NCBI RefSeq assembly: GCF_000474945.1
Contig: NZ_KI440836.1
Coordinates: forward strand, 233,917-297,916
Direction of reading: 5' to 3'
DNA length: 64,000 nt
Source of the DNA: Solimonas soli DSM 21787
GTDB taxonomy: Bacteria > Pseudomonadota > Gammaproteobacteria > Nevskiales > Nevskiaceae
Shown here: piece after piece, positions 1 through 64,000 of the stretch
Layout of the letters: each line of letters opens with the position of its first letter
How positions within the stretch are numbered: the first letter of the stretch is position 1
The notes under the pieces: model-generated
Told to the model about the DNA's origin: nothing
Databases searched by the model: none
What the model saw: only the letters and a program-made list of their open reading frames with translations
Translations under genes and position numbers: made by a program

Positions 1-37
1 CCCGTTTGCGCTGCGCGCAAAACACCGTGTCGCGCGC

Positions 38-820
38 TCACGGCTGCCAGTCCGCGCGCAGCGCGCGGCCGCCGGCGTTCGGCAGCACGAGCGAGGCCGC
101 CTCGCCGCGGGCGATCGCCCGCAGCAGCGGCAGCGCGCGCAGCGCCGGGTTGGCGAGGCGCAGGCCTTCGAGCGCGGCGTCGGCGAGCGTGCTCTGCGGC
201 GCGTCGGCCAGGGCGAGCTCGAGCGTGCCGAGCGGCGCGGCGGTGCCATCGTCCGGCTTCAGCCACAGCGCGCAGCTCGCCGCGCAGCCGAGCGGACGCG
301 CGGCGAGCAGCGGCTCCGGCGCCGGCACGTCGAAGACCACGAGCAGGGTGTCGCGGCCTTCGACGACGGTCTGCAGCGCGGCTTCGAGCAGCGCCAGCGC
401 GAACGAGCCGTCGTAGCCGGCCAGCGTCGTCGAGGGCGCGGTCGCGCCGACGGCGATGCCCCAGTAACCGGCGGCGGCATTGTGCACCGAGTTGTGGAAG
501 TCGGTCGGCGAGACGATCTTCTGCGGCTCGGCGACGCCGGCGCAGATGCGATGCAGGATGCCCATGTCGGCGTCGGAGCCGGCGAACACCGTCGCCAGCG
601 CGCCGGCATCGCGCCCCGCCGTCGCTTCCTCGGCGACGCGGAAGGCCTGGCGCACCGCCGGCGTGGCGCGGCGGCGCTCGTTCGGCGGCAGGCGCTGCGG
701 CGCGTAGCTGGTCAGCTCGCTCGCGACGTAGCCCTGCTCGCCGCGCAGCACGCGCGCGGCACTCGGCCAGTCGGGCAGGCCTGGCGTCGCCAGGCCGATC
801 GCTTCGATCGCGACCTTCAT
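38..820 (-). CDS. Aryl polyene beta-ketoacyl synthase-like chain-length factor
   Basis: Predicted 260-residue partner of the adjacent ketosynthase, corresponding to ApeC of E. coli aryl polyene clusters (Ketoacyl-synt_2 type). It covers only the N-terminal thiolase-like half. Where a true ketosynthase has its Cys nucleophile this protein reads TTLAGYDGSFA, so it lacks the nucleophile and probably shapes chain length in a heterodimer. The ATG at 820 overlaps the stop of the ketosynthase (817-819), which implies translational coupling and roughly equal amounts of the two subunits. It is the last gene of the minus-strand arm. A 7-bp hairpin at 5-21 lies just past the stop but has no T-run. The family call is firm; the exact role is inferred from ApeO-ApeC. 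Confidence 0.85.
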   Translation of the reverse strand: MKVAIEAIGLATPGLPDWPSAARVLRGEQGYVASELTSYAPQRLPPNERRRATPAVRQAFRVAEEATAGRDAGALATVFAGSDADMGILHRICAGVAEPQKIVSPTDFHNSVHNAAAGYWGIAVGATAPSTTLAGYDGSFALALLEAALQTVVEGRDTLLVVFDVPAPEPLLAARPLGCAASCALWLKPDDGTAAPLGTLELALADAPQSTLADAALEGLRLANPALRALPLLRAIARGEAASLVLPNAGGRALRADWQP

Positions 821-2046
821 GCCGTCCTCCCGAAGATCAGGCAGGCGTTGTTGCCGCCGAAGCCGAAGGAATTCGACGCCGCGTGGCGCACGCGCTGCTC
901 GACGGGGACGAGCGCGTAGCGGGCGCGCAGCGCCGGGTCGAGCTCGCGCGTGTTGAGGCTCGGCGGCACGAAGCCGTGCTCGACGGCGAGCGCCGCGAAC
1001 ACCGCCTCGACGATGCCGGCGGCGCCGAGCGTGTGGCCGGTGTAGCCCTTGGTCGAGCTGCATGTCGGGCCGTGCTCGCCGAACACCGCCATCACGCCCT
1101 GATCCTCGGACGCGTCGTTGGCCGGCGTCGCCGTGCCGTGCAGGTTGATGTAGTCGACGTCGGCGGCGCCGAGGCCGGCGCGCGCCAGCGCGTCCTGCAT
1201 CGCCAGCGCCGCGCCGCGGCCCTGCGGGTCCGGCGTGCTCATGTGATAGGCGTCGGACGATTCGCCGTAGCCGAGCAGCGCCAGCGCGCCGCTCGCGCGC
1301 GCCGGCCGCAGCAGCGCGAAGCCGGCGCCCTCGCCGATCGAGATGCCGCGGCGCTGCGCGTCGGCCGGCCGGCAGATGTCGTTCGACACCAGCTGCAGCG
1401 CGTTGAAGCCGTACAGCGTCGTCAGGCACAGGCTGTCGACGCCGCCGACCACCGCCGCGTCGCAGACGCCGGCGGCGATCGCGCGGCTGGCGGCGGCGAA
1501 CACCTTGGCGCTCGACGAACAGGCCGTGCAGACCGCCAGCGCGATGTTCTCCAGGCCGAGCTGCAGGCGCACGAATTCGGCGGCGGCGTGCGGGTTGTGC
1601 GTGGTGCGGTGCCTGAACCAGGCCGGCAGGCGCCCGGCCTCGCGGTCGCGCGCGCGATAGGCGTGCTCGGTCGACAGCACGCCGGAGGTCGAGGTGCCGA
1701 TGAACACGCCGATGCGCGCCGCGCCGAGTTCGGCGCGCGCCGCGGCGACGGCGTCGCGGAAGCCGTCCTGGTCGAGCGCCAGGCGGGCCAGACGATGGTT
1801 GCGGCAATCCCACTCGGCGTCGGCGCCGGCGAGTGGCGCGTCGAGGCCCTCGACCGCACCGATCCAGGTGTCGAGCGCGCAGTCCTCGAAGGCCGCGCGC
1901 GCCAGTCCGCTGCGCCCGGCGCGCAGCGCGGCGAGCTGCGCGCCGCGGCCGTGGCCGAGCGCGGTGGTCGCCGTCCAGGCGGCGAATTCAAGCGGCGCGA
2001 TCGGCGTCGGCAGCGGCCGCGCTTCGGTCGGCGATCCAGTAGTCAT
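817..2046 (-). CDS. Aryl polyene beta-ketoacyl-ACP synthase (ApeO-like)
   Basis: 409-residue FabF-type condensing enzyme expected to extend the polyene by two carbons per cycle using malonyl-ACP. The catalytic triad is visible: Cys176 in TACSSSAK, His303 in LHGTATP and His338 in YTGHTLG, with the usual C-terminal SFGFGGNNA. The next gene, overlapping by 4 bases, is the Cys-less chain-length factor, the arrangement of the ApeO-ApeC heterodimer. The ATG at 2046 lies about 59 bases inside the end of the acyltransferase gene, an unusually long overlap. The next obvious homology begins only about 15 residues later, so a slightly later start is possible. Confidence 0.9.
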   Translation of the reverse strand: MTTGSPTEARPLPTPIAPLEFAAWTATTALGHGRGAQLAALRAGRSGLARAAFEDCALDTWIGAVEGLDAPLAGADAEWDCRNHRLARLALDQDGFRDAVAAARAELGAARIGVFIGTSTSGVLSTEHAYRARDREAGRLPAWFRHRTTHNPHAAAEFVRLQLGLENIALAVCTACSSSAKVFAAASRAIAAGVCDAAVVGGVDSLCLTTLYGFNALQLVSNDICRPADAQRRGISIGEGAGFALLRPARASGALALLGYGESSDAYHMSTPDPQGRGAALAMQDALARAGLGAADVDYINLHGTATPANDASEDQGVMAVFGEHGPTCSSTKGYTGHTLGAAGIVEAVFAALAVEHGFVPPSLNTRELDPALRARYALVPVEQRVRHAASNSFGFGGNNACLIFGRTA

Positions 2047-2923
2047 AGAAGTTGAACCAGTTGTACGGCGCCTCGCGCAGCACGCGCTCGAGGCGACGCG
2101 CATAGTCGCCGGCGAGGCGCTGCGCGTCGAGCGCGCGCGTGCGCCGCTCGATGCGGATGTCGTCGGCGAATTCCTCGATGCGCGCCTCGTAGCGGCCACC
2201 GCCGCGGTGGACGGCGAAGCCGGTGATGACCGGCACCTCGAGCAGGCTGGCGACGATCCACGGCGCCATCGGCAGCTCGACGTCCTCGCCGAACAGCGGC
2301 ACGCGCACGCTCGGCTCGCCGGCGCGCGCGCGATCGGCCATCAGGCAGACCAGCTCGCCGCGGCCGAGCGCGTCCTTGAGTTTGAGCAGGAAATCCGGGC
2401 CGCGCTCGGAGGCGTCGATGATGCTTGCCGCGATCCGCGGATTGAGGCGCTCGAGAATCGCCGTGTACATGCCGCCGTGCGCGCGGTCCATGACCACGCG
2501 CAGCGGCAGGCGGCGTTCGCCGTGGCCGGCGACGCGGATGGTCTCGAAACTGCCGACGTGCGCCAGCAGCACGATGGCGCCGCGCCCGGCGTCGAGCAGG
2601 CGCTGCACGCCGGCGCCGCGCGTGATCGTCACCTCGAGGCCGCGCGTGTAACCGCCGACCAGGAACACGCGGTCGAGCATGCAGCTCGCGAAGCAGAAGA
2701 AGTGCCGCCACAGATCGCGCCAGGCGGGCGCGCGGCCGAGCGCGCGCGCCAGATAGCGCCGCGACGCGCGCCGCTGCGCCGGCGCCGCGAGCAGGAAATA
2801 GAGCACGGCCGGATAGAGGAACAGGCGCGCCGGGCCGCGGCCGCCGACGCGGGCGATGCCGACGATCAGGCGCAGCATGAACACCGTGCTGCGCTCGCGC
2901 TGCTGTTCCCAGGTCGCGGACAT
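1988..2923 (-). CDS. LpxL/HtrB-like lysophospholipid acyltransferase of the aryl polyene cluster
   Basis: 311 residues with the HX4E acyltransferase motif of the LpxL family (HVGSFE) after one N-terminal hydrophobic segment, so probably inner-membrane bound. It likely transfers an acyl or polyene group to the lipid/glycan carrier. In E. coli the ApeJ protein fuses a GT2 glycosyltransferase to such an acyltransferase; here the two activities are separate (GT2 at 8439-9203). I chose the ATG giving MSATWEQQ because family members begin shortly before that Trp. An in-frame GTG at 2998, overlapping the stop of the upstream hotdog gene, would add 25 residues and is the main alternative. Confidence 0.8.
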   Translation of the reverse strand: MSATWEQQRERSTVFMLRLIVGIARVGGRGPARLFLYPAVLYFLLAAPAQRRASRRYLARALGRAPAWRDLWRHFFCFASCMLDRVFLVGGYTRGLEVTITRGAGVQRLLDAGRGAIVLLAHVGSFETIRVAGHGERRLPLRVVMDRAHGGMYTAILERLNPRIAASIIDASERGPDFLLKLKDALGRGELVCLMADRARAGEPSVRVPLFGEDVELPMAPWIVASLLEVPVITGFAVHRGGGRYEARIEEFADDIRIERRTRALDAQRLAGDYARRLERVLREAPYNWFNFYDYWIADRSAAAADADRAA

Positions 2924-2990
2924 GGTCAGTTCGCCGCCGCGCGCGATGCGTGGCGCGCGATAGCCGTTCGCCTGCGTGCCGGCCGGCTCA

Positions 2991-3299
2991 TCAGTCACCG
3001 AAGCGCAGGCTGCCCTGCGCCGCGATCTGCCCGTCGCGCTCGATGCAAAAGCTCACGCGCCCGTCGTCGCGGGCGGCGACCACGCAGTCGAAGTCGGTCT
3101 CCGGCGCGATCGGCGCGACGAACTTGAGCAGCGGCACGCCGCGCAGCGCGCCGAGCGCGAAGGCCTCGCGCGCCAGCTGCACCGCGCATTCGAGCAGCAC
3201 GACGCCGGGCACCAGCGGCTGTCCCGGAAAATGTCCGGGCAGCGCCGGATGCTCGGCCGGCACGCGCAGCGTGGCGCGCGCCTCGCGCGGCGCGCTCAT
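2991..3299 (-). CDS. Hotdog-fold 3-hydroxyacyl-ACP dehydratase (ApeI-like)
   Basis: 102-residue FabZ/FabA-like hotdog protein with the central GHFPGQPLVPGV signature, in which the His of HFPGxPxxPGV is the expected catalytic residue. It probably dehydrates beta-hydroxyacyl-ACP to the trans double bond of the growing polyene. It is shorter than FabZ (about 145 residues), as usual for the ApeI-type single-domain dehydratases. The ATG overlaps the stop of the aryl-AMP ligase gene by 4 bases, so the two are co-translated. Two more hotdog proteins occur in the cluster (8069-8410, 14674-15156) and I cannot tell from sequence how the dehydration steps are divided. Confidence 0.85.
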   Translation of the reverse strand: MSAPREARATLRVPAEHPALPGHFPGQPLVPGVVLLECAVQLAREAFALGALRGVPLLKFVAPIAPETDFDCVVAARDDGRVSFCIERDGQIAAQGSLRFGD

Positions 3300-4621
3300 G
3301 ACTCGCCCAGCAGCGCGGCGAGCTGCGCGCGCGACAGCTTGCCGATCTCGTTGCGCGGCAGCTGCGCGACGCGCTTCAGCGGCCGCGGCAGGAACACCGG
3401 ATCGACCTGCTGCGCCAGCGCGCGCAGGATCTCGGCCTCCGAGACGTTCGGCGCGACGACCACGGCGGCGAGGCGTTCGCGCGCGCCGTCCGGCGGCACG
3501 ATGACGCCGTCCTCGACGCCGGGAATGAGCAGCAGCTTCTGCGTCAGATCGGCGGCCGACATGCGCTTGCCGGCGACCTTCAGCAGATCGGCGCTGCGGC
3601 CGAGTAGGCGGAAGCGGCCGTCGTCGAGCGGCTCGATGCGATCGTGCAGCCACACCGGCGCCGGCAGGTGCGCGCCGTGCAGCGCGGCGCCGTCCTCGTG
3701 CGCGACCAGCGTCGCGCCCTCGTGCAGGCGCCAGACTTCGCCTTCGACCGTGCGCCGCGTCGCCAGGCTGCCGGCCTCGGTGCAGCCGTAGATTTCCTCG
3801 ACCGGCGCGCCGAAGCGCGCCTCGGCGGCGGCGGCGAGCTCGACCGACAGCGGCGCGGTCGCCGAGACGATGCGCGCCAGCGGCGGCAGCGCCGCGCCGG
3901 CGGCGAGCAGCGCGCGCAGATGCAGCGGCGTCGTCACCAGCAGGCGCGGCGCTTCCATCTGTGTCAGTGCATCGGCGACGTCGGCCGGGAACAGCGGCCG
4001 CGCGCCGTGCGTCGCCAGGCCGCCGGCGAGCGCGTAGAGCACCGAGGTCTCGAGGCCGTACATGTGCTGCGGCGGCACGGTGGCGACGATCGAGGCGCCG
4101 CCGTCCGGCACGAAGCGCCGCATCGACAGGCGCGCGGTGCGCACCAGCTCGCCCCAGGTCTTGGCGTGCGGCTGCGGATGGCCGGTGCTGCCGGAGGTGA
4201 AGGGAATCGCCGCGATGGTGCCGGCGGCGATCGGCGGCAGCGCCGGCGCGGTCGCCACGTCGAGAGCCTCGACCTGCGGCGCCGCGCGCCAGGGCAGGCC
4301 GGCGGCCTGCTCCTCGCGATCGGCGACCACGCGCCGCGCGCCGTGCGTGGCGGCGATCTCGCGCAGCGCCGCCGGCGCCACGCTCGGCGGCAGCAGCAGC
4401 GGCCGTCGCGCCAGCAGCGCCGCCGCCAGGGTCAGCGCGAAGCCCTCGCGCGATTCGCAGAGGTTGATCAGCGGCCCGGCCTCGCCGCGCATCTCGTCGG
4501 CGAGGCGCTGCGCCGCCTGCAGGAAGGCCGCGCGCGTGATGCGCTGCGCGCCGCGCTGCCAGAGCGTCGCCCGCGCGTCGCCGGGCGCCAGCAGCGGCAG
4601 CATGGCGGCGGCGGCCGGCAT
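3296..4621 (-). CDS. Aryl-AMP ligase (ApeH-like adenylate-forming enzyme)
   Basis: 441-residue member of the ANL (AMP-binding) superfamily, expected to activate the hydroxybenzoate starter as an adenylate and load it on an ACP. The P-loop FTSGSTGH lies at residues 141-148, the EEIYGCTEAG motif is present, and the distal Lys is in RNEIGKLSR near the C-terminus. It is shorter than typical acyl-CoA ligases (500-550 residues), as in other aryl polyene clusters. It overlaps both neighbours by one to four bases. The XanB2-like gene in the divergent arm would supply its substrate. Whether it prefers 3- or 4-hydroxybenzoate cannot be read from the sequence. Confidence 0.87.
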   Translation of the reverse strand: MPAAAAMLPLLAPGDARATLWQRGAQRITRAAFLQAAQRLADEMRGEAGPLINLCESREGFALTLAAALLARRPLLLPPSVAPAALREIAATHGARRVVADREEQAAGLPWRAAPQVEALDVATAPALPPIAAGTIAAIPFTSGSTGHPQPHAKTWGELVRTARLSMRRFVPDGGASIVATVPPQHMYGLETSVLYALAGGLATHGARPLFPADVADALTQMEAPRLLVTTPLHLRALLAAGAALPPLARIVSATAPLSVELAAAAEARFGAPVEEIYGCTEAGSLATRRTVEGEVWRLHEGATLVAHEDGAALHGAHLPAPVWLHDRIEPLDDGRFRLLGRSADLLKVAGKRMSAADLTQKLLLIPGVEDGVIVPPDGARERLAAVVVAPNVSEAEILRALAQQVDPVFLPRPLKRVAQLPRNEIGKLSRAQLAALLGES

Positions 4622-5217
4622 CAGCGCAAGCGCACGCCGCTGCGCGCGATGCGGCGCAGGTAAGCGACGAAGCCGTCGCGGTCGTGATCCGGGAAGCGCC
4701 AGCGCCGGTAGACGAACTCGCCGGCGAACAGCAGGCCCATGATCAGATAGGTGCCGGCGTTGCTGAACAGCGACCAGGCTTGATGGCGGCCGCTCAGGGT
4801 CAGCAGCAGGGTGATCGCGAAGATCAGCGCCAGCGCGGCGGCCCACAGCTGCGTGACGTGGCGCGTGTGCGCGGCGAGCGGCGGCGCCAGCGCGCCGTGC
4901 ACGGCGGTGGCGACCTGCGTGACCAGCGGCGTGTGGCCGGCGCGCAGGCTGCGCACGAAGGCGACGCAGGCCAGGCCGCTGAGCGCGAGCGGCGGCAGGT
5001 AGAGCATGTAGAGGCCGCCGCCGATGCGGGCGACCGCGCCGGTGGCCAGCGCGAAGGCGGCCCAGGCCAGCCAGGCGGCGACGCGGCCCGCGCGCAGCGG
5101 CGCCAGCAGCACGGTCGCGAACAGCGCCTGCAGCGCCAGCCACTGCAGCGGCGTCGACGCCAGCACCACGCCGAGATGGACGAACAGCAGGTAGGCGACG
5201 AACAGCGCGGCGGGCAT
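4621..5217 (-). CDS. COG4648-family inner-membrane protein (ApeG-like)
   Basis: 198-residue hydrophobic protein with about six predicted membrane segments, starting MPAALFVAYLLF. Members of this uncharacterised family are a constant part of aryl polyene clusters (ApeG in E. coli); no enzymatic motif is visible. The stop overlaps the ATG of the AMP ligase, and the ACP gene lies 61 bases upstream. A role in membrane assembly or transport of the pigment is plausible but inferred only from context. Confidence 0.78.
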   Translation of the reverse strand: MPAALFVAYLLFVHLGVVLASTPLQWLALQALFATVLLAPLRAGRVAAWLAWAAFALATGAVARIGGGLYMLYLPPLALSGLACVAFVRSLRAGHTPLVTQVATAVHGALAPPLAAHTRHVTQLWAAALALIFAITLLLTLSGRHQAWSLFSNAGTYLIMGLLFAGEFVYRRWRFPDHDRDGFVAYLRRIARSGVRLR

Positions 5218-5278
5218 GCGAACCCTGGAATCTGCGCGAGGCGACGAGTCGTGGAGGCGTAGCCGGCGCCGCGCGTGC

Positions 5279-5566
5279 TCAGTGCGCCGCGGAGCCGCGC
5301 TGCGCGGCGACGTACTCGCTGAGCGTGCGCAGCGAGGCGAAGGCACGCTTGGTCGCTTCGTTCTCGGCCTTCAGCTCGACGCCGTACTTCTGCTGGATCG
5401 CCAGCGCGATCTCCAGCGCGTCGATCGAATCGAGCCCCCAGCCGCTCTCGCTGTCGCCGAACAGCGGCGCGGACGGATCGACCGTCGCCGCGTCGCGGTC
5501 CTCGAGATGCAGGGCCTCGATCAGCAGCGCGGCCATTTCCCGCTCTGCGGCGGTCTGCGTCGACAT
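5279..5566 (-). CDS. Acyl carrier protein 1 of the aryl polyene cluster
   Basis: 95-residue ACP. The phosphopantetheine attachment Ser47 sits in GWGLDSIDALE at the start of helix II. The ATG was preferred over an upstream in-frame start because GAGGGA lies 8 bases upstream. It is the first gene of the minus-strand arm and faces the divergent promoter region with the XanB2-like gene. Aryl polyene systems use two ACPs (ApeE and ApeF); the second is at 7770-8054. Which one carries the aryl starter is not evident. Confidence 0.9.
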   Translation of the reverse strand: MSTQTAAEREMAALLIEALHLEDRDAATVDPSAPLFGDSESGWGLDSIDALEIALAIQQKYGVELKAENEATKRAFASLRTLSEYVAAQRGSAAH

Positions 5567-5770
5567 CGGTTCGTCCCTCGGATCAGATGACAGATGAATG
5601 CGTCGCGCCATGATGAACGACGACAGCCGCGGCGTCCGTGTGCAATGTCATGACATCCCCACGGAATCGACGGCGCCGGCGTCTACAATACGGTGATCGT
5701 CCCCGGCACGGGGCTCGGCCGGCGCGCGGACCCCACCGCGCGCGGCGCTGCGGTATTAGAACAAATTTCG
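5567..5770. promoter_or_regulatory. Divergent promoter region of the two aryl polyene arms
   Basis: 204 bases separate the ACP gene (minus) and the XanB2-like gene (plus). A perfect 12-bp palindrome, ATGTCATGACAT, lies at 5645-5656. TACAAT at 5684-5689 resembles a plus-strand -10 element, with no strong -35. The palindrome is a good candidate operator for whatever switches the pigment cluster. No regulator gene is encoded in the cluster itself. Confidence 0.45.
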
Positions 5771-6763
5771 ATGCGGCAACACATCAGTGAAGACGCGGAG
5801 CGCCGCGGCGATGCGCCGGGCGGCGCGCGTCCTTACACCGTCGATCTCGTCGCCCGGGCGCCGGCCGTGCTCGGCGACGACGTGCTGGCCTGCGTGCAGC
5901 ACGGCGGCGCGGCGGCCGACGACGACCCGCGCCGCATCCGCGTCGCCCTGCCGGTGCTCGCCGGCGACGGCGTCGAGCTGTGGCGCAGCGTGCTGCCGGT
6001 GCGCCACGGCCGCGACGGCGACATCGGCTGGGCCGAGAACGGCGCCGCGCTGTTCGGCCAGCTGCAGCTGCCCGAGTCGCAGCTCGCCGACATGGACCGC
6101 GCCGTGTTCCATGCCTACGCGCGCATCGACGGCTTCCTGCAGCGCAGCGGCTACCCGGCCTGGCTGCGCGTGTGGAACTTCATCGCCGGCATCACCGACG
6201 GCGACGGCGACGGCGAGCGCTACCGGCAGTTCAGCGTCGGCCGCCACAAGGCGCTGTCGCTGAAGCCGGGCTTCGAGCACGAGCTGCCGGCGGCGACCGC
6301 GATCGGCAGCGAGGACGGCGGCCTGCTCATCTACTTCATCGCCGCCGCGCGGCCCGGCCGGCAGATCGAGAACCCGCGCCAGGTCAGCGCCTTCAAGTAT
6401 CCGCGCCAGTACGGCCCGAAGAGCCCGAGCTTCTCGCGCGCCAACCTGCTCGACTGGCGGGACGGCGCCGAGCTGTTCGTGTCCGGCACGGCGAGCATCG
6501 TCGGCCACGAGACCCTGCACGTCGGCGAGCCGCTGGCGCAGCTCGACGAACTGCTGCGCAACGTGCAGGCGCTGCTCGAACAGGCCGGCCGGCCGCTGCG
6601 GCCGGAGATGCTCAAGCTCTACCTGCGCGACCCGCGGCAGCTCGACGCCGTGCGGGCGCACCTGCGCACGCACTTCGGCGCGCGGCCGGTGACGATCCTG
6701 CGCGGCGACGTCTGCCGCCGCGAGCTCGATCTCGAGATCGAGGCCCTGTTCCGCGCCGCATGA
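5771..6763 (+). CDS. xanB2: XanB2-like chorismatase (3-/4-hydroxybenzoate synthase)
   Basis: 330-residue protein of the FkbO/Hyg5/XanB2 chorismatase family. XanB2 of Xanthomonas splits chorismate to 3- and 4-hydroxybenzoate; 3-hydroxybenzoate primes xanthomonadin. Family character is seen in the N-terminal region and in the C-terminal block after LSLKPGFEHELPAATAIG, with YFIAA and an FKYPRQYGPKSPSFSRA segment. The ATG at 5771 gives the usual family length; a GTG at 5693 would add 26 unconserved residues. No strong ribosome-binding site precedes either. It is first in the plus arm and overlaps the PlsC gene by 4 bases. Its place opposite the aryl-AMP ligase makes starter supply the obvious role. 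Confidence 0.85.
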   Translation: MRQHISEDAERRGDAPGGARPYTVDLVARAPAVLGDDVLACVQHGGAAADDDPRRIRVALPVLAGDGVELWRSVLPVRHGRDGDIGWAENGAALFGQLQLPESQLADMDRAVFHAYARIDGFLQRSGYPAWLRVWNFIAGITDGDGDGERYRQFSVGRHKALSLKPGFEHELPAATAIGSEDGGLLIYFIAAARPGRQIENPRQVSAFKYPRQYGPKSPSFSRANLLDWRDGAELFVSGTASIVGHETLHVGEPLAQLDELLRNVQALLEQAGRPLRPEMLKLYLRDPRQLDAVRAHLRTHFGARPVTILRGDVCRRELDLEIEALFRAA

Positions 6764-7617
6764 CGAACGCCGTCACTGCCTGGCTCGATCGCCGCTGGCG
6801 GCAGTTCGCGACCGGCCTGTCGTTCGGCATCTTCGGCGGCGTCGGCCTGCTGTTCGGCATCACGCTGTTTCCCGCCGTCTGCCTGCCGGCGCGCGACGCG
6901 GCGAGCGCCAAGCGCCGCGCGCAGCGCATCGTCTGGGGCTGGTTCTGGACCTTCTCGCGCATCATGCGCGCGCTCGGCGTCATCACCTGGGAAATCCGCG
7001 GCGCCGAGCAACTGCGCGTGCCCGGCCGCCTGATCATCGCCAATCATCCGACGCTGATCGACGTGGTGCTGCTGATCGGTCACGTGCCGCGCGTCGACTG
7101 CATCGTCAAGGAGGCGCTGTTCCGCAACCCGTTCACGCGCCTGCCGGTGCGCTGGGCCGGCTACATCTCCAACCGTGGCGCCGGCAGCGACGACGCCCTC
7201 AAGCTGGTCGCCGACTGCGCGGCGACGCTGAAGGCCGGTAATTCGCTGATGATCTTCCCCGAGGGCACGCGATCAAAGCCCGGCGAACCCCTGCAGATTC
7301 CGCACACCGCGGCGCGCATCGCCCTCGAATCCGGCGCGCCGATCCTGCCGGTGACGATCCGCTGCACGCCGCTGATGCTCAACAAGGGCCGGCCCTGGTA
7401 CGACGTGCCGCCGCGGCCCGGCCACTTCGTCATCGAGGTCGGCGAGCCCTACCGCGCGCAGGACCTGGTCGGCGACGCGCCGACGCCGACCATCGCCGCG
7501 CGGCGCCTGTCGCACGAATGGGTGCGCCGCTTCGGCGGTCGCGCCGCGCCGCTGGCGCTGCTGCTGTCGCTGGCCGCCTGGCTGTCGCCGGCGGCGGCGC
7601 TCGGCGCGATCTGCTGA
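6760..7617 (+). CDS. PlsC-type 1-acylglycerol-phosphate acyltransferase
   Basis: 285 residues with an N-terminal membrane segment, the HX4D motif in NHPTLID, the FPEGTRS motif and the downstream ILPVTI strand of the PlsC family. It probably acylates a glycerophospholipid-type acceptor at the inner membrane. Within an aryl polyene cluster it may build the lipid anchor on which the pigment is carried. Xanthomonas pigment clusters carry a comparable acyltransferase. A C-terminal hydrophobic stretch (LALLLSLAAWLSP) is also present. Start overlaps the preceding stop (ATGA). Confidence 0.85.
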   Translation: MTNAVTAWLDRRWRQFATGLSFGIFGGVGLLFGITLFPAVCLPARDAASAKRRAQRIVWGWFWTFSRIMRALGVITWEIRGAEQLRVPGRLIIANHPTLIDVVLLIGHVPRVDCIVKEALFRNPFTRLPVRWAGYISNRGAGSDDALKLVADCAATLKAGNSLMIFPEGTRSKPGEPLQIPHTAARIALESGAPILPVTIRCTPLMLNKGRPWYDVPPRPGHFVIEVGEPYRAQDLVGDAPTPTIAARRLSHEWVRRFGGRAAPLALLLSLAAWLSPAAALGAIC

Positions 7618-7769
7618 GCCATGGCGCGCATTGCCCGGCGCCGGGCGCGAACGGCGGCGCCGCGCGCGCCAACTGTGAACCGTGTACTTGCGATGCCGGC
7701 GACGGCCATCGAAAATGACGCCTTGCTCGTGATTTGAGCTTCGCCTGGGGGGCGAGCAGCCAAGCAACT

Positions 7770-8054
7770 ATGTCCAGCATGATGATGCCCATGGTGGCGG
7801 GCGTGCCCGGCCATGACGAAATCTTCGAGCACGTGAAGGCGCTGCTCGTCGAACTGTTCGAGGTCGAGCCGGCGAAAATCGGCCTCGACGCGCAGCTCTA
7901 TCAGGACCTCGAGATCGACAGCATCGACGCGATCGACCTGATCCTGCGGCTCAAGGATTACACCGGCAAGAAGGTCAAGCCCGAGGACTTCAAGCACGTG
8001 CGCTCGGTCGGCGACGTCGTCAAGGCCGTCGAAGCGCTGTTCGTCACGTCCTGA
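7770..8054 (+). CDS. Acyl carrier protein 2 of the aryl polyene cluster
   Basis: 94-residue ACP with the attachment site Ser51 in LEIDSIDAIDL. The Met-rich start (MSSMMMPM) leaves several possible ATGs between 7770 and 7791; the first is given. A 152-base gap separates it from the PlsC gene, the largest within the plus arm, so an internal promoter is possible though none is clear. The dehydratase-like hotdog gene follows 14 bases downstream. Confidence 0.87.
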   Translation: MSSMMMPMVAGVPGHDEIFEHVKALLVELFEVEPAKIGLDAQLYQDLEIDSIDAIDLILRLKDYTGKKVKPEDFKHVRSVGDVVKAVEALFVTS

Positions 8055-8068
8055 CCGCGCCGCGGGCC

Positions 8069-8410
8069 ATGAATCTGGACCCGCAGGCGCTGGCCGTGCG
8101 CCAGCCTTCCGCCGACCTCGTCGAGATCGATCTCGCGGTGCCGGCGGCGCTGCCCTGCTTCGCCGATCATTTCCCGCAGCAGCCGATGCTGCCCGGCGTG
8201 CTGCAGCTCGGCTGGGCCGTGCGCCTCGCGCAGCGGCACTTCGGCATCGCCGGCGCGATGCGCCAGGCGACGCAGCTGAAGTTCCAGCATCCGATCACGC
8301 CGGACGTCGCGCTGACGCTGCGACTGAGCCGCGGCGGCGACGAGGTCGCATTCGCCTACGCGACGCCGACCCACGCCTGCTCGAGCGGCAAGCTGGCGTT
8401 CGCGGCGTGA
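8069..8410 (+). CDS. Hotdog-fold 3-hydroxyacyl-ACP dehydratase-like protein
   Basis: 113 residues with a FabZ-like core: FADHFPQQPMLPGVLQL carries the catalytic-type His, followed by KFQHPITP. It may be a second dehydratase or an isomerase acting on ACP-bound intermediates. It is immediately preceded by ACP2 and followed by the glycosyltransferase. It resembles the short ApeI-type protein of the minus arm (2991-3299) and could be an old duplicate of it. Confidence 0.8.
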   Translation: MNLDPQALAVRQPSADLVEIDLAVPAALPCFADHFPQQPMLPGVLQLGWAVRLAQRHFGIAGAMRQATQLKFQHPITPDVALTLRLSRGGDEVAFAYATPTHACSSGKLAFAA

Positions 8411-8438
8411 ACGCGGCGGCGACCGCGGTGGCCCGGCG

Positions 8439-9203
8439 ATGACGCTCGGCGAACCGGCGCCGTTCCGCGCCTGCCTCGTGGTGCCGGTCTACGATCACGG
8501 GCAGGCGATCGCCGGCACGCTGGCGCAGCTGCGCCCGCACGGCCTGCGCTGCTACCTGGTCGACGACGGCAGCCACGAGGCCTGCCGGCGCGAGCTCGAT
8601 CGCCTGGCGAGCGCGCAGCCGGACTGGCTGCGCCTGCTCCGCCTGCCGGTCAATTCCGGCAAGGGCGCGGCGGTGATGGCCGGCTTCGAGCGCGCCGCCG
8701 CCGACGGCTACACGCACGCCGTGCAGTTCGACGCCGACGGCCAGCACGACGCCGCCGACGTGCCGCGCCTCGTCACGCTGGCCGCCAGCCATCCGCAGGC
8801 GCTGGTCACCGGCGTGCCGAAATACGACGCCTCGGTGCCGAAGTCGCGCCTCTACGGCCGCTACGTCACCCATGTCTGGGTCTGGATCAACACCCTGTCG
8901 CTGCGCATCCGGGATTCGATGCTCGGCTTCCGCGTCTACCCGCTGGCGCCGGCGCTGCAGGTGTGGCGCACGCAGCACGTCGGCCGGCGCATGGATTTCG
9001 ACACCGAGATCATGGTGCGGCTGTACTGGCTCGGCGTCGACGTGCTGAGCCTGCCGACGCGCGTCACTTACCCGAGCGACGGCGTCTCGCACTTCGACGT
9101 GCTGCGCGACAACCTGCGCATCTCGCGCATGCACGCACGCCTGTTCCTCGGCATGCTGTGGCGCCTGCCGCGCCTGCTGGCGCGCAAGGCCGGCTTGGTT
9201 TAA
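8439..9203 (+). CDS. GT2 family glycosyltransferase of the aryl polyene cluster
   Basis: 254-residue GT-A fold enzyme with the GT2 landmarks in order: VVPVYDHG, the DDGS nucleotide-binding motif, NSGKGAAV and the DADGQHD metal-binding site. A conserved MDFDTEI segment and a basic, amphipathic C-terminus follow. It corresponds to the glycosyltransferase half of E. coli ApeJ. It presumably adds a sugar to the polyene or its lipid carrier. The last codons run into the left arm of an inverted repeat (9202-9274). Confidence 0.85.
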   Translation: MTLGEPAPFRACLVVPVYDHGQAIAGTLAQLRPHGLRCYLVDDGSHEACRRELDRLASAQPDWLRLLRLPVNSGKGAAVMAGFERAAADGYTHAVQFDADGQHDAADVPRLVTLAASHPQALVTGVPKYDASVPKSRLYGRYVTHVWVWINTLSLRIRDSMLGFRVYPLAPALQVWRTQHVGRRMDFDTEIMVRLYWLGVDVLSLPTRVTYPSDGVSHFDVLRDNLRISRMHARLFLGMLWRLPRLLARKAGLV

Positions 9204-9274
9204 CCACAGATTTCACAGATTCAGTTTCAAGAATCAGGGCGCTTTTTTCCGTGAAATCCGTGAAATCTGTGGTT
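9202..9274. repeat. Imperfect 20-bp inverted repeat between glycosyltransferase and thioesterase
   Basis: The left arm (9202-9221, AACCACAGATTTCACAGATT) pairs with 9255-9274 with one mismatch, around a 33-base loop. The AT-rich arms contrast sharply with the surrounding sequence. It could fold in RNA as an intra-operon processing or attenuation hairpin. There is no T-run, so it is not a classical terminator. It resembles dispersed intergenic repeats of proteobacteria. Confidence 0.7.
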
Positions 9275-9301
9275 TCGCTCTTTATTTCGTAGACTCGCCG
9301 C

Positions 9302-9715
9302 ATGACGCTGCCCACCGCCGAGGCCGAAGTCCTCGTTCCGTTCAACGACTGCGATCCGCTCGGCATCGTCTGGCACGGCAATTACCCGCGCTACTTCGAG
9401 GCCGCGCGCTGCGCGCTGCTCGAGGCGATCGACTACAACTACGGACAGATGATGGAGTCCGGCTACGCCTGGCCGGTCATCGACCTGCACCTGCGCTACG
9501 TCAAGGCGATCCGCTTCAACCAGCGCATCGTCGTCAGCGCGGCGATCGAGGAATGGGAGCACCGCCTGAAGATCGCCTACGCGATCCGCGACGCCGCCAG
9601 CGGCGAGCGCCTGGCCAAGGGCCACACCATCCAGGTCGCGGTGACGCTGCCCGATTTCGAAATGCAGTTCGCCTCGCCGGAACTGCTGGCGCGCAAGCTG
9701 GGGCTCAAGCCGTGA
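9302..9715 (+). CDS. 4-hydroxybenzoyl-CoA thioesterase family protein (ApeK-like)
   Basis: 137-residue hotdog thioesterase with the family signature NDCDPLGIVWHGNYPRYFEAAR, whose Asp is the catalytic residue. In E. coli aryl polyene synthesis the homologue ApeK is a thioesterase of the core system. Here it may release or proofread aryl-ACP or polyene-ACP thioesters. It starts after an inter-gene hairpin, and its stop overlaps the GTG of the LolA-like gene. Confidence 0.87.
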   Translation: MTLPTAEAEVLVPFNDCDPLGIVWHGNYPRYFEAARCALLEAIDYNYGQMMESGYAWPVIDLHLRYVKAIRFNQRIVVSAAIEEWEHRLKIAYAIRDAASGERLAKGHTIQVAVTLPDFEMQFASPELLARKLGLKP

Positions 9716-10365
9716 AGCGCGCCGCCGCGCTGCTGCTCGCCTGCGCCGCCGCCACGGCCGCGCCGGCCGGCGCCGGCCTCGATCAGCCGGTGTTCGCGCA
9801 TCCGGCCGACGCCGGCGCGATCCGCGCCGCGCTCGGCGCGGTGACGCGCGAGCTGGCCGCGGCGCGCACGATCAGCGGTCCGTACACGCAGAAGAAATTC
9901 CTGCGCGAACTGCCGCAGCCGCTGCGCTCGCAGGGCGACTTCCTGTTCGTGCGCGATGTCGGGGTCGCCTGGCGCACGACCGCGCCGTTCGCCTCCGAGC
10001 TGATCGTCACCCGCGACGCGCTCGTGCAGCGCGACGCCGGCAGCAGCACGCGCGTCGGTGCCGAACGGCAGCCGGCGGTGCGCATGGTGGCGCGCATCTT
10101 CTTCGCGGTGTTCTCGCTCGACTTCGCGCAGCTGTCCGAGCTGTTCACGCTGTCGGTGCTGCCGGGTGCCGACGGCAGCTGGCAGCTCGGCCTGACGCCG
10201 CGCCACGAGGCCGGCACCATCGAGGCGATCGTCGTCGGCGGCGCGCGCAGCGTCGAGCGCGTGCAGCTCTACGAGCACGGCGGCGATCGCACCGAGATCG
10301 CGTTCCGCGACGCGCGCGTGTCGAGCGCGGCGCCGGACGCCGCACAGCTCGCGCGCTTCCGGTAA
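9712..10365 (+). CDS. LolA-like outer membrane lipoprotein carrier protein (ApeL-like)
   Basis: 217 residues with a Sec signal peptide (MKRAAALLLACAAATAAPAGA) and a LolA-like beta sheet region beginning with ISGPYTQKKFLRELPQPLRSQG. It likely shuttles the hydrophobic pigment-lipid across the periplasm, working with the MMPL protein encoded next. The GTG start overlaps the previous stop as GTGA; no ATG in frame gives a signal peptide. Confidence 0.82.
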   Translation: MKRAAALLLACAAATAAPAGAGLDQPVFAHPADAGAIRAALGAVTRELAAARTISGPYTQKKFLRELPQPLRSQGDFLFVRDVGVAWRTTAPFASELIVTRDALVQRDAGSSTRVGAERQPAVRMVARIFFAVFSLDFAQLSELFTLSVLPGADGSWQLGLTPRHEAGTIEAIVVGGARSVERVQLYEHGGDRTEIAFRDARVSSAAPDAAQLARFR

Positions 10366-10374
10366 GCGCACGCC

Positions 10375-12765
10375 GTGTCGGCCCGCGTCCGCCTGCTGCT
10401 CTGGGTCGCGCTGATGACGGCCGCCGGCCTGTGGCTGTGGTGGGCCTCCGGCTCGCGCCTGCAGATCGAAACCGACATCACGGCGATGCTGCCGCAGACC
10501 GCGCCGGACGCGGTGACCCGGCAGGCGCTCGAACGCGTCGAGGCGGCGCTCGGGCGGCGCAGCCTGTATCTGCTCGGCGCGGCCGATTTCGCGTCGGCGA
10601 AGCGCGCCGCCGAGGCCTTCGCCGCGCGCCTGCGCGAGGCGCTGGTGTACTCCGACGTCACGCTCGGCATCGCCAGCGATCCGGCGGCGCTCGAAGCCGC
10701 GTACGGCGCCGCCGTGCCCACGCTGCTCGCCGATGCCGACCGCGCCGCGCTCGCCGCCGGCCGCGCCGGCACGCTGGCCGAGGCCGCGCAGCGCGCGCTC
10801 TATGCGCCGCCCGGCATGGGCCCGGCCGGTTTCACGCGCGCGCGCGCCTTCGTCGACGATCCGCTCGACCTGTACGGACATTTCCTGCTGCAGCTGCTGC
10901 CGGCCGGCGGACGCCTGGCGCCGCGCGAGGGCGTGCTCGCGCTCGAACGCCCGGGCGGCGTCGATGTGATGGTGACGGCGACGCTGCGCGATTCGCCGTT
11001 CCGTCTCGCCGTGCAGGACGCGGCGATGGCGGCGCTCGACGCGGCGACGCAGGCCGCGCGCGCGGCGGTGCCGGCGATGACGCTGGCCGGTTCCGGCGTG
11101 CTGCGCCACGCCGCCGCCAACAGCGAGCGCGCCAAGCGCGAGATCTCGACGATCGGCTCGATCTCGCTGGCCGGCGTGCTGCTGGTGTTCCTGGTCTGCT
11201 TCCGCTCGCTGCGGCCGCTGCTGCTGGTGCTGCTGTCGCTCGGCGCCGCCTCGGTCGTGTCGCTGGCGACGGTGGCGACGCTGTACGGCAAGGTGCACAT
11301 CGTCGCCGTGGTCTTCGAGTCGAGCCTGATCGGCCTCGCCGTCGACTACTCGATCCATTTCTTCAGCGACCGCTTCCGCGAGCGCGGGCCGTGGACCGGC
11401 ATGGACGGCCTGCGCCATGTCGGCGTGCCGATCACGGTCGGCATGGCCACGACCCTGCTCGCCTACAGCGCCTTCCTGGTGCCGCCGTTCCCCGGCCTGC
11501 GGCAGATGGCGCTGCTGTCGATGACCGGCCTGGTCGCCTCGTACCTGACGGTGATCCTCGCCTACCCGGCGCTCGCCGGCGCGCCGCCGCCGGCATCGAC
11601 GCCGGTGCTGGCGCTGCGCGAGCGCCTGGCACGGCTCGGCCGGCCGCGCAGGCCGGTGCTGGCCGGCCTGATCGTGCTCGGCGTGCTGATCGTCGGGGTC
11701 GGCGCCGCGCGCCTGCGCTTCGTCGACGACGTGCGCACCCTGCAGTCCTCGCCGCAGCCTCTGCTCGACGACGAGCGCCTGGTGCGCGAACGGCTCGGCG
11801 GCGGCCTCGACACGCGCTTCTTCATCGTCGAAGGCAGCGACCGCGAAGCCCTGCTGCAGAACGAGGAGAAGCTGCGCGCCCGCCTCGAGCCGCTGATCGC
11901 GAGCGGCGCGCTCGGCGGCTACGGCGCGCTGTCGAAGCTGCTGCCGTCGCGGGCGCGCCAGGTCGACGACGCGGCGCTGCTGGCGCGCACGGTCTACGCC
12001 GACGGCGCTGCGCTGCCGGCGCTGTACGCCGCGCTCGGCTTCGGCCCCGGGGCGCTGGCGCGGGCGCGCGCCGCCCTGGCCGCCGCGCAGGCGCAGCCGG
12101 TCGACGCCGACGCCGTGCTCGCCACGCCGGCCGGCGCCGCCTACCGCCCGCTGTGGCTCGGGCCGACGGCGCGCGGCGTCGCCAGCATCGTCTCGCTGAG
12201 CGGCGTCGCCGACGTCGCCGCGCTCAACGGTGCCGCCGCCGGACTGCCCGGCGTGCAGCTGATCGATCGCGTCGCCGACATCTCCACGGTGCTCGCGCAC
12301 TATCGCCGCCTGGCGCTGCTCGGGCTCGGCGGCTCGCTGTGCGTGATCGGCCTCGTGCTGCTGGGCCGCTACGGCCCGGCCGGCGCCGCGCGTCACCTGA
12401 TCGCGCCGCTCGGCGGCGGCCTGCTGACCCTGGCGACGCTCGGTGTGCTCGGCATCCCGGCGAACCTGTTCACGGTGCTGGCGCTGCTGCTGGTGCTCGG
12501 CCTGGGCGTCGACTACTCGGTGTTCCTGCGCGAAGGCGAGGCCTCGCGGCCGACGACTCTGCTGGCGATCAGCCTCGCCGGCCTCGTCACCCTGCTCGCC
12601 TTCGGCCTGCTCGCGGCGTCGGCCACGCCGTTCATCCGCAGCCTCGGCCTCGCCGTGCTGCTCGGCGTCGCCTGGACCTGGCTGCTCGCGGTGCTGGCCG
12701 CCGCGCCACCCCCGCGAGGCGCATGCCAGAATGGCGGCGCCGAAGGAAGCGTGAGAATTCCGTAA
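10375..12765 (+). CDS. MMPL/RND-family exporter (ApeM-like)
   Basis: 796-residue inner-membrane transporter with the internally duplicated RND layout: one N-terminal helix, a large periplasmic domain to about residue 260, five helices, a second periplasmic loop (about 440-640) and a final helix bundle. GLAVDYSIHFF and GLGVDYSVF are the repeated Asp-containing helix motifs of MMPL proteins, probably in proton coupling. It is expected to move the aryl polyene lipid out of the inner membrane to the LolA-like carrier. The GTG start was chosen because the first hydrophobic helix begins right after it. Confidence 0.87.
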   Translation: MSARVRLLLWVALMTAAGLWLWWASGSRLQIETDITAMLPQTAPDAVTRQALERVEAALGRRSLYLLGAADFASAKRAAEAFAARLREALVYSDVTLGIASDPAALEAAYGAAVPTLLADADRAALAAGRAGTLAEAAQRALYAPPGMGPAGFTRARAFVDDPLDLYGHFLLQLLPAGGRLAPREGVLALERPGGVDVMVTATLRDSPFRLAVQDAAMAALDAATQAARAAVPAMTLAGSGVLRHAAANSERAKREISTIGSISLAGVLLVFLVCFRSLRPLLLVLLSLGAASVVSLATVATLYGKVHIVAVVFESSLIGLAVDYSIHFFSDRFRERGPWTGMDGLRHVGVPITVGMATTLLAYSAFLVPPFPGLRQMALLSMTGLVASYLTVILAYPALAGAPPPASTPVLALRERLARLGRPRRPVLAGLIVLGVLIVGVGAARLRFVDDVRTLQSSPQPLLDDERLVRERLGGGLDTRFFIVEGSDREALLQNEEKLRARLEPLIASGALGGYGALSKLLPSRARQVDDAALLARTVYADGAALPALYAALGFGPGALARARAALAAAQAQPVDADAVLATPAGAAYRPLWLGPTARGVASIVSLSGVADVAALNGAAAGLPGVQLIDRVADISTVLAHYRRLALLGLGGSLCVIGLVLLGRYGPAGAARHLIAPLGGGLLTLATLGVLGIPANLFTVLALLLVLGLGVDYSVFLREGEASRPTTLLAISLAGLVTLLAFGLLAASATPFIRSLGLAVLLGVAWTWLLAVLAAAPPPRGACQNGGAEGSVRIP

Positions 12766-12843
12766 TGGCAGACCGGCGCGGGACCTTGCAGACTGCCGGA
12801 CGGCTTTGACGATGCGGCGTGACATGCCTTCGATGGGGGAATC

Positions 12844-14088
12844 GTGACGGATGTGTTGATCATCGGCGCCGGGCCCGCGGGTTCGGTGGCCGCGGCGCTG
12901 CTCGTGCAGCGCGGCTACGACGTGCTGGTGCTCGAGAAGCAGAAGTTCCCGCGCTTTTCGATCGGCGAGAGCCTGCTGGCGCAAAGCCTCGGCCTGCTCG
13001 AGGCGGCCGGCATGCTGGAGGCGGTGATGGCGGCCGGCTTCCAGTACAAGAACGGCGCCGCCTTCGCGCATCGCGAGGCCTACACCGATTTCAACTTCGC
13101 CGAGAAGTCCTCGCCGGGCCACGGCTTCACCTTCCAGGTGCCGCGCGCCGATTTCGACCAGTTGCTGATCAACGAGGCGCAGCGCTTCGGCGCGCGCGTG
13201 CAGTTCGAGGTGGAGATCGTCGCCGCCGATTTCTCCGGCGCAAGGCCGCGCCTCACGGCGCGTGACAAGGACGGCCGCGAAACCGTGCACAGGCCGCGCT
13301 TCGTGCTCGACGCCAGCGGCTTCGGCCGCGTGCTGCCGCGCCTGCTGAATCTCGAGGAGCCGTCGAACCTGCCGGTGCGCTGCGCGCTCTACACGCAGGT
13401 CCGGGACCGCATTCCGTCCGGCCGCATCGACCGCCAGAAGATCCGCGTCACCACGCACGCCGTGCACAGCGACGTCTGGTACTGGCTGATCCCGTTCTCC
13501 AACGGCAAGGCCTCGATGGGCGTGGTCGCCGGCGAGGAATTCCTGCAGCGCTACGCCGGCAGCAACGACGACAAGCTGTGGGCGCTGCACCGCGAGGACC
13601 CGGCGCTCGCCGACATCCTCAAGGACGCCGAGCAGCTGTTCCCGGCCGGCCTGCTGCGCGGCTACTCGGCGAACGTGAAAACCATGTCCGGACCCGGCTT
13701 CGCGCTGCTCGGCAACGCCGCCGAGTTCCTCGATCCGGTGTTCTCGTCGGGCGTGACCATCGCCCTGAAGTCGGCGCACATGGCGGCCGACGCGCTGAGC
13801 CGGCAGCTGAAGGGCGAGACGGTCGACTGGAAGGCTGACTTCGAGGATCCGCTGCGCGTCGGCGTCGAGACCTTCCGCGGCTTCGTCGAAGGCTGGTACG
13901 ACGGCTCGCTGCAGGACGTCATCTATTACGAGCGCCAGGATCCGAAGATCCGCCGCTACATCTGCTCGATCCTCGCCGGTTATGCCTGGGACGGGAGCAA
14001 TCCCTACGTCGGCCGCGCCAGGCAGCGCCTGCACACGCTCGCGCAGCTGTGCCGCAGCGGCGACGCCAGCGTGACCCGGGTCGCCTGA
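12844..14088 (+). CDS. Flavin-dependent halogenase-like oxidoreductase
   Basis: 414 residues. FAD-binding GAGPAG lies at residues 8-13 and GESLL at 41-45. WYWLIP at 212-217 fits the WxWxIP motif of flavin-dependent halogenases. Lys69 in FQYKNGAAF sits where such enzymes place the catalytic Lys. The dinucleotide motif GNAAEFLDPVFSSGV is also typical. Xanthomonadins are brominated, so a halogenation role on the aryl ring is plausible. Some relatives are dehydrogenases or hydroxylases, and the reaction is unproven. The GTG start has GGGGGA just upstream. The 78-base gap after the exporter gene is one of the larger ones in this arm. Confidence 0.75.
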   Translation: MTDVLIIGAGPAGSVAAALLVQRGYDVLVLEKQKFPRFSIGESLLAQSLGLLEAAGMLEAVMAAGFQYKNGAAFAHREAYTDFNFAEKSSPGHGFTFQVPRADFDQLLINEAQRFGARVQFEVEIVAADFSGARPRLTARDKDGRETVHRPRFVLDASGFGRVLPRLLNLEEPSNLPVRCALYTQVRDRIPSGRIDRQKIRVTTHAVHSDVWYWLIPFSNGKASMGVVAGEEFLQRYAGSNDDKLWALHREDPALADILKDAEQLFPAGLLRGYSANVKTMSGPGFALLGNAAEFLDPVFSSGVTIALKSAHMAADALSRQLKGETVDWKADFEDPLRVGVETFRGFVEGWYDGSLQDVIYYERQDPKIRRYICSILAGYAWDGSNPYVGRARQRLHTLAQLCRSGDASVTRVA

Positions 14089-14089
14089 G

Positions 14090-14677
14090 ATGCGCGCGCG
14101 GCTTCCATTCGGCTTGCTGCTCGCCGGCGCGCTCGCCGCCTGCGCCAACGGCCCGCGCCGCGAGGCGCCGCGCGATGCGGCGCCGCCGCTGCTCGCGCCG
14201 GCCAGCGTCGGCGCGCCGCTGCAGGTGCAGCAGATCCTGCACGCCGCCTACGGCAGCGACGAGTCGACGCTGCAGTGCGTGGTCAGCGATGACGCGGAGA
14301 CGCTGTCCGTGGTCTGCCTGACGGCGATGGGCCAGCGCGTCTTCACGCTCGATTACGACGGCCGCGAGCTGAAGGCGCAGCGCGCGCCGTTCGCGCCGGA
14401 TGCGATCGACCCGGCGCGCATCGTCGCCGACCTGCAGCTCGCCTACTGGCCGCTGGCGGCGCTGCAGCCGGCCTGGCAGCGCGCCGGCTACGCGGTCAGC
14501 GAGCCGCGCCCGGGCCTGCGCCGCGTGGTGCGCGACGGGCGCCTGTACGCCGAAGTGCACGAGGCGCTGCCGGCGCTCGTGAACGGCCGCGGCGAGGGCT
14601 GGCCGGCGCGCGTCTGGCTGGTCAACCTCGCCTACGGCTACGCGCTCGACATCGAGACGCAGGCGGCGGCCGAATGA
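14090..14677 (+). CDS. DUF3261 outer-membrane lipoprotein (ApeN-like)
   Basis: 195 residues with a lipoprotein signal peptide ending in the lipobox LAAC (Cys18). The mature part matches the DUF3261 proteins found next to LolA and MMPL genes in aryl polyene clusters. It probably serves as an outer-membrane receptor, LolB-like, for the pigment lipid. The gene starts one base after the previous stop and its end overlaps the next start. Confidence 0.8.
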   Translation: MRARLPFGLLLAGALAACANGPRREAPRDAAPPLLAPASVGAPLQVQQILHAAYGSDESTLQCVVSDDAETLSVVCLTAMGQRVFTLDYDGRELKAQRAPFAPDAIDPARIVADLQLAYWPLAALQPAWQRAGYAVSEPRPGLRRVVRDGRLYAEVHEALPALVNGRGEGWPARVWLVNLAYGYALDIETQAAAE

Positions 14678-15156
14678 CGACGCTCGCGCTGGGCCGTCCG
14701 TACACGATCGCCGAGCTGCTGCCGCACGGCCGCGGCTTCACCCTGCTCGACAGCCTGCTCGACTACGGCGAGGAGCATGCGAGCTGCGGCGTCACGATCG
14801 GCGCCGGCGTGCCGTTCTTCGAAGCCGGGCGCGGCGTGCCGAACTGGGTCGGCATCGAATACATGGCGCAGGCGATCGGCGCCTACGCCGGCATCGTGCG
14901 CCTGCAGCGCGGCGATGCGGTCGAAATCGGCCTGCTGCTCGGCACGCGTCGCTACGCCTGCGAGCGTGCCTATTTCGCGCCCGGCGAACGGCTGACGGTG
15001 CGCGCCGAGCAACTGGTGCGCGACAGCAGCGGCGTCGCCGCCTTCGCCTGCACGCTGAGCGGCGGCGGCCGCGAGCTGGCGCGCGCCGAGATCAAGGCCT
15101 ACCAGCCCGACGACCTACACGACTACCTGCAGGCCCTCACGGAGAGCCGCGCATGA
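14674..15156 (+). CDS. Hotdog-fold dehydratase (ApeP-like)
   Basis: 160-residue FabA-type hotdog protein; LLPHGRGFTLLDSLLDYG and VPNWVGIEYMAQAIGAYAG are the family's characteristic segments. ApeP is the 3-hydroxyacyl-ACP dehydratase of the core E. coli aryl polyene synthase, and this gene shares its setting before the ketoreductase and final ketosynthase. Start and stop overlap both neighbours by 4 bases. Confidence 0.85.
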   Translation: MTTLALGRPYTIAELLPHGRGFTLLDSLLDYGEEHASCGVTIGAGVPFFEAGRGVPNWVGIEYMAQAIGAYAGIVRLQRGDAVEIGLLLGTRRYACERAYFAPGERLTVRAEQLVRDSSGVAAFACTLSGGGRELARAEIKAYQPDDLHDYLQALTESRA

Positions 15157-15875
15157 GCGGCTGGATTCTGGTCACCGGCGCCAACCGCGGCATCGGCCAG
15201 GCGATCGCCGTCTCGCTGGCGCAGGCCGGCTTCGATCTGCTGCTGCACGCGCGTGACATCGGCAGGCTCGACGACACCGCCGCGCGCGTCGCCGCGCACG
15301 GCCGCTCCGCACGGCGCATCGCCTTCGACGTGTCGGATCGCGCCGCGACGGCGAGCGCGCTGGAAGCCGACATCGCCGCGCACGGCGCGTGTTACGGCGT
15401 GGTCTGCAATGCCGGCATCGCCCGCGACGGCGCCTTTCCGGCGCTGTCCGGCGCCGACTGGGACGCGGTGCTGCGCACCAATCTCGACGGCTTCTACAAC
15501 GTCCTGCATCCGCTGGTGATGCCGATGATCCGCACCCGCAAGCCCGGCCGCATCGTCAGCATCGCCTCGGTGTCGGGCCTGATGGGCAATCGCGGCCAGG
15601 TGAACTACAGCGCGGCCAAGGCCGGCATCATCGGCGCGACCAAGGCGCTCGCCGTCGAACTCGCGTCGCGCAAGATCACCGTCAACTGCGTCGCGCCCGG
15701 CCTGATCCGCACCGACATGATCGGCGAGCTGCCGCTCGACGAGGCGCTGAAGCTGGTGCCGGCCGGCCGTGTCGGCGAGCCGGAGGAAGTCGGCGCGGTC
15801 GTCGCCTTCCTGATGTCCGAGGCTGCGGCCTACGTCACGCGGCAGGTGATTTCCGTCAACGGTGGAATGTTCTAG
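15153..15875 (+). CDS. 3-oxoacyl-ACP reductase, FabG family (ApeQ-like)
   Basis: 240-residue short-chain dehydrogenase. The cofactor motif TGANRGIGQ is followed by NAG, then the catalytic Ser (SIASVSG) and the YSAAK Tyr/Lys pair. The C-terminus ISVNGGMF is FabG-like. It reduces the beta-keto group after each condensation, presumably with NADPH. It is co-translated with the dehydratase before it and 16 bases from the ketosynthase after it. Confidence 0.9.
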   Translation: MSGWILVTGANRGIGQAIAVSLAQAGFDLLLHARDIGRLDDTAARVAAHGRSARRIAFDVSDRAATASALEADIAAHGACYGVVCNAGIARDGAFPALSGADWDAVLRTNLDGFYNVLHPLVMPMIRTRKPGRIVSIASVSGLMGNRGQVNYSAAKAGIIGATKALAVELASRKITVNCVAPGLIRTDMIGELPLDEALKLVPAGRVGEPEEVGAVVAFLMSEAAAYVTRQVISVNGGMF

Positions 15876-15891
15876 TTCTGGAGTGGCAGGG

Positions 15892-17136
15892 ATGAAACGT
15901 GTGGTCGTCACCGGCATGGCCGGCATCACCGCGATCGGGTCCGACTGGGACACGGTCGAGCGGAACCTGCGCGACAACGTCAGCGGCATCGAACACATGC
16001 CGGAGTGGGACCGCTTCGAGGAGGTCAACACGCGCCTCGGCGGGCCGGTCAAGGACTTCAAGCTGCCGCCGCACTACACGCGCAAGGTGCTGCGCACCAT
16101 GGGCCGCGTCTCGCAGCTTTCGGTGCGCGCCGCGGAGATCGCGCTCGAGGACGCCGGCCTCAAGGACGATCCGGAGATCCGCAGCGGCAGCATGGGCGTC
16201 TCCTACGGCTCCTGCACCGGCAGCACCGACGCCGTCTGCGAGTTCGGCAGCCTGATGATCACCGGCAAGCTCGGCCGCTTCAACGCGACCACCTATCTGC
16301 GCATGATGAGCCACACCGCGGCCGTCAACATCGGCCTGCACTTCGGCCTCAAGGGCCGCGTCATTCCGACCTGCAGCGCCTGCACCTCGGGCAGCCAGGG
16401 CATCGGCTACGCCTACGAGGCGATCAAGTACGGCATGCAGACCATGATGCTGGCCGGCGGCGCCGAGGAGCTGTGTCCGTCCGAAGCGGCGGTGTTCGAC
16501 ACGCTGTTCGCGACCTCGCAGCGCAACGACGCGCCGAAGACCACGCCGGCGCCGTTCGACAGGGACCGCGACGGCCTCGTCATCGGCGAAGGCGCCTGCA
16601 CGCTGGTGCTCGAGGAGTACGAGCACGCCAGGGCGCGCGGCGCGAAGATCTACGCCGAGATCGTCGGCTTCGGCTGCAACTCCGACGGCGACCACGCCAC
16701 GCACCCGAACCAGGAAACGATGGGCGGCGCCATGCAGCTGGCGTTCAAGGACGCCGGCAACGTTTCGCCCGGCGACATCGGCTACGTGTCCTGCCACGGC
16801 ACCGCGACCGAGCAGGGCGACATCGCCGAGAGCAACACCACGCGGCGCATCTTCGGCCGCGCCGTGCCGGCCAGCTCGATGAAGGGCCACCTCGGCCACA
16901 CGCTCGGCGCCTGCGGCGCGGTCGAATCGTGGTGGACGATCGAGATGATGAATCGCGGCTGGTTCGCGCCGACCCTGAATCTCAGGAACCCGGACCCGCG
17001 CTGCGGCGAGCTCGACTACATCATGTCGAGCCCGGGCGCCGGCAACGGCCGCGCGATCCAGACCGAGCACGTGATGAACAACAATTTCGCGTTCGGCGGC
17101 ATCAACACCTCGCTGATCTTCCGCCGCACGATGTGA
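15892..17136 (+). CDS. Beta-ketoacyl-ACP synthase (ApeR-like)
   Basis: 414-residue ketosynthase with Cys164 in TCSACTSGSQG, His302 in CHGTATE and His336 in HLGHTLG. In E. coli, ApeR forms a homodimer complementing the ApeO-ApeC pair, probably in early elongation. The start MKRVVVTGM has GGAG 8 bases upstream; an in-frame start 30 bases earlier overlaps fabG and adds unconserved residues. It ends the plus arm of the pigment cluster. Confidence 0.9.
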   Translation: MKRVVVTGMAGITAIGSDWDTVERNLRDNVSGIEHMPEWDRFEEVNTRLGGPVKDFKLPPHYTRKVLRTMGRVSQLSVRAAEIALEDAGLKDDPEIRSGSMGVSYGSCTGSTDAVCEFGSLMITGKLGRFNATTYLRMMSHTAAVNIGLHFGLKGRVIPTCSACTSGSQGIGYAYEAIKYGMQTMMLAGGAEELCPSEAAVFDTLFATSQRNDAPKTTPAPFDRDRDGLVIGEGACTLVLEEYEHARARGAKIYAEIVGFGCNSDGDHATHPNQETMGGAMQLAFKDAGNVSPGDIGYVSCHGTATEQGDIAESNTTRRIFGRAVPASSMKGHLGHTLGACGAVESWWTIEMMNRGWFAPTLNLRNPDPRCGELDYIMSSPGAGNGRAIQTEHVMNNNFAFGGINTSLIFRRTM

Positions 17137-17247
17137 CGCGCCGCGCGGCTCGGTCCGCCGGCCACTCGTGCGCGCGCGTCGACGGCGGTTAAAGTAGACG
17201 CCGCGGTGCCGCCCTCGGGCACCGCGATCTCATCGGGGAGAATCGAC

Positions 17248-17646
17248 ATGCGTCAAATCAAGTGGATGCTCATCGCGCTCGTGCTGCTGCCGTTCGCCGC
17301 GCTCGCCAGGGCGCCGGTACACGACGCGGACGTCGCCGTCGTCGGCCAGCTGTCGACCAAGCAGGTCGGCGAAGCGGTGACGCGCGCGCTGGCCGGCCGG
17401 CGCTGGATCATCAGCAACCAGAAGGGCGACACGCTCGAAGCCACGCAGATGACGCGTGGCCTGATGGCGAAGATCGCCGTCAGCTGGGACACCCAGCACA
17501 TCAGCATCCGCTACCTCGACAGCCAGGGCCTCGACTACGAAGAAAAGGACGGGCAGCGCACCATCCACGGCAACTACAACAAATGGATCGCCAACCTGGA
17601 ACGCGATCTGCCGGTGTTCATGACGCGCGTCGCCGCCGGCCAATAA
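17248..17646 (+). CDS. Hypothetical exported protein
   Basis: 132 residues with a clear Sec signal peptide (MRQIKWMLIALVLLPFAALARA) and no lipobox. The mature domain has alternating beta-strand character with one central helix region (KQVGEAVTRALAGRRW). Similar small periplasmic proteins occur in many gammaproteobacteria without a known function; I do not recognise a named family. GGGGAG precedes the ATG. A hairpin (17203-17225) lies in its 5' leader, and a strong terminator follows. Confidence 0.7.
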   Translation: MRQIKWMLIALVLLPFAALARAPVHDADVAVVGQLSTKQVGEAVTRALAGRRWIISNQKGDTLEATQMTRGLMAKIAVSWDTQHISIRYLDSQGLDYEEKDGQRTIHGNYNKWIANLERDLPVFMTRVAAGQ

Positions 17647-17662
17647 GCCGTTCCGTCGCGAA

Positions 17663-17691
17663 GGCCGCGCCGGCGACGGCGCGGCCCTTTT
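17663..17691 (+). terminator. Rho-independent terminator
   Basis: A 9-bp perfect GC stem (17663-17671 with 17678-17686) with a 6-base loop is followed by CTTTT. It begins 16 bases after the stop of the exported-protein gene and separates it from the iron permease-like gene. Confidence 0.85.
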
Positions 17692-17757
17692 CGTGTGTCG
17701 CAAGCCGGCGTTCATGCGGCCGCGCTCACCATCGCGGCCGGACCGAGGAGAACGCCC

Positions 17758-18186
17758 ATGAAGAAACGCTCGAAGTTTTCGCGCTTCGCACAGAAGACCG
17801 CGACGCTCGCCGGCCGCCCGGCGATCTTCGCCGGAGCCACGCTGACCGTCCTGCTCTGGGCCACGCTCGGCCCGCTGTTCGGCTACAGCGACACCTGGCA
17901 GCTGGTGATCAACACCGGCACCACCATCGTCACCTTCCTCATGGTGTTCCTGATCCAGAACACGCAGAACCGCGACGCCGAAGCGGTGCACATCAAGCTC
18001 GACGAGATTCTCCGCGCGACCGCCGACAGCAACAAGGCGCTGCTCAACCTCGAGGAGCTGGACGAGGAGGAGCTCGACGCGATCCGCCAGCAGTATCTGG
18101 ACCTCGCCGAGGGGGCGCGCACAGAATCGCGGCAAGGCCGCAGGACGACGGGCGGCGCGGAGCGGCGCCGGCGGGCGAAGCACTGA
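17758..18186 (+). CDS. Low-affinity iron permease family small membrane protein
   Basis: 142 residues: basic N-terminus, two hydrophobic helices (GRPAIFAGATLTVLLWATLG and WQLVINTGTTIVTFLMVFLI) joined by a short loop, then the family signature QNTQNRD and an acidic helix. The family (PF04120) is named for yeast Fet4-like transporters but covers only a two-helix unit, so real transport of iron is unproven. The C-terminal 25 residues are Arg-rich and look unconserved. GAGGAG precedes the ATG. Confidence 0.75.
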   Translation: MKKRSKFSRFAQKTATLAGRPAIFAGATLTVLLWATLGPLFGYSDTWQLVINTGTTIVTFLMVFLIQNTQNRDAEAVHIKLDEILRATADSNKALLNLEELDEEELDAIRQQYLDLAEGARTESRQGRRTTGGAERRRRAKH

Positions 18187-18199
18187 GCGCGGAGGACGC

Positions 18200-18571
18200 A
18201 TGAGCACGGCAAACACCGGCACGACGACATACGACGGCAGCTGCCATTGCGGGCGCATCGCGTACACGGTCGAGGGCCAGCTCGACAAGGTCTACGAGTG
18301 CAACTGCTCGCACTGCAGCCGCAAGGGCTATCTGCTGTGGTTCCTGCCGCGCACCGCGCTGCACCTGAAGACAGCGGCCGACGCGATGTCGACCTACCGC
18401 TTCAACAAGCACGTCATCGACCACCGGTTCTGCCCGAACTGCGGCTGCGCGCCATTCGGCTTAGGCACCGACAAGAAGGGCGCGGCGACGGTCGCGGTCA
18501 ACGTGCGCTGCCTCGAAGGCCTGGACCTCGCCGCGCTCGAGCGCGTGCCGGTCGACGGCCGCAGCTTCTGA
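18200..18571 (+). CDS. GFA-family zinc protein (glutathione-dependent formaldehyde-activating-like)
   Basis: 123 residues with the Gfa/CENP-V zinc-binding pattern: SCHCG, CNCSHC with SRKG, and CPNCGC. The founding enzyme Gfa was proposed to speed S-hydroxymethylglutathione formation, but most members have unknown substrates. It starts 13 bases after the iron permease-like gene and is probably co-transcribed with it. Confidence 0.82.
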   Translation: MSTANTGTTTYDGSCHCGRIAYTVEGQLDKVYECNCSHCSRKGYLLWFLPRTALHLKTAADAMSTYRFNKHVIDHRFCPNCGCAPFGLGTDKKGAATVAVNVRCLEGLDLAALERVPVDGRSF

Positions 18572-18599
18572 GCGGCCGCGCGTGGCGCGCCGCGCCGCT

Positions 18600-19430
18600 T
18601 CAATCCTCGATCCGCTCGTGCACGCCTGAGGCGCCGCGCTTCCAGTAGGCCGCGGCCTTGAGCCATGGCGGCTGCGCGCCGTGCTCGGCGAGCAGTTGCG
18701 CGCGCAGCGCCCTGGCGACCCCGGACTCGGCGGCGACCCAGGCGAAGTAATCGCCGCGCGGCAGCGGGCGTCGGCGCAAGGCCTCGGCGAGCCGTTGCGG
18801 ATCGCCGGCCGGCGATCCGCAACGATGCACCCAGCTCAGCGCCAGGTCGGCGCGCGTCTCGAAGCTGAGCTCGTCGTCCGGGCCATCGACCTCGGCGATC
18901 ACGACCGCGCGGCTGCCGGCCGGTAGCTCGGCGAGGCGGCGCGCGATCGCCGGCAGCGCGGTGTCGTCGCCGATCAGCAGATGCCAGTCGAAGCCGGTCG
19001 GCACAAGCACGGAGCCGCGCGGTCCGCCGACCCCCAGCGGCTGACCGCGCCGCGCCTGCTCGGCCCAGCGCGTCGCCGGCCCCGTGTCGTGCAGCGCGAA
19101 ATCGATCTGCAGGGTCTGTGTCGCGGCGTCGTAATGACGCGGCGTGTAATCGCGCGCTTCCGGGCGCGGGCCGTCGGCGTAGCGCGGCCCGTCCGGGCCC
19201 AGCGCCGGCAGGTTCAGCACGCCATCGGCCGCCGGGAAGAACAGCTTCACGTGATCGTCGAAGCCGGGACTGGCGAAGCCCGCGAGCGCGGCGCCGCCGA
19301 CGGTCACGCGCTGCAGATGCGGCCTCAGGCGCTCGACCTTGCGCACCTCGAGGCGGCGCAGCCGGGCTTCGTGGCGGACGCGCTGCGGCTTGCGCTCGGC
19401 GGCGACGCGGTCGGGCGAATCGGGATCCAT
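18600..19430 (-). CDS. nfeF: NfeF/YqjH-like siderophore-interacting ferric-chelate reductase
   Basis: 276-residue flavoreductase of the siderophore-interacting protein family: N-terminal FAD domain with RDYTPRHYD, then an NADPH-binding domain with HLLIGDDTALPAIARRL. E. coli NfeF (YqjH) reduces ferric chelates in the cytoplasm. It is divergent from a PadR-type regulator, exactly as in E. coli yqjH-yqjI, which supports the specific assignment. The ATG at 19430 was preferred over an upstream in-frame start that would fall inside the operator palindrome. Confidence 0.85.
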   Translation of the reverse strand: MDPDSPDRVAAERKPQRVRHEARLRRLEVRKVERLRPHLQRVTVGGAALAGFASPGFDDHVKLFFPAADGVLNLPALGPDGPRYADGPRPEARDYTPRHYDAATQTLQIDFALHDTGPATRWAEQARRGQPLGVGGPRGSVLVPTGFDWHLLIGDDTALPAIARRLAELPAGSRAVVIAEVDGPDDELSFETRADLALSWVHRCGSPAGDPQRLAEALRRRPLPRGDYFAWVAAESGVARALRAQLLAEHGAQPPWLKAAAYWKRGASGVHERIED

Positions 19431-19453
19431 GGAGACGTTCCAGTTGTAAGTTC

Positions 19454-19479
19454 GTATCAAACGATATATCGTTTAATAC
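19454..19479. promoter_or_regulatory. Palindromic operator of the nfeF-nfeR intergenic region
   Basis: The perfect 16-bp palindrome AAACGATATATCGTTT (19459-19474) extends to 26 bp with one mismatched pair through flanking GTAT/ATAC. It is very AT-rich and centred between the divergent starts. It has the size and placement expected for a dimeric PadR-type repressor, and TATAT-type repeats are described for YqjI. Confidence 0.75.
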
Positions 19480-19522
19480 ATCGGGGCAAGCCATCCGCTC
19501 CGACCTCAACCGGAGCGCCTTC

Positions 19523-20179
19523 ATGTTCAAGCGTCATTTCTTCAATCGCGGCCGCGACTTCGACGAGGCCGGGGACTTTCTCGGCCAGGCCGCGCGCTGC
19601 GCGCGTGGCGAAGGTCGCGGCCGCCACGGCCACAGTCATCACGGTCGTGACAGCGGCGAGGGTTTCGGCTTCGGCGGCCGCATGGGCTTCGGCCGCGGCG
19701 GCGGCGGCGGCCGCGTGTTCGGCGCCGGCGACCTGCGTCTCGTGCTGCTCGCGCTGATCGCCGAGGCGCCGCGGCACGGCTACGAGCTGATCAAGGAGAT
19801 CGAGCAGCGCTTCGGCGGCGCATACGCGCCGAGCCCGGGCTCCGTCTACCCGACGCTGATCCTGCTCGAGGAACTCGGCCAGATTCGCGGCCGCGCCGAG
19901 GACGGCAGCAAGAAGCTGTTCGAGATCACCGACGAAGGCCGCGCGCATCTGGCCGCGAACCGCGCCGCCGCCGACGGCGCCATGAACCGCATGGCGATGG
20001 TCGCGCGCATGATGGGCGGCGGCCGTCCGCCGGAAGCGGTGCACCAGGCCATGCACACCCTGAAAACCGCGCTGATGTTCCGCCGCGGCGGCTGGAGCGA
20101 AGCCGAGACGGCCCGCGTCAGCGCCATCATCGAACGCGCCGCGCAGGAGATCAGCGGCGGCGGCAGCGAGGAAGCCTGA
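19523..20179 (+). CDS. nfeR: NfeR/YqjI-like PadR family metal-responsive regulator
   Basis: 218 residues. A His/Gly-rich N-terminal extension with HGHSHHGRD (about residues 33-45) precedes a PadR winged helix: LVLLALIAEAPRHGYELIKEIEQ, then YAPSPGSVYPTLILLEELG. A C-terminal helical dimerisation domain follows. E. coli YqjI has a similar metal-binding extension and represses yqjH, responding to nickel. The operator palindrome and divergent nfeF match that system. The Gly/Phe-rich linker (FGFGGRMGFGRGGGGG) is low-complexity. Confidence 0.85.
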   Translation: MFKRHFFNRGRDFDEAGDFLGQAARCARGEGRGRHGHSHHGRDSGEGFGFGGRMGFGRGGGGGRVFGAGDLRLVLLALIAEAPRHGYELIKEIEQRFGGAYAPSPGSVYPTLILLEELGQIRGRAEDGSKKLFEITDEGRAHLAANRAAADGAMNRMAMVARMMGGGRPPEAVHQAMHTLKTALMFRRGGWSEAETARVSAIIERAAQEISGGGSEEA

Positions 20180-20187
20180 TCAGCCCC

Positions 20188-21759
20188 TCAGCCCCGCCGC
20201 ACGCGGGCGACCGCGTCGCGCCAGCCGTCGTGCAGGGCGTCGGCGCGCGCCACCGGCATTTGCGGCGTGAAGCGCGCGTCGGCCTGCCAGCGTGCGGCGA
20301 TGTCGTCGAGCGAGCGGTAGACGCCGGCCGTGAGGCCGGCGAGCAAGGCGGCGCCGAGCGCCGTCGTCTCCACCGTCTGCGGGCGCACGACGGGAATCTG
20401 CAGCAGGTCGGCGAGGCACTGCGTGAGCCAGTCGTTGACGACCATGCCGCCGTCGACGCGCAGCTCGCGCACGGTGAACGTCGCGGAGCGACGCTGCTGT
20501 CCCTCGCCCGCCTCGCGGGAGAGGAGGAGGCCGTCCGCAGATACGGACCCTGGGGTGAGGGCGCTGGCTTCGGATGCCGCGTCGCTCGCCATCGCGTCGA
20601 GCAGGTCGCGCGTCTGGTAGGCGACCGATTCGAGGGCGGCGCGCACGATGTGGGCGATGCCGGAGTCGCGCGTCAGGCCGAAGACCGCGCCGCGCGCTTC
20701 GGGGTCCCAGTACGGCGCGCCGAGCCCGGTGAACGCCGGCACGAGGTAGACGCCGTTGGTGTCGGGAATCGAACGCGCGAGCTGCTCGGTTTCGCCGGCG
20801 CTGGCGATCAGGCGTATCGCATCGCGCAGCCATTGCACGGCGGCGCCGGCGACGAAGATGCTGCCTTCGAGCGCGTAAGTGGTTTCGCCCTTGAGGCGAT
20901 AGGCGACGGTCGACAGCAGGCGGTTCTTCGAGCGCTTGAACTCGCGGCCGGTGTTGAGCACCAGGAAGCAGCCGGTGCCGTAGGTCGACTTGCTCATGCC
21001 GGGCTCGAAGCAGGCCTGGCCGACGGTCGCCGCCTGCTGGTCGCCGGCGATGCCGCCGATGCGCATCGCGCCGCCGAACAGCTCCGGCGCCGTCTCGCCG
21101 TAGTCGGCGGCGCTGTCGCGGACCTCGGGCAGCAGCGCGCGCGGCACGCCGAAGAACTGCAGCAGCGCCTCGTCCCAGTCCTGCGTGACGATGTTGAACA
21201 GCGCGGTGCGCGAGGCATTGGTGGCGTCGGTGGCATGCACGCGGCCGTTGGTGAGCTTCCACAGCAGCCAGCTGTCGATGGTGCCGAAGGCCAGCTCGCC
21301 GCGTTCGGCGCGGGCGCGCGCGCCTTCGACGTGCTCGAGCAGCCAGGCGATCTTGGTCGCCGAGAAATACGGATCGACGATCAGGCCGGTGCGCTCGCCG
21401 ATCCAGTCGTTGCGCTCCTGGTGCTGCTGGCAGAAGGCGCTGGTGCGGCGGTCCTGCCAGACGATCGCCGGATGGATCGGCGCCCCGCTCCGGCGGTCCC
21501 AGATCACCGTGGTCTCGCGCTGGTTGGTGATGCCGAGCGCGGCGATGTCGGCGGCCTTCAGTTTCGCGGCGGCGAGCGCCTCGCGCACGCAGGCGACGGT
21601 GTCGTCCCAGATGCGTTGCGCGTCATGCTCGACCCATCCGCTTTTCGGGTAGGACTGCGGCAGCTCGCGCTGCGCGAGGCCGAGCTTGGCGCCGTCGGCG
21701 TCGAAGACGATCGCCCGCGTGCTCGTCGTGCCCTGGTCGATGGCCAGCAGTGCCTTCAT
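20188..21759 (-). CDS. glpK: Glycerol kinase with an in-frame palindromic insertion
   Basis: Phosphorylates glycerol to sn-glycerol 3-phosphate in the cytoplasm. 523 residues against about 500 usually. [10 protein letters not shown] at the N-terminus, [28 protein letters not shown] and [10 protein letters not shown] are all standard FGGY/GlpK segments. The extra length is one block of about 35 residues (roughly 393-428) between [13 protein letters not shown] and RELRVDGG, encoded by a hairpin-forming repeat. The reading frame is intact, so the enzyme may still work. It is divergent from the MFS gene; no glpF or glpD is nearby. Confidence 0.93.
20473..20578. repeat. Palindromic repeat-like element inserted within glpK
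   Basis: About 105 bases that have no counterpart in normal glpK. They hold two tandem hairpins: 20502-20511 with 20515-20524 (10-bp stem, one mismatch, 3-base loop) and 20533-20537 with 20544-20548 (GTCCG/CGGAC). On the glpK coding strand it reads CCCTCACCCC, then CCTCTCCCGC-GAG-GCGGGCGAGG, a layout typical of intergenic REP-like sequences. The length is close to a multiple of three and contains no stop in the glpK frame. Confidence 0.75.
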
Positions 21760-21843
21760 CTGTTTTCCTCCTCGTCCCGGCGGGCGCCGATAATGCGGCC
21801 CGTCGAATTCCTCTTATACCGCGTCGCCCGCTTTTTCCGCTCC

Positions 21844-23277
21844 ATGCCCGCCCATCCCGCACGTCCGCGTCTCGTTCCGCTGATCATCGCCTGCGCGCTG
21901 TTCATGGAGAACCTCGACTCGACCATCATCGCCACCGCGCTGCCGCAGATCGCGCGGGCGCTCGGCGAGGACCCGCTGCACCTGAGCCTGGCCATCACCG
22001 CCTATCTGCTGAGCCTCGCGGTGTTCATTCCGCTGTCCGGCTGGATCGCCGACCGCTACGGCGCCAAGCGCGTGTTCCGCTACGCGATCCTGCTGTTCAC
22101 GCTCGGCTCGGCGCTGTGCGGCCTGTCGCAGTCCATGCTCGGCCTCGTCGTCGCCCGCGTGCTGCAGGGCCTGGGCGGCGCGATGATGGTGCCGGTCGGC
22201 CGCCTCGTGCTCCTGCGCAACACGCCGAAGGCGGAGCTGGTCGCGGCGATGTCCTGGCTGACCATCCCGGCGCTGCTCGGGCCGATCCTCGGTCCGCCGG
22301 TCGGCGGCTTCATCGTCACCTACGCGTCGTGGCGCTGGATCTTCTTCATCAACCTGCCGATCGGCCTCATCGGCTTCTGGCTGGTGACGCGCTACATCGA
22401 CGAGATTCCCGGCCGGCGCGGCGCGCCGCTCGACTGGCGCGGCTGGCTGCTGCTCGGCAGCGGCCTGGCGCTGCTGGTGTCCGGTTTCGAGCAGCTCGGC
22501 AAGCACATTGCCAGCAACGTCGCGGTGACGGCGATGCTGCTGCTCGGCGCCGCCCTGCTCGGCGCCTACGTGCTGTACGCGCGCGGCGGGCGCGGCCGCA
22601 TTCTCGATCTCGGCCTGCTGCGCATTCCGAGCTTCCGCACCTCGGTCGGCGGCGGCACCGTCTACCGCGCCAGCATCGGCGCCTACACGCTGCTGATGCC
22701 GCTGATGCTGCAGCTCGGCTTCGGCTTCTCGGCGGCGGCGTCCGGCACCACGACCTTCGTCTCGGCGATCGGCGCGGTGGCGATGAAGACGGCGGCGCCG
22801 CGCATCGTGCGCCGCTTCGGTTTCCGCCCGCTGCTGATCGGCGATGCGCTGCTCAGCGCGGCGTTCGTGGTCGGCATCGGCCTGTTCACGGCGACCACGC
22901 CGCGCGCGCTGATGCTCGGCTGGCTGCTCGCCTACGGCTTCTTCCGCTCGCTGCAGTTCACCTGCATCAACACGCTCGGCTTCGCCGACGTGCCGGAGAC
23001 GCGCATGAGCCAGGCGACCAGCTTTTCGAGCACCGCGCAGCAGCTGGCGCTGAGCCTCGGCGTCGGCCTCGGCTCGCAGCTGCTCAACTCCAGCCTCGCG
23101 CTGCGCGGCGGCCTGGTGCTCGAGACGATCGACTTCCGGCACGCCTTCTTCGGCGTCGCCCTGGTCTGCGCCGCCTCGGCGCTGAGCTTCCGGCGCCTGC
23201 ACGCCGATGCCGGCAGCGCGGTCAGCGGTCACGCCCGCGTCGCCGCCGAGCCGGAGCCGGCGGAGCAGCGCAACTAG
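21844..23277 (+). CDS. DHA2-family (EmrB/QacA-type) MFS exporter
   Basis: 477-residue inner-membrane major facilitator with 12-14 hydrophobic segments. DHA2 landmarks are the opening MENLDSTIIATALPQIA, the motif A loop GWIADRYGAKRV, and the antiporter motif GPILGPPVGGFIV followed by WRWIFFINLPIG. Likely a proton-driven drug efflux pump; the substrate is unknown. No membrane-fusion partner gene is adjacent. The start MPAHPARPRLV was chosen; an upstream ATG at 21793 would add 17 residues. Confidence 0.87.
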   Translation: MPAHPARPRLVPLIIACALFMENLDSTIIATALPQIARALGEDPLHLSLAITAYLLSLAVFIPLSGWIADRYGAKRVFRYAILLFTLGSALCGLSQSMLGLVVARVLQGLGGAMMVPVGRLVLLRNTPKAELVAAMSWLTIPALLGPILGPPVGGFIVTYASWRWIFFINLPIGLIGFWLVTRYIDEIPGRRGAPLDWRGWLLLGSGLALLVSGFEQLGKHIASNVAVTAMLLLGAALLGAYVLYARGGRGRILDLGLLRIPSFRTSVGGGTVYRASIGAYTLLMPLMLQLGFGFSAAASGTTTFVSAIGAVAMKTAAPRIVRRFGFRPLLIGDALLSAAFVVGIGLFTATTPRALMLGWLLAYGFFRSLQFTCINTLGFADVPETRMSQATSFSSTAQQLALSLGVGLGSQLLNSSLALRGGLVLETIDFRHAFFGVALVCAASALSFRRLHADAGSAVSGHARVAAEPEPAEQRN

Positions 23278-23439
23278 AACCCGTTGACGCGAATCGCCGC
23301 GCCGCGGCCGGGCCGCCGCGGTGCAGACCTGCGCCACGATGGCGCGACGGCCGCCGCGCGCCGGCCGTTTCCGCCCCCGCGCGCATGCCATCCCCTGGCC
23401 GGCATGGAGGTTTTTGCCGCGCCCTGGCAGAGGCGGGAG

Positions 23440-23455
23440 CGGCATTTTTCTTGCG
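23440..23455 (+). promoter_or_regulatory. Sigma-54-type (-24/-12) promoter upstream of nasT
   Basis: GGCATTTTTCTTGC places GG and GC exactly 10 bases apart, with the consensus GGCA and TTGC blocks. It lies about 57 bases before the nasT start in a 234-base gap with no other gene. Nitrogen-regulated sigma-54 control suits a nitrate-sensing operon. Confidence 0.65.
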
Positions 23456-23511
23456 TCAAGGCGGGCGTCGTCGCGCATCGCCGACGTGGCAGCAATGCCG
23501 GGATGGTCCTC

Positions 23512-24129
23512 ATGAGTACACGTGTATTGATCGCCGGCGCGGCTGCCGCTTACCGGCCGCGGCTGTGCGCCGCGCTCGAACAGGCCGGCTGCGTCGTGCT
23601 GCCGGCGCCCGAGCCGATCGTCGACCTCGAGGCGCTGGTCCAGGACCTGGCGCCGGACTTGATCCTCATCCATGCCGAATCGCCGGACCGCGACACGCTC
23701 GAAAACCTGGCGGTGTTCCACGAGCGCGCGCCGAAGCCGGTGATCGCGCTGTGCGCCCGGGCCGGCTCGGCGCTCAGCGAGCAGATCGATCGCGCCGGCT
23801 TCAGCTTCTACGCGGTCGACGAACTGTCGCCGGCCCTGCTGCAGTCGCTGGTGCAGGTGTCGCTGGCGCAGTTCCAGCGCGAGCAGACGCTGCGCGAATC
23901 GCTGGCACAGGCGCAGGCGGAACTCGGCGACCGCCGCGACGTCGATCGCGCCAAGTGCCTGCTGATGGAGCGCTACGGCATGAAGGAGTCCGAGGCCTAC
24001 CACCATCTGCGCCGCGCGGCGATGCGGCGCGCGCAGAAGCTGCCGGACTTCGCGCGCACGATGCTGCGCGACGAGTCGCAGCTCGACCATTTCGCCGCCG
24101 AGATGGCGCGCGCCGCGCGCCAGGCCTGA
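23512..24129 (+). CDS. nasT: NasT-like ANTAR-domain RNA-binding antiterminator
   Basis: 205 residues: a pseudo-receiver domain (about 1-120), a coiled-coil link (QFQREQTLRESLAQAQAEL) and a C-terminal ANTAR domain with RAKCLLMERYGMKESEAYHHLRRAAM. NasT binds two-hairpin leader RNAs of nitrate assimilation operons and prevents termination; NasS holds it inactive without nitrate. The nasS gene follows. An alternative ATG lies 9 bases upstream. The ANTAR target, a nas leader, is not in this window. Confidence 0.87.
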   Translation: MSTRVLIAGAAAAYRPRLCAALEQAGCVVLPAPEPIVDLEALVQDLAPDLILIHAESPDRDTLENLAVFHERAPKPVIALCARAGSALSEQIDRAGFSFYAVDELSPALLQSLVQVSLAQFQREQTLRESLAQAQAELGDRRDVDRAKCLLMERYGMKESEAYHHLRRAAMRRAQKLPDFARTMLRDESQLDHFAAEMARAARQA

Positions 24130-24203
24130 ACCGCGCCGGGCACGCCGCTCGGCGGCGCCGCGGCCTGCTAAGGTAGGCACGTTCCGCGATACGAGCGTCA
24201 TTC

Positions 24204-25349
24204 GTGAGTGCCCTTGCCGCCTCCGGCGCGCCGGAGAAATCCGAGCTGCGCGTCGGCTTCATGCCGCTGACCGACTGCGCGCCGATCATCGTCGCCGCGG
24301 CGAAAGGCTTCGATCGCCGCCACGGCCTGCGCATCGTGCCGGTTCGCGAAAGCTCGTGGGCGGCGGTGCGCGATCGCCTGCTGCGCGGCGAGAACGATGC
24401 CTCGCAGCTGCTCTACGGCATGGCCTACGGCGTGCAGACCGGCGTCGGCGGCGCGGCGCGCGAGCTGGCGATCACCATGGGCCTGTCGCGCAACGGCCAG
24501 GGCATCACCCTGTCGCGGGCCCTGCTCGCGCGCGGCGTGCGCGATGGCGCGTCGCTCGCCGCGCTCGTTCACCGCGAACCGGGCTGCACCTTCGCGCACA
24601 CCTTCCCGACCGGCAACCACGCCATGTGGCTGTACTACTGGCTCGCCGCGCTCGGCGTGCAGCCGCTGCGCGAGGTGCGCATGACGACGGTGCCGCCGCC
24701 GCAGATGGTCGCGCAGATGCGCGCCGGCATCATGGACGGCTACTGCGTCGGCGAGCCGTGGAACGCGCATGCCGTGCGCGAGGGCGTCGGCTTCACCGTG
24801 GCGACCTCCCAGCACATCTGGCCCGACCATCCCGGCAAGGCACTCGGCATGACCGCCGCCTTCGTCGACGCGCATCCGCGATCGGCGCGGGCCCTGACCG
24901 CGGCGCTGCTCGAGGCGGCGCGCTGGTGCGATGCGCGCGGCAACCGCGCCGAGCTGGCGCGCCTGCTCGCCGCGCCGGCCTGCATCGATTGCGAGGTCGC
25001 GGCGATCGCCGACCGTCTCGACGGCGATTACGACGACGGCATCGGCCGGCGCTGGCACGACGCGCATCCGCTGCGCTTCTTCGACGACGGCGCCGTCACC
25101 CAGCCCTGGCTGTCCGACGGCCTGTGGTTCCTCACCCAGCTGCGCCGCTGGGGCCTGCTGCGCAGTGAACCCGAATACCTCGACATCGCCGCGCGCGTGC
25201 AGCGCCTCGACGTCTACCACGATGCCTGCGCCGCGGTCGGCATCGCGGCGCCGCGCGCCGTCATGCGCCGTTCGGTGCTGTTCGACGGCGGCGTCTGGGA
25301 CGGTTCCGATCCGGCCGCCTACGCGGCCTCGTTCGCGATCCGCGCCTGA
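24204..25349 (+). CDS. nasS: NasS-like cytoplasmic nitrate sensor
   Basis: 381-residue NrtA/CmpA-type nitrate-binding protein (RVGFMPLTDCAPIIVAA; TFPTGNHAMWLYYWLAALG; GEPWNAHAV). There is no signal peptide, which separates the sensor NasS from the periplasmic transporter subunit NrtA. In nitrate-free cells NasS is known to sequester NasT. The GTG start lies 74 bases after nasT. No nrt/nas transport or reductase genes follow; hemB is next. Confidence 0.85.
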   Translation: MSALAASGAPEKSELRVGFMPLTDCAPIIVAAAKGFDRRHGLRIVPVRESSWAAVRDRLLRGENDASQLLYGMAYGVQTGVGGAARELAITMGLSRNGQGITLSRALLARGVRDGASLAALVHREPGCTFAHTFPTGNHAMWLYYWLAALGVQPLREVRMTTVPPPQMVAQMRAGIMDGYCVGEPWNAHAVREGVGFTVATSQHIWPDHPGKALGMTAAFVDAHPRSARALTAALLEAARWCDARGNRAELARLLAAPACIDCEVAAIADRLDGDYDDGIGRRWHDAHPLRFFDDGAVTQPWLSDGLWFLTQLRRWGLLRSEPEYLDIAARVQRLDVYHDACAAVGIAAPRAVMRRSVLFDGGVWDGSDPAAYAASFAIRA

Positions 25350-25389
25350 GCGGCGCTGCGCGGCGCGCCGGCCGGCGCGATGCGGCGGC

Positions 25390-25395
25390 TATAAT
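25390..25395 (+). promoter_or_regulatory. Perfect -10 hexamer upstream of hemB
   Basis: TATAAT sits 32 bases before the hemB start in otherwise very GC-rich DNA. The -35 region is poor, so the promoter may depend on an activator or an unusual -35. Confidence 0.5.
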
Positions 25396-25426
25396 CCACG
25401 CTCTCCCATCGTTGCCGGAAGCGCCC

Positions 25427-26422
25427 GTGACCCTCGGCTCCTATCCCCGCACGCGCTTGCGCCGCACGCGCCAGGCCTCCTTCGTCCGCGACATGGTGCG
25501 CGAGACGCGCCTGGTGCCGGGGCAGCTGATCCAGCCGCTGTTCGTCGCCGAGGGCGCGCTCAAGGGCCCGGTCGCCGCCATGCCGGGCGTCACGCGGCTC
25601 GATCTCGACGAGCTGGTCCGCGAATGCGCGGAACTGAAGGCGCTCGGCGTCGGCTGTGTGGCGCTGTTCCCGGTCACGCCGGCGGAGCGCAAGACGCCGG
25701 GCGGCGAGGAAGCGCTGAACCCGGACAGCCTGATGGTGCGTTCGATCAAGGCGATCAAGCAGAGCGTGTCCGGCATCGGCGTGCTGGCCGACGTCGCGCT
25801 CGATCCGTACACCAGCCACGGCCAGGATGGCGTGCTCGACGAGCAGGGCTACGTCGACAACGACGCCAGCTGCGAGATCCTGCGCCGCCAGGCCCTGCTC
25901 TACGCGCGCAGCGGCGTCGACATCGTCGCGCCGAGCGACATGATGGACGGCCGCATCGGCCATATCCGCGACGTGCTCGAACGCGACAAGCAGAAGAACA
26001 CGATGATCATGTCGTATGCCGCAAAGTATGCGTCGGCGTTCTACGGTCCGTTCCGCGACGCCGTCGGTTCGAGCGGCAATCTGGGCAAGGGCGGCAAGGA
26101 GACCTACCAGATGGACCCGGCGAACCGCGACGAGGCGCTGCGCGAAGTCGCGCTCGATCTCGACGAGGGCGCCGACATGGTGATGGTCAAGCCGGGCCTG
26201 CCGTATCTCGACATCATTCGCCGCGTGAAGGACGAGTTCAAAGTGCCGACCGCCGCCTACCAGGTCAGCGGCGAATACTCGATGCTGCAGGGCGCCATCG
26301 ACAAGGGCTGGCTCGATGAGCGCAAGGCGGTGCTCGAGGCGCTGCTGTGCTTCCGCCGCGCCGGCGCCGACATGATCCTCAGCTATTTCTCCAGGCGCGC
26401 CGCGCAGTGGCTGAACGGCTGA
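25427..26422 (+). CDS. hemB: Delta-aminolevulinic acid dehydratase (porphobilinogen synthase)
   Basis: 331 residues; joins two 5-aminolevulinate molecules to porphobilinogen in haem synthesis. The active-site lysines are in SYAAKYASAFYGPFRDA and MVKPG. The metal site reads DVALDPYTSHGQDG: Asp replaces the Cys residues that bind zinc in E. coli HemB, so it is the Mg-type enzyme of Pseudomonas. The GTG at 25427 has GGAAG 6 bases upstream; a TTG 15 bases earlier is less likely. hemE lies elsewhere in the window (50912-51982). Confidence 0.95.
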   Translation: MTLGSYPRTRLRRTRQASFVRDMVRETRLVPGQLIQPLFVAEGALKGPVAAMPGVTRLDLDELVRECAELKALGVGCVALFPVTPAERKTPGGEEALNPDSLMVRSIKAIKQSVSGIGVLADVALDPYTSHGQDGVLDEQGYVDNDASCEILRRQALLYARSGVDIVAPSDMMDGRIGHIRDVLERDKQKNTMIMSYAAKYASAFYGPFRDAVGSSGNLGKGGKETYQMDPANRDEALREVALDLDEGADMVMVKPGLPYLDIIRRVKDEFKVPTAAYQVSGEYSMLQGAIDKGWLDERKAVLEALLCFRRAGADMILSYFSRRAAQWLNG

Positions 26423-26444
26423 GGCCGCGTACCGGAACGCCGCG

Positions 26445-26684
26445 ATGACCCTCGAACCGCATCAGTCTGCGACGCCGCGCGGCTGGCCGAACGAGGAAAT
26501 CCTGCGGCGCGCGGCGCAGGACCTGCAGGCGCTCGCCGGCTGGCTCGGCGCGCCGCCGTATTTCACGGGCGACGCGCCGATCGACACGCCGCTGAAGAAA
26601 CTCGTCGCCGCGCATCCCCGACTCGTCGCCTACCGCGCACGCATGCACGCCCGCTGCTCCGGCAGCGATCGCCAGACGCCCTGA
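26445..26684 (+). pseudogene. Probable glutathione S-transferase remnant
   Basis: A 79-codon open frame whose product matches two separate pieces of the C-terminal domain of metaxin-like GSTs. The first is AAQDLQALAGWLGAPPYFTGDAP; the second is PIDTPLKKLVAAHPRLVAYRARMHARC. The usual intervening helix (TxxDAxxYG) and the whole N-terminal thioredoxin domain are missing. It therefore looks like a truncated, internally deleted gene. It lies between hemB and aroE. A translated short protein cannot be excluded, as the frame is open and begins with ATG. Confidence 0.55.
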
Positions 26685-26701
26685 GCCTCCAGCCACTCGC
26701 A

Positions 26702-27514
26702 ATGACAGACCGTTACGCCGTCATCGGCCACCCCATCGCGCACAGCAAGTCGCCGCTGATCCACGCGCAGTTCGCCAGAGAGACGGCGCAGGATCTGGTC
26801 TACGACGCGGTCGACGTCGATCCGGAGACGCTGCCCTTCGCGCTGCGCCAGCTGCACGACGAGGGCTATCGCGGCCTCAACGTCACGCAGCCGCACAAGA
26901 CGGAAGTCGCCAAGCTCTGCGTCAGCGTCAGCGAGCGCGCGCAGCAGGCCGGCGCGGTCAACACGCTGCTGCGCGTCGACAACGGCTGGCAGGGCGACAA
27001 CAGCGACGGCGATGGCCTGATGCGTGATCTCGCGCGCCTCGGTTACGCGATCGCCGGGCAGCGCGTGCTGGTGCTCGGCGCCGGCGGCGCGGTGCGCGGC
27101 ATCCTCGGCCCCTTGCTCGCCGCCAGGCCGGCGCTGCTGGTGGTTTCGAACCGCAATCCCTGGAAGCCCGAAGCGCTGGCCGAGGAATTCAAGGAGTACG
27201 GCAGCGTCGTGCCGCGCACCCATCTGGCGCTGAAAGGCGATCGCTACGACCTGATCCTCAACGCGACCTCGGCCGGCCTGTCGGGCACGCTGCCGCGCCT
27301 GCCCGGGCAGCTGCTCGCCGACGGCGGCGCCTGCTACGACCTCTCCTACGGCGCCGCCGCCGAGCCGTTCCGCCGCTGGGCGGAAACGCAGAAGGCGGCG
27401 CGCTTCGCCGACGGTCTCGGCATGCTCGTCGAGCAGGCGGCGACCTCGTTCGCGTTGTGGCGCGGCGTGCGCCCGCCGACGGCGGACGTTCTGCAGGCGC
27501 TGCGCGCGCGCTGA
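26702..27514 (+). CDS. aroE: Shikimate dehydrogenase
   Basis: 270 residues; NADPH-dependent reduction of 3-dehydroshikimate in the chorismate pathway, which also feeds the XanB2-like enzyme of this window. The substrate motif PIAHSKSPLIHAQF, catalytic-type Lys in LNVTQPHK, GDNSDG, and the nucleotide loop LGAGGAVRG followed by SNRN are present. The usual NVTIPHK is NVTQPHK here. The C-terminal GMLVEQAATSFALWRG is typical. Confidence 0.95.
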   Translation: MTDRYAVIGHPIAHSKSPLIHAQFARETAQDLVYDAVDVDPETLPFALRQLHDEGYRGLNVTQPHKTEVAKLCVSVSERAQQAGAVNTLLRVDNGWQGDNSDGDGLMRDLARLGYAIAGQRVLVLGAGGAVRGILGPLLAARPALLVVSNRNPWKPEALAEEFKEYGSVVPRTHLALKGDRYDLILNATSAGLSGTLPRLPGQLLADGGACYDLSYGAAAEPFRRWAETQKAARFADGLGMLVEQAATSFALWRGVRPPTADVLQALRAR

Positions 27515-27520
27515 AGCCGC

Positions 27521-28768
27521 TCAGCGCTGCGGCGCGAAATACAGGGCGCCGCGCACGCCGCCGCCGTCGCGGTTCTCCACCGTCAGGCGCCAGCCGAAAC
27601 GCATCGCCAGCGTGCGCGCGATATAGAGGCCCATGCCGGTGCCGCCATCGCGGCTGCTGAAGCCGGGCTCGAAGATGCGCGGCAGGGCCGCGGCGGCGAT
27701 GCCGGGCCCGTCATCCTCGATCGCGAAATGGTCCGCCCGCACGCGCACGGTGACGGCGCCTTTCGGGGCGGCGCGAACCGCGTTGCGCAGCAGATTGGTG
27801 AAGATGGCGGCGATCGCGCCCGGCGCCGCCGCCAGCCGCACGGGCGCCGGAATGTCCCAGGTCACGCGCACGCCCGGCATCTGCGCGACGTAGGGATCGG
27901 CGAGCTCGTGCAGCACGTGCTGCAGGTCCAGGCTTTCGAGGCGCGGCGTGTCGCGCACGCGCGACAGGGCGAGCAGCGCGTCGATCTCGTGGCGCGCCAT
28001 CGCCACCGCGCGCTCGATGCGCTTGAGCGCCGGCTTCTCGCCCTGCAGCGCCAGCGTTTCGGCGGCGCCCTGGATGACGGCGATCGGCGTGCGCAGCTCG
28101 TGGCTCGCCGCCGCCGCGAAGGCGCGCTCGCGTTCGACCAGCGCGTCGAGCTCGCCCATGTAGCGGTTGATGGCGTCGACGATCACCGACAGCTCGCTGT
28201 CGTCGATGTCGAGCACCAGGCGCTCGCCGCGCCGCTCCGGATCGAGGCGGCCCAGCTGGCCGACCAGGCGATCGAGCGGGGCGAGCGCGCGGCGCGCGAG
28301 ATAGAGCGAGATGAAATAGCTCAGCACGCCGACGCCGAGCAGGGCGATCAGGCCCGTCCAGAGCAGCGCGTCCTCGCGTTCCTCGATGAAGGAGATGTCG
28401 TAGAGCAGGTAGGCATTGCCGCCGTCCTCCGTCTCGCGCACCAGCAGGTTGAAGCTGCGGTCGTTCTCGCGCAGGTCCTCGTAGTAGCCGGGCTTGTAGT
28501 CGCGCAGGCGCGCCGGCACGCGCTCGCCGGCATAGAAGCGCAGCGCGTCGTAGGCGCGGTTCGGCGCGGCCGGCGCGTGCGGCCCGATGAGGTAGGACAG
28601 CTCGCGCTCCATGAGGTCGCGGACGGCGGCGTCCTCGATCCACACATCGCTCGCCCACACGCCGAGACCGGCGAGCGAGGCGATCAGCAGCGACAGGCCG
28701 ACGAGGCCGACGACCATGCGCCGGTGCAGGGTGCTGCGCCGGCGCCGCACGGCCGCCTCAGTCGGCAT
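27521..28768 (-). CDS. Sensor histidine kinase
   Basis: 415 residues. Two membrane helices (about 18-40 and 130-155) flank a periplasmic sensor region; a HAMP-like link and the H-box FAAAASHELRTPIAVIQG follow. The kinase domain has the N-box FTNLLRNAVRAAP, G1 EDDGPGI and G2 GTGMGLYIA. It overlaps the response regulator by 11 bases. The periplasmic domain has no recognisable ligand motif, so the signal is unknown. Confidence 0.88.
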   Translation of the reverse strand: MPTEAAVRRRRSTLHRRMVVGLVGLSLLIASLAGLGVWASDVWIEDAAVRDLMERELSYLIGPHAPAAPNRAYDALRFYAGERVPARLRDYKPGYYEDLRENDRSFNLLVRETEDGGNAYLLYDISFIEEREDALLWTGLIALLGVGVLSYFISLYLARRALAPLDRLVGQLGRLDPERRGERLVLDIDDSELSVIVDAINRYMGELDALVERERAFAAAASHELRTPIAVIQGAAETLALQGEKPALKRIERAVAMARHEIDALLALSRVRDTPRLESLDLQHVLHELADPYVAQMPGVRVTWDIPAPVRLAAAPGAIAAIFTNLLRNAVRAAPKGAVTVRVRADHFAIEDDGPGIAAAALPRIFEPGFSSRDGGTGMGLYIARTLAMRFGWRLTVENRDGGGVRGALYFAPQR

Positions 28769-29456
28769 CGCCGCCGGCGTCGCCGAGATCGGCGAGACGG
28801 TACCCGGTGCCGCGCAGGGTGTGCAGCAGCTTGCGTGCGAACGGCCGGTCGACGACGCTGCGCAGCGCGTGCATGTGCGCACGCAGCACGTCGCCGTCGG
28901 GGACTTCGTCGCCCCACAGCAGGTATTCGAGTTCGTGGCGGGTGACAATGCGCCCGGTGTGGCGCAGCAGGAATTCGAGGATGCGGCGCGTCGACGGATT
29001 CAGATTCAGCAGCTGGCCGGCGCGGCGCGCCTGCCGCGTGCGCGGTTCGTATTCGAGATCGGCGACGCGCAGCGCACCGCTGGCGACGCTGCCGCTGGCG
29101 CGGCGATGCAGCGAATGCAGGCGCGCCTCGAGCTCGGCCATCGCGAACGGCTTGACCAGATAGTCGTCGGCGCCCGCGGCGAGACCGTCGACGCGGTCGG
29201 CGACGGCGTCCATCGCCGTCAGCATCAGCACCGGCGTGGCGACGCCGCGCTCCTCGCGCAGGCGCCGGCAGACGGTGGCGCCGTCGAGGCCCGGCAGCAG
29301 GCGATCGAGGATGATCACGTCGAAGCCGCCATCCGCGCCGGCGGCCAGCGCGGCCGGACCGTCATAGGCGAAGTCGACGGTGTGGCGGTGCGCCTCGAGG
29401 TATTCACCGACGTTGGCCGCGAGGTCGACGTTGTCTTCGACGAGCAGCACGCGCAT
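28758..29456 (-). CDS. OmpR-family response regulator
   Basis: 232 residues. The receiver domain carries the acidic pair in LLVEDN, the phosphoacceptor Asp in IILDRLLPG, and Lys in LVKPF. A winged-helix DNA-binding domain (RILEFLLRHTGRIVTRHELE; HTLRGTGYRL) follows. The tatC gene lies 10 bases upstream on the same strand, so this system may be transcribed from the his-tat operon or from a promoter within tatC. Confidence 0.9.
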   Translation of the reverse strand: MRVLLVEDNVDLAANVGEYLEAHRHTVDFAYDGPAALAAGADGGFDVIILDRLLPGLDGATVCRRLREERGVATPVLMLTAMDAVADRVDGLAAGADDYLVKPFAMAELEARLHSLHRRASGSVASGALRVADLEYEPRTRQARRAGQLLNLNPSTRRILEFLLRHTGRIVTRHELEYLLWGDEVPDGDVLRAHMHALRSVVDRPFARKLLHTLRGTGYRLADLGDAGGDAD

Positions 29457-29466
29457 CGGCCGGTCC

Positions 29467-30240
29467 TCAGGCGCTGCCCTGCTCGCGCTGCGCGTCGACG
29501 GCGGCGCTGCCCGGCACGAGGATGCGCGCGGCGATGATGCCGATCTCGTAGAGCAGATAGACCGGCACCGCGAGCATGATCTGCGAGATGACGTCCGGCG
29601 GCGTGAACACGGCGCCTAGCACGAAGGCGCCGACGATCACGTATTCGCGATTGCCGGCGAGCTGCCTGGGTGTCACGAAGCCGGTCTTGACCAGCAGCAC
29701 CAGCGCGACCGGCGTCTCGAAGGCGAAGCCGAAGGCGACGAAGATGGTCAACACGAAGTCGAGGTACTTGCTGATGTCGGTCATCACCGCGACGCCTTCC
29801 GGCGCCGCGCCGACCATGAAACGGAACACCGTCGGCAGGACCAGGAAGTAGGCGAAGGCGACGCCGCCGTAGAACAGCAGCGTGCTCGACGCCATCAGCG
29901 GCGCGACGAGACGGCGCTCGCTCTTGTACAGACCCGGCGCGACGAAGGCCCAGACCTGCCACAGCACCCAGGGCATGGCCGCGACGAAAGCGACCACGGC
30001 GGCGAGCTTGATCGGCGTGAAGAACGGCGACGCCACCTCGGTGGCGATCATCGAGCTGCCGGACGGCAGCAGCGCCAGCAGCGGATGCGCCAGCAGCGAG
30101 TAGAGATGCTTGGCGAAGAAGGACAGCGGCACGAAGATCAGCAGCACGCCGAGCACGATCTTCAGCAGGCGCGCGCGCAGTTCCAGCAGATGCGCCATCA
30201 GCGGCTGCTCGGCGCCGCCCTGTGGCTCGTCGGCGCTCAC
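29467..30240 (-). CDS. tatC: Sec-independent protein translocase TatC
   Basis: 257-residue six-helix inner-membrane protein that receives twin-arginine signal peptides. The N-terminal LMAHLLELRARLLK and SPFFTPIKLA, the FYGGVAFAYFLVLP helix and FTPPDVISQIMLAVP loop are family signatures. The GTG start overlaps the tatB stop (GTGA). It follows tatA and tatB, so the Tat complex is complete. Confidence 0.95.
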   Translation of the reverse strand: MSADEPQGGAEQPLMAHLLELRARLLKIVLGVLLIFVPLSFFAKHLYSLLAHPLLALLPSGSSMIATEVASPFFTPIKLAAVVAFVAAMPWVLWQVWAFVAPGLYKSERRLVAPLMASSTLLFYGGVAFAYFLVLPTVFRFMVGAAPEGVAVMTDISKYLDFVLTIFVAFGFAFETPVALVLLVKTGFVTPRQLAGNREYVIVGAFVLGAVFTPPDVISQIMLAVPVYLLYEIGIIAARILVPGSAAVDAQREQGSA

Positions 30241-30572
30241 GGCTTGTCCTTGCCGAGGTCGTCGGCGGCCTTGCGCGCCGCTTCGGTTTCCTTCTTCACC
30301 GTGTCGTGCAGATCACCGGCTTCCTTCTGCACGGTGTCCTTGAACGAGGCGGCGCCCTCCTGCATCGCGCGGCGCGCTTCGTCGAGCTGCTGGCGCAGTT
30401 CGGCGAGCTGCGATTCGCGCTCGAGCTCGGTCGTCAGATTGCGCAGATAACCTTTGGCCTGCCCGGTCCAGCGGCCAATGGTGCGCGCGAGCTTGGGCAG
30501 CTTCTCCGGGCCGAGCACGACGAGCGCGACCAGGAAGCAGACCAGCAGTTCGGAAAACCCGATCTCGAACAT
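30237..30572 (-). CDS. tatB: Sec-independent protein translocase TatB
   Basis: 111 residues. The TatB N-terminus MFEIGFSELLVCFLVALVVL is followed by the GPEKLPKLARTIGRW amphipathic helix and a charged coiled region. It pairs with TatC in the twin-arginine receptor complex. The ATG at 30572 gives the canonical start; nine upstream in-frame codons look like spacer. Confidence 0.93.
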   Translation of the reverse strand: MFEIGFSELLVCFLVALVVLGPEKLPKLARTIGRWTGQAKGYLRNLTTELERESQLAELRQQLDEARRAMQEGAASFKDTVQKEAGDLHDTVKKETEAARKAADDLGKDKP

Positions 30573-30602
30573 GTCGACCCGAGGGCGGCGTGCCGCCACC
30601 GC

Positions 30603-30830
30603 TTAGCTGCGGTGCTCTTCGTGCTCGCGCGTCTCGGCGCCGACCTTGCCGCTCTGGGCGAGCTGCCCGGGCGTCTTCGGCGCCTCGGCCTCGCCTTCCT
30701 TCATCGCCTGCTTGAAGTTCTTCACCGCGGCGCCGAGATCGCCGCCGGCATTGCGCAGCTTCTTGGTGCCGAAGATCACGACGACGATCGCCAGGACGAT
30801 CAGCCAGTGCCAGATGCTCAATGAACCCAT
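30603..30830 (-). CDS. tatA: Sec-independent protein translocase TatA
   Basis: 75 residues: [19 protein letters not shown] membrane helix, the [14 protein letters not shown] hinge, an amphipathic helix and a charged tail. It forms the Tat pore. It lies 16 bases after hisE and 30 before tatB, so is probably co-transcribed with the his cluster. Confidence 0.95.
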
Positions 30831-30846
30831 GTTCGTATCCTCTTGA

Positions 30847-31176
30847 TCAATGACCGGCGCGCGCCGCTTTCTCGGCGTGGCCAGATGTGCCGGAGCGCCG
30901 CGCCAGTTCGTCCGTCAGACGTTCCAGCGGCAGGCCGCGCTGCGCCAGCAGCACCAGCGAATGAAACCACAGGTCGGCGAGCTCGTAGACCAGCGCCGCG
31001 TCGTCGGGGTTCTTGGCGGCGATGATCGCCTCCGCCGCTTCCTCGCCGACCTTCTTGGCGATGCCGTCGACCCCCTTCGCGTACAGGCTCGCCACGTACG
31101 ATGCCTTCGGATCGGCGCTGCGGCGCGCTTCGATCGTCGCATACAGCTGTGACAGCACGTCGGCGGCAGAGGGCAC
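30847..31176 (-). CDS. hisE: Phosphoribosyl-ATP pyrophosphatase
   Basis: 109 residues; second step of histidine synthesis. The MazG-like metal-binding helix [16 protein letters not shown] and the [14 protein letters not shown] segment are clear. It is a monofunctional HisE; the cyclohydrolase HisI, normally adjacent or fused, is not next to it. Confidence 0.93.
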
Positions 31177-31233
31177 GGCGGTTCGGGTCGGTTCGGTCGG
31201 AGCGTCAGTGTACGCCCACTGACTTGCCGACGA

Positions 31234-32004
31234 CTAAGTGCGGACGAGCACGCCCCTGCCGGCCAGGAACTGCTTGGCTTCGCCGACGGTGTAGGTGCCC
31301 TGGTGAAAGATGCTCGCGGCCAGCACCGCGTCGGCGCCGCCCTGCGTGAGGCCGTCGTAGAGATGCTCGAGATTGCCGACGCCGCCGGAGGCGATGACCG
31401 GCACGCTGACCGCGGCGGAGATCGCATTGAGCAGTTCGAGGTCGTAGCCGCCCTTGGTGCCGTCGCGGTCGATGCTGGTCACCAGCAACTCGCCGGCGCC
31501 TCTCTGGACGATGGTGCGCGCCCATTCGATGGCGTCGAGCCCGGCCGACTTGCGGCCGCCGTGCGTGAACACTTCCCAGCGCGGCGGCTGGTTCTTCTTG
31601 CTGACGCGCTTGGCGTCGATGGCGACGACGATGCACTGCACGCCGTAGCGCTCGCCGGCTTCGGTGACGAAATCCGGGTTGTCGACCGCGGCGGTGTTGA
31701 TACTGACCTTGTCGGCGCCGGCCGACAGCAGGGCACGCACGTCGGCGCAGTTGCGCACGCCGCCGCCGACCGTCAGCGGAATGTAGATTTGACGGGCCAC
31801 GGCCTCGACGGTCTGGAACAGCGTCGGACGGTCGTCGACCGAGGCGGTGATGTCGAGGAAGACCAGTTCGTCGGCGCCCTGCAGGTCGTACTTGCGCGCG
31901 ACCTCGACCGGATCGCCGGCGTCCTGCACGTCCTCGAACTTGACGCCCTTGACCACGCGGCCGCGGTCGATGTCGAGGCAGGGGATGATGCGTTTGGCTA
32001 ACAC
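31234..32004 (-). CDS. hisF: Imidazole glycerol phosphate synthase subunit HisF
   Basis: 256-residue (beta/alpha)8 cyclase subunit. [19 protein letters not shown] opens the barrel with the first catalytic Asp; [13 protein letters not shown] holds the second. It works with HisH. The GTG at 32004 gives the family length; an earlier in-frame ATG (32079) adds 25 residues from the repeat-rich spacer. No strong ribosome-binding site is visible. Confidence 0.95.
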
Positions 32005-32029
32005 GGCGTGGTTCGTGACGGGTTGATGA

Positions 32030-32072
32030 GTGATTGGTACGGCGGACGGGGTTTCGTGCTTCTGCCAATCAC
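32030..32072. repeat. Inverted repeat in the hisA-hisF spacer
   Basis: GTGATTGG (32030-32037) pairs with CCAATCAC (32065-32072), followed by further CGATCACG/CCAATCACG copies up to 32094. The same sequence family occurs in the hisB-hisH spacer. Confidence 0.6.
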
Positions 32073-32099
32073 CGATCACGAATCGCCAATCACGCTTTT

Positions 32100-32825
32100 T
32101 CAGGCCTTCGCCAGCTTGACCGCTTCCTTGAAGTCGAGACTGCCTTCGTAGAGCGCGCGGCCGATGACCGCGCCGGCGACGCCGTCGGTCTCGATGTCCT
32201 TGAGCCGGCGGATGTCGTCGAGGCTCGACACGCCGCCCGACGCCAGCACCGGCGTCTTCAGCGCCCGCGCCAGCGCGCTCGTCGATTCGGCGTTGAAGCC
32301 CTGCATCATGCCGTCGCGGGCGATGTCGGTGTAGATGATCGCCTCGACGCCGTCGCGCTCGCAGTGGATCGCCGTCTCGATGACGTCGTGGCCGGTGATC
32401 TTGGCCCAGCCGTTGAGCGCCACGCGGCCGTCCTTGGCATCGAGGCTGACGATGATGTGGCGCGGGAATTCCAGGCAGAGGTCGTGCAGGAAGTGCGGCG
32501 CGTTGACGGCCTTGGTGCCGATGATCACGTACTGCACGCCGGCATTGAGGTAGCGCTGCACCGTCTCCTCGTCGCGGATGCCGCCGCCGACCTGCACCGG
32601 CACGTCGACCGCGGCGACGATCTCCTCGATCACCTTGAAGTTCGCCGGCGCGCCCTTGAAGGCGCCGTCCAGGTCGACGACGTGGATGCGCTCGGCGCCC
32701 TCGTCGGCCCAGCGCTTGGCGACGTCGGCCGGCGTGTTGGAGAACACGGTCGCGTCATTCATGCGGCCCTGGCGCAAACGCACGCACTGGCCGCCCTTCA
32801 GGTCAATCGCGGGAATCAACAGCAT
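32100..32825 (-). CDS. hisA: ProFAR isomerase
   Basis: 241 residues; isomerises N'-ProFAR to PRFAR in histidine synthesis. [16 protein letters not shown] carries the catalytic Asp, [12 protein letters not shown] the second, and VGGGIRD and ASGGVSS bind phosphate. It is the usual length. A gap of about 206 bases separates it from hisH. Confidence 0.95.
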
Positions 32826-33031
32826 GAGCTGTGGAAGGTGGTGGGAAAGAGGTCAGGAGAAGAGACGGAAGGTTGGTGTCGCGGTCGTGACGGTCGGACG
32901 CGGCGCGCCGACGGTGCGAGTATGGGCAAGAGGATGGGAGGAAACCCTGACGTTGGCCACACTCTGCCTCAACTGGCGCAGGACTGGCAAGCCGCGGAAA
33001 GTCGGGATTTCCTGGACGCTCCCGGCGGCGG
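32826..33031. other. 206-base non-coding spacer between hisH and hisA
   Basis: No plausible gene on either strand. On the his coding strand it is markedly pyrimidine-rich near hisA (runs of CTTCC and TCTTCTCC), which may favour Rho action or act as a leader for an internal promoter. No hairpin with a T-run was found. Confidence 0.5.
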
Positions 33032-33673
33032 TCAGGCAGGGTCCCACTGCGTGAAGTTCGCGAGCAGCGTCATGCCGTGGTTCTGCGACTTCTCGGGGTG
33101 GAACTGGAAAGCGGCGATATTGTCGCGCGCGACGGCCGAAGCGAAGGTGTAGCCGTACTCGGTGCTGCCGAGCACGTGCGCCGGATCGGCCGGCGCGGCG
33201 TGGTAGCTGTGCACGAAGTAGAACCAGGCGTCGTCGGGGATGCCCTGCCACATCGGATGCGGCCGCGTCTGGCGGACGCGGTTCCAGCCCATGTGCGGCA
33301 CCTTCAGGCGGTTGGCGCTGCCGTCCTCGGGCGGATCCGGGAAGCGCGTGACGCGGCCCGGGAACAGGCCGAGCGCCGGCACGCCGCCGTTCTCGTCGCT
33401 CCATTCGAGCATCACCTGCATGCCGAGACAGATGCCGAGCATCGGCTTGTTGCGCGCCGCCTCGATGACCAGCTGGTTCAGCTCGAGGCGCTGCAGCTCC
33501 TTCATGCACTCGCGCACGCCGCCGACGCCCGGCAGCACGAGGCGGTCGCACTTGAGCAGTTCTTCCGGGTCGTAGCTGATGACGACGCGGCCGGCGCCGG
33601 CGACGCGTTCGAGCGCCTTGCCGAGCGAATGCAGGTTGCCCATGCCGTAGTCGATGATGCCAATGGCGGCCAT
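33032..33673 (-). CDS. hisH: Imidazole glycerol phosphate synthase glutamine amidotransferase subunit HisH
   Basis: 213-residue class I amidotransferase that feeds ammonia to HisF. The nucleophile Cys is in GICLGMQ; the His/Glu pair is in FQFHPEKS. PGVGGVRECM forms the oxyanion region. The usual length is about 200. Confidence 0.95.
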   Translation of the reverse strand: MAAIGIIDYGMGNLHSLGKALERVAGAGRVVISYDPEELLKCDRLVLPGVGGVRECMKELQRLELNQLVIEAARNKPMLGICLGMQVMLEWSDENGGVPALGLFPGRVTRFPDPPEDGSANRLKVPHMGWNRVRQTRPHPMWQGIPDDAWFYFVHSYHAAPADPAHVLGSTEYGYTFASAVARDNIAAFQFHPEKSQNHGMTLLANFTQWDPA

Positions 33674-33693
33674 GCGGGCGTGACTCGTGATCG

Positions 33694-33758
33694 GTGATTA
33701 GTGATGGGTGACGGCGGAATGACGGACTGGAATCAGCGAATCACCCATCACCAATCAC
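33694..33758. repeat. 18-bp inverted repeat in the hisB-hisH spacer
   Basis: Arms at 33694-33711 and 33741-33758 (TCACCCATCACCAATCAC) pair with one mismatch around a 29-base loop. A strong hairpin would form in the his mRNA. It lacks a T-run, so it suits mRNA processing or stability better than termination. Confidence 0.75.
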
Positions 33759-33763
33759 GCTGT

Positions 33764-34357
33764 TCACAGCGTTCCCTTCGTCGACGGCATGACGTCGCCG
33801 AGACGCGCGTCGCGGCTGGCGGCCATGCGCAGCGCGCGGCCGAAAGCCTTGAACACCGTCTCGATGATGTGGTGCGCGTTGCGGCCGCGCAGGCTGTCGA
33901 CGTGCAGCGTCACCTTGGCGTGGTTGACGAAGCCCTGGAAGAACTCGCGGAACAGGTCGACGTCGAAGCTGCCGATGCGTGCGCGCGGGAAGTCGACGAA
34001 GTATTCGAGTCCCGGCCGGCCCGACAGATCGACGACGACGCGCGACAGCGCCTCGTCGAGCGGCACGTAGCTGTGGCCGTAGCGGACCAGGCCCTTCTTG
34101 TCGCCGAGCGCCTTGTCGAAGGCCATGCCCAGCGAAATGCCGATGTCCTCGACCGTGTGGTGATCGTCGATCTCGCGGTCGCCGCTGGCTTCGACGACCA
34201 GATCGATGAGGCCGTGCCGCGCCACCTGATCCAGCATGTGATCGAGGAACGGCACGCCGGTCGCGAAGCGCGACGCGCCCGTGCCGTCGAGGTTCAGCTC
34301 GACGCGGATCTGCGTTTCGCGGGTGTTGCGTTCGATGCTGGCGGTACGGGCAGCCAT
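33764..34357 (-). CDS. hisB: Imidazoleglycerol-phosphate dehydratase
   Basis: 197-residue monofunctional enzyme, without the histidinol phosphatase domain of E. coli HisB. Metal-binding motifs [13 protein letters not shown] and [10 protein letters not shown] are intact, and a second set lies in [19 protein letters not shown]. It is the first gene of the his-tat operon in this window. The ATG at 34357 matches family length. Confidence 0.95.
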
Positions 34358-34507
34358 CGGCTCGATGGGGCGGGCTGGCACAAAGGGGCGCAAAGGATAC
34401 TCCGCCCCTGAACAAAATTGAATCAGCGCGCACGATCGCCTGTCCTGGGGCCGCGTCGCCGCGATTCAAGACGTGAAAGCCCGGCGGCGAAGGCGGACAA
34501 TGCCCGC

Positions 34508-35497
34508 ATGTCGCTGCCCCTCTCGATTCTCGACCTGGCGCCGGTCGTCAGCGGCACGCCCGCCGCGCAGTCGATCCGCCGCACCGTCGAACTCGCGCGG
34601 CTCGCCGAACGTCTCGGCTACGTGCGCCTCTGGTACGCCGAGCACCACGCGATGCCGAGCGTCGCCAGTTCGGCGCCGGAAATTCTCATCGCGCACAGCG
34701 CGGCGGCGACGAAGGCCCTGCGTCTCGGCGCCGGCGGCATCATGCTGCCGAACCACGCGCCGCTGCGTGTCGCCGAGCTGTTCCATACGCTCGAGGCGCT
34801 GTATCCCGGACGCATCGATCTCGGCCTGGGCCGCGCGCCCGGCGGCGTGCCGGGCGTGACGCGCGCGCTGCGCGCCGCGCGCGGCGAGCTGTTCGATCAG
34901 CAGCTCGCGGAGCTGCTCGCCTGCTCGCGCGGCCCCGGCGACGAGGCGCGCTTCGACGCGGTGCATGCCGAACCGGCCGACGCCGGCCTGCCGCCGATCT
35001 GGCTGCTCGGTTCGAGCGGCGCCAGCGCGCGCATGGCCGGTGAAGCCGGCATGGGCTACAGCTTCGCCGCGCATTTCTCGCCGGCGCCGCCGGCGCCGGC
35101 CATGCTCGCCTACCGGCAGCACTTCCGGCCGTCCGCGCAATTCGCCCGGCCGCACGCGCTGCTCGGCCTCGCCGTGGTCTGCGCGGAAACCGAGGACGAG
35201 GCGCGACGCCTCGCGTCGACCATGGAGCTGGCCTGGCTGCGCATCCACAGCGGTCGTTTCCTGCCGCTGCCGAGCCCGGAGGAAGCGCTCGCCCACCCGT
35301 ACAGCGAGCACGAACGCGCCGCGCTGCGCGAGGTGCGCGAACGCACCATCGTCGGCACGCCGGCGCAGGTGCGTCAGGGAATCGAGGCGGTCGCCGCGCA
35401 GACGCGGGCGGATGAAGTGATGCTGGTCAGCAATATCTACGACCACGCCGCGCGCCTGCGCTCCTACGAGCTGGTCGCCGCGGCCTTCGCGGACTGA
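34508..35497 (+). CDS. LLM-class flavin-dependent oxidoreductase
   Basis: 329-residue bacterial luciferase-like protein. SILDLAPVVSG, WYAEHHAMPSVASSAPEILIAH, GAGGIMLPNHAPLRVAE and IDLGLGRAPG are typical of the YhbW-like group. FMN-dependent monooxygenase activity is expected; the substrate is unknown. It is divergent from hisB. The ATG follows the short unconserved upstream frame. Confidence 0.88.
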   Translation: MSLPLSILDLAPVVSGTPAAQSIRRTVELARLAERLGYVRLWYAEHHAMPSVASSAPEILIAHSAAATKALRLGAGGIMLPNHAPLRVAELFHTLEALYPGRIDLGLGRAPGGVPGVTRALRAARGELFDQQLAELLACSRGPGDEARFDAVHAEPADAGLPPIWLLGSSGASARMAGEAGMGYSFAAHFSPAPPAPAMLAYRQHFRPSAQFARPHALLGLAVVCAETEDEARRLASTMELAWLRIHSGRFLPLPSPEEALAHPYSEHERAALREVRERTIVGTPAQVRQGIEAVAAQTRADEVMLVSNIYDHAARLRSYELVAAAFAD

Positions 35498-35524
35498 CGG
35501 TCGGCGCCCGGGTGCGCCGACCGT
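35497..35524 (+). terminator. Strong GC hairpin at the end of the LLM gene
   Basis: An 11-bp perfect stem (ACGGTCGGCGC with 35514-35524, 6-base loop) begins on the last base of the stop codon. There is no T-run, so it may be Rho-assisted or an mRNA 3' end stabiliser. Confidence 0.55.
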
Positions 35525-35575
35525 CGTCGCGTCCCCCGAAATCCGTTTCGGAGTTGCTTCTGCTGCCGCGCCGGC

Positions 35576-35773
35576 TTACTGCGCGGCCGGCGCCGCCTTC
35601 TTGGCGTGGTGCTTCTTGTGCGCGGTCTTCTTGGCGCTGGCCTTGTGCGTCTTCTTGTGCACCGTCTTGTGCGTGACGGTCTTGTGCTGCGGCGCCGCTT
35701 CGGCGGCAAGGGCGAACTGCGGGGCGGCGGCGAACGCGAGCAGCGCGGCGCCGATCAGGAGGGACTTCTTCAT
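35576..35773 (-). CDS. Small exported His/Lys-rich protein, Asr-like
   Basis: 65 residues: a signal peptide (MKKSLLIGAALLAFAAAPQFALA) followed by a short, very basic tail with HKTV/HKK repeats ending KKAAPAAQ. It resembles the acid-shock protein Asr of enterobacteria in composition, though low complexity makes homology uncertain. It is probably periplasmic and single-gene. Confidence 0.65.
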   Translation of the reverse strand: MKKSLLIGAALLAFAAAPQFALAAEAAPQHKTVTHKTVHKKTHKASAKKTAHKKHHAKKAAPAAQ

Positions 35774-35863
35774 GGCTCAATCTCGGGAGGGTTTGTCCAC
35801 GACGGACGATGACAGCGTACTGACAGAAACTTGTCATTTCAATCCGCAACGGTCCGACACGCC

Positions 35864-36538
35864 TCAGCCCAGAATCAGCAGCGCGGCGACCAGCGCCACC
35901 GCCGCCGACAGCAGCGCCAGCGCGCGCCCGAACCCGGCGAAGCGCAGGCCGGCGACGCTGTCCGGACGCAGCCGGCGCCGGCCGCTGAGCATTGCCGCGA
36001 TCAGATTCTCGCGGCGACAGACGAGATAGAACAGCACGGCGGCGATGTGCAGGCCGACGAGCGCGAGCAGCACCTCGAACGACGCGCCGTGCAGCCCGGC
36101 CAAGGTCCGTCCGGCCGAGAACGACAGGCGATGCGCGAGCGGCCCGGATTCGAGGCCGTCGGTATCCACCGCGAACAGGCCGCTGCCCGTCTGCAGCAGC
36201 AGCAGCGCGAGCATCGCCAGCACGCTCCAGCCGCCCAGCGGATTGTGGCCGACGGGGTCATGCGCCGCGCGGCGTTCGAACACCCGCCGCGCGTAGGCCA
36301 GGACGGCGCGCGGCCCGCGCACGAAACGCGCGAAGCGCGCCGTGCTGCTGCCGGCGAAGCCCCAGGCGAGGCGGAACAGCAGGAGCGTCAGCACCGCATA
36401 GCCGGACCGCCGATGCCAGGCGAGCTCACCGTTCTCGCCGCTCCACCAGGAAAACGCGAACAGCAGGACCAGCGCCCAGTGCGTCAGGCGCGTCGGCAGA
36501 TCCCAGACGCGCCGCGGCGCGAGGTCCGGATCGCGCAT
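35864..36538 (-). CDS. Cytochrome b561-family membrane protein
   Basis: 224 residues with four hydrophobic helices. RRVWDLPTRLTHWALVLLF, WHRRSGYAVLTLLLFRLAWG and LHGASFEVLLALVGLHIAAV carry the haem-ligand histidines of Ni/Fe-hydrogenase-type b cytochromes. It lies 8 bases after a cytochrome c'-like gene on the same strand, so electron transfer between the two is likely. Confidence 0.87.
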   Translation of the reverse strand: MRDPDLAPRRVWDLPTRLTHWALVLLFAFSWWSGENGELAWHRRSGYAVLTLLLFRLAWGFAGSSTARFARFVRGPRAVLAYARRVFERRAAHDPVGHNPLGGWSVLAMLALLLLQTGSGLFAVDTDGLESGPLAHRLSFSAGRTLAGLHGASFEVLLALVGLHIAAVLFYLVCRRENLIAAMLSGRRRLRPDSVAGLRFAGFGRALALLSAAVALVAALLILG

Positions 36539-36546
36539 CGCGACGC

Positions 36547-37023
36547 TCAGTGCTTCTTCTCGCGGAACTGGTCGTGGCAGCCCTTGCAGGCCTGGCCGAG
36601 TTCGCCGGCCTGCGTCGCGAAACCGGCGGCATCGTTGGCATCGGCCAGCTGCGCGAGCCTGGCGGCGGCGGCGATGAAGGCATCGCGCTTCTCGGCGAAC
36701 ACCTCTGGCTGCGCCCAGATCTCGGCCTTGGCGCCGGTCTTGCGGCCGGTTTCCGGACCCGAGCCGGCCGGGAACCAGGTCTTGGTCTGCGGCGCGAGTT
36801 CGTTGATCTTCTTCGCCGCCGCCGCGAGCTCGGGATCGAGCTGGCCGCCGCCCTTGAGCGTGTCGCCGATCTTCTTCATCGAATCGCCGATCGTCTCGAA
36901 GCCTTCATGGCGCGCTTCCATCGCCTGCTTGATCTCCGGCGCCAGCGGCGGCTTGCGCTCGCAGGCGGCGACGAACAGCAGGGCCATGGCGACGGCGGCG
37001 GACGACAGATGCGGGAATTTCAT
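36547..37023 (-). CDS. Cytochrome c'-type haem lipoprotein
   Basis: 158 residues. A lipoprotein-like signal (MALLFVAACERK, lipobox VAAC) is followed by a four-helix cytochrome c' domain with the single haem motif CKGCH close to the C-terminus. Membrane anchoring by lipid is unusual for cytochrome c', which is usually soluble and periplasmic. The b-type cytochrome encoded just downstream is its natural redox partner. Confidence 0.85.
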   Translation of the reverse strand: MKFPHLSSAAVAMALLFVAACERKPPLAPEIKQAMEARHEGFETIGDSMKKIGDTLKGGGQLDPELAAAAKKINELAPQTKTWFPAGSGPETGRKTGAKAEIWAQPEVFAEKRDAFIAAAARLAQLADANDAAGFATQAGELGQACKGCHDQFREKKH

Positions 37024-37140
37024 GGGCGGGCTCCATTGCGGGGACTGGCGGCCAAGCTTAGCGGCTGCGGCGTGCCCGTTTCGCGACGGCGGCGATCGAC
37101 GACGCCGCGGGTCCTGGCCGTCGCCGGCGGGACGGCGAAG

Positions 37141-37578
37141 CTAGGCCTCCAGCCAGAACGTCACCGGCCCGTCATTGACCAGCGCGACTTTCATGTCGGC
37201 GCCGAAGCGGCCGCTGCCGACGCGCGGGTACGCGCCGCGCGCGCTGCCGACCAGATGCGCGAACAGCGCCTGCGCGAGTGCCGGCGCGGCGGCCGTCGAG
37301 AAGCCGGCGCGCGTGCCGCTGCGCGTATCGGCGGCCAGCGTGAACTGCGGCACCAGCAGGAGGCCGCCGCCGGTGTCGCGCAGCGCCCGGTTCATGCGGC
37401 CGGCCTCGTCGGCGAACACGCGATAGCCGAGCAGGCGTTCGAGCAGGCGCTCGGCATTGGCCTCGCGATCGTCCGGCTGCACGCCGATCAGCACCAGCAG
37501 GCCGGGGCCGATCGCCGCGATGCGTTCGCCGTCGACCGTCACCGACGCTTCCGTGACCCGCTGCAAGAGTCCGATCAT
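37141..37578 (-). CDS. dtd: D-aminoacyl-tRNA deacylase
   Basis: 145 residues, exactly the E. coli length; removes D-amino acids wrongly attached to tRNA. Starts MIGLLQRVTEASVTVDGE; LVPQFTLAADT and the C-terminal NDGPVTFW (Gly-cisPro-type motif region) are family signatures. The in-frame codons upstream of 37578 are not conserved. Confidence 0.95.
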   Translation of the reverse strand: MIGLLQRVTEASVTVDGERIAAIGPGLLVLIGVQPDDREANAERLLERLLGYRVFADEAGRMNRALRDTGGGLLLVPQFTLAADTRSGTRAGFSTAAAPALAQALFAHLVGSARGAYPRVGSGRFGADMKVALVNDGPVTFWLEA

Positions 37579-37758
37579 TGCCGCTCCCCGGGGCTCGCCC
37601 GTCAGCATGGCGCCGCTGCCGCGCGGCGTTTCCTTGCGTGATTGTCCTACAGCACTCGGCTCCGGCGCCGATGGCGGCGGCGGGCAACGCGCCTATGCTG
37701 CGATCGTCCGTCGTGGTCTTTGCAGGCTGCGGCGGGCATCTTGGATTTCCAAAGCCTC

Positions 37759-37788
37759 GGCCCGGTCTGCAAGGACCGGGCCTTTTTT
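37759..37788 (+). terminator. Intrinsic terminator upstream of the LPLAT gene
   Basis: A 9-bp perfect stem (GGCCCGGTC with 37774-37782, 6-base loop) is followed by TTTTTT. It reads on the plus strand, but no plus-strand gene precedes it back to the LLM gene over 2 kb upstream. It may end a small RNA or act as an attenuator of the acyltransferase 41 bases downstream. Confidence 0.8.
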
Positions 37789-37829
37789 CGGCCGGCGCCG
37801 GCCGCCCGAGGCCCTTACAATCGCGCGCC

Positions 37830-38711
37830 ATGAATTCGTGGCTACGACTCCTGGCGCACGCGTGCGGCGCCGCACCGCTATGGCTGCTGCACGGCCTCGG
37901 CAACCTGATCGGCACCGTGCTGAGCCGGGTGCCGTCCAAACCGCGGCGCCTGACGCGCTGGCATCTCGAACATTGTCTGCCGGCGCTCGACCGGCGCACG
38001 CGGGCGCGGATCGAGCGCGAGAGCCTGCGCCACATGTTCAAGGCGGTGCTCGAGGCGCCGGCCTTCTGGTTCGGCAGCCGCCGCCGGCTCGAACGCTGGC
38101 TCGCCGACGAGCCGGCCCGGCGCCAGCTGCAGGCGCTGCGCGACGAGGGCCGCGGCGTGATCTGGCTGTGCCCGCACCTCGGCGCCTGGGAGCTGTCGGG
38201 CCTGTTCTGCTCGGCCGGCGGCCCGATGACCTCGCTGTACAAGCCGCAGAAGGACGCCACGCTCGACCGCATCATGCACGACGGCCGCACGCGGCTCGGC
38301 GCGCGCCTGGTGCCGACCGACGGCGGCGGCGTGAAGGCGCTGCTGACCGCGCTGCGCCGCAAGGAAATGATCGGCATCCTGCCGGACCACGATCCGCCGA
38401 AGGGCTCGGGCGTGTTCGCGCCGCTGTTCGGCATGACGGCGCACACCACGGAGCTGGTCAGCAAGCTGGCCGCGCGCAGCGGCGCGCCGGTGTGGTTCTG
38501 CATCGCCGAGCGCCTGCCCCGGGGCCGCGGCTACCGCTTCCACCTGTCGCCGGCGCCGGCCGAGGTCGCCGATCCGGTCGCGGGCGTCGCCGCGCTGAAT
38601 CGCGGCATCGAGGCGGTCGTGCGGCGCATGCCCGAGCAGTACTGGTGGGCATACGAACGCTACCGCCATCAACCCGACGGTGCCGCCAATCCGTATCGCG
38701 CGCTGCGCTAG
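37830..38711 (+). CDS. LpxL/HtrB-like lipid A or lysophospholipid acyltransferase
   Basis: 293-residue inner-membrane acyltransferase. The HX4E motif reads HLGAWE; ILPDHDPPKGSGVFAPLFG and YWWAYERYRHQP are typical LpxL segments. It probably adds a secondary acyl chain to lipid A or an ornithine/lyso lipid. It is preceded by an intrinsic terminator that could attenuate it. Confidence 0.87.
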   Translation: MNSWLRLLAHACGAAPLWLLHGLGNLIGTVLSRVPSKPRRLTRWHLEHCLPALDRRTRARIERESLRHMFKAVLEAPAFWFGSRRRLERWLADEPARRQLQALRDEGRGVIWLCPHLGAWELSGLFCSAGGPMTSLYKPQKDATLDRIMHDGRTRLGARLVPTDGGGVKALLTALRRKEMIGILPDHDPPKGSGVFAPLFGMTAHTTELVSKLAARSGAPVWFCIAERLPRGRGYRFHLSPAPAEVADPVAGVAALNRGIEAVVRRMPEQYWWAYERYRHQPDGAANPYRALR

Positions 38712-38848
38712 CTCCGGGCGGGACTCCCGCCTGACAATTTCGCCAGGGACGGGAACTCGGCGCGCGCATCACGGTCAGTGCCAGCGTTCAGCGGTCCTGT
38801 AAGGACTAGATCGCCGACCTCCACCGAAAAACCAGAAACGTAGAAGGC

Positions 38849-39790
38849 ATGGATACCGAACACAACGAAGTGCTGATCGAGGCGCGTGGCCTGACACGCC
38901 GCTACGGTCCGACCGTCGCCGTCAGCAATCTCGACCTGACTCTGCGCAAGGGCGAAGTGCTGGGCCTGCTCGGCCCGAACGGCGCCGGCAAGTCGACGAC
39001 GATGAAGATGCTGACCGGCAATCTGGCGCCGAGCGAGGGCGACATCCGCATCAAGGGCGTGTCGCTGCGCGAGCAGCCGAAGCTGGCCAAGCGTCATCTC
39101 GGCTATCTGCCCGAGCAGCCGCCGGTCTATCCGGAGCTGACCGTCGACGAATACCTCGGCTACTGCGCCGGCCTGCACGGCATCGCCAACAAGGAGCTCG
39201 CCGCGGCGCTGGCCTCGGCCAAGCGCGACTGCGGCCTGTCCGACGTCGGCCATCGCCTGGTCGGCAATCTGTCGAAGGGTTACCAGCAGCGCGTCGGCAT
39301 CGCCCAGGCGATCATCCATCGCCCGCCGGTGGTGATCCTCGACGAGCCGACCGTCGGCCTCGATCCGATCCAGATCCGCGAGATCCGCACGCTGATCGCC
39401 GATCTCGGCAAGAGCCACAGCGTGATCCTGTCGAGCCACATCCTGCCGGAGATCCAGGCGGTGTGCGGGCGCGTGATGATCATCGCCCGCGGCCTCGTCG
39501 TCTACAACGAACCGATGGCGGCGACGCAGGGCGAGGCCTCAGTGGTCGCCGGCTTCAAGCGCGCGCCGGAAGCGGTGTATCTCGCCGACATCGAGGGCGT
39601 CGACGGCGCCAGCCCGCTCGGCAACGGCCGTTTCCTGATCAGCCCGCGCAAGGGCGCCGATCCGCGCGAGGCGATCGCCAGGGCCGCCGCGCAGTTCGAC
39701 TGGGGCCTGGTCGAGCTGCACGCGCAGCAGCGCACGCTGGAGGAAGTCTTCGTCGAACTGACGTCGGGCGATCTGAGGGCCGCGGCATGA
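38849..39790 (+). CDS. ABC transporter ATP-binding protein, GldA-like
   Basis: 313 residues with Walker A GPNGAGKST, signature LSKGYQQRVG and Walker B VVILDEPTVGLD; the C-terminal 90 residues are the extra domain seen in ABC-2 exporters. It belongs with the permease, GldG-like and DUF4340 genes downstream. Gld homologues serve gliding in Bacteroidetes, but this four-gene set occurs in many non-gliding gammaproteobacteria, with unknown substrate. Its stop overlaps the first 35-residue minigene (ATGA). Confidence 0.9.
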   Translation: MDTEHNEVLIEARGLTRRYGPTVAVSNLDLTLRKGEVLGLLGPNGAGKSTTMKMLTGNLAPSEGDIRIKGVSLREQPKLAKRHLGYLPEQPPVYPELTVDEYLGYCAGLHGIANKELAAALASAKRDCGLSDVGHRLVGNLSKGYQQRVGIAQAIIHRPPVVILDEPTVGLDPIQIREIRTLIADLGKSHSVILSSHILPEIQAVCGRVMIIARGLVVYNEPMAATQGEASVVAGFKRAPEAVYLADIEGVDGASPLGNGRFLISPRKGADPREAIARAAAQFDWGLVELHAQQRTLEEVFVELTSGDLRAAA

Positions 39791-39894
39791 GCGCAGCGCC
39801 GCGAGGTTCCGTCATCTCCGAACGCGTCGGGGGGTCGCTGCGTGGCGGCCATTCCCGCACCCACCTTCGCTTCGCTCAGGGCACCGTGTCATGA
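39787..39894 (+). CDS. 35-residue minigene, first copy
   Basis: The frame opens with an ATG overlapping the stop of the ABC ATPase gene and ends in a TGA overlapping the next ATG. The product starts MSAAPRGSVISERVGG and is basic, with no membrane helix or known motif. It is encoded by the first unit of a 104-bp tandem repeat. Translation is not proven; it may matter only as a relay for ribosomes between ATPase and permease genes. Confidence 0.45.
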   Translation: MSAAPRGSVISERVGGSLRGGHSRTHLRFAQGTVS

Positions 39895-39994
39895 CCGCAG
39901 CTCCGCAGAGTTCCGTCATCTCCGAACGCGTCGGGGGGTCGCTGCGTGGCGGCCATTCCCGCACCCACCTTCGCTTCGCTCAGGGCACCGTGTC
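39787..39994. repeat. 104-bp tandem direct repeat, two copies
   Basis: Units 39787-39890 and 39891-39994. From 39806 and 39910 onward, 93 bases are identical through the ATG and six bases beyond; the first 19 bases of each unit differ at a few positions. Each unit begins with ATG and leaves the downstream permease reading frame intact. Confidence 0.95.
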
Positions 39995-39998
39995 ATGA
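39891..39998 (+). CDS. 35-residue minigene, second copy
   Basis: Near-identical to the first copy (starts MTAAPQSSVISERVGG; the last 28 residues are the same). It starts on the TGA of copy one and its own TGA overlaps the permease ATG. The ATPase, both minigenes and permease thus form a continuous chain of ATGA junctions. The first three codons resemble the permease's own MTA start, suggesting how the duplication arose. Confidence 0.45.
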   Translation: MTAAPQSSVISERVGGSLRGGHSRTHLRFAQGTVS

Positions 39999-40738
39999 CC
40001 GCCATATTCAACATCGCGCGCACCGAGTGGCGCCGCATCTTCCTGTCGCCGCTCGCCTGGGCGGTGCTGGCCGTCGTGCAGTTCATCGTCGGCTTCGTCT
40101 TCATCAACCTCCTGCTGCAGTACGCCGGCGCCGCCGGCGAGAACAGCGATCTCGGCGTCTCCGACGTGGTCGCCGGTTCGCTGTACGGCTTCTCGACGGT
40201 GCTGCTGCTGCTGATCATGCCGCTGATGACCATGCGCCTGTTCGCCGAGGAGCGGAAGACCGGCAGCATCACGCTGCTGTTCTCGGCGCCGGTCTCGCTC
40301 ACCGAGATCGTGCTCGGCAAGTTCGTCGGCGTGCTCGGCTTCGTCGCCGTGGTCATCCTGCTGCTGGCGCTGATGCCGCTGTCGCTGGCCTGGTCGACGC
40401 ATCTCGACTGGGGCCGCGTCGCCGCCGGCCTGCTCGGTCTGTTCCTGCTGATGACGGCCTTCGCCGCCGCCGGCCTGTTCGTGTCCTCGCTGACGCGCGA
40501 GCCGACCATCGCCGCCGTGGCGAGCTTCGGCCTGCTGCTGGTGATCTGGCTCGCCAACATCCTGGCCTACAACGACAGCGTGCCGTTCCACCAGGTGTTC
40601 AGCTACCTGTCGCTGATCGATCACTTCGAAAGCCTGCGCCGCGGCGTGTTCGCGAGCGCCGACGTCGTCTATTACCTGCTGTTCTCGGCCCTGTTCCTGT
40701 GGCTGACGGTGCTGCGCCTCGACATCGAGCGCAACTAG
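39995..40738 (+). CDS. ABC-2 type permease, GldF-like
   Basis: 247 residues, six hydrophobic segments, beginning MTAIFNIARTEWRRIFLSPLAW; the conserved MRLFAEERKTGSITLLFSAPVS loop identifies the GldF/ABC-2 family. It forms the membrane channel with the upstream ATPase. An open frame continues upstream through the tandem repeat, but homology starts at this ATG. Confidence 0.9.
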   Translation: MTAIFNIARTEWRRIFLSPLAWAVLAVVQFIVGFVFINLLLQYAGAAGENSDLGVSDVVAGSLYGFSTVLLLLIMPLMTMRLFAEERKTGSITLLFSAPVSLTEIVLGKFVGVLGFVAVVILLLALMPLSLAWSTHLDWGRVAAGLLGLFLLMTAFAAAGLFVSSLTREPTIAAVASFGLLLVIWLANILAYNDSVPFHQVFSYLSLIDHFESLRRGVFASADVVYYLLFSALFLWLTVLRLDIERN

Positions 40739-40768
40739 CCGGTCCGCAAGATCAAGGAAAAAAGAGCC

Positions 40769-42151
40769 ATGAAACAGAAGAAGCAAGTTCTCGCCCAGCA
40801 GCTGTTCAACGGTCTGCTGATCGGCGTCGTCATCGTCCTGCTCGGCGTGCTCTCGGTGCGCTTCAAGACCGACATCGACTGGACCGCCGGCAAGCGCAAC
40901 ACGCTGACCGCGGCGAGCGTCAAGCAGCTGGAGTCGATGAAGGACCCGATCGTCTTCCACGTCTTCGCGCCGAGCGGCGCCGACACGCGGCACGCGATCG
41001 AGGCCGACCTGCAGCGCTACATCCGCGCGAAGAAGGACATCACGATCGACTTCATCGATCCGAGCGCGCAGCCGCAGAAGGTGCGCGACTACAACGTCTC
41101 CTTCGTCGGCCAGATCGTCGCCGAGTACCAGGGCCGGCGCGAAACGCTCGACGCGACGACCGAGCCGGCGATCACCACGGCGCTGCAGCGCCTCGCCTAC
41201 GGCGGCGAGCAGTGGATCGTGTTCCTCGAAGGCCACGGCGAGCGCTCGACGAGCGAGCCGGGCCAGTCCTCGTTCAACAAGTTCGCGCAGGTGCTCAAGG
41301 ACAAGGGTCTCAAGGTCCAGGGCCTCAACCTCGTCAAGACGCCGAAGGTGCCGGACAACACCAGCGTGCTGGTGATCGCCTCGCCGGCCGGCAAGCTGCT
41401 GGAGGGCGAGGCGCAGATCGTCGCCGACTTCGTCGCGCACGGCGGCAACGTGCTGTGGCTCGCCGATCCGGACTATCCCACGGGCATCGAACCGCTGGCG
41501 CGCGAACTCGGCGTGAGCTGGCAGAACGGCTACGCGGTGTTCCCGGATTACCAGGCCCTCGGCATCAGCAACCCGCTGTTCTTCGTCGCCACCGGCTATC
41601 CGCCGAACCCGGTCACGCAGGGCCTCGACATGGTCACGGCCTTCCCGCTGGCGCGCTCGCTGACGGTGAAGGCCCCGCAGGGCTGGCAGGCGCAGCCGCT
41701 GCTGACGACGAACGAGGCGGCCTGGCTGGAAACGGGCGACATCAAGTCCGGCGCCATCGCCCTCGACGACAAGGACATCAAGGGTCCGCTGACCATCGGC
41801 GCGACGCTGACGCGGCAATACCAGCCGCAGGCCGCCGCCGACGCCAAGCCGGCGGCGGACGGCGCGGCGGAAAAGGCGCATCCGCAGCGCGTCGCGCTGA
41901 TCGGCGACGCCGACTTCCTCTCCGACGCCTACCTCGACCAGCTCGGCAACCAGCAGCTCGGCGTCAACCTCGTGCAGTGGCTGGCCAGCCGCGACGCGCA
42001 GCTCAACATCGACGTGCCGAAGGCGCCCGACACCGCGCTGTACCTGCCGGGCTGGGCGACCATGGCGATCGCCGCCGGCTTCGTCGTCGTGCTGCCGCTG
42101 CTGCTGCTCGGCTTCGGCGTGCTGCGCTGGGCCGTCCGCCGTCGCCGCTGA
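40769..42151 (+). CDS. GldG-like ABC exporter auxiliary protein
   Basis: 460 residues: N-terminal membrane helix (LFNGLLIGVVIVLLGVLSV), a long periplasmic ABC_transp_aux domain (SVKQLESMKDPIVFHVFAP; FLEGHGERS; HGGNVLWLADPD) and a C-terminal helix with a basic tail. It sits between permease and DUF4340 genes, as in other Gld-like loci. An Ala-rich insertion near residue 352-370 looks unconserved. Confidence 0.87.
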   Translation: MKQKKQVLAQQLFNGLLIGVVIVLLGVLSVRFKTDIDWTAGKRNTLTAASVKQLESMKDPIVFHVFAPSGADTRHAIEADLQRYIRAKKDITIDFIDPSAQPQKVRDYNVSFVGQIVAEYQGRRETLDATTEPAITTALQRLAYGGEQWIVFLEGHGERSTSEPGQSSFNKFAQVLKDKGLKVQGLNLVKTPKVPDNTSVLVIASPAGKLLEGEAQIVADFVAHGGNVLWLADPDYPTGIEPLARELGVSWQNGYAVFPDYQALGISNPLFFVATGYPPNPVTQGLDMVTAFPLARSLTVKAPQGWQAQPLLTTNEAAWLETGDIKSGAIALDDKDIKGPLTIGATLTRQYQPQAAADAKPAADGAAEKAHPQRVALIGDADFLSDAYLDQLGNQQLGVNLVQWLASRDAQLNIDVPKAPDTALYLPGWATMAIAAGFVVVLPLLLLGFGVLRWAVRRRR

Positions 42152-42155
42152 GGGC

Positions 42156-43067
42156 ATGATCATGAATCGCATGGCCATCAATGGCGCGCTGGTGCTGGTC
42201 GTCGCCGGCCTCGCCGCGGCGCTGGTCTTCACGCAGAAGAAGGAAGAGAAAGGCGCGCCGCTCACCACGCTCGGCGCCGACGCGGTGAAGGCGATCACGA
42301 TCGAGCATCCCGGCCAGCCGAGCATGAAGCTCGAGAAGGACGGCATGCTGTGGAAGCTGGTCGCACCCGTGCAGGCGGCGACCGATCCCTTCGAAGTCGC
42401 CACGCTGGTCAATCTGGCGACGCAGGAAACCCGCCGCACGCTCCCTGCGAGCGAGGTCAAGCTCGGCGAACTCAAGCTCGACCCGCCGCAGTTCACCGTC
42501 ACCCTCAACGACCAGAAGCTGGAATTCGGCGATGTCGAGCCGCTCGAGTACCGCCGCTACGTGAAGCACGGCGACACGGTCGCGCTGATCGACGATCCGT
42601 CCGGCACATCGGTCGACGCCGACTACTCGGACCTGGTCGCCAAGGAACTGCTGCCGGGCAGCGCCGAGATCGACAAGATCGAAGTGCCGGGCCTCAGCGT
42701 CGCGCGCGGCGCCGACGGCAAGAGCTGGGCCGCGACGCCGGCCTCCGCCGCGGCGACCACGGATGCCCTCGCCGCCTTCGTCGACGCCTGGCAGCACGCC
42801 CGCGCGATGTGGAACGCCAGGATGCCGGACGACGCCGGCAAGGGCGAACCGATCACGCTGACGCTCAAGGACGGCGTCGTGAACCTCGTGCTCGTCAGCC
42901 GCGAACCGCAGCTGATCATCGACCGTCCCGACCTCAGGATCCGCTACTCGCTGTCGAAGGCCGACGAGGACAAGCTGCTGAAGCTGGCGGAGCCGCCGAA
43001 GCCGGCCGAGAGCGAACCGGCGAAGGACGCGCGGCCCGCAGCGGCAGCGTCGAGCGCAAAGCCTTAA
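42156..43067 (+). CDS. DUF4340 domain protein
   Basis: 303 residues with one N-terminal membrane helix and a repeated beta-rich periplasmic domain typical of DUF4340, for example the LWKLVAPVQAATDPFEVATLVNLA stretch. Always found with GldG-like genes; function unknown. The C-terminus is a Pro/Ala/Glu-rich low-complexity tail. It starts 4 bases after the GldG-like gene. Confidence 0.85.
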   Translation: MIMNRMAINGALVLVVAGLAAALVFTQKKEEKGAPLTTLGADAVKAITIEHPGQPSMKLEKDGMLWKLVAPVQAATDPFEVATLVNLATQETRRTLPASEVKLGELKLDPPQFTVTLNDQKLEFGDVEPLEYRRYVKHGDTVALIDDPSGTSVDADYSDLVAKELLPGSAEIDKIEVPGLSVARGADGKSWAATPASAAATTDALAAFVDAWQHARAMWNARMPDDAGKGEPITLTLKDGVVNLVLVSREPQLIIDRPDLRIRYSLSKADEDKLLKLAEPPKPAESEPAKDARPAAAASSAKP

Positions 43068-43069
43068 GC

Positions 43070-43107
43070 TTTCGTCCCTCTCCCCGCGCACCGGGAGAGG
43101 GACGAAA
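43070..43107 (+). promoter_or_regulatory. 15-bp hairpin covering the mutM ribosome-binding site
   Basis: TTTCGTCCCTCTCCC (43070-43084) pairs perfectly with 43093-43107 across an 8-base loop. The 3' arm contains GGGAGAGGG, the only Shine-Dalgarno-like sequence before mutM, 10 bases from its ATG. The stem would hide it unless opened. Confidence 0.75.
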
Positions 43108-43111
43108 AACC

Positions 43112-43930
43112 ATGCCCGAACTCCCCGAAGTCGAAACCGTCCGCCGTGGCCTCGAGCCGCATCTGCGCGGACGCCGCCTCTTGCGCGTCACCGTCCGCGA
43201 CGCACGCCTGCGCTGGCCGGTGCCGGCGACGCTGCCGCGCGACGCCGCCGACCGCCGCGTCGAAACGCTCGAACGGCGCGGCAAGTACATCATCGTCGGG
43301 CTCGATTCCGGCGACCGCATGATCTGGCACCTCGGCATGACCGGCCGCATGCTGGTGCTCGATGCCGCGCATCCGCTGAAGAAGCACGATCACGTCGACT
43401 TCGATCTCGATTCCGGCAAGCTGGTCCGCTTCCACGATCCGCGCCGCTTCGGCGCCGTGCTGTGGTGGAGCCGCGCCGAGAACGCGCATCCGCTGCTCGC
43501 CGGCATGGGGCCGGAACCCTTCGATCCGGCGTTCAACGGCGATTACCTGTTCAGGGAGTCGCGCGGCCGCGACGTGGCGGTGAAGAATTTCATCATGGAC
43601 GGCCACATCGTCGTCGGCGCCGGCAACATCTACGCCGCCGAAAGCCTGTTCCGCGCCGGCATCCGGCCGACGCGGCGCGCCGGCCGGCTGACGCGCGCCG
43701 AGTGCGCGACGCTGGTCGACAAGGTGCGCGAAGTCCTGCTCGAAGCCGTCGAACGGGGCGGCACGACCCTGCGCGACTTCGCCGGCGCCGACGGCGCCTC
43801 CGGTTACTTCCAGCAGGAGCTGTTCGTCTACGGCCGCGACGGCGAGGCCTGCCGCGTCTGCGGCACGACCATCAAGGGCCTGGTGCTCGGCGGCCGCGCG
43901 TCCTGCTATTGCCCGCAATGCCAGCGCTGA
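43112..43930 (+). CDS. mutM: Formamidopyrimidine-DNA glycosylase
   Basis: 272 residues; excises 8-oxoguanine and ring-opened purines. The N-terminal MPELPEVETVRRGL has the catalytic Pro/Glu pair, HLGMTGR is the conserved loop, VGAGNIYAAESLF the helix-two-turn-helix, and CRVCG ... CYCPQCQ the C-terminal zinc finger with RASCYCPQCQR. The length matches E. coli (269). Confidence 0.96.
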   Translation: MPELPEVETVRRGLEPHLRGRRLLRVTVRDARLRWPVPATLPRDAADRRVETLERRGKYIIVGLDSGDRMIWHLGMTGRMLVLDAAHPLKKHDHVDFDLDSGKLVRFHDPRRFGAVLWWSRAENAHPLLAGMGPEPFDPAFNGDYLFRESRGRDVAVKNFIMDGHIVVGAGNIYAAESLFRAGIRPTRRAGRLTRAECATLVDKVREVLLEAVERGGTTLRDFAGADGASGYFQQELFVYGRDGEACRVCGTTIKGLVLGGRASCYCPQCQR

Positions 43931-44039
43931 GTCCGGCCGCCCGCCGCAGGACGACGCACGCTTGCGGACGTTCCCTTGCGCCGCGCCTGCGCATACAGTC
44001 TGCGCATGAATTACCCGGCCAACGCGTGAACCATCGGGC

Positions 44040-44672
44040 ATGACGATCCCTCAGGCGCTTTTGCTGTTCACCGTCGCCGCCGGCCTGCTGACGATCACGC
44101 CGGGCCTCGACACCCTGCTCGTGCTGCGCACGGCGATCGCCGACGGCGCACGGCGCGCGCTGCTCGCGGGGCTGGGCATCTGCGTCGGCTGCCTGGTCTG
44201 GGGCCTCGTCGTCGCGCTCGGGCTCGGCGCCCTGTTCGCGGTTTCGACGCTCGCATACGACGTGCTGCGCTGCGCCGGCGCGGCCTATCTGCTGTGGCTC
44301 GGCGTGCAGCTGCTGCGCAAGCCGCGCATGCGCATCGACGCCGCGCCGCCGGCTGCGCCGCCGGCGTCGCAGGTCGCCGGCTTCGCGCGCGGCCTGCTGA
44401 CCAATCTGCTGAACCCGAAAGTCGGTGTCTTCTACGTCAGCTTCCTGCCGCAGTTCGTGCCGGCCGGCGTCGGCGTCGTCGCCTTCAGCACGCTGCTGGC
44501 GGCGATTCATGCCGTGCTCGGCCTGCTGTGGTTCCTGCTTCTGGTCTGCGCGACGCAGCCGCTGAAGCGCTGGCTGATGCGCCCGGGCGCCGTGCGCACG
44601 CTCGACCGCCTGACCGGCGGCGCCTTCGTGCTGTTCGGCCTGCGTCTCGCGGCGGCGAGCCGCCCTGCATGA
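44040..44672 (+). CDS. LysE/RhtB family amino-acid exporter
   Basis: 210 residues with about six membrane helices. TPGLDTLLVLRTAIADGARRAL and GAAYLLWLGVQLLR are the family's opening motifs; FARGLLTNLLNPKVGVFYVSFLPQF is the best-conserved block. The usual TPGPD reads TPGLD. The substrate is not predictable. It overlaps the next gene by 4 bases. Confidence 0.9.
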   Translation: MTIPQALLLFTVAAGLLTITPGLDTLLVLRTAIADGARRALLAGLGICVGCLVWGLVVALGLGALFAVSTLAYDVLRCAGAAYLLWLGVQLLRKPRMRIDAAPPAAPPASQVAGFARGLLTNLLNPKVGVFYVSFLPQFVPAGVGVVAFSTLLAAIHAVLGLLWFLLLVCATQPLKRWLMRPGAVRTLDRLTGGAFVLFGLRLAAASRPA

Positions 44673-45112
44673 GCACGCCGCGCCCCTGGCCGCCACCGCC
44701 GCGCGGCGCGATCTCGCTGGGCTCGCGCGAGCGCAGCCTGTGCGTGGCGCTGGAAGGGCTCGCCCTGCTGCACGTGCTCGGCGGGCTCGCCTGGCCGCTG
44801 CTGGTGGTCGGCACCACGCTCGTCGATCGCTGGATTCCGCAGGTCGCCGAGCACCGCTTCTGGGCCGCGCTGATCGGCCCGACCATCGCCAGCTGGGGCC
44901 TGCTGTTCTGGTTCGGCGTGCGCCACGGCCTGCGGCGCGGCCAGCGCTGGGTCTGCGACGCCCTGATCGCCGCGCTCCTGACCTGGCTGCCGCTCGACTT
45001 CGCGCTCTGTTACGCCTTCCGCTTCTGGCCCGGCGCGATCCTCGATCCGGCCTTCGGCCTGACGATGCTGCTCCTGCTGCTGATGCTGCGACCGCGCCTG
45101 CTGGTCGACTGA
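44669..45112 (+). CDS. Uncharacterised four-helix membrane protein
   Basis: 147 residues with four hydrophobic segments and no recognised domain. ATGA overlap with the LysE-type exporter suggests co-expression. Features include a Pro-rich N-terminus (PRPWPPPPRG) and LWFGVRHGLRRGQRW between helices 2 and 3. It may be a small accessory membrane protein; no function is assigned. Confidence 0.7.
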   Translation: MSTPRPWPPPPRGAISLGSRERSLCVALEGLALLHVLGGLAWPLLVVGTTLVDRWIPQVAEHRFWAALIGPTIASWGLLFWFGVRHGLRRGQRWVCDALIAALLTWLPLDFALCYAFRFWPGAILDPAFGLTMLLLLLMLRPRLLVD

Positions 45113-45128
45113 AGCCGTCGCCGGCGTT

Positions 45129-45515
45129 TCAGTTCAGCGCCGTCGGCACCGCCAGCCGGAAGGGTTCGATCCTGGCGTCGAAGCGCTGCTGGCTGTCGGA
45201 CACGATCATGTTGAATTCGCCGTGCATGGTGCCGACCGGCGTGCCGAGCGGACAGCCGCTCGTGTACTGGAATTCTTCGCCCGGCGCGAGCACCGGCTGG
45301 TAGCCGACGACGCCGGGGCCGCGCACTTCCTCGACGTGGCCCTCGCCGTTGGTGATGACCCAGTGCCGCGACAGCAGCTGCACGGTGTCCGTGCCTTCGT
45401 TGCGGATGGTGATGTGGTAGGCGAAGAGGTAGTGGCCGGCGCCGGGATCGGACTGCTCGGCGACGAAGCGCGGCTTGACGATGATGCGGATGTTGCGGGT
45501 CACGGTGTCCGACAT
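45129..45515 (-). CDS. apaG: Co2+/Mg2+ efflux-associated protein ApaG
   Basis: 128-residue immunoglobulin-fold DUF525 protein. Signatures are HYLFAYHITIRNEGTDTVQL, RHWVITNGEGHVEEVRGPGV and the C-terminal GTMHGEFNMIV. Mutants of its Salmonella homologue CorD affect Co2+ efflux; the molecular role is unclear. It is usually linked to ksgA/apaH, not so here. Confidence 0.93.
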   Translation of the reverse strand: MSDTVTRNIRIIVKPRFVAEQSDPGAGHYLFAYHITIRNEGTDTVQLLSRHWVITNGEGHVEEVRGPGVVGYQPVLAPGEEFQYTSGCPLGTPVGTMHGEFNMIVSDSQQRFDARIEPFRLAVPTALN

Positions 45516-45534
45516 CGTGGCGTCCTTGCGTCGA

Positions 45535-46083
45535 TCAATACATGCCGGTGGCGAGCTTGGCGGCTTCCGACATCATCGACTGGTTCCAGGGCGGATCGAA
45601 GACCAGCTCGACGTCCGTTTCGGCGATGGTCGGGATCTGCTCGATCTTGCTCTTGACGTCGGCGACGAGAATGTCGCCCATGCCGCAGCCGGGCGCGGTC
45701 AGCGTCATGCGCACCGTCGCGCGGCGCCTGCCCGCTTCGATCGCCTCGACCTTGCACTCGTAGACGAGGCCGAGCTCGACGATGTCGACCGGGATTTCCG
45801 GGTCGTAGCAGGTGCGCAGCTGATCCCAGACGGCTTTTTCGATGTCCTCGTCGCTGGCGTCGGCGGCGACGTCCGGGCCCCTGGCGATTTCCTGGCCGAT
45901 GGCATCGGCGTCCTTGCCCTCGAGGCGGAACAGGTGGCCCTCGACCTGCACGGTGAAGCTGCCGCCGAGCGCCTGCGTGATCTGCGCCTTGGCGCCTTCC
46001 GGCAGTTCGACCTTGGTCCCCTGCGGGATCAGGATGCCGATGACGTCACGCGTGAGGGTGACGGGTTCGTGGAAGGCGCTCAT
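45535..46083 (-). CDS. sufT: Fe-S cluster assembly protein SufT
   Basis: 182 residues: an N-terminal SufT-specific beta domain (TLTRDVIGILIPQGTKVELPEG) and a C-terminal MIP18/PaaD-like domain with YDPEIPVDIVELGLVY and the conserved Cys in TLTAPGCGMGD. It helps mature Fe-S proteins. No other suf genes are in the window. The ATG at 46083 gives the family start. Confidence 0.9.
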   Translation of the reverse strand: MSAFHEPVTLTRDVIGILIPQGTKVELPEGAKAQITQALGGSFTVQVEGHLFRLEGKDADAIGQEIARGPDVAADASDEDIEKAVWDQLRTCYDPEIPVDIVELGLVYECKVEAIEAGRRRATVRMTLTAPGCGMGDILVADVKSKIEQIPTIAETDVELVFDPPWNQSMMSEAAKLATGMY

Positions 46084-46269
46084 GGCTTGCTTGCGATCGC
46101 GCCGGGCGGCACGAGACAGATCGTGGACGGACAATTTTAAACCAGCCCCGCCTTCGGTTGTGGCGGCGCGCGGCAGTTTCAAGCCTTTCGTTCAGCTTGG
46201 CGACCCGATCGCCTTCTATCATCGGGCGCGTCCGTCCTGCGGACGCCACCTGCCACCGAGACCCCCATC

Positions 46270-47007
46270 ATGAGAAGAATCGCCTGGATGCTGTGCGCCG
46301 TGCTGCCCGCCACCAGCCTGTTCGCGACGCTGCCCGCGCGCGCCGCCGACGCGCCGCCGCGCCTGGTCGCCGTCAACGGCGACGGCGAGGTCAGCGTCAA
46401 GCCGGACCGCGCGCGCCTGAACCTCGCCGCCGACGCGCTCAACGCCGATCTGAAGACCGCCGAGTCGCAGGTCAATGCCATCGTCCGCGCCTACCTCGCC
46501 GAGGCCAAGGCGCTGGGCTCGAAGGACGAGCAGATCTCCACCGCCGGCATCAGCATCAATCCGGAATACGTCTGGGACGACAAGCTGCGCCAGCAGAAGC
46601 TGGTCGGCTACCGCGCGCGCCGCGACATCGAGGTCGTCATCACCGATCTCGACAAGCTCGGCGACTACGTGCTGCGCGCCACCAAGGCCGGCGTCAATCA
46701 CGTCAGCCCGCCGCAGCTCGAATCGAGCCGCAGCGACGAGCTGCAGCGCCAGGCGCTCGCCAAGGCCGCGCAGGACGCGCAGTCGCGCGCCAGGCTGCTC
46801 GCCGACACGCTCAACGTGAAGCTCGGCAGCGTGCGCAGCATCCGCGCCAACGAGGCCGTCGCGCCGCCGCGGCCGATCGCCTACAAGACCATGGCGATGG
46901 CGGAGGCCGCCGACGCCGGCAGCGGCAACGAGCAGCTCGGCTTCTCCGGCGGCGAGATCAAGTACAGCGCCTCGGTGTCGGCCGAGTTCGATCTGATCGA
47001 GCGCTGA
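46270..47007 (+). CDS. SIMPL-domain periplasmic protein (DUF541)
   Basis: 245 residues with a Sec signal peptide (MRRIAWMLCAVLPATSLFATLPARA). The mature domain starts VAVNGDGEVSVKPDRARLNLA and contains ISTAGISINPEYVWDD, both diagnostic of SIMPL/YggE proteins. YggE-type proteins are linked to oxidative stress tolerance. It is single-gene, 207 bases before purE. Confidence 0.9.
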   Translation: MRRIAWMLCAVLPATSLFATLPARAADAPPRLVAVNGDGEVSVKPDRARLNLAADALNADLKTAESQVNAIVRAYLAEAKALGSKDEQISTAGISINPEYVWDDKLRQQKLVGYRARRDIEVVITDLDKLGDYVLRATKAGVNHVSPPQLESSRSDELQRQALAKAAQDAQSRARLLADTLNVKLGSVRSIRANEAVAPPRPIAYKTMAMAEAADAGSGNEQLGFSGGEIKYSASVSAEFDLIER

Positions 47008-47214
47008 GCGCGCCGATGGCGCGTGCGGGCTGCCCCGGCGGTGCGGCGGGGCGGTCCGCTTGTTTTATTTGATCGACTAATGGCTCAAACGACGCCCTAA
47101 AATCTCGGCGCTCGGCGGCGCTTCACCGGCGCCGCATGGCGTCGCAGTGCGCTTGCCGTCATGCAATGCGATAATGCTGCACTTTCCCCCCCGCGTTTTC
47201 CGAAGGGGCCGAAA

Positions 47215-47736
47215 GTGGCCAGCCGCACATCTACCGCCGTCCCTGCCGCCGTCGTCGGCATCATCATGGGCTCCCGCTCCGACTGGGAGACGATGGCGCA
47301 CGCCGCGCAGACGCTCGACGAGCTCGGCGTTGCCTACGAAGCGCGCGTCGTCTCGGCGCACCGCACGCCCGATCTGCTCTTCGAATATGCCGAGCAGGCC
47401 GCCGCGCGCGGCATCAAGGTGATCATCGCCGGCGCCGGCGGCGCGGCGCATCTGCCGGGCATGTGCGCCGCCAAGACGAGGCTGCCGGTGCTCGGCGTGC
47501 CGGTGCAGAGCAAGGCGCTCAACGGGCTCGACTCGCTGCTGTCGATCGTGCAGATGCCGGCCGGCATCCCGGTCGGCACGCTGGCGATCGGCAAGGCCGG
47601 CGCCACCAATGCGGCGCTGCTGGCGACCGCGATCCTGGCGACGAACGACAAGCGCCTCGCCGCCAGGCTCGACCGCTTCCGCAAGGCGCAGACGGCCAAG
47701 GTCCTCGACGACGAACCGCTGAAGCTTCCCGCATGA
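47215..47736 (+). CDS. purE: N5-carboxyaminoimidazole ribonucleotide mutase
   Basis: 173 residues; class I PurE of de novo purine synthesis. [21 protein letters not shown] and [15 protein letters not shown] bind substrate. GTG at 47215 has AAGGGG 6 bases upstream and gives the usual length. An in-frame ATG at 47161 would add 18 residues but lies beside GATAAT (47170-47175), a probable -10 element. It overlaps purK by 4 bases. Confidence 0.94.
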
Positions 47737-48836
47737 AAGTTGGCATTCTCGGCGCGGGCCAGCTGGGACGGATGCTGGCCCTGGCGGGTTATCCGCTCGA
47801 TTTCGATTTCGTCTTCCTCGATCCGGCGACGGAGGCCTGCGCGGCGCCGCTCGGCACGCACATCCACGCCGACTACGTCGACGAGCGCGCGCTCGCCGAA
47901 TTCTGCGTCGCCGTCGACGTGGCGACCTACGAGTTCGAAAACGTGCCGGCGAAGACCGCCGAATTCGTCGCCGCGCGCATTCCGCTGCTGCCGGCGCCGG
48001 TCGCGCTGTCCGTCGGCCAGGACCGCCTCTCCGAGAAATCGCTGTTCGACAAGCTCGGCATTCCGGTGCCGCGCTACATGCCGGTGGCGACGCGCGAGGC
48101 GCTCGACTTCGCGGTCAAGAACATCGGCCTGCCGGCGGTGCTGAAGACGCGCCGCCTCGGCTACGACGGCAAGGGCCAGGCGGTGCTGAAGAAGCCCGGG
48201 GATCTCGACGCCGCCTGGGCGCGGCTCGGCGGCCAGCCGCTGATCCTAGAAGCCTTCGTGCCGTTCGAGCGCGAGCTGTCCTGCCTCGCCGTGCGCGGCA
48301 AGGACGGCGAGATGCGCTTCTATCCGGTCGTCGAGAACGTGCACCGCGACGGCATCCTGCGCACGGCGACGCCGAAAGCCGACGACCCGCTGCAGAAGGA
48401 CGCCGAGGATTACGCGCGCCGTGTCTGCGCGCATCTCGGCTACGTCGGCGTGCTGGCCTTCGAGTTCTTCGTCGCCGGCGGTTCGACCGGCGGCAAGCTG
48501 CTGGCCAACGAGATCGCGCCGCGCGTCCACAATTCCGGGCACTGGACCATCGAGGGCGCGGTCTGCTCGCAGTTCGAGAACCACCTGCGCGCGATCGCCG
48601 GCCTGCCGCTCGGCTCGACGGCGCTGCGCGGCCTGTCGGTGATGGTCAACTTCATCGGCGACACGCCGAAAAACGAAGCGCTCGCCGCGATTCCCGGCGT
48701 GCACATCCATCACTACGGCAAGACGCCGAAGCCGCAGCGCAAGGTCGGCCACGCCACGGTCACCGCGGACGATGCCGCCGCGCTGGCCGAGCGCCTGGCG
48801 CGGCTGCAGACGCTGGTCGCGGCGGCCGAATCCTGA
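47733..48836 (+). CDS. purK: N5-carboxyaminoimidazole ribonucleotide synthase
   Basis: 367-residue ATP-grasp enzyme making N5-CAIR from AIR, bicarbonate and [22 protein letters not shown] starts the N-terminal domain; [12 protein letters not shown] is the ATP-binding loop and [19 protein letters not shown] the metal site. It works directly with PurE. Confidence 0.96.
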
Positions 48837-48849
48837 GCGCGCGCCGACC

Positions 48850-49788
48850 CTAGTCGCGGAACGGCTGCAGGCCGCCGCAGTAGGCCACCGCGACGCAGCC
48901 GGCGCCGACGTTGACCGCCGCCGTCGCCGACATCACGCTCGGCAGAAGCTCGATGCCGTGCCGCGCGGCGGTTTCGCGCAGCGGCGCGTAGCCGGGCAGC
49001 ACGTCGAGTTCCGCCGGTTCGCCGCCATAGCTGACGCAGACGTGCGACGTCCGCAGATCGCCGGTCTCGATCTGCCGCGCGACGTGCGCGAACGTGCGTT
49101 CGACGGCCTGGTCGTAGCCGCGCACGCGCGCCACGGCCTGCGTATCGCCCTGATAGCCGAGGATGACGGGGCGCAGATCGAGCGTCGCGCCGAGCGCATA
49201 GCTGAACCAGTCGACGCTTTTCTCGCCCTTCTTCTGCGCGCGCCGGTGCAGATGGTAGAGATCGCCGGGCACAATGTAGGCGCAGAGCTGATCGCGCATC
49301 ACGTCGAGATGGCGGCGCAGCTCGAACGGCGTCATGCCGGCGCGCGCGCACTTCGCCGCTTCGGCGACCAGCACGCCGGTGCCGCTGAACATCGAGCGCG
49401 AATCGATCACGCGCAGCACGAAAGGGCCGCGCCCGGACGGCGCCGACTGCTCGTCGGCGAGGATCACGAAGGCGGCCTTGGCGGCGTTCTCGAACATCGA
49501 GCTGCGCGTCGCGCTGATCGTCACGCAGAACACGTAGTCGTAGAACGGCACCACGCGGCGCAGCAGGAGCGCGCGCAGCTGGTCCACGCCATAGGCCTGC
49601 GTGTTCGCCTCGAAGCCGCGCGCCGCCAGCTGCTCGGCATAGAAGCGCCGCGTCGTGCGGCGATCGCGCACGTCGTCGAAGCGTTCGTCGCCGAGCTGGA
49701 TCGTCACCGGCAGCACGCCGATGTCGTGGGCGCGCAGGAATTCGGCGGGCAGATCGCAGGTCGCGTCCGTGACGACGCCGACACGCAT
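48850..49788 (-). CDS. DegV family fatty-acid-binding protein
   Basis: 312 residues. MRVGVVTDATCDLP and LPVTIQLGDERFDD are DegV features; the ISATRSSMFENA region holds the lipid carboxylate-binding Ser position and VIDSRSMFSGTGVLV is conserved. In Firmicutes such proteins deliver fatty acids to FakA kinase, but no FakA-like gene is present, as often in proteobacteria. Confidence 0.87.
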   Translation of the reverse strand: MRVGVVTDATCDLPAEFLRAHDIGVLPVTIQLGDERFDDVRDRRTTRRFYAEQLAARGFEANTQAYGVDQLRALLLRRVVPFYDYVFCVTISATRSSMFENAAKAAFVILADEQSAPSGRGPFVLRVIDSRSMFSGTGVLVAEAAKCARAGMTPFELRRHLDVMRDQLCAYIVPGDLYHLHRRAQKKGEKSVDWFSYALGATLDLRPVILGYQGDTQAVARVRGYDQAVERTFAHVARQIETGDLRTSHVCVSYGGEPAELDVLPGYAPLRETAARHGIELLPSVMSATAAVNVGAGCVAVAYCGGLQPFRD

Positions 49789-49928
49789 GGGGGCTCCGGT
49801 GCAGGATGGCAGGCGATTATGCGCGGCGCCCGGCGATGCGCCGCCGGCGGGCTGACGAACGTGGCGAAAGCACGCCCTGAAGCGCGGCGGCGGATGGCGG
49901 CCGCCGCCGGCGCGCCGCGCGCGGCCGC

Positions 49929-50861
49929 TCAGCCGTGCGCCGGACGCGGCGCCTGCATCGCCGGGCGCAGCTTCAGCATGCGCTCGAGGCGGTCGTCCTT
50001 GCGCATCCAGATGCTGTTGATCCAGGCCTGGAAACGCGCGCGAAACTCCGGGTCGCTCTCATAATCCCCGTGCATCAGCTCGGCCGGAATCGGCAGGACG
50101 TCGACGTGCACGGCGAGCTGGTCCTGCTCGCCGCTGAGCCAGCCCCAGAGATAGGCGCGGCGGCTCGGGCGGTAGGCGATCGTCACGTCGATGATGCCGG
50201 CGAACTGCTCGCCCATGGCATTGAGCGTGAAGCTCATGCCGCCGGCCTTCGGCCGCAGCAGATGGCGGTACGGCGACTGCCGGGCGACGCGCTTGGCCTC
50301 GGTGAAGCGCGTGCCTTCGAGGAAGTTGATGACCGTGACCGGCTCGCTGCGGTAGAGCTCGCAGGCGCGGCGCGTCGCTTCGAGATCCTGGCCCTTCAGC
50401 TCGGGCCGCGCGTCGAGCTGCGCCTTGCTGTAGCGGCGCATGAAGGGAAAATCCATCGCCCAGCAGGCGAGGCCGATCACCGGCACATACTTCAGCTCGT
50501 GCTTGAGGAAGAAGCGCGGGAACGGCACGCGGCCGTGCAGGAGATCGAAGAGCAGCAGGATGTCGGCCCAGGACTGGTGGTTGCCGATCAGCAGATAGTT
50601 GCGCCGCGGATCGAGCGGCGTGCGGATCGCGACGTCCCACTGCACGGCGTGCAGCAGGCGCATCATCACCTTGTTGATCGACACCCAGTTGCTCGCGATC
50701 CACACGCAGTAATGACTGCAGGCGCGCTGCAGGGGCGGGTACGGAACCAGCTTCAGCAGCAGTGCCGGAATCATCAGCGCGAAGGCGCCGACCGTGGTCG
50801 TCAGGATCGCCGCGCCGGTGATGAGGCCGACGACGCTGGGAGGGAAGATCACCGAAAACAT
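49929..50861 (-). CDS. PlsC-family acyltransferase (YihG-like)
   Basis: 310 residues: N-terminal membrane helix, HX4D in NHQSWAD, a KYVPVIGLACWAMDFPFMRR segment and FLEGTRFT. This layout fits YihG/YcjL-like lysophosphatidate acyltransferases of gammaproteobacteria. The second motif has Leu in FLEGTR where PlsC has FPEGTR, as usual for this subgroup. It is followed downstream by hemE after a 50-base gap on the other side. Confidence 0.88.
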   Translation of the reverse strand: MFSVIFPPSVVGLITGAAILTTTVGAFALMIPALLLKLVPYPPLQRACSHYCVWIASNWVSINKVMMRLLHAVQWDVAIRTPLDPRRNYLLIGNHQSWADILLLFDLLHGRVPFPRFFLKHELKYVPVIGLACWAMDFPFMRRYSKAQLDARPELKGQDLEATRRACELYRSEPVTVINFLEGTRFTEAKRVARQSPYRHLLRPKAGGMSFTLNAMGEQFAGIIDVTIAYRPSRRAYLWGWLSGEQDQLAVHVDVLPIPAELMHGDYESDPEFRARFQAWINSIWMRKDDRLERMLKLRPAMQAPRPAHG

Positions 50862-50911
50862 CGCGGCACCTCGCTTTGCGCCGGCTCACGCGGGCCCGCG
50901 CCGTCCTGGGT

Positions 50912-51982
50912 TCAGCCGGCCCTGTGGTAGGCCGGGCTCAAGTTTCGCACGGCTTCGATCATCGCCGCCGCATGCTCGGGCGGCGCCGACGGCGTGATGC
51001 CGTGGCCGAGATTGAAGACGTGGCCCTCGCCATGGCCGAAGCTCGCCAGGGTGCGCGCCACCGCCGCCTCGATCTTCGCCGGCGCGGCGTACAGCCAGGC
51101 CGGATCGAGATTGCCCTGCAGCGCGACGCGGTGGCCGACGCGGGCGCGCGCGGCGCCGAGATCGGTCGTCCAGTCGAGGCCCAGCGCGTCGGCGCCGGTG
51201 TCGGCCATCGCTTCCAGGTGCTGGCCGCCGTTCTTGGTGAAGAGGATCACCGGCACCTCCGGCAGCACGCGCTTGAGGTGCGCGACGATCTTCGCCATCG
51301 GCTGCAGCGAGAAGCGCAGGTAATCGGCCGGCGCCAGCACGCCGCCCCAGGTGTCGAACACCATCAGCGCGTCGGCGCCGGCGGCGGCCTGCGCTTCCAG
51401 GTACAGGCTCACCGACGCGACGAGCTTGGCGAGCAGCGCGTCGAGCAGCTCCGGCGCGTCGTAGGCCATGCGCTTGATGGTGTGGAAATCCGAACCGCCG
51501 GCGCCTTCGACCATGTAGGTCGCCAGCGTCCAGGGGCTGCCGGAGAAGCCGATCAGCGGCAGCCGGTCGCCGAGCGCGCCGCGGATCGTCGCCACCGCGT
51601 CCATGACGTAGCGCAGCTCCGTGTGCGGATCGGGCACCGGCAGCTGCGCGATCGCGCGCTCGTCGCGCAGCGGCCGCTCGAACACCGGGCCTTCGCCTTC
51701 GACGAAGCGCAGGCCGAGCCCCATGGCGTCGGGAATGGTCAGGATGTCGGAGAACAGGATCGCGGTGTCGAGCGGGAAGCGCGCGAGCGGCTGCAGCGTC
51801 ACTTCGCAGCACAGCTCCGGGTTGCGGCACAGCGCCATGAAGTCGCGGGCCTTCTTGCGGCTCTCGCGGTACTCCGGCAGGTAGCGGCCGGCCTGGCGCA
51901 TCATCCAGGCCGGCGTGTAGTCCACCGGCTGGCGCTTCAGCGCGCGCAGGAAGCGGTCGTTCTGCAACTTGCGTGTGCTCAT
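50912..51982 (-). CDS. hemE: Uroporphyrinogen decarboxylase
   Basis: 356 residues; converts uroporphyrinogen III to coproporphyrinogen III. The invariant [12 protein letters not shown] is near the N-terminus and [12 protein letters not shown] supplies the catalytic Asp. [13 protein letters not shown] and LGHGITP are standard. It starts on the pyrF stop (ATGA). Confidence 0.96.
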
Positions 51983-52689
51983 GCGCGCGCCCCCAGCGCT
52001 GCGACGATTTCCGCCTGGATCTGCTGCGCCATCGCGCGCGGATCGGCGGCGTCGCGGATCGGCCGGCCGATGACGAGATAGTCGGCGCCGGCCCTGATCG
52101 CCGCGCTCGGCGTCATGATGCGCTTCTGGTCGGCTTCGACGCGGTTCTCGACCGGGCGGATGCCCGGCGTCACGCAGATCAGTTCGCGCGGGGCCTCGGC
52201 GCGCAGCTTCTCGACTTCGAGGCCCGAGGACACCACGCCGTCGCAGCCGGCGGCGAGCGCGCGACGCGCCCGCGACAGCACGAGCTCGGCGACATTGCAC
52301 TGAAAGCCGAGGTCGTCGAGATCGCCCTGGTCGAGGCTGGTCAGCGCCGTCACCGCGAGCACCCTGGTGTTGCCGGACTTGGCCTTGGCCGCCGCTTCCA
52401 TGATCGACTGGTTGCCGTGGATCGTGCAGAAGTCGGCGCCGCGCTCGGACAGATTGCGCACGGCGCGCGCGACGGTTTCCGGAATGTCGAAGAACTTCAG
52501 GTCGACGAACACCTTCTTGCCTTGGTCCTTCAGCGCCGCGAGCAGCTCGAAGAAGCCCGGCGCCATCAGCAGCTCGAGGCCGATCTTGTAGAAGTGCACC
52601 GCGTCGCCGAGCGTGGCGACGAGCTGGCGGGCATCGGCGGCGGTCGGCACGTCGAGCGCGGCGATCAGGCGATCCTGCGCGGCAATCAT
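51979..52689 (-). CDS. pyrF: Orotidine 5'-phosphate decarboxylase
   Basis: 236 residues; final step of UMP synthesis. The catalytic tetrad region reads [11 protein letters not shown], and VTPGIRP and [12 protein letters not shown] bind the phosphate. It shares a translational overlap with hemE, an unusual pairing of pyrimidine and haem genes. Confidence 0.96.
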
Positions 52690-52944
52690 GGGAGGTCCGG
52701 GAGAGAAGACGCGTGTTTCGGAGAGCTAGCCGCGAATTGTCCGCCCCCGTGACGCCGACGGCAACCGGCGCGCGCGTCGGCGCCCGCCGATACGCCGGCC
52801 GAGCCCTGCGGCGCGCTGCCGCCGGGTCCGGCAAATTCCCTTCTCCCGTCGCGCCGCGATGCGGGCGCGCGGTGCCGCGCAGGCCTTGCCCGCGGGCTCA
52901 CCCGTCGCCGGGCGGACGGGGACGGGCGCGAATCCCGACGCCGC

Positions 52945-53712
52945 TCACGGCTTCAGCGGCGTGAAGCCGTAGCGCGAGAACGTCGCCGCCATCGCCGGCG
53001 ACTGCAGGAAGGCGTAGAACGCGGCCGACTCCGGCGAGGCGTCCTTGAGCAGCGCGAACGGATAGACGACGGGCTTGTGCGAGCCTTCCGGGAAGGTGGC
53101 GACGATCTCCACCCGGTCGCTGATCGCCGCGTCGGTCGCGTAGACGATGCCGAGCGGGCACTCGGCGCGCTCGACGAAGGCCAGCGCCGTGCGCACGTCA
53201 TCGGTGCCGACGATGCGCGGCTTCAGCGCCTCCCACCAGCCGAGTGTGGTCAGCGCTTCCTGCGCATAGATGCCGGCCGGCACCACGCCCGGCTCGCCGG
53301 TGCACAGGCGGCCCTCGAACGCGCCCGGCAGGTCGAAGCCGGCTTCGAGGCGGATGCCGGCCGGCGCCCGGCCTTTCGGCGCGATCAGCACCAGCGCATT
53401 ACCGAGCAGATTGCGGCGCGTGCCGGGCCGCAGTGCACCGGCCTTCTCGACGTAGTCCATCCACGACAGATCGGCCGAAGCGAAGAGGTCGGCCGGCGCG
53501 CCGGCCTCGATCTGCTTGGCGAGCGTCGACGACGCCGCATAGACCGTGAGCGGCGCCGCATGGCCGGCTTTCTGCCATTGCTGGGCGGCATCGTTGATCG
53601 CGGTCGTGAGGCTCGCCGCCGCGTAAATCCGTGCCGGCCCGGCGGCGTGCGCCGCCGATATCAGCAGCAGGGCGCCCAATAGCGGCCACAGGCCGCGCAG
53701 CATGGCTTTCAT
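52945..53712 (-). CDS. modA: Molybdate-binding periplasmic protein
   Basis: 255 residues with a signal peptide (LWPLLGALLLISAAHAAG). IYAAASLTTAIND and the YAASSTLAKQIEAGAPADLFASAD segment are diagnostic of ModA. It would deliver molybdate or tungstate to a ModBC permease, but no modB or modC follows; 255 bases of empty DNA separate it from pyrF. A ModE box lies upstream. Confidence 0.92.
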   Translation of the reverse strand: MKAMLRGLWPLLGALLLISAAHAAGPARIYAAASLTTAINDAAQQWQKAGHAAPLTVYAASSTLAKQIEAGAPADLFASADLSWMDYVEKAGALRPGTRRNLLGNALVLIAPKGRAPAGIRLEAGFDLPGAFEGRLCTGEPGVVPAGIYAQEALTTLGWWEALKPRIVGTDDVRTALAFVERAECPLGIVYATDAAISDRVEIVATFPEGSHKPVVYPFALLKDASPESAAFYAFLQSPAMAATFSRYGFTPLKP

Positions 53713-53756
53713 GATCGAGCTCTGGGGTTTTCGTGGATGGTCTGGACGACGGGCTT

Positions 53757-53780
53757 CGTTATGTACTTAACTATATAACG
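53757..53780. promoter_or_regulatory. ModE-binding site between modA and the porin gene
   Basis: CGTTATGTA-N6-TATATAACG is an inverted repeat with one mismatch and fits the E. coli ModE operator pattern of the modA promoter. It lies 44 bases upstream of modA and 70 upstream of the porin start, so ModE-molybdate could repress both. Confidence 0.8.
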
Positions 53781-53850
53781 CATGCCTCATGCAAGGCGAC
53801 TCCGACGCAGCAGCTCGCCTGAATCAGCCAACATCCTGGGAGAAACACCG

Positions 53851-55179
53851 ATGAAGCGATACATCCGGGCCGCTCGCTCGGCCTCAGGCTCCTTGCTGCT
53901 CGCACTCGCCGCCGCGCACGCGGCGCCGGTGCTGGCCAAGGACGATCTGCTCGAAACGCTCGCGCGCAAAGGCGTCATCAGCGCCGACGAATACGCGAAG
54001 CTGAAGGACCAGCAGCCGAAATCTTCGGCACCGACGTTGTCGACCGATGACGGCCTGAAGTTCGCGTCCGCCGACGGCGCGTTCTCGCTGCAGGTCGGCG
54101 CGCTTCAGCAGATCGACTACGCGGCGTTCGACGCCGACGGCAGCGATCTATCGGACGGCACCGAATTGCGCCGCTCGCGGCTGTCACTCGGCGGCACGCT
54201 GTTCAAGGACTGGCAATACCGCGTCGAATACGAATTCGCGAAGTCCGCGGCCGTCACGCAGGTCACCGACGCCTACGTCGCCTATACGCGGCTCAAGCCG
54301 TTCACGGTGACGATCGGCCAGTTCAAGCCCTCGTTCTCGATGGAAGCGCTGAGCCAGGACAAGAGCGCGACATTCATGGAACGCGCCCTGCCGTTCTACA
54401 TCGTCTCGCCGCTGATCGTGCGCGCGCCCGGCGTCCAGCTCTCGGATTCCGGCACGCACTGGTCGATGGCCGGCGGCATTTTCGGCGCACCGCTCGGCGA
54501 CAGCAGTTCGGGCGATGAAGGCTGGGGCGCCGCCGCCCGTGCGACCGCCGCGCCGTATCTGACCGAGAAGGCGGTCGTCCATCTCGGTCTCGGCGCCACC
54601 TGGCGCAAGCCGACCGCCGACAACAACGGCACGCCGCCCGCCGCGACCAGCGCCGTCGCGTTCAGCGCCAAGCCGGAATCGAATCAGGCGCCCAGCTTTC
54701 TCAGCACCAAGGCGATGCTCGACGTGACGAGTTTCCGCATCGTCGGCACCGAACTCGCCGGTGCCTGCGGGCCGGCCTCGCTGCAGAGCGAATACGAATG
54801 GATCAAGGTCGAGCGCGACAACGGTCAGGACGATCTGGCGTTCACCACCTGGTACCTGCAGTTCGCGTACACGCTGACCGGCGAAGTGCGACCGTACAAG
54901 GTCGACAGGGGCGTGTTCGACGGCATCAAGCCGGTCAAGTCGTTCGGCGCCAGCGGCTGGGGCGCGTTCGAAGCGGCGGCGCGCATCTCGCAGCTCGATC
55001 TCAACGACGGCAGCGTGACCGGCGGCAACATGCGCGACATGACGCTCGGGGTGTCCTGGTACCTCAACGCCTTCATGCGCATCAGCGCGAACTACGTGAA
55101 AGTGCTGAAGCTCGACGGCGGCACGTACGACGACCAGAAGCCGTCGGTCTACCAAATGCGCCTGCAGCTCGCGTTCTGA
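53851..55179 (+). CDS. OprP/OprO-like anion porin
   Basis: 442-residue outer-membrane protein with signal peptide, a short N-terminal coiled segment (DDLLETLARKGVISADEYAKLK) and a 16-strand beta-barrel of the phosphate-selective porin family, ending in the typical terminal Phe (RLQLAF). Sharing a ModE box with modA suggests it admits molybdate or a related oxyanion rather than phosphate. No pho box was seen. GGGAG precedes the ATG. Confidence 0.87.
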   Translation: MKRYIRAARSASGSLLLALAAAHAAPVLAKDDLLETLARKGVISADEYAKLKDQQPKSSAPTLSTDDGLKFASADGAFSLQVGALQQIDYAAFDADGSDLSDGTELRRSRLSLGGTLFKDWQYRVEYEFAKSAAVTQVTDAYVAYTRLKPFTVTIGQFKPSFSMEALSQDKSATFMERALPFYIVSPLIVRAPGVQLSDSGTHWSMAGGIFGAPLGDSSSGDEGWGAAARATAAPYLTEKAVVHLGLGATWRKPTADNNGTPPAATSAVAFSAKPESNQAPSFLSTKAMLDVTSFRIVGTELAGACGPASLQSEYEWIKVERDNGQDDLAFTTWYLQFAYTLTGEVRPYKVDRGVFDGIKPVKSFGASGWGAFEAAARISQLDLNDGSVTGGNMRDMTLGVSWYLNAFMRISANYVKVLKLDGGTYDDQKPSVYQMRLQLAF

Positions 55180-55193
55180 GCCCCGCGCCGGGC

Positions 55194-55305
55194 GCCGGAC
55201 AAGCGCGGCGGCGGCCTCATTGCGGCCTATGCCGCCTTGTCCGGCACTGGAGCGGGCAGTTGGCCTGACGTCGTGTTCGCCTTTCCTGGCATGCCATGAA
55301 AGGCG
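55194..55305. terminator. Hairpins between the convergent porin and DUF3325 genes
   Basis: Two structures: a 10-bp stem (GCCGGACAAG at 55194-55203 with 55236-55245) and a 28-base near-perfect palindrome at 55278-55305 with one mismatched pair. They may stop or protect transcripts from both sides, though neither has a T-run. Confidence 0.5.
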
Positions 55306-55320
55306 GACGCCGCCTGACGG

Positions 55321-55644
55321 CTACACAATGAGCGACGGCAACGACAGCAACGACAGCAGCAGCGCAGCCGCCAGCATCCGCCGCGGCGCGTACGACAGCA
55401 TCAACACGGCAAACAGCGCGGCAGCCGTGAGCAGCCCGCACCACCGCACCGCGCCGATCGGCACGCCGCCGTGCGTGGCCGACGCGGCGAACGAGGCGAG
55501 CAGCAGTGCCCAGCCTGCCAGACGCAGCCACGGAGCTCGAGATTCGGGCAGTGTCCTGCCGACGATCTCGCGCTGGTGGCGCGACATCGACAGGCATAGC
55601 GCGAGAAAGCCCGCGTAGCCGAGCGTGAAGGCCAGCGCGATCAT
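55321..55644 (-). CDS. DUF3325 small membrane protein
   Basis: 107 residues, about four short hydrophobic helices. DUF3325 proteins are encoded with PepSY and TonB receptor genes; SMSRHQREIVGR is the conserved first loop. Role unknown, likely an accessory of the iron reductase/uptake unit. It overlaps the PepSY stop. Confidence 0.8.
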   Translation of the reverse strand: MIALAFTLGYAGFLALCLSMSRHQREIVGRTLPESRAPWLRLAGWALLLASFAASATHGGVPIGAVRWCGLLTAAALFAVLMLSYAPRRMLAAALLLSLLSLPSLIV

Positions 55645-57227
55645 GCCGGCTCCGGCGAGCCCTCATCGCGGCGCGGCGCGCACGCGGCGGAGGCGCGAGA
55701 GCGCAGCTTCCATGCGAGCGTCGCGAACAGCGCGCCGAGCGCGAGCATCGTCAGATCAAAGCTTGCGAGCACCCAGTCGCCATGCGGCAGCGTCACGCCG
55801 AGATGTCGTTCACTCGTCAGCGCGTTGAGCAGCGGCAACAGCGCGAACAGCAGCGCCGCCGCCGCAAACTGCTCGCACCAGCCGCGCCGCGTCGGCCGCA
55901 GCGCGGCGTGAACGAAGGCCAGCGCCCAGGCGATGAACAAGGCATGCACCTCCCAGTCCGCGCGCGCGGCGAGCGTCGCCGGCAGCAGGCGGTTCGCCCA
56001 GAAATATGCGGCGATCGCGCAGGGCAGGCCGGCGACCGTCGCGAGGTTCAGCCGTTCGACGAGTCCGTGGCCGAAGCTCGTGCGGCCCGCCTTGAGTTGC
56101 TGCGGCCGGCGCTTCACCGTCCACAGCACCAGACCCGTTGCGATCATTGCGGCGCCGAGCGCGCCGGAGACGAAGTACAGCCAGCGCAAGACGGGGCCGG
56201 CGAAATGGCCCTCGTGCAGCGCCAGCATCGCGTTCTGCGTCGCCCTCGCGGCGCGCTCGGCTGCAGGCGCGTCGAGCAGCGTGCCGTGCACGTCGAACGT
56301 CAGCCGTTCCGACCGCGCGAGATTCGCGCCGTCGCGGCGCAGGACGTTGATCCGCGCATTCGCATCGCCCGGCATCTGCACGCTGAGATTGCGGACGCTG
56401 CCCGCGCCCCAGCGCCGCTCGGCCTCGGTGAGCAGCGACAGCAGCGGCGGCAGAGGCTGTGCGACGCCGCTGCGCTCGACCTGCGTAAAGCCCGGACTCA
56501 GCTCGCTGTAGAACGTATCGCGCTCACCGATGCCGTAAACGCTCGCGAGGCCCGCCGGCATGTACGTGAACAGGAAGAACACCAGACCGCTGTAGGTGAT
56601 CATCAGGAAAAACGGCAGCGCGGTGACGCTGATGACGTTGTGCGCGTCGAGCCAGGAGCGCTGCCCCTTCGCCGGCCTGAACGTGAAGAAGTCCTTGAAG
56701 ATCTTCTTGTGCGTGATGACGCCGGTGATGATCGCCACCAGCATGACCATCGTGCAGAAGCCGACGATCAGCACCGCGGTGTCGTAGTTCAGGTAATGCA
56801 GTTGATAGTGCATGCGATACAGCACGAAGCCGCCGCCGGTGTCGCGCGGCGGGGCGCCGGGCACCACGGCACCGGCCGCGTCGAGCACTTCGCTCCGCAC
56901 CCGGTGCCGCCCGCGCGCCTCGCCCTGCCCCGTGCGATCGCGCCACGACACGCTGAGGTTCGGACTGTTGCGCCCGCCTTGCAGGTTGATCGCCCAGGAA
57001 TCGGCGTCCGGCGCGCGCTGTTGCAGATGCGCCTGCGCCAGCGCCACCGCGCGCGCCGGTTCCACGTAAGGCGTCGCCATCGGCAGTTCGGGCTTCATCC
57101 AGCGATCGATTTCGCTGTAGAAGTAGCCGGCGGTGCCGGTCACGAACACGAAATACAGCACCCAGCCGACGACGAGGCCGGTCCAGGTGTGCAGCCAGGC
57201 CATGCCCTGGCGGAAGCTGTCTTTCAC
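55641..57227 (-). CDS. PepSY-associated TM protein, probable iron-siderophore reductase
   Basis: 528 residues with membrane helices near residues 15-35, 150-175, 205-230 and several at the C-terminus, and two periplasmic PepSY-like domains. AWLHTWTGLVVGWVLYFVF and HNVISVTALPFFLMITYSGL are the family markers. Such proteins may reduce ferric-siderophores at the inner membrane. The GTG at 57227 gives MKDSFRQGMAWLH, the typical start. An open frame continues upstream into an inverted repeat but is not conserved. Confidence 0.85.
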   Translation of the reverse strand: MKDSFRQGMAWLHTWTGLVVGWVLYFVFVTGTAGYFYSEIDRWMKPELPMATPYVEPARAVALAQAHLQQRAPDADSWAINLQGGRNSPNLSVSWRDRTGQGEARGRHRVRSEVLDAAGAVVPGAPPRDTGGGFVLYRMHYQLHYLNYDTAVLIVGFCTMVMLVAIITGVITHKKIFKDFFTFRPAKGQRSWLDAHNVISVTALPFFLMITYSGLVFFLFTYMPAGLASVYGIGERDTFYSELSPGFTQVERSGVAQPLPPLLSLLTEAERRWGAGSVRNLSVQMPGDANARINVLRRDGANLARSERLTFDVHGTLLDAPAAERAARATQNAMLALHEGHFAGPVLRWLYFVSGALGAAMIATGLVLWTVKRRPQQLKAGRTSFGHGLVERLNLATVAGLPCAIAAYFWANRLLPATLAARADWEVHALFIAWALAFVHAALRPTRRGWCEQFAAAALLFALLPLLNALTSERHLGVTLPHGDWVLASFDLTMLALGALFATLAWKLRSRASAACAPRRDEGSPEPA

Positions 57228-57257
57228 TGGCTTGCCCCTGATGCTGCCCGCTCTCCA

Positions 57258-57338
57258 ATTCGCTCCCGCAGGCGGCGGCGGGATCTCGTTCTCAAGCGCG
57301 CCGGCGTTGAACTCCCTTTGCCGCCTGCGGGAGCGAAT
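57258..57338. repeat. 19-bp perfect inverted repeat upstream of the PepSY gene
   Basis: ATTCGCTCCCGCAGGCGGC (57258-57276) pairs with 57320-57338; pairing continues imperfectly outward through CCCGCTCTCC / GGGGAGCGGG. The 43-base loop could form a smaller stem. It lies in the 148-base DUF3649-PepSY spacer. Confidence 0.85.
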
Positions 57339-57375
57339 CGGGGAGCGGGACTTTTTCTCATGGCGGAACGCCGGT

Positions 57376-57705
57376 TCAAACGCAGAACCCTCGCTGCACC
57401 AGCAGCAGCACCGCGCCGCTGAGGCCGATCGCAATGCCCAGCCCGCGCCAGACCCGCGCGGCGCTGTTCGCCGCGAATACCCAGAGCACGATGCCCGCGT
57501 ACAGCGCGAAGCTCAGCATCGTCGCCGCCAGCACCGACTCGGCGCGCGGCCCCGGCAGCAGGTGCGCGAGCAGCGCCGTGGCGAGCGAGGTCAGCAGGTA
57601 GCCGCCGAACACGGCGGCGAGCACGCGCGAGAGGACAGCGAGGCGATGCGCGCGTCCGCCACGGACGCGCGATGAACGCCCCGATCCATGCTTGCCCGCC
57701 GTCAT
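57376..57705 (-). CDS. DUF3649 small membrane protein
   Basis: 109 residues with three hydrophobic helices; VLAAVFGGYLLTSLATALLAHLLPG and FAANSAARVWRGLG match DUF3649. Found between TonB siderophore receptor and PepSY genes in many genomes; function unknown. The last residues are CV after a Gln-Arg-Gly-Phe segment. Confidence 0.8.
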   Translation of the reverse strand: MTAGKHGSGRSSRVRGGRAHRLAVLSRVLAAVFGGYLLTSLATALLAHLLPGPRAESVLAATMLSFALYAGIVLWVFAANSAARVWRGLGIAIGLSGAVLLLVQRGFCV

Positions 57706-57726
57706 CGCGATGCCTGCGCCTTGGCT

Positions 57727-60156
57727 TCAGAACTTTCCGCGCACCGTCACGATCCAGTTACGCGGTTCGCCGTAACGGTTGCCGTTCGTCAGCGTGCCGA
57801 GCCGCTGGTAGTAGGTCTTGTCGGTGACGTTGTTGACGTTGAGGCTCAGGTTCCAGTGCGGATCAACCTGATAGCCGAGGCGCGCGCTCCAGATTGAATA
57901 CCCGCCCTGCGTGATGCGGTTGGTGCCGCTCAGGTTGTAGATATCGCTCTGCGCGTTCACGCCGCCGCCGATGTTCCATGCGTTCCAGGCGCCGGGCAGA
58001 CGATAGGTCGCCCAGAGCTTGAACAGGTGTTCCGGCGTGGTGCTGCGGAACGGCTTGCCTTCGTTGCTGCTCGGCTCGCCGGTGCGTGTGCGGTCACGCA
58101 GGTACTTCGTCTTGACGTAGGTGTAGCCGGCCACCGCGTTCAGCCCTGGCAGCATCTCGCCGGAGAGTTCCGTCTCCAAACCTTGAGCGCGCACCTTGCC
58201 CTGTGCGAGGTAGCAGTCGCCGCCGGTCGGCGAGCCGGCGCAAGGCTGCAGGTTGTCGGGATCAAGCTGCGAGCGGTTTTCCTCGTCGATGCGGAACGCG
58301 GCGAACGAGGTATTGAGGCGTCCGTCGTAAAATTCGCCCTTTGCGCCAGCTTCGTAGTTGATGCCGACCGCCGGTTTGAGCGGATCGCCCGACGCGGTGT
58401 ACTGCGTGTTCTGGACGCGGAAAATTTCAGCGTAGCTGGCATAGGCGGACCAGTGCTCGGAAAGGTCGGCCACCAGCCCCGCGAACGGCGTCAGCTGGTT
58501 CTTGTCCTCGTCCTTGGTCTTGGTATGCGCCGCGTGATCCTTCGATTCGCTGATCGCCGTACTCAAGCGCAGGCCCGTGATCAGCTTCCATGAGTCCGTC
58601 AGACTCCAGCGCGCTGTGCCGTATACCGCCTGATCGATGGAACTGGACTCGGTGTTACCGAGCGTGAGCGGCCCGAATGCGGGTGACGGTACCGACCAGG
58701 GATCGAACTCGAAGATCGTCTGCGTGATCGGCGACGAGGCGGCGGTGGCGCTGCGCTCCCTCTGATTGACGAATTCCGAGCGCGTCCCGCCCAGCACGAG
58801 TTCATGCGTGCGCCCGAGCAGGTCGAAGCGGCCATTGAGCATCAGGTCATAGGCCGAGACTTTCGCCGGAGAGCGCCGCAGGTAGAAAAGAGCGCCGTAG
58901 GCCGGAACCCGTTGTGTCAGCGGATCGACGGCCATCATGGTGCTGGTCATCGCTCCACCCTGCACGCGATTCTGGAAATCAGCATTCAGACGCAAGGACC
59001 AGCGTTCACCGAAACGCTGGTCCAGGCCGACGAACAGGGTATCGACATCGGTGTAGTAGCGATTCCAGGCCGGCGCCATCCCGCGCGAGGAGCGCGGCAG
59101 GCCGAGATCGCGGCCATCGCTGTAGCGCGGCAGGCCGTTGATCGCAATATTGCCGTCGTATCGCTCGATGCTGCCGCCGGCATTGAGCGTGGTGCTTTCG
59201 CTCAAATCGAGCTCAACAATGCCGTACCCGGACGGACGGCGTGAGTCTTCGAGGTCGATGAAAGTTTCGCGGTCCTCGTAGGTCATGACGGCACGACCCC
59301 GCAGGCTGCCGCTGGCATTCAGCGCGCGGCCGACATCGATTTCCGCGTAGTTGTTGTTCCAGCGTCCGCGCCGCAGCGAAACACTGACTTGAGGCTCCAC
59401 CGCCGGACGCTTGCGCACCAGGTTGACGGTGCCTCCCGCGGAGCCCGTGCTGTAAACCAGTCCCGCGGAACCGCGGAGCACTTCGACGCGATCATAAAAC
59501 GCCAGATTGGGCACATAGCCGGAGTACGCGTTGCCGAGGGCGGGCATGCCGTCGACGAGATTGCTGGTCATCGAGAAGCCGCGCGCGGTATAGGAAACCG
59601 TGTTCGCATTGGCGGTGGACGAGGTGATGCCGGTGGCGACTTCCATCGCATCGTCGAGCGTGACGAAATTGCGATCCTCGATCTGCTGGCGCGTGATGAC
59701 GCTGACCGACTGCGGCGTTTCGCGCGGCGACAGCGGCAGGCGGGTGGACGTGCTCGCCGAACGCACCGTGTAGGAAGCGGTGCCTTCCGTCACGTCGTCG
59801 GGCGGCGCGTCCGCCGTCACGTGCACGGCCTGCATCAGCGTCGCCCCTTCGCTCGGCGGCCGGACGATCAGCCAGGTGCCGTCCGGCTGCTGTTCGACGG
59901 CCAGCCCCGAACCCGCAAGCAAGCGCTCCAGCGCTTCGCGTGGCGTGAATTCGCCGCTCAGCGCCGGAGCGCTGCGGCCCGCCGCGAGGTCCGTCGGGAA
60001 CACGATCTGGATGCCGGTTTTCTGCGCCAGCGCGTTGATCGCCTGATCGAGCGGCTGCGCGGGCAGGTCGAGGTGGGCGGCGGCCTGCGCGTAAGCCGCC
60101 GCCGGCGCGAGCAGGGCGGCGGACAGCAGCAGGCAAACGAGGCGGAACGGGCGCAC
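57727..60156 (-). CDS. TonB-dependent siderophore receptor with FecA-like signalling domain
   Basis: 809 residues: signal peptide, an STN domain (about residues 25-105, LPAQPLDQAINALAQKTGIQIVF), a TonB-box-like region, plug (LSPRETPQSVSVITRQQIED; GMPALGNAYSGY) and a 22-strand barrel ending in GKF. The STN domain marks a FecA/FpvA-type receptor that signals through FecR to FecI, encoded just upstream. GTG at 60156 has AGGAG 5 bases upstream. A CxxxxxxxGDC pair in a loop (SPTGGDC) is notable. Its ligand is not predictable. Confidence 0.92.
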   Translation of the reverse strand: MRPFRLVCLLLSAALLAPAAAYAQAAAHLDLPAQPLDQAINALAQKTGIQIVFPTDLAAGRSAPALSGEFTPREALERLLAGSGLAVEQQPDGTWLIVRPPSEGATLMQAVHVTADAPPDDVTEGTASYTVRSASTSTRLPLSPRETPQSVSVITRQQIEDRNFVTLDDAMEVATGITSSTANANTVSYTARGFSMTSNLVDGMPALGNAYSGYVPNLAFYDRVEVLRGSAGLVYSTGSAGGTVNLVRKRPAVEPQVSVSLRRGRWNNNYAEIDVGRALNASGSLRGRAVMTYEDRETFIDLEDSRRPSGYGIVELDLSESTTLNAGGSIERYDGNIAINGLPRYSDGRDLGLPRSSRGMAPAWNRYYTDVDTLFVGLDQRFGERWSLRLNADFQNRVQGGAMTSTMMAVDPLTQRVPAYGALFYLRRSPAKVSAYDLMLNGRFDLLGRTHELVLGGTRSEFVNQRERSATAASSPITQTIFEFDPWSVPSPAFGPLTLGNTESSSIDQAVYGTARWSLTDSWKLITGLRLSTAISESKDHAAHTKTKDEDKNQLTPFAGLVADLSEHWSAYASYAEIFRVQNTQYTASGDPLKPAVGINYEAGAKGEFYDGRLNTSFAAFRIDEENRSQLDPDNLQPCAGSPTGGDCYLAQGKVRAQGLETELSGEMLPGLNAVAGYTYVKTKYLRDRTRTGEPSSNEGKPFRSTTPEHLFKLWATYRLPGAWNAWNIGGGVNAQSDIYNLSGTNRITQGGYSIWSARLGYQVDPHWNLSLNVNNVTDKTYYQRLGTLTNGNRYGEPRNWIVTVRGKF

Positions 60157-60253
60157 GGCAACTCCTGGCGGAACGGGTGTGCCGGGTTTGCCGAACGGCA
60201 GCTGCGGATATGGATGCCGGCCGTGAATTCTTTTTTGCGTGCCGGCGCGGTTT

Positions 60254-61057
60254 TCAGGATTTGCGCAGACCGATCTCGACGCCGCCGTCGGCCGTGCGCC
60301 GCAGGTCCACCGGCAGGATGCGCGGCAGCGCATCGAGCATGGCGTCGGGACGGGCGGTGTCGAACTGGCCGGAGATGCGCAGTTGCGCGGCGCCTGCATC
60401 GGCGATGCGGGCCGGCGCGCGGCGGTAGCGGGCGATCTCGGCGACGGCCTCGGCCAGCGGCGTGCCGTCGAAGACGATGCGGCCTTCGCGCCACGCCAGG
60501 TCCTGCATCCGCACCGTGGCCGCCGAGCGCAGCTTGCCGTGGTCCAGCTCGATGCCGCTGCCGGCGCCGAGGCGCTGGATGCCGTCCGGCGAGCGGACTT
60601 CGACCTCGCCCGCGAAGACCTGCACGCGGATGCGCGCATCGGCCTGCCGCACGGCGAAGACGGTGCCGATGTCGGTGATCCGGACGTCGTCCACGGCGAC
60701 GCTGAAGCGCCGCAGCTTTGAGGCGGCGACGTCGAACGCGGCCTCGCCGCGCAGCAGCGTGAGCCGGCGCGAGCGCAGGTGCCATTCGGCGCGCAGCGCG
60801 CTGCCGGTGTTCAGTGACAGGCGGCTGCCGTCGGCCAGTGTCCAGTCGCGGTGCTCGCCGATGGCGGTCTGGAAACTCTGCGTGCGGTAGGCGGGATCGC
60901 GCCAGCCCAGAAACGCGGCGCCGATGGCGATCACGGCGACGGCGAAGGTGCGCCGCGCCGCGCGGCGGCGGCGGGCGGCGCGGTAGATCACCTCCGGCTC
61001 CGGGTAATGCGCGCGCAGCGCGGCCTTGTACGGGGCGAGCGGATCGGGCGCTGTCAT
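60254..61057 (-). CDS. fecR: FecR-like anti-sigma/signal-transducing protein
   Basis: 267 residues. One helix (TFAVAVIAIGAAFLGW, about 37-52) separates a short cytoplasmic tail from a periplasmic FecR domain (IGEHRDWTLADGSRLSLNTGSAL; LLRGEAAFDVA) and a C-terminal STN-like segment (GRIVFDGTPLAEAVAEIARY). The cytoplasmic part is only about 36 residues; FecR usually has about 80. It overlaps fecI by 4 bases. Confidence 0.88.
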   Translation of the reverse strand: MTAPDPLAPYKAALRAHYPEPEVIYRAARRRRAARRTFAVAVIAIGAAFLGWRDPAYRTQSFQTAIGEHRDWTLADGSRLSLNTGSALRAEWHLRSRRLTLLRGEAAFDVAASKLRRFSVAVDDVRITDIGTVFAVRQADARIRVQVFAGEVEVRSPDGIQRLGAGSGIELDHGKLRSAATVRMQDLAWREGRIVFDGTPLAEAVAEIARYRRAPARIADAGAAQLRISGQFDTARPDAMLDALPRILPVDLRRTADGGVEIGLRKS

Positions 61058-61572
61058 GGGCGTGAGTCCGCATCGATCAGGGGCCGCAGGGTCTGCATGG
61101 CGCGCATGATGTGCTTGGCGACCATGTTCTGGGAAATGCCGAGCCGCCGCGCGATCTCGCGCTGCGGCACGTCGTTGAGCTTGTGCAGGATGAAGACGTC
61201 GCGGCAGCGCGGCGGCAGGTCGCCGATCGCGGCGAGCAGCGCGCGCAGGGTCTGTTCGCCTTCGCACGCTTCTTCCGGACCGGAGACCGGCGCCTGCTCC
61301 ACGTCGGCGCCGGCATCGAGCGGCAGCAGGCGGCGGCGGCCGGATTCGATGCGATGGTGATCGATCGCCAGATGCGTCGCCACGCGCTGCAGGAAGGCCT
61401 GCGGATTGCGGATCGCTGCCTGCGGCGGCGCTTCCAGCAGCTTGAGGCAGGCGTCGTGGACCACGTCGCGCGCCTCGTTGTGGCTGGCGAAGCGCCAGCG
61501 CAGGCGGTCGACCAGCGCTTCGTAGCTTTCGACGAGCGCGGCGATCAGCGCCGTTTCGGTGGCGGGCTTCAT
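61054..61572 (-). CDS. fecI: FecI-like ECF sigma factor
   Basis: 172 residues: region 2 with EARDVVHDACLKLLE and FLQRVATHLAIDHHR, region 4 with DLPPRCRDVFILHKLNDVPQREIARRLGISQNMVAKHI. It should direct transcription of the TonB receptor operon when FecR signals. No Fur box was seen in the 144 bases upstream. Confidence 0.92.
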   Translation of the reverse strand: MKPATETALIAALVESYEALVDRLRWRFASHNEARDVVHDACLKLLEAPPQAAIRNPQAFLQRVATHLAIDHHRIESGRRRLLPLDAGADVEQAPVSGPEEACEGEQTLRALLAAIGDLPPRCRDVFILHKLNDVPQREIARRLGISQNMVAKHIMRAMQTLRPLIDADSRP

Positions 61573-61716
61573 GGCCGCGGCCTGCCGGAATCAGCACGCA
61601 ACGAGCAGGGGAATCGTCTTGCCATGGCAGCCCGTATCCGTGGATACCCTGGCTGCTGGACGCTGGCTGAGGCGGGAAATGAGGCGCCAGTATAGGCGCA
61701 CGGGGTGCCGCCGCGC

Positions 61717-62025
61717 TCAGTAGCCGGAGATCAGGAAATCGACCGCGGCGAGAATGTCCTGACGCGCCGCGCTCAGGTCCGCGACTTCGTCGCGCAAGTC
61801 ATGGACCGGCAGGGCGACAAGGTCGGCCGCGGACATCACGACACGGCACTGTTCCACCGTCAGTACCGGATGGAGGCGCGCCATACGGCCGGTAAAGTGC
61901 CGCTCAAGGACCAGCGGTGCGATCAGCCGCGTACCCAGATCGAACAGGTCGGACTGCACGTCGAGCAGATAGGGAACCCGGTCGCGGCTGCGGCGGTGAT
62001 TCCGGTAAGCGCGAAACTGCGCCAT
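61717..62025 (-). CDS. ccdB: CcdB-family toxin
   Basis: 102 residues, the size of F-plasmid CcdB (101), which poisons DNA gyrase. YLLDVQSDLFDLGTRLIAPL and the C-terminal DILAAVDFLISGY (Trp-Gly-Ile of F CcdB is replaced) are family features. It directly abuts the ccdA antitoxin gene (TAG then ATG). Confidence 0.87.
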   Translation of the reverse strand: MAQFRAYRNHRRSRDRVPYLLDVQSDLFDLGTRLIAPLVLERHFTGRMARLHPVLTVEQCRVVMSAADLVALPVHDLRDEVADLSAARQDILAAVDFLISGY

Positions 62026-62271
62026 CTAAAGCGAAACCATATCCTGATTCCACGCGCCCTCACGCTCCACGCGCGCTCGATAATCCGCCAGTGCCTTACG
62101 GTTCTCCTCCAGCCAGCGCCGGCCCTTTTCCTCGCGCAGCGCCTGCTCCAGTTTTTCTTCGAGGAAGCGCGAGAGGTTGAAGTTGGCCTCGCGCGCCTCC
62201 TCGATCAGGCTTTCGCGAATGCTGAGATTGAGGCGGCGGCGCGGGTCCGCGGCGGATGATGGCATGGTCAT
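62026..62271 (-). CDS. ccdA: CcdA-family antitoxin
   Basis: 81 residues: an N-terminal ribbon-helix-helix region (RRRLNLSIRESLIEEAREANFNLSRFLEEKL) and a C-terminal tail RWLEENRKALADYRARVE that binds the toxin, as in F CcdA. GGAG 8 bases upstream supports the ATG at 62271; earlier in-frame codons overlap the promoter. Confidence 0.87.
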   Translation of the reverse strand: MTMPSSAADPRRRLNLSIRESLIEEAREANFNLSRFLEEKLEQALREEKGRRWLEENRKALADYRARVEREGAWNQDMVSL

Positions 62272-62289
62272 GGCCGGTACTCCATAGAT

Positions 62290-62308
62290 TGCGCACACAT
62301 TATGCGCA
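62290..62308 (-). promoter_or_regulatory. Probable ccdAB operator-promoter
   Basis: TGCGCA repeats in inverted order flank a 7-base spacer. On the minus strand the site contains CATAAT, a possible -10. Ribbon-helix-helix antitoxins commonly bind such short repeats to repress their own operon. Confidence 0.55.
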
Positions 62309-62389
62309 TTCGCAGCGGATCGGGCCAGCATGGACGACATCCCGGGCGGCTCGGTTCACTGCGGCGCCTGCTTCCGATCGCCCGCCGTT

Positions 62390-64000
62390 TCATCCGCGCA
62401 AAGCCTCCCTGATCGCCTGCGCCGACGGCCGGCCAAGGGCCTTCAACTCCTGCGCGAACAGCGCGACGCGCCATTCCTCCAGCAGCCAGCGCGCCGGATG
62501 CGACAGGTCCGGCAGCTGTGCGGCGAACGGCGCGAGCTGCTGCGTCAGTTCCTCGTCGCGCTGCGGCTTGTTCTGCAGACGTTCGAGCCGCACCTGCAGC
62601 GCGCGCAGATAGGTCGTGATGCGCGGCCAGTACGGATCCGGAATCGCGGCGACGAAGCCGTCGGCGAACAGGCTCGCGAGTTGCGCGCGCATGTCGGCGA
62701 CCGGCAGCGGCCAGCGCGCGGCGAAACCATCGAGCGTCTTGCGAATCTGCATCGCATTGTTGAGCCAGCCAACCAGCGTGTCGAGCCGCGCCAGCGCGTC
62801 GATGCTGAACGCGGCGCGCCGTTCGAGCGCGGCCTGGAAATCGGCACGGGAGCGGATCGGTCCGTCGAGCAGGGTCTGCGCGGCGGCGCGCGCGGCGAGT
62901 TGCGCGGCGATCGTTTCCGCATCGAGGCCGAACGGCGCCGCCAATAGCGCGAGCTTGAGGCGCGCGCCCTTGCTCAGATCGCGTGTGCGTTCCGGCATGC
63001 GCGCGAGCAGCAGCGTCAGCACGCCGCGCCGATGCGCCGCGTCCGCCGCCTCGCGCGATTCGAACAGGCGCAGATCGACACGGCCGTTTTCATCGCTCAG
63101 CGCCGGATAGCCGCGCGCACCGCTGGCGAGCGGCACCGACTCCGGAAGCGCGTCGAAGTCCCAGTCGTGCAAGTCTTCGCGCGCCCAGTGTCTCAGAGAA
63201 TCGTCGCGGCTCGCGGCCTGATGCAGCGCGGTGCGCGCCGCGCCGCTGAAGCGGCCGCGCAGGCCGTCGAGCGTGTTGGCGACGCCGAGAATCGCGCCCT
63301 GTTCGTTTTCCAATTGCAGACGCGGCAACAGATACGCGTCGAGCTTGGCCGGCGCGAAATCGTCCGGCTCCAGACGCACGCCGGTCATCTGCTGCAAGGC
63401 CTGGCACATCGCCGGCAGCAGCGCGCCATCGTCAGGCGTGAGCCGCGACGCCAGCGCCTGCGCATATTCGGCGGCCGGCATCACCTGGCGGCGCAGATGC
63501 TGCGGCAGCGTGCGGATCAGCGCTTCGATCTTCGCCGCGCGCAGGCCGCTGACCAGCCAGTCGAAGCGTTCGGCCGGCAGCTGGTGCACCTGCGCGAGCG
63601 GGATGTGGAAGGTCACGCCGTCGTGCTCCTCGCCGGGTTCGTGCGAGTAAGAGAGTTTCAGCGTCACGCCGCCGACGTCGAGGTGATCGGGGAACAGGCT
63701 TTCGACATGGGCGTTGGCGCCGGGCCGCAGCGCGTCGCTCTCCTGCATCGTCAGTGCTTTCTGCGCGCCCGCTTCGCGGCGCAGCCAGTTCTTCAGCGCC
63801 GCCGCCGTGCAGACCTCGGCCGGGATGCGTGCGTCGTAGAAGGCGTGTAACTGCGCGTCGCCGGCCAGCAGGTCGGGGCGACGCAGCTTGGCTTCCTTGT
63901 CGCGGATCGTGTCGATCAGCTGCAGGTTGGCATCGAGGAAGGCCGGCTTGCGCTGCATCTCGCCCTTGACCAGCGCCTCATTGATGAAGATCTCGCGCGC
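62390..64000 (-). CDS. hrpA: ATP-dependent RNA helicase HrpA, C-terminal part (runs off the window)
   Basis: 537 codons of the 3' part of hrpA; the first visible residues are AREIFINEALVKGE and the helicase core lies outside. The DUF3418 domain fills the C-terminus (LKLSYSHEPGEEHDGVTFHIPL; PARWLLEEWRVALFAQELK). E. coli HrpA has about 1300 residues and rescues stalled ribosomes. The stop is at 62390, 49 bases from the ccdAB promoter region. Confidence 0.93.
   Translation of the reverse strand, partial: AREIFINEALVKGEMQRKPAFLDANLQLIDTIRDKEAKLRRPDLLAGDAQLHAFYDARIPAEVCTAAALKNWLRREAGAQKALTMQESDALRPGANAHVESLFPDHLDVGGVTLKLSYSHEPGEEHDGVTFHIPLAQVHQLPAERFDWLVSGLRAAKIEALIRTLPQHLRRQVMPAAEYAQALASRLTPDDGALLPAMCQALQQMTGVRLEPDDFAPAKLDAYLLPRLQLENEQGAILGVANTLDGLRGRFSGAARTALHQAASRDDSLRHWAREDLHDWDFDALPESVPLASGARGYPALSDENGRVDLRLFESREAADAAHRRGVLTLLLARMPERTRDLSKGARLKLALLAAPFGLDAETIAAQLAARAAAQTLLDGPIRSRADFQAALERRAAFSIDALARLDTLVGWLNNAMQIRKTLDGFAARWPLPVADMRAQLASLFADGFVAAIPDPYWPRITTYLRALQVRLERLQNKPQRDEELTQQLAPFAAQLPDLSHPARWLLEEWRVALFAQELKALGRPSAQAIREALRG

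Follow-up and report, generated by a model that had tools for sequence, protein, structure and literature searches.

Two short, nearly identical reading frames lie in tandem between the ATPase and permease genes of an ABC transporter operon in Solimonas soli DSM 21787, and the question is what they are and how they came to lie between these two genes. The window (the whole stretch of DNA that was analysed, 64,000 nucleotides in length) has the following features at this locus:

38849 to 39790, plus strand: ABC transporter ATPase gene, the upstream partner (Pfam ABC_tran, 3.1e-33)
39787 to 39894, plus strand: mini-ORF copy 1, 35 amino acids (MSAAPRGSVISERVGGSLRGGHSRTHLRFAQGTVS), with an ATGA overlap at either end
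39891 to 39998, plus strand: mini-ORF copy 2, 35 amino acids (MTAAPQSSVISERVGGSLRGGHSRTHLRFAQGTVS), with an ATGA overlap at either end
39995 to 40738, plus strand: ABC-2 permease gene, the downstream partner, with start and stop taken from the sequence itself (Pfam ABC2_membrane_2, 1.8e-18)
39844 to 39899, minus strand: hairpin core 1 with its P1 arms (GACACGGTG...GGGTGCGGGA), a covariance-model match; exact core at 39855-39890
39948 to 40003, minus strand: hairpin core 2, a covariance-model match; exact core at 39959-39994

The first-pass annotation of this DNA had described a 104-nt tandem duplication in which each unit is a full ATG-to-TGA frame. This is borne out: a repeat search returns a pair of 104 nt at a spacing of 104, with copy 1 running from the ATG at 39787 to the TGA at 39892-39894 and copy 2 from the ATG at 39891 to the TGA at 39996-39998 (35 codons each). 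All three junctions, when read in the sequence, are the ATGA overlaps that had been claimed: the TGA of the ATPase gene lies within the ATGA at 39787-39790, shared with the start of copy 1, the two copies meet at the ATGA at 39891-39894, and copy 2 meets the permease at the ATGA at 39995-39998. Between the copies there are five differences in 108 nt, which give S2T, R6Q, G7S and one silent change, and these three substitutions are the only differences between the peptides, at the few N-terminal positions already remarked on. The same operon continues with a gene for an ABC_transp_aux protein and then one for a DUF4340 protein.

These two frames belong, as tandem copies, to a dispersed family and are more than a local repeat. 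The family is recognized by a hairpin core that, on the minus strand of the window, consists of GACACGGTG, a variable inner stem (P2) and GGGTGCGGGA, all enclosed by an outer stem (P1) that differs from locus to locus yet is self-complementary. GACACGGTG and GGGTGCGGGA are the invariant core columns of a 39-sequence alignment, the sequences of which were chosen with that motif. Cores 1 and 2 correspond to the covariance-model matches G000:C2:273760-273815 (minus strand, E 1.9e-12) and G000:C2:273864-273919 (minus strand, E 6.8e-13) in the own genome (G000), both being among the sequences from which the model was built. Read in reverse complement, the left arm of core 2, GGCGGCCAT (39948-39956), matches the permease start, ATGACCGCC (39995-40003), at all but one position.

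A BLAST search with the unit at E 0.01 over 100 genomes, with at most eight candidates scored per genome, gave matches in 20 genomes (own included), mostly to the distal part of the unit. The exact core pattern was matched 130 times, in 22 of the 59 genomes scanned (the own genome among them), compared with six times for a reversed control pattern, and the covariance model identified 42 copies in 9 of the 11 genomes of the window's genus. In a scan of named genomes, the core is present, among the matches listed, in the Nevskiales (Solimonas, Nevskia, Panacagrimonas, Sinimarinibacterium) and in Gallionellaceae-type records (Gallionella, Sideroxydans, Ferriphaselus, Ferrigenium and 'Nitrosomonadales bacterium'); scattered matches listed in other phyla look chance-like. 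Twelve viral contigs (L409-L420) also have an exact match to the pattern.

The outer stem covaries. In 113 Nevskiales cores, taken without selection on pairing, 7.23 of 8 adjacent positions are Watson-Crick paired, compared with 3.98 when the arms are shuffled among cores; 57 distinct left 8-mers are found, and 105 of the 113 cores form at least six pairs. For 26 Gallionellaceae-type cores, which have just 11 distinct 8-mers between them, the same comparison gives 6.92 and 4.67. The inner-stem test fits 89/113 Nevskiales cores but only 1/26 Gallionellaceae-type cores. In the 39-sequence alignment, the outer-stem figures of which are biased upwards since its sequences were drawn from cores with at least six of eight outer-stem pairs, 93.7% of cells pair (64.7% when shuffled), with a covariation score of 0.706 against 0.178 in the shuffles. 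Two of five covariation measures in this alignment (pairs changed on both sides and further pair types) were no higher than in the shuffles. Columns 10-14 and 44-51 of the alignment have a conserved GA-CAC / GTG-CGG-GA arrangement, which we take to resemble the kink-turn consensus.

A substantial share of the cores sits in stop-start overlaps. We defined a chain as a long coding ORF leading through an NTGA or TGATG overlap into at least one mini-ORF over the core, which in turn overlaps a second long coding ORF. This arrangement is present at 30 of 122 cores (24 distinct junctions), compared with 14 of 3143 random positions; the 122 are those of the 130 exact matches that lie in retrieved loci, and some of them are chance-like (L187, L189, L200, L207). 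A test admitting single units only gave 19/123 cores against 6/6198 random positions, and a loose overlap test gave 29/101 cores. Among named records, 20/54 cores are in chains compared with 1/1702 random positions; these cores come from 50 records of Nevskiales, Gallionellaceae/Nitrosomonadales or unplaced Gammaproteobacteria, other matching records having been omitted, and a few of their loci are shared with the 122-core set. When junctions were assigned with a cruder gene caller, 22 of the 30 chain-positive cores came out as co-directional, along with 9 chain-negative ones; it labelled five of the chain-positive cores convergent or divergent and left three unclear. At L105 and L123 a further frame, of 47 or 55 codons, belongs to the overlap chain; it has the look of a genuine small membrane protein, which we take to be CcmD-like.

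Within the genus, 28 of the 42 covariance-model matches are in chains under a looser coding criterion, a count obtained with settings for which there is no null. These are distributed as 19/20 in S. marina, 4/6 in the own genome, 4/7 in G005 and 1/1 in G008, with 0/8 in G002, G003, G004, G006 and G007 under the same criterion. Even the one S. marina copy that fails contains a 34-codon frame bounded on either side by ATGA. The copy at G001:C30:94764 (L118) is a 34-codon unit, the strand of which is wrong in the looser genus and named-record counts.

The genes on either side are diverse. Both neighbours match Pfam families at all 20 junctions examined (of 24), and the pairs, as interpreted from these matches, include two oligopeptide-transporter ATPases, MurD/FtsW, histidine kinase/response regulator, FtsI/MurE, MlaF/MlaE, aminotransferase/homoserine dehydrogenase, MinD/MinE, NuoE/NuoF, TPR protein/BamB and DUF444/SpoVR; MraY/MurD was added by eye at L029. 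In the own genome there are six covariance-model matches, two of them in the window operon. One of the others lies between FAD-dependent oxidoreductase and FGGY kinase genes, one lies between GT2 glycosyltransferase and formyltransferase genes, and two end contigs C4 (L242) and C3 (L241), where they adjoin the tail of RNase HII and the head of DnaE. The two contig-end copies, which are the own-genome copies that fail the chain test, would represent a single rnhB/dnaE junction, the assembly having probably been broken there by a tandem array. BLASTN of the unit had been proposed as a way of finding it at other operon junctions of the genome; at E < 0.001 it recovered this locus and one weak match only, the latter being a diverged relative that lies between murE and murF. 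This seventh own-genome copy has 62 codons, opening at an ATGA overlap and closing at a TGATG; in relatives the same junction is a plain ATGATG (G001, G008) or has another ending (G006, G007).

Many cores lie away from overlaps, some paired inversely and some after stop codons. REPIN-like inverted core pairs are seen at L022, L023, L034-L037, L264, L269 and L286, and a second core type, GACACGTTA...CCGNTTGCGGGA, is paired with the first at L063, L068, L069, L109, L114, L121 and L123. Twelve of the 122 cores (10 loci) sit inside one open frame; L187 is probably a chance match, and the others appear to be in-frame inserts within a long open frame (L019, L020, L021, L035, L038, L266, L270, L285, L288). 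At L254, L258, L267 and L280 the core lies just past a stop codon and the gene tail is seemingly repeated on its far side, these tails looking like acyl-CoA dehydrogenase ends. Duplicated tails of this kind prompted the idea that the spacer in overlap units derives from the upstream gene tail, which was dropped: upstream protein tails and unit peptides are dissimilar by eye.

The units are inserts relative to empty sites in related genomes. Reading by eye covered 30 of the 34 genomes with matches for the ABC junction, 19 of 35 for MurD/FtsW and 18 of 35 for FtsI/MurE. At the ABC junction three loci have an insert (two units in the own genome and one 24-codon unit each in G006 and G007) and 27 have none, the latter comprising 19 ATGA, four TGATG, one TAATG and three without a clear overlap; within the genus the insert is present in 3/11 genomes. 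MurD/FtsW has a unit in 1/19 genomes and FtsI/MurE has two units in 1/18, and the remaining 18 and 17, respectively, have a direct NTGA overlap. The first-pass annotation had suggested a repeat that spreads while preserving coupling, and the results fit: the hairpin is dispersed among other stop-start overlaps, both overlaps are kept, and relatives have empty sites.

The spacing of tandem copies bears on how the frame is kept. At overlaps it is 101 (four times), 104, 107 or 134, all of the form 3n+2 (the last passing the loose test only); in two further overlap tandems it is 102, and the copies fuse in frame to give 68 codons. Off overlaps the spacings are 102, 102, 129, 132, 132, 133, 137, 141 and 157. 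Because only frame-keeping cases can pass the chain test, support for the 3n+2 rule comes from these tandem spacings and from a few empty-site cases. All 20 S. marina units are open in the coding frame, and stops interrupt the other frames in 10/20 and 12/20. The open frame is weak evidence by itself, as an in-frame stop arises in only 1.7% of column-shuffled S. marina units, and on this ground it was dropped as proof.

Taken with the empty sites, these observations point to a REP-like element that is probably tolerated in operons by supplying a bridging cistron for termination-reinitiation. At the present locus a hairpin element would have inserted at the ATPase/permease ATGA overlap in an ancestor common to the own genome, G006 and G007, with duplication of the unit in the own genome following later. 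What would let the unit persist in operons is that its length (usually 3n+2 nt), open frame and NTGA ends make a complete bridging cistron: a ribosome finishing the ATPase would restart on the mini-ORF, terminate and restart on the next, so that permease translation would be maintained, with the mini-ORF peptide a likely by-product. We infer that the frames are translated, that ribosomes re-initiate on them and that the element is mobile in the strict sense; it is possible that the permease initiates independently of both short frames. Placement in overlaps may reflect survival, with operon-breaking inserts being lost, or targeting, with no insertion elsewhere in operons.

A more specific reading, which we put forward tentatively and regard as possible rather than probable, is that the hairpin repeat class is specialized for stop-start overlaps: it would target NTGA and install a bridging cistron with a Shine-Dalgarno-like tail, its outer stem being an inverted copy of the target, perhaps acquired via hairpin-primed template switching. 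The order would then be target, core, inverted target, spacer, target. By eye, the arm that follows the core at several Gallionellaceae-type loci repeats, in inverted form, the stretch preceding the ATGA at the same locus, and hairpin template switching could be the source of such a locus-specific inverted arm. GGAG, GAGG or AGGA lies ahead of the downstream start in 14/24 unit tails and 17/24 upstream gene tails, compared with 459/3633 arbitrary NTGA sites, most of which do not begin a gene; the tail of the window unit itself has no strict Shine-Dalgarno match.

That the mini-ORFs are a regulatory spacer, tuning the ATPase:permease ratio or delaying permease translation, is unlikely. Their strict placement between the ATPase and permease accords with such a role, as does the duplication, which alters the number of re-initiation steps here. 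This idea is weakened because the same unit type recurs between unrelated genes and is absent from the ABC operon in 8/11 genus genomes; furthermore, the three carriers vary in unit length and copy number.

Somewhat less likely again is that the conserved part works as an RNA structure (a regulatory hairpin, possibly a kink-turn) in which the ORF is incidental. Two covarying stems about an invariant internal motif in the 39-sequence alignment, and the presumed likeness of the GA...CGG-GA arrangement to a kink-turn, are what such a structure would predict. Against this, both orientations are found in overlaps: relative to the mini-ORF, the core is read one way in 27 of the 30 chain-positive cores and the opposite way in three (the two window units and one other). 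G-U pairs account for only 12/351 outer-stem cells of the alignment, which is better suited to a DNA-level process, and Rfam covariance models run on 10 loci gave no match on the element (one sub-threshold match lies elsewhere in L024).

It is very improbable that the units code for functional small proteins, even with open frames that have a start and a stop and a Shine-Dalgarno-like motif before the next start at 14/24 junctions. The mini-ORF peptides show no sign of conservation: neither window peptide matches a Pfam family, the differences among the 20 S. marina units are without third-position bias (0.246, 0.351 and 0.326 in the second half), and the G006 and G007 units differ at 10 nt in eight codons, all eight changes being nonsynonymous, while the frame and both ATGA overlaps are kept. 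Moreover, in the window units and in one other the core is read from the strand opposite to that used in the remaining 27/30. A chance local duplication without a wider family is scarcely credible, the sparse own-genome BLAST result being set against the dispersal of the core over 22/59 genomes and the chain results of 30/122 and 28/42.

Inserts amid tightly packed operons of essential genes would usually be expected to be harmful, yet this family occupies several. It offers a natural replicated experiment on ribosome termination and restart, in which a bridge of approximately 100 nt, present singly or in up to three copies, recurs at tens of junctions and can be compared with empty sites in relatives. 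It also suggests a route by which new small ORFs enter operons.

Several known systems are comparable. REP and REPIN sequences, mobilized by RAYT (TnpA-REP) proteins, are likewise short hairpins dispersed near genes, as singles and inverted pairs; in PMC3733652, intragenic REPs are on record and super-families are defined by a GTAG or CGTC tag. In contrast to REPs, which have this tag at their end, the present element lacks it and has a GACACGGTG/GGGTGCGGGA core, a locus-specific outer stem and a large share of copies in stop-start overlaps. A RAYT mobilizer is not supported: a Y1_Tnp (PF01797) profile search at E 0.001, which covered 12 genomes and then a second set of 12, found no match in the own genome, and the strict core is absent from 35 Y1-transposase loci (mostly 1.5 kb on each side), with one loose, chance-like match in L312; a degenerate flanking core might escape this pattern scan. 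With respect to MITEs, direct repeats (GCATGAGC or GGTTATGA) flank the units and are indistinguishable from element ends.

Rickettsia palindromic elements, described in PMC10969869 as persisting in coding DNA through frame retention, are also palindromic and frame-keeping, and 12/122 of our cores similarly lie within one open frame. Those elements lengthen the host protein, whereas the present units form a separate cistron bridging two genes; the window units sit between two ORFs, not inside one. The junctions themselves are of the type for which termination-reinitiation coupling is documented in PMC6728339, at ATGA/TGATG overlaps of gene pairs in E. coli and H. volcanii, and the window units have the same stop/start overlaps. 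Among the titles and abstract openings searched, with most subscription journals outside the scope, none described a repeat family located in stop-start overlaps. Tolerance of palindromic repeats in coding DNA is known, and it is the overlap placement and the bridging cistron that appear to be new: in contrast to ordinary coupled overlaps, an inserted repeat has here turned one overlap into two or more.
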